Shown here piece after piece: positions 1-7,810 of a stretch of 7,810 bases of DNA. The first letter of the stretch is position 1, and every line of letters starts with the position of its first letter. The DNA is taken from NCBI GenBank assembly GCA_903930515.1, contig CAIYYW010000253.1:1-7810 (forward strand). Direction: 5' to 3'. Source of the stretch: an uncultured delta proteobacterium (GTDB taxonomy: Bacteria; RBG-13-61-14; DRUE01). The position numbers were made by a program, and so were the translations under genes. The notes under the pieces were generated by a model. The model saw nothing but the letters and a program-made list of their open reading frames with translations. It made no database searches and had not been told where the DNA came from.

Positions 1-8
1 CTGTGCGA

Positions 9-22
9 GGGACTTTAGTCCC
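9..22. repeat. Palindrome (hairpin element A)
   Basis: A perfect inverted repeat, GGGACTTTAGTCCC, forms a 5-6 bp stem with a tiny loop. A GAG/CTC pair just outside it (7-9 with 25-27) could extend the structure. It lies 15 nt beyond the stop of the minus-strand URO-D-family gene. There is no T-tract after it on either strand, so an intrinsic terminator is not supported. Its style matches the other intergenic palindromes in this window. Confidence 0.5.
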
Positions 23-37
23 GACTCCCACCCATAA

Positions 38-1297
38 TTATTTATCCCCGTTGAATTCCTTCACCGCCTGGACCATCGCCGCCACATTTTCCACCGGAAC
101 ATTTGCCTGGATATTATGGACGGTGTTGAAAACAAAGCCCCCGTTTTGAGAAAAGATTTCGCAGTTCCGGAGCGTTTCCTTCCGCACTTCCTCCGGCTTC
201 CCGAACGGCAAAGTCCTCTGCGTGTCCACGCCGCCTCCCCAGAACACCAGCTTATCACCATATCGTTCCTTCAAGAGTTTCGGGTCCATTCCCTTGGCCG
301 AGAGTTGCACCGGGTTGATGATGTCAAAGCCGGCCTCAATGAAATGGCTCATAAAAATCTCCGCGCTCCCGCAGCAATGCTTGAAGGTTTTCCAGCCCGT
401 GTGCCGATGGATCCAGCCGTTGAGCTTCCGGTAATAGGGAGCGTAGAGCGACTCAAAGGTTTTCGGGGAACAGAACTGGGAATCCTGGGTGCCGAAATCG
501 GTCCCGCACACAAATACCACTTCCACAATATCGCCCGCGACCTGATTGATCTTTTCCAGGTTCCGGAGCGCCACTTCGGTCTGGCGGGAAAAAATCCGGT
601 GCAGATATTCCTGGCGGGTCACGGTGGAAACATACCATTCAGTCAGATCGCGGATTCCCTTGGGATGCTTGAGAAAAGGTCCCGGCACCAAGGCAATGTC
701 TCCGATCGCGGTCCCGCCGAAAGTGGCGACCACTGCCCGGTCCGATTTTGCCAGCCGCCCGGCCTCGGCTTCAAAATATTTCAAATCCTCCGGTGAGATC
801 GGCTGGAATTCCTCCAGGTTGTCTTCAACATTTAGTTTATCGTCGTCAATCGGCTCCTGCCGGATGATGGTGTCAAAAAAGAACCCGCTCCCGGGCATAT
901 AGCCGCTGGCTGGTACGCTCAAGTCCCCTTCCGGATACAGGTAAAGACCGCCCGCCGGGCAGGGGGTGGTCCGGAAAAATTCCGACACCAGGACCACCTG
1001 TCCCCAGGGGGCCTGAAATTCTTTCCAGCCCTGATTCGCGAATCCGAAAATGGTTTTGGGAGGAGTGAGCCCAACCGTATCAATGCCCATCGCTTCCGCG
1101 AGATCGTCCTCAACCGTCCCAAGAAACTGGTAAGGCTCCCAGACCTTGACCGGCCTTTTTTCCAGCCCGAAATGATCCCGCAATTTTTCCACGGCCAAAG
1201 CGTGAATCCCGGTCACCGCCGTGCTTCCGAAATCAACCGGGATTTTGTCCGGCGCCTGATGATTGAGCGCCCGCCTCAGCCTTTCTTTATGATCCAT
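38..1297 (-). CDS. Uroporphyrinogen decarboxylase (URO-D)/methyltransferase-family protein
   Basis: This 419-residue protein belongs to the URO-D superfamily (COG0407-like), which includes heme URO-D and the corrinoid-dependent methyltransferases such as MtaA/MtbA. The N-terminus (MDHKERLRRALNHQAPDKIP) is the usual opening of the methyltransferase-like branch. Other family marks are VCGTDFGTQ at about 264-271, HCCG at 307-310 (an H-x-C zinc-ligand pair in the methyltransferases), WGGGVDTQRTLP at 353-364 and a VHNIQANVP tail near 393-401. The third zinc ligand, a C-terminal Cys in MtaA-type enzymes, appears to be absent, so zinc/thiol methyl transfer is uncertain. It is probably cytoplasmic. 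An upstream GTG at 1330 overlaps the hisF stop (GTGA), but the ATG at 1297 has GGGAG four bases upstream and the conserved N-terminus, so I chose it. It is the last gene of a minus-strand operon. No corrinoid-binding protein is encoded in the window, so the substrate is unknown. Confidence 0.85.
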   Translation of the reverse strand: MDHKERLRRALNHQAPDKIPVDFGSTAVTGIHALAVEKLRDHFGLEKRPVKVWEPYQFLGTVEDDLAEAMGIDTVGLTPPKTIFGFANQGWKEFQAPWGQVVLVSEFFRTTPCPAGGLYLYPEGDLSVPASGYMPGSGFFFDTIIRQEPIDDDKLNVEDNLEEFQPISPEDLKYFEAEAGRLAKSDRAVVATFGGTAIGDIALVPGPFLKHPKGIRDLTEWYVSTVTRQEYLHRIFSRQTEVALRNLEKINQVAGDIVEVVFVCGTDFGTQDSQFCSPKTFESLYAPYYRKLNGWIHRHTGWKTFKHCCGSAEIFMSHFIEAGFDIINPVQLSAKGMDPKLLKERYGDKLVFWGGGVDTQRTLPFGKPEEVRKETLRNCEIFSQNGGFVFNTVHNIQANVPVENVAAMVQAVKEFNGDK

Positions 1298-1326
1298 CCT
1301 TCTCCCGGTCCGATCTTTCAAAATAA

Positions 1327-2091
1327 TCACAACTTTACATTCACGCCCTTGTCCATCAGATATTGTTTCAGCTCCGGGATCTTGATCATCTGGAAATGGA
1401 AGACCGACGCCGCCAGCAAAATAGTCGCCCCGGCTTCAACCGCCTGGTAAAAATGCTCCAGCTTGCCGGCGCCTCCCGAGGCCACCACCGGCGCTTTGAC
1501 CACTGCCGCTATTTTTCTGATCACCGGAAGATCGTATCCGGTCTTGGCGCCGTCTCCGGCTTTGCTGGTCGGGAGGATGCAGCCGACTCCGAAGCCGTCA
1601 ACTTTTTTCGCCCATTCAACCGCGTCCGCTCCGGTCGCGGTCCTGCCCCCGTCAATATAAACCTCGTAACCCGAAGGCAGTTTCTGATTTCGGTCAACAT
1701 CAATCGCCACCGTGACCTTGTCCGCTCCGAATTCCCTGACCAGCTCTTTGATCAGCTCCGGATTGCGGAATGCCGCCGAGCTGGTGGAAACCTTGTTCGC
1801 GCCGGCCCTTAGCACTGCTTCGGCTGAAACCAGATCCTTGATCCCGCCTCCGACGGTGAAGGGAATGGTCGCCGCCTTGGCAACTTTTTTCACGACTTCA
1901 ATTAAAGTGGGCCGGTTTTCCACCGTGGCCGTAATGTCCAGCATCGCGAGTTCATCCGCGCCGGCCGCGCAATAAGCCTTGGCGCTTTCCACCGGATCCC
2001 CCGCATCCCGGATGTCCACAAAATGAACACCCTTCACCACCCGACCCTTCTCCATATCCAGACAGGGCATAATTTTGATCGTCGCATTCAT
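1327..2091 (-). CDS. hisF: Imidazole glycerol phosphate synthase cyclase subunit HisF (or close paralogue)
   Basis: This 254-residue TIM barrel has the full length and ordered motifs of HisF, which converts PRFAR plus ammonia into IGP and AICAR in histidine biosynthesis. Visible landmarks are PCLD with catalytic Asp12, KGVHFVDIRDAGDP at about 20-33, ADELAMLDITAT at 45-56, TVGGGI at 79-84, VAID with catalytic Asp131, and the phosphate-binding SGGAG at 205-209. A strong AAAGGAGG (2099-2106 on the minus strand) lies seven bases before the ATG. It sits between the PLP-enzyme gene (64 nt upstream, no terminator seen) and the URO-D-family gene. No hisH or other his gene is in the window. Compared with Thermotoga HisF, several positions differ: Asp98 is Asn99 here, gate residue Glu167 is Cys171, Arg5 is Lys6 and Asn103 is Ser104. 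It could be the genuine histidine enzyme encoded away from its partner, or a specialised paralogue of the WbuZ kind. Confidence 0.88.
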   Translation of the reverse strand: MNATIKIMPCLDMEKGRVVKGVHFVDIRDAGDPVESAKAYCAAGADELAMLDITATVENRPTLIEVVKKVAKAATIPFTVGGGIKDLVSAEAVLRAGANKVSTSSAAFRNPELIKELVREFGADKVTVAIDVDRNQKLPSGYEVYIDGGRTATGADAVEWAKKVDGFGVGCILPTSKAGDGAKTGYDLPVIRKIAAVVKAPVVASGGAGKLEHFYQAVEAGATILLAASVFHFQMIKIPELKQYLMDKGVNVKL

Positions 2092-2155
2092 TCGCTTTCC
2101 TCCTTTATCTGAAATAACGCGCGCCCGTCAAGTTTTAAGCCAAGGCCTGACCCGA

Positions 2156-3235
2156 TTAGAAATATCCTTGGAAGGATTCGGGCAGGTTCTTTCCGCAAAG
2201 GTTCTGGTCCAGGAACCGGCCTAAATCTTTGGTGTTATAGGTATGCCAGAACAAAATATTTTTGTCCTTCAAGTTTCGGTCTTTCAGGTATTTGATCATT
2301 GCCGCCATGGTCTTGGCGGTATAAGTGGTGTCCAGGGTCAGGCCCTCAATCTCGGCCAGCATTTTTTTCGCCGATTTTGCCTCCTCGGTGATCGCAGCGT
2401 ATTCTCCTCCGAAGAAATTGTGGATCATCTTCACATCCTTGGCGCTGAATTTCAAGGCCGGCAAATCGGCCCCGGCTTTGCTCAATTTTTTATGGGCGCG
2501 GTTCAAAATGCTGGCCACGATCCGCTCGTTGCAGGCGAGGTAATCGGTTATGCGCACACCGATCACCTCGGTCTTCATCCCGAGCACTCTCGCCCCGAGC
2601 TGTATTCCGGACATGGTCCCGCCGGTGCCCGCGGTCACGAAGATGTAATCCGGCTCCGGGAGCAATCCCTGGTCAATCTGCTTTTTCAATTCAAACATCG
2701 CGTTGAAATACCCGAAGGCGCAGGTGGCGGAGGAGCCGAAGGTGGGGATGTAAAACGGGAACTGCCTCTTGCCAAAGTCAAAATTGCGCAGGTAATGATA
2801 GAGGATCATAAACGGGACCAGGTAGGGGCTGTTGACATGGTTGAATTCCACGCCCATGGTCTTGTCAATCAGCATATGCTTGCACATATAATCGGTCGGA
2901 CACTGCTTGAAGAATATACCGACGATCTTGAACCCGAGGTCCTTGCCGTAAATGCCCGAGGCCAGGATCTGGTTGGACCCGAGCGCTCCCGGGGAGATGG
3001 CAACGGTCTTGCCCGAGGCCTTCATCTCCGCAAGCAGGAACTCCATCACCCGGACCTTGTTCCCGCCCATTTTCTGCGAGCTTAAATCATCCCGCTTCAC
3101 CCACAGGTTCGGATACCCGAGCATCCCTCCCAGCTTGCTCATCTTCTCCACCGGCGTGGGATAGTTTCCCATCTCAATCCAGGGAATGCTTTTCTCCAAC
3201 CGCGGATACGCCTGAAAAATATCCGGCTTGTACAT
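2156..3235 (-). CDS. PLP-dependent enzyme, ACC deaminase/D-cysteine desulfhydrase family
   Basis: This 359-residue fold-type II PLP enzyme belongs to the family that opens ACC or breaks D-cysteine into pyruvate, ammonia and sulfide. The PLP lysine is Lys60 in QKMGGNKVR. GALGSNQ (83-89) matches the substrate-carboxylate loop, and TAGTGGT (201-207) is the PLP phosphate loop. LDTTYTAKTM (301-310) aligns with the conserved catalytic tyrosine segment. ACC deaminase has Glu295 and Leu322, the pair that separates it from D-cysteine desulfhydrase; here the aligned residues are Thr306 and Thr332, which favours the desulfhydrase type. The usual Gly-Gly after that position is Tyr-Asn. It is slightly longer than the roughly 330-340 residues typical of the family. 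I chose the ATG at 3235 because AGGAG lies seven bases upstream; an upstream in-frame TTG at 3271 overlaps the likely -10 box. It is the first gene of the minus-strand operon. The exact substrate is not proven. Confidence 0.85.
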   Translation of the reverse strand: MYKPDIFQAYPRLEKSIPWIEMGNYPTPVEKMSKLGGMLGYPNLWVKRDDLSSQKMGGNKVRVMEFLLAEMKASGKTVAISPGALGSNQILASGIYGKDLGFKIVGIFFKQCPTDYMCKHMLIDKTMGVEFNHVNSPYLVPFMILYHYLRNFDFGKRQFPFYIPTFGSSATCAFGYFNAMFELKKQIDQGLLPEPDYIFVTAGTGGTMSGIQLGARVLGMKTEVIGVRITDYLACNERIVASILNRAHKKLSKAGADLPALKFSAKDVKMIHNFFGGEYAAITEEAKSAKKMLAEIEGLTLDTTYTAKTMAAMIKYLKDRNLKDKNILFWHTYNTKDLGRFLDQNLCGKNLPESFQGYF

Positions 3236-3242
3236 CAGACTA

Positions 3243-3247
3243 CTCCT
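3243..3247 (-). promoter_or_regulatory. Ribosome binding site of the PLP-enzyme gene
   Basis: AGGAG on the minus strand lies seven bases before the ATG at 3235. It decides the start against the in-frame TTG at 3271. Confidence 0.75.
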
Positions 3248-3270
3248 GCTTAAAAAGTTTAGCTGATTCA

Positions 3271-3299
3271 ATCATAATTTGACTGTCGGGCAAAAGCAA
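3271..3299 (-). promoter_or_regulatory. Putative sigma70-type promoter for the minus-strand operon
   Basis: On the minus strand, TTGCTT (3294-3299) and TATGAT (3271-3276) are separated by exactly 17 bases. The -10 box matches the consensus in five of six positions and the -35 box in three of six. The predicted transcript would start near 3264 and give a leader of roughly 28 nt containing the AGGAG site. No operator or riboswitch is apparent. Confidence 0.45.
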
Positions 3300-3314
3300 G
3301 CCCGGCTTGAGGAT

Positions 3315-3350
3315 TTGATGATTGTCCCCGCCCAGCCTTTATTGTATGAT
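3315..3350 (+). promoter_or_regulatory. Possible promoter(s) for the plus-strand gene set
   Basis: Two weak overlapping sigma70-like options are visible: TTGATG (3315-3320) with TTTATT (3338-3343), and TTGTCC (3322-3327) with TATGAT (3345-3350), each with a 17-base spacer. Either would give a very short or no leader before the ATG at 3358, which has only a weak GAG in front. This is tentative, since such matches occur by chance. Confidence 0.25.
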
Positions 3351-3357
3351 TGAGAAA

Positions 3358-3774
3358 ATGGCGAAACGGGTGATGGGAATAATAATGATGCTTCTCGGTC
3401 TGGCCCTGATTTTGACTCCCTGGTATCTTTTCCCGGTTTGCGGCAGAGGAAGATACGCTCCGAAAGATCCTGGAATTTATCCGCGGCATAAATGCGCCAA
3501 CACCCTCAAGGCTGAGACCGTGCTTGGTTTATTGACCATCAGCGTCGGCGCAATCTCCCTGGTCCGGCCGAGGCGAAAAATTTTAATCGGCTCTTCCGCG
3601 GCGCTTCTGATCCTGTCCGGATTAGTGGCGCTTTTCCCGCTCCAGATTACGGGTTTATGCAAGATGGCGACTATGCCCTGCCGGATGGGAACCCTGCCTG
3701 CGCTGATCACCCTGTCAATCCTGATGGCGATTATCGGCGTTGCGGGAATAATTCAAGGACGCGGTTGGAAATGA
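3358..3774 (+). CDS. DUF4418-type four-helix membrane protein
   Basis: This 138-residue protein resembles the uncharacterised DUF4418 family: four hydrophobic helices (about 4-25, 52-69, 76-97, 114-133), an early PWYLFPVC motif, and LCKMATMPCRMGTLPA before the last helix. The positively charged RPRRK (70-74) between helices 2 and 3 should be cytoplasmic. That places Cys28 and Cys46, and Cys101 and Cys108, in the two loops outside the cytoplasm, alongside His45 and several Met residues. Metal binding or disulfide chemistry is possible but unproven. The stop codon overlaps the start of the permease gene (ATGA, 3771-3774), which suggests translational coupling and a shared complex. The start is uncertain: ATG 3358 has a weak GAG upstream, while ATG 3346 adds four residues and has no visible ribosome binding site. 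The function is unknown. Confidence 0.75.
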   Translation: MAKRVMGIIMMLLGLALILTPWYLFPVCGRGRYAPKDPGIYPRHKCANTLKAETVLGLLTISVGAISLVRPRRKILIGSSAALLILSGLVALFPLQITGLCKMATMPCRMGTLPALITLSILMAIIGVAGIIQGRGWK

Positions 3775-5000
3775 AGCATTTTTTGGCGGCTTACCTGGTC
3801 CGGAAAAACATCCGGCGCCGGTTGTTCCGCTATTTGATTCTGGTGGTGAGTGTGGCGGCAGCGGTCGGGATGCAGGTCAGCGCGGCTTTGATTGACCGGA
3901 TGAGCCGGGAGAGCCTGGAGCTTGGACTCAAGCGCCTGGGCGCGGACCTGGTCGCGGTCCCGGCTGGGTTGGATGCTGAACTGCAAAAATCATATCTTAC
4001 GGGCGATGCCGCGATTTTTTATATGGACCGGTCCATTCAGGATCGGATTTCCGGGTTTGATTTTGTGGCTCAGACCTCGCCTCAGCTTTTCATCAAGTCT
4101 TTGGCCAATGCCGGTTGTTGCTCGTTATGGAACATATACCTGGTGGGGTTTGACCCGGACACGGATTTTACCATCAAGCCCTGGCTTGCCCCGCGATTTA
4201 CTCGGGGCGCCGAAAGGAAGATTGGCGCGGATGAGGTCTTGGCTGGAGCGGCCCTGGGCCTGGAAGAGGGAAACACCTTGAGGTTTTACGGGCAGAGCTT
4301 CAAAGTTGGCGGGATTCTTTCGCCGACCGGGATGGGTCTGGACCGCGCGGTTTTTATCCCGATCCGGAGCGCGTATCGGATGGCTCGGGAATCCAAGACC
4401 AAGGCGGAGCAAGAATTGGATCTTTCTCCGGATAAAATTTCCGCGGTTTTGATCAAGCTCAAGGCCGAAAAAGATGGCGGCTTGCCCGCGTATCGCGCGG
4501 CGTTTGAGCTGGAGCAGAGAATTCCGGAGATCAGCATACTCCAGCCCGAGGAACTGGCGATGAAAATCCAGCAGAACCTTTCCACGGTCCTAGCCGGACT
4601 GCGCTCAGCCAGTTATGCGATCTGGTCTGCAACGGCTTTGCTGATTGCCCTGGTGTTTGCCATGGCAACCAATGAGCGAAAGCGCGAAATCGGCCTGATG
4701 CGGGCAATGGGCGCGACCCGCGGGCTGATCTTCCGGATGATTATGATGGAAGCTTTGCTGGTCGGCGGGACCGGGTCATTGATTGGTTTGTTGTGCTCAA
4801 CCGGATTGGTGCTGGGATTTTCCAGCCTGATCTCCCAAAGCCTGGGGGTTCCCTTTTACCAGCCCGGGCTGGGCAAATTGGTTCCCCTGTCTTTAACCGC
4901 CCTGGCTCTTGCGCTCCTGACCGGAATGATTGCCGGGCTATATCCTGCGCTCCGCGCCAGCAGGATGGAGCCATATCAGGCAATCCGGAGCGGGGAATGA
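3771..5000 (+). CDS. ABC transporter permease, FtsX/MacB (LolC/E-like) family
   Basis: This 409-residue permease has the MacB/FtsX-type plan: one N-terminal membrane helix (about 21-41), a large extracytoplasmic domain (about 42-275), then three C-terminal helices (about 281-300, 324-351, 372-395). The cytoplasmic segment NERKREIGLMRAMGATR (301-317) and the tail PALRASRMEPYQAIR (392-406) are hallmarks of the FtsX domain. Such proteins usually act as dimers with a LolD/MacB ATPase and drive mechanical work on periplasmic substrates rather than ordinary import. A Cys-Cys pair (116-117) followed by LVGFDPDTDFTIKPWL (124-139) lies in the extracytoplasmic domain; from memory this resembles permeases encoded with DUF2318/P19-Ftr1 iron loci, so a metal or redox role is possible. 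It overlaps both neighbours by 4 bp. No MacA-type adaptor or outer-membrane partner is present. The substrate is unknown. Confidence 0.87.
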   Translation: MKHFLAAYLVRKNIRRRLFRYLILVVSVAAAVGMQVSAALIDRMSRESLELGLKRLGADLVAVPAGLDAELQKSYLTGDAAIFYMDRSIQDRISGFDFVAQTSPQLFIKSLANAGCCSLWNIYLVGFDPDTDFTIKPWLAPRFTRGAERKIGADEVLAGAALGLEEGNTLRFYGQSFKVGGILSPTGMGLDRAVFIPIRSAYRMARESKTKAEQELDLSPDKISAVLIKLKAEKDGGLPAYRAAFELEQRIPEISILQPEELAMKIQQNLSTVLAGLRSASYAIWSATALLIALVFAMATNERKREIGLMRAMGATRGLIFRMIMMEALLVGGTGSLIGLLCSTGLVLGFSSLISQSLGVPFYQPGLGKLVPLSLTALALALLTGMIAGLYPALRASRMEPYQAIRSGE

Positions 5001-5644
5001 TCAAAGTTCAAAAAGTCAGCAAGGTTTACGGCGCGGGTCAAAATCAAATCCACGCCATCGGCGATTTGAGTTTTGAAATATATAAAGGCGAGTTTGTGAT
5101 GCTCTTCGGTCCTTCCGGCTCGGGCAAAACCACGATCCTGAATATCATCGCCGGCTTGACCAGACCCAGCCGGGGCAAAGTGTTCCTGGATCAGCAGAAT
5201 ATTTTTGAGATGAGCGACCGGCAATTGACCGGATTCCGCGCAAGAAATATCGGTCTGGTCTTCCAGTCCCAGAGTATGCTGACGCACCTGAACAGCCTGG
5301 ACAATGTCCGGCTTGGGCTGCGCCTTGCCGGGAAAAAAGACGATCCGGACCTGGCGAAAAAAGCTCTGATTCGGATGGGCCTGGAAGACCGGATTCTGGC
5401 TTATGCCAATGAGCTTTCCGCGGGTCAGCAAAGGAGAGTGAGCATTGCCCGGGCTTTGGTCAAGCGTCCAAAGATCCTGCTCTGCGACGAGCCGACCGGA
5501 GACCTGGACCCGGACACGGAAAAATCCATTATGGAGATGCTGAAAAAAGCGCATCAGGCCGGAACCACCATCCTGATGGTCACCCATAATTCTTCGCTGG
5601 ACTCCTACGCCACGCGTGTGCTTCAAAAAAATCTGGTAAGATAA
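4997..5644 (+). CDS. ABC transporter ATP-binding protein, LolD/MacB type
   Basis: This 215-residue ATPase has every nucleotide-binding motif in order: Walker A GPSGSGKTT (38-46), Q-loop VFQ with Gln90, signature LSAGQQRR (140-147), Walker B ILLCDEPTGDLD (160-171) with catalytic Glu165, and the H-loop His197. The signature reads LSAGQ rather than the common LSGGQ, a tolerated variant. The length and the ARALVKRPKILLCDEPTGDLD block fit the LolD/MacB/FtsE subfamily that partners with FtsX-type permeases. The ATG overlaps the permease stop (ATGA, 4997-5000) and has GGAG and GGGGA upstream. A longer in-frame reading without this start would run back inside the permease gene and was rejected. It should energise the neighbouring permease at the cytoplasmic face of the membrane. 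Confidence 0.93.
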   Translation: MIKVQKVSKVYGAGQNQIHAIGDLSFEIYKGEFVMLFGPSGSGKTTILNIIAGLTRPSRGKVFLDQQNIFEMSDRQLTGFRARNIGLVFQSQSMLTHLNSLDNVRLGLRLAGKKDDPDLAKKALIRMGLEDRILAYANELSAGQQRRVSIARALVKRPKILLCDEPTGDLDPDTEKSIMEMLKKAHQAGTTILMVTHNSSLDSYATRVLQKNLVR

Positions 5645-5646
5645 AT

Positions 5647-5664
5647 GCCACGGTGCGCCGTGGC
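5647..5664. repeat. Palindrome (hairpin element B)
   Basis: A perfect 7-bp stem, GCCACGG/CCGTGGC, encloses a TGCG loop two bases after the ATPase stop codon. A T6 run occurs at 5672-5677, but seven bases separate it from the stem, so it is not a standard intrinsic terminator. It could slow the transcript or protect its 3' end between the ABC genes and the LDI-like gene. Confidence 0.6.
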
Positions 5665-5685
5665 CCGACAATTTTTTAAATGATC

Positions 5686-5692
5686 AAGGAGG
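5686..5692 (+). promoter_or_regulatory. Ribosome binding site of the LDI-family gene
   Basis: AAGGAGG lies five bases before the ATG at 5698. It fixes that start and rules out the in-frame ATG at 5680, which lies upstream of it. Confidence 0.85.
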
Positions 5693-5697
5693 TTGGA

Positions 5698-7281
5698 ATG
5701 AGCGGGAAAAAGAAATGGCGGATACTTCTTCTCTCGGTTTTGCTCGTAATGCTTTGGGTTGATGTTCCAATCGCGAGGTCAACAGACCTGACGATTGACC
5801 CGGACTCTTACCCGATCATCTCGGACCAGGAGATGGGTCAGATGCGCTGGACTTTGATGGTGGCGAATCAGGCGCTGGATGACTATTCCAATATGGAGGC
5901 GCAGAACCAGGTCGGTATGACCTCATACCGCTATTTGATCGCGTTCTCCAGTTATTTTCTCGCCACTGAGCAATTCCACAAACTGCCGGCCTGGACCGAG
6001 GCGCTTCAGCCGGCTCTGGACAAATCCATTCAGAGGATGATCCAAAAACCGGTCTGGGAATTCTGGGCAAAGACCAGCCAGGGCGTTCCCAACCTGGAGC
6101 CGAATTTGAACAAGCCCTATCCGGAAAACCGGGACCCGGTTTCCTACCGAAATATAATGTATTCCGGTCATCTCGGGCATATGATCAATCTCTATGAAAT
6201 GCTTTATCGCGATTTCAAATGGGACCGGAGCGGGTCCATTGTTTTCGCCTGGGCTGACCGGGAAAAATATGTTTATGACAATCATTCTCTGGAAAAAGTG
6301 ATGTATGAGCAGATGAAGAATAATCCCTGGCATTCCATAGAATGCGAGCCCAACGCGGTTTTTCCAGAATGCAACCAGCACCCGGTCCTGAGCTTCATCC
6401 TTTACGATTACACGCACGGAGCGCATCTCTCCGAAGTGCGCGATCAATTTATGGACTTTTTCCTCAAAAATAAGCTGATCGCCCCGAACACGCACCAGAC
6501 CGCAATGTGCTATCTGGTCAAGCAGAAGATCACTATTTCCGATCAGGACCCGCGGTTCGGGAACCTGCTGGACCTGGCGGTGACGCCGATCATCTCGCTC
6601 GGGATCGTGGGTCTGGATTCCCCCTCGGCGGATGGCTGGACCGGGGCGTTTATGCATGCGTGGCAGCCGGATTATATTGCGAGGCATTATCCTTACCAAC
6701 TGAAGCGACTCTTGAAGAGCGGCCCGGAGCCGACTGTTCGGCTCAAGAAGGAGATCTGGGAGCCCCGGAGCAGTTATGGTTTTTTTGCGGTTTATGCCGC
6801 GGAGATGGGGGATCTGAAAACCCGGGATGGAATCCTGGCGTATGCGGATCAAACCTATCAGCCGGCCTGGCTTAATGGCGCGTATCATTATCCCTACAAC
6901 CTGAAACAGGGATGCACTAATCTCACGGATCGGCTGCTGGCGCTTGGCCGCGCCAATCCCAAGGACGGTCTCTGGAAGATGCATAACCAGCCTTTTGACC
7001 CGGAGCATTTTTCAGAGCCGAAACTCTCGGGCGTGGATTTTCCCAAGGTCCTGATCCTGCGCGCGATTTACGACCGGGACAAAAAAGCCCTGATTATCAC
7101 GGTCAAGCCCGGGGATCAGAAAAGCGGCTTCACCGGTTTCAATATTGTTCAGCTCGACCAAAAAAAATCGTACCGGCTCTTGATTGACGGGAAGGAGATA
7201 AATAAATATGCTGGGCAGACATCGATTCCAGTTAAAATCAACCTGGACCAAGAGCGCGACCTGATTTTAATGGAAGATTAA
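5698..7281 (+). CDS. Exported linalool dehydratase/isomerase (LDI)-family protein
   Basis: This 527-residue protein starts with a Sec signal peptide: KKKWR, a hydrophobic stretch at about 9-21, and a likely cut after ARS (residue 28). The body resembles LDI of Castellaniella defragrans, a periplasmic enzyme that hydrates/dehydrates and isomerises monoterpene alcohols. Matches recalled from LDI are RYLIAFSSYFLA (78-89), NIMYSGHL (152-159; LDI Met125/His129), IECEPNAVFPEC (214-225; LDI Cys171 and Cys180, same spacing of nine), LYDYTHG (235-241), ARHYP (328-332) and AAEMGD (367-372). Asp61 or Asp62 may stand for LDI Asp39, but the LDI tyrosines 45 and 240 have no clear equivalents, so the substrate probably differs. 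Residues from about 447 to the end form a beta-rich tail beyond the usual LDI length (about 400 residues). It lies 53 nt after the ATPase gene, with a hairpin between. I am confident of the family and unsure of the reaction. Confidence 0.82.
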   Translation: MSGKKKWRILLLSVLLVMLWVDVPIARSTDLTIDPDSYPIISDQEMGQMRWTLMVANQALDDYSNMEAQNQVGMTSYRYLIAFSSYFLATEQFHKLPAWTEALQPALDKSIQRMIQKPVWEFWAKTSQGVPNLEPNLNKPYPENRDPVSYRNIMYSGHLGHMINLYEMLYRDFKWDRSGSIVFAWADREKYVYDNHSLEKVMYEQMKNNPWHSIECEPNAVFPECNQHPVLSFILYDYTHGAHLSEVRDQFMDFFLKNKLIAPNTHQTAMCYLVKQKITISDQDPRFGNLLDLAVTPIISLGIVGLDSPSADGWTGAFMHAWQPDYIARHYPYQLKRLLKSGPEPTVRLKKEIWEPRSSYGFFAVYAAEMGDLKTRDGILAYADQTYQPAWLNGAYHYPYNLKQGCTNLTDRLLALGRANPKDGLWKMHNQPFDPEHFSEPKLSGVDFPKVLILRAIYDRDKKALIITVKPGDQKSGFTGFNIVQLDQKKSYRLLIDGKEINKYAGQTSIPVKINLDQERDLILMED

Positions 7282-7286
7282 GCAGG

Positions 7287-7314
7287 GGCGTCTCGCGCAT
7301 ACGCGGGATGCGCC
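7287..7314. repeat. Nested palindrome (hairpin element C)
   Basis: An outer GGCG (7287-7290)/CGCC (7311-7314) stem encloses an inner stem CTCGCG/CGCGGG (7292-7297 with 7302-7307, one T-G pair) and a CATA loop, with ATG left unpaired on the 3' side. An alternative fold pairs GCGCAT (7295-7300) with ATGCGC (7308-7313). It begins six bases after the LDI-family stop. Confidence 0.5.
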
Positions 7315-7328
7315 AGGAATTACTGACT

Positions 7329-7358
7329 GCGGCTCCCGCCTTAAAGCGGGATGTCCGC
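7329..7358. repeat. Nested palindrome (hairpin element D)
   Basis: An outer GCGG (7329-7332)/CCGC (7355-7358) stem encloses an inner CCCGC (7335-7339)/GCGGG (7346-7350) stem with a CTTAAA loop. As in element C, the 3' side carries an unpaired ATG-type bulge (ATGT). The shared plan with different stem sequences suggests a related repeat family. Confidence 0.55.
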
Positions 7359-7403
7359 GGCACGAATTTATTGAGCGCGGACAGGAGTGTCCACGCCACG
7401 AAT
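7352..7403 (+). repeat. Direct repeat pair (16-mer) linking elements D and E
   Basis: TGTCCGCGGCACGAAT (7352-7367) and TGTCCACGCCACGAAT (7388-7403) match in 14 of 16 positions and are 36 bases apart. Each forms the 3' arm and tail of a hairpin, so elements D and E look like tandem copies of one diverged unit. Confidence 0.6.
7375..7396. repeat. Palindrome (hairpin element E)
   Basis: GGACA (7379-7383)/TGTCC (7388-7392) with a GGAG loop is extended by GCG (7375-7377)/CGC (7394-7396) across one C-A mismatch. It ends nine bases before the ribosome binding site of the acylase-family gene, so it would sit in that gene's leader if the gene is co-transcribed. Confidence 0.5.
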
Positions 7404-7404
7404 C

Positions 7405-7410
7405 AGGAGG
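7405..7410 (+). promoter_or_regulatory. Ribosome binding site of the acylase-family lipoprotein gene
   Basis: A perfect AGGAGG lies five bases before the ATG at 7416 and supports that start for the reading frame that runs off the window end. Confidence 0.85.
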
Positions 7411-7415
7411 CAGAG

Positions 7416-7810
7416 ATGACTAGATCGGAAAGATGGGGAGTGGTTTTGGCGGCGGTTTTGGTTTTGGCCGCGGGATGCGTGATCCGGCGGATGCCGGAGT
7501 ATGAGCAGAACCCGACCTTGCCGCAGGTGAGCGGGACCTTGAAGGTTCCGGGCCTGCAGGGGCCGGTCCAGGTTTATCGCGACCAGTGGGGAGTCCCGCA
7601 TATTTTCACGGAAAACGAGCACGACCTGTTTTTTGCGGACGGATACATCCAGGCCCAGGACCGGCTGTGGGAGATCACGCTTTTCCGAGCCATCGCCATG
7701 GGGAGGCTGAGCGAGATTTTCGGAAATCTGGGCGTGCCCGGCCAGCCGGTGATGGGCATGAAGATCTCCACCCTGGAAATGGACAAGCGCATGCGGATCA
7801 TGGGAATAAA
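7416..7810 (+). CDS. Penicillin acylase-family (Ntn hydrolase) lipoprotein, N-terminal part
   Basis: The reading frame is open to the window end, giving 131 codons of a gene cut by the boundary. Residues 1-21 form a lipoprotein signal: a short basic start, a hydrophobic run and LAAGC with the lipidated Cys21. The segment from about 52 to 103 is the classic N-terminus of penicillin/cephalosporin/homoserine-lactone acylases (PF01804): VYRDQWGVPHIF (53-64), FFADGYIQAQDRLWE (72-86) and RAIAMGRLSEIFG (91-103). These enzymes are made as precursors that cut themselves to expose an N-terminal catalytic Ser and hydrolyse amides; that Ser would lie beyond the window and cannot be checked. The lipid anchor places it at the periplasmic face of a membrane. 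It lies 134 nt after the LDI-family gene on the same strand, with three hairpins between. The substrate is unknown. Confidence 0.88.
   Translation, partial: MTRSERWGVVLAAVLVLAAGCVIRRMPEYEQNPTLPQVSGTLKVPGLQGPVQVYRDQWGVPHIFTENEHDLFFADGYIQAQDRLWEITLFRAIAMGRLSEIFGNLGVPGQPVMGMKISTLEMDKRMRIMGI

Follow-up and report, generated by a model that had tools for sequence, protein, structure and literature searches.

A probably exported, catalytically intact member of the linalool dehydratase/isomerase family in an uncultured phylum, and candidate selenocysteine-containing relatives

Enzymes of the linalool dehydratase/isomerase (LDI) family convert alcohols to alkenes with no need of a cofactor and have drawn industrial interest with regard to isoprene and butadiene, and the only characterised members that we found in the literature are Ldi and Lis. 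The known system closest to the locus described here is the LDI of Castellaniella defragrans 65Phen (Ldi, LinD; EC 4.2.1.127 / 5.4.4.4; PDB 5HLR, 5G1U), which is periplasmic and has been described as optimal for a role in defence (PMC4791888). Mutants of its residues C48, C101, C170 and C179 are all inactive; the C48–C101 disulfide is essential for activity and C170 and C179 are proposed to be catalytic (PMC6600392), with both an acid-base and a covalent thioterpene route proposed for the reaction (PMC6600392, PMC6013536). In the numbering used below the two catalytic residues are C171 and C180 (C170 and C179 in mature numbering), and Cys102 of 5G1U is C101 of the mature protein.

The window, which is the whole 7,810-nucleotide stretch of DNA analysed here, encodes a protein that resembles LDI in having the Pfam Ldi core, the catalytic Met/His/Cys/Cys set together with its neighbouring residues, and a putative signal peptide for export. 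Unlike LDI, which has ~371 residues when mature, the window protein is 527 residues long with an extra C-terminal beta domain, shares a core identity of ~25%, lacks the C48–C101 disulfide, has Ser in place of Tyr240 and has no catabolic operon nearby. The second characterised enzyme, Lis of Thauera linaloolentis 47Lol (EC 5.4.4.4), has a soluble part of ~505 residues (140–644; PMC4791888) that equals the mature length of the window protein, so that Lis is probably a long form as well, going by a comparison of length and not of sequence. It differs from the window protein in carrying four N-terminal membrane helices and facing the cytoplasm, where the latter has a putative signal peptide instead. 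The window gene adds a member to the known Ldi family, and from its sequence the product is a genuine, catalytically intact and probably exported enzyme of that family in an uncultured phylum.

Family membership, catalytic residues and architecture

The open reading frame underlying the original prediction was borne out in both its coordinates and its start, as the ATG at 5698 follows a strong Shine-Dalgarno sequence and is a better start than the in-frame ATG upstream at 5680 (Table 1). The prediction had assigned the product to the LDI family and proposed a search with the Pfam Ldi model as a check, and membership was confirmed by that search: PF18566 matched with 250 bits against a curated cut-off of 26.1 (E=5.4e-74), and a profile built from ten relatives matched the LDI crystal chains over LDI residues 63–367 (E=1.4e-56). 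The supported sequence matches in the PDB were the C. defragrans LDI entries only, and an NCBIfam search with the 527-residue protein returned no match. Nothing has been characterised in the window's lineage, in keeping with the earlier remark that such homologues are little characterised.

Table 1. Positions of features in the window and of the candidate selenocysteine homologues in G234 and G096
Feature	Location	Strand	Basis or remark
DUF4418, MacB-like FtsX permease (3774-5000), ABC ATPase (4967-5644)	3322..5644	+	Pfam/NCBIfam; neighbours, putative unit
Perfect 7-bp inverted repeat, then T6	5647..5676	+	sequence
Shine-Dalgarno AAGGAGG	5686..5692	+	sequence; ends 5 bases before ATG 5698
LDI-family CDS, long form, 527 aa	5698..7281	+	PF18566 E=5.4e-74; profile vs LDI chains E=1.4e-56
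Putative Sec-type signal peptide, about residues 1-29, without lipobox Cys	5698..5784	+	by eye: n-region KKKWR, hydrophobic core
LDI catalytic core	5929..6900 (stretches 5929-6543 and 6616-6900)	+	Pfam match
Q116 at place of LDI disulfide Cys101	6043..6045	+	profile alignment
MYSGH: M154, H158 = LDI M125, H129	6157..6171	+	alignment with LDI
CEPNAVFPEC: C216, C225 = LDI catalytic C171, C180	6343..6372	+	alignment with LDI
S310 (place of LDI Tyr240) to W314 (= LDI W244), with D312	6625..6639	+	alignment
C-terminal beta-sandwich, residues 441-527	7018..7278	+	AlphaFold pLDDT about 62-92
L014, Ldi homologue	G234 C1:33321-33989	-	TGA at base 1738 of reverse complement
L015, Ldi homologue	G096 C1:900168-900833	-	TGA at base 1738 of reverse complement

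Residue correspondence was read from three MAFFT modes against an LDI reference composed of residues 76–360 and N-terminal residues 9–84, the latter identical to the PDB chains. These modes place window M154, H158, C216 and C225 on LDI M125, H129, C171 and C180, which upholds the claim of an intact catalytic set, and they pair LDI E172, P173, F177, N181 and N123 with window E217, P218, F222, N226 and N152, and LDI Y126, W106, W244 and Y66 with window Y155, W120, W314 and Y79. The MYSGH motif lies at residues 154–158 as described. The second motif, CEPNAVFPEC, also stands at its predicted place (residues 216–225), with a spacing that had been misread: it is CEP-x(6)-C, as in LDI, and not CEP-x(5)-C. 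The motif pair was found in 0 of 20,000 shuffles, which is a rough guide only because the second motif was scored in its x(5) form, and the family match is therefore carried by the profile E-values.

Within the window's clade all catalytic positions are invariant. Across the family, C216 is invariant in every row and C225 is kept except in four degenerate rows, with a candidate selenocysteine (Sec) in one branch; the window's clade retains His158, and the Agrobacterium and Variovorax relatives have Tyr instead. The degenerate rows (L013, L027, L028 and L029, from G202, G437, G673 and G623) are short Ldi homologues that keep C171 and have lost M125, H129 and C180, and they probably differ in function.

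The signal peptide that had been claimed is visible by eye as an N-terminal leader in the window protein, and similar leaders are seen in the three homologues from the same phylum (L003 and both L004 copies). The overall layout is that of the long form, with signal peptide, LDI core and C-terminal beta-sandwich, the last of which occurs in most other homologues but not in C. defragrans LDI or its short relatives. This domain is modelled with fair to high confidence and is similar to C-terminal domains found in glycoside hydrolases (Z about 5–7.7 over ~80 residues), middling scores that would reflect a common arrangement and not kinship, and a likeness to HypC (E=0.05) was put down to chance. 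LDI is an (alpha,alpha)6 barrel whose four catalytic residues share one cavity at a subunit interface. For the window protein, two AlphaFold runs with four sequences (window, L003 and the two L004 copies) gave core mean pLDDT values of 42 and 40, which are low because only those four sequences were in the input. These models are too poor for a cavity to be seen in them, and in a fold comparison of this low-confidence model (pLDDT 40–42), which carries no evidential weight, LDI entries were among the weak matches only.

Occurrence, gene neighbourhoods and relatives

The gene is present in three of three examined genomes of a small uncultured phylum-level group. Among 386 genomes drawn widely, nine had an Ldi match, the three phylum genomes included, and the family is thus rare and patchy. 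In one phylum genome (G002, locus L004) two copies stand in tandem at 7938–11741, the second broken by unresolved bases, next to a glycosyltransferase-type ORF and a truncated FAD-oxidoreductase-like ORF. A 166-aa ORF between these tandem genes starts like an FAD oxidoreductase and has an end like that of the upstream glycosyltransferase-type ORF, and would be a chimera produced by recombination or assembly.

The window gene follows a putative unit of ABC-type genes. In L003 a DUF4418-like ORF and a permease also precede the Ldi gene, with an opposite-strand gene in between; this permease resembles the MacB-like permease of the window, and no ATPase follows it. A functional tie between the Ldi gene and the upstream ABC genes was rejected in view of the intervening opposite-strand gene in L003 and the different neighbours in L004. 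Since the neighbourhoods differ among the window, L003 and L004, the Ldi gene behaves as a single unit. The inverted repeat downstream of the ATPase gene could possibly mark the end of the ABC unit and leave the Ldi gene as a unit of its own; a consensus scan performed no better than shuffles.

In all three phylum genomes, terpene pathway genes adjoining the Ldi gene and a catabolic operon around it were both absent. A defence role was set aside, as PADLOC gave no match. No relatives were found on viral contigs. Elsewhere in the window, a URO-D/MtaA-like methyltransferase gene occupies 38–1330 on the minus strand, and a similar gene adjoins a short LDI homologue in G311 (L049, 15196–16374, minus strand); with two cases only and ~4 kb between the genes in the window, a partnership was dismissed as coincidence. 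The gene at 2156–3271 (minus strand) encodes a PLP enzyme of the D-cysteine desulfhydrase/ACC deaminase-like group that falls below every curated NCBIfam cut-off.

The window's clade is sister (99/98) to plasmid genes of Rhodococcus erythropolis BG43, Agrobacterium vitis/Allorhizobium and Variovorax paradoxus, whose products match the window protein over its full length, C-terminal domain included, with a core identity of 28–29%. The BG43 homologue has a twin-arginine-type leader, and the BG43 and Variovorax genes lie within degradation-type clusters. On the BG43 plasmid pRSLBG43 (L019, 6998–13572), genes for an aldehyde dehydrogenase (ALDH), a Zn-dependent alcohol dehydrogenase (Zn-ADH) and an acyl-CoA ligase stand directly upstream of the long Ldi homologue and run in one direction with it; a P450 and a ferredoxin reductase gene lie beyond them, and the Ldi homologue itself is annotated as a hypothetical protein only. 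Alpha/beta hydrolases flank the long homologues in Variovorax and G725. Judged by its gene content, the BG43 cluster is likely a myrcene/linalool degradation cluster, and its Ldi homologue may possibly be relevant to the unexplained conversion of myrcene to geraniol in R. erythropolis MLT1 (PMC6013536). The three upstream genes form a set that would take a primary alcohol, for example geraniol, to the acyl-CoA, and so favour an isoprenoid-alcohol role; by analogy they correspond to the geraniol-to-geranoyl-CoA set expected after the LDI step. For the window protein, at a core identity of 28%, these neighbours offer only a hint of such a role.

Proposed function and the altered pocket

We favour, with a probability of roughly 60%, the reading that the window protein is exported and works, without a cofactor, as a hydratase/dehydratase-isomerase of the LDI family. 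Because every known catalytic residue is kept, the hydroxyl of a terpene-type alcohol is probably moved or removed. In the proposed mechanism, C216, C225, H158 and M154 would act in the periplasm on an allylic alcohol or alkene, the two thiols, together with H158 and M154, protonating or taking up the substrate hydroxyl within a hydrophobic cavity that, to judge from the LDI counterparts, would be lined by Y79, Y155, F222 and W314. This would give a carbocation or thioether, which would then either lose a proton to yield an alkene or take up water at the opposite end. The substrate would be an isoprenoid alcohol, allylic and tertiary (or primary), with no particular one implied. As the gene stands alone in this uncultured sediment phylum, periplasmic detoxification or scavenging of terpenoid alcohols is more likely than a dedicated catabolic operon. 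Weighing against the favoured reading are the core identity of only ~25%, the loss of Tyr240 and of the disulfide on which LDI depends, and the absence of adjoining terpene pathway genes in the three phylum genomes.

The original prediction had taken a changed pocket as a sign of a different, perhaps non-terpene, substrate. Two of the differences that it cited are present: LDI Tyr240 falls on S310, and the LDI disulfide cysteines are unmatched, with Q116 at the place of C101. The only cysteines of the window protein are residues 216, 225, 271 and 406, and with none N-terminal to C216 the C48–C101 disulfide cannot exist. The region of LDI Asp39, Tyr45 and Cys49 aligns differently between MAFFT modes, and Y63 adjoins the place of Tyr45 when counted from the preceding helix, in an N-terminal alignment that is ambiguous. 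The substrate argument drawn from these differences is weak. The C101 column is non-Cys in 21 of 21 other family rows, including L049 from G311, which is LDI's nearest relative in the tree (100/98 support), so that among the sequences seen the disulfide is peculiar to C. defragrans LDI; the Tyr240 column holds S, W, Y, L, V, F and others across the family; and a sister-clade member lies in what appears to be an operon for terpene-alcohol oxidation. Being common in the family, the Tyr240 and disulfide changes cannot alone indicate a non-terpene substrate, and while such a substrate is possible for the window enzyme, the features cited for it lend it no support.

The alternative that survives best retains the fold and the cysteine chemistry and assigns a substrate that is not a monoterpenoid, for instance a tertiary alcohol of the steroid type, a short branched alcohol or an isoprenoid of larger size. 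It can draw on S310 in place of Tyr240, with D312 common to several long forms, on the absence of a terpene operon beside the gene, and on an identity to LDI of 25%, a level of core divergence that would give enough room for a new substrate; in addition, an LDI-like tertiary-to-primary hydroxyl migration has been suggested for oxygenase-independent cholesterol catabolism (PMC3691188). Set against this are the retention of Y79, Y155, F222 and W314, the family-wide variability of the Tyr240 column and the alcohol/aldehyde/acyl-CoA operon around a sister-clade member, and on balance we consider a non-monoterpenoid substrate plausible yet unlikely. Loss of enzymatic activity, leaving a binding or sensing protein, has a precedent in the four rows of one family that lack M125, H129 and C180, and is very improbable in a clade whose catalytic positions are all invariant. 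Least credible is a sugar-acting enzyme with the barrel and C-terminal beta-sandwich layout of six-hairpin glycosidases such as GH127, whose members also use a catalytic cysteine: the C-terminal domain does resemble those of GH27, GH127 and similar families at the scores given above, and one GH127 entry spans residues 44–527 with only 85 aligned residues, but no glycosidase family matched at E up to 10 where Ldi did, the supported PDB sequence matches are all LDI, and no residue of the LDI catalytic set has been lost.

Homologues with a candidate selenocysteine at the second catalytic position

In G096 and G234, two genomes of one genus, the Ldi homologue contains a single in-frame TGA that stands exactly at the column of LDI C180 (HCENTKIWPV-U-LSAAGL), a column occupied by Cys in LDI, L054, L055, L058 and the relatives in G616 and G725. 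Both genomes have selB and tRNA-Sec above the curated cut-offs; in the window genome neither exceeded them. A GGUCU loop that begins 18 nt after the UGA can be closed by a stem of 7 bp (-10.5 and -9.6 kcal/mol). These hairpins lie within the limits described for bSECIS elements, namely a loop of 3–9 nt with G in its first two positions, an upper stem of 4–16 bp, a distance of 16–37 nt from the UGA and an MFE of at most -7.5 (PMC13188914), and their GGUCU stands where E. coli fdhF has GGUCU. In folds of some longer stretches a rival hairpin nearer the UGA competes with them. Downstream of the TGA the frame is kept, and changes fall most often at third positions. A code in which TGA specifies Trp is disfavoured, as the selB frames are open without an internal TGA and the TGA of the Ldi homologues falls at a Cys column.

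Taken from two closely related genomes, these homologues represent a candidate new selenoprotein family, and neither linalool nor PF18566 appears in the main text of a review from May 2026 that covers the prokaryotic selenoproteome (PMC13188914). We regard it as quite probable that the family's second catalytic cysteine, C225 in the window protein, serves as the reactive centre in a broad and mostly unstudied family in which one branch carries Sec, this cysteine being singled out as the one that a relative would have made more reactive. If true, this would be a new selenoprotein family, one that catalyses the non-redox hydration/dehydration of alcohols or the migration of their hydroxyl group, and Cys/Sec swaps could decide between the acid-base and the covalent thioether mechanism proposed for LDI.

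In summary, the window adds to the Ldi family a clade of long forms with an export tag and no disulfide, which occurs in all three examined genomes of a tiny uncultured phylum, and because LDI needs its disulfide for activity this clade may be useful for engineering. The Sec homologues would in turn provide a natural probe for which cysteine does the chemistry, a debated point of the mechanism.
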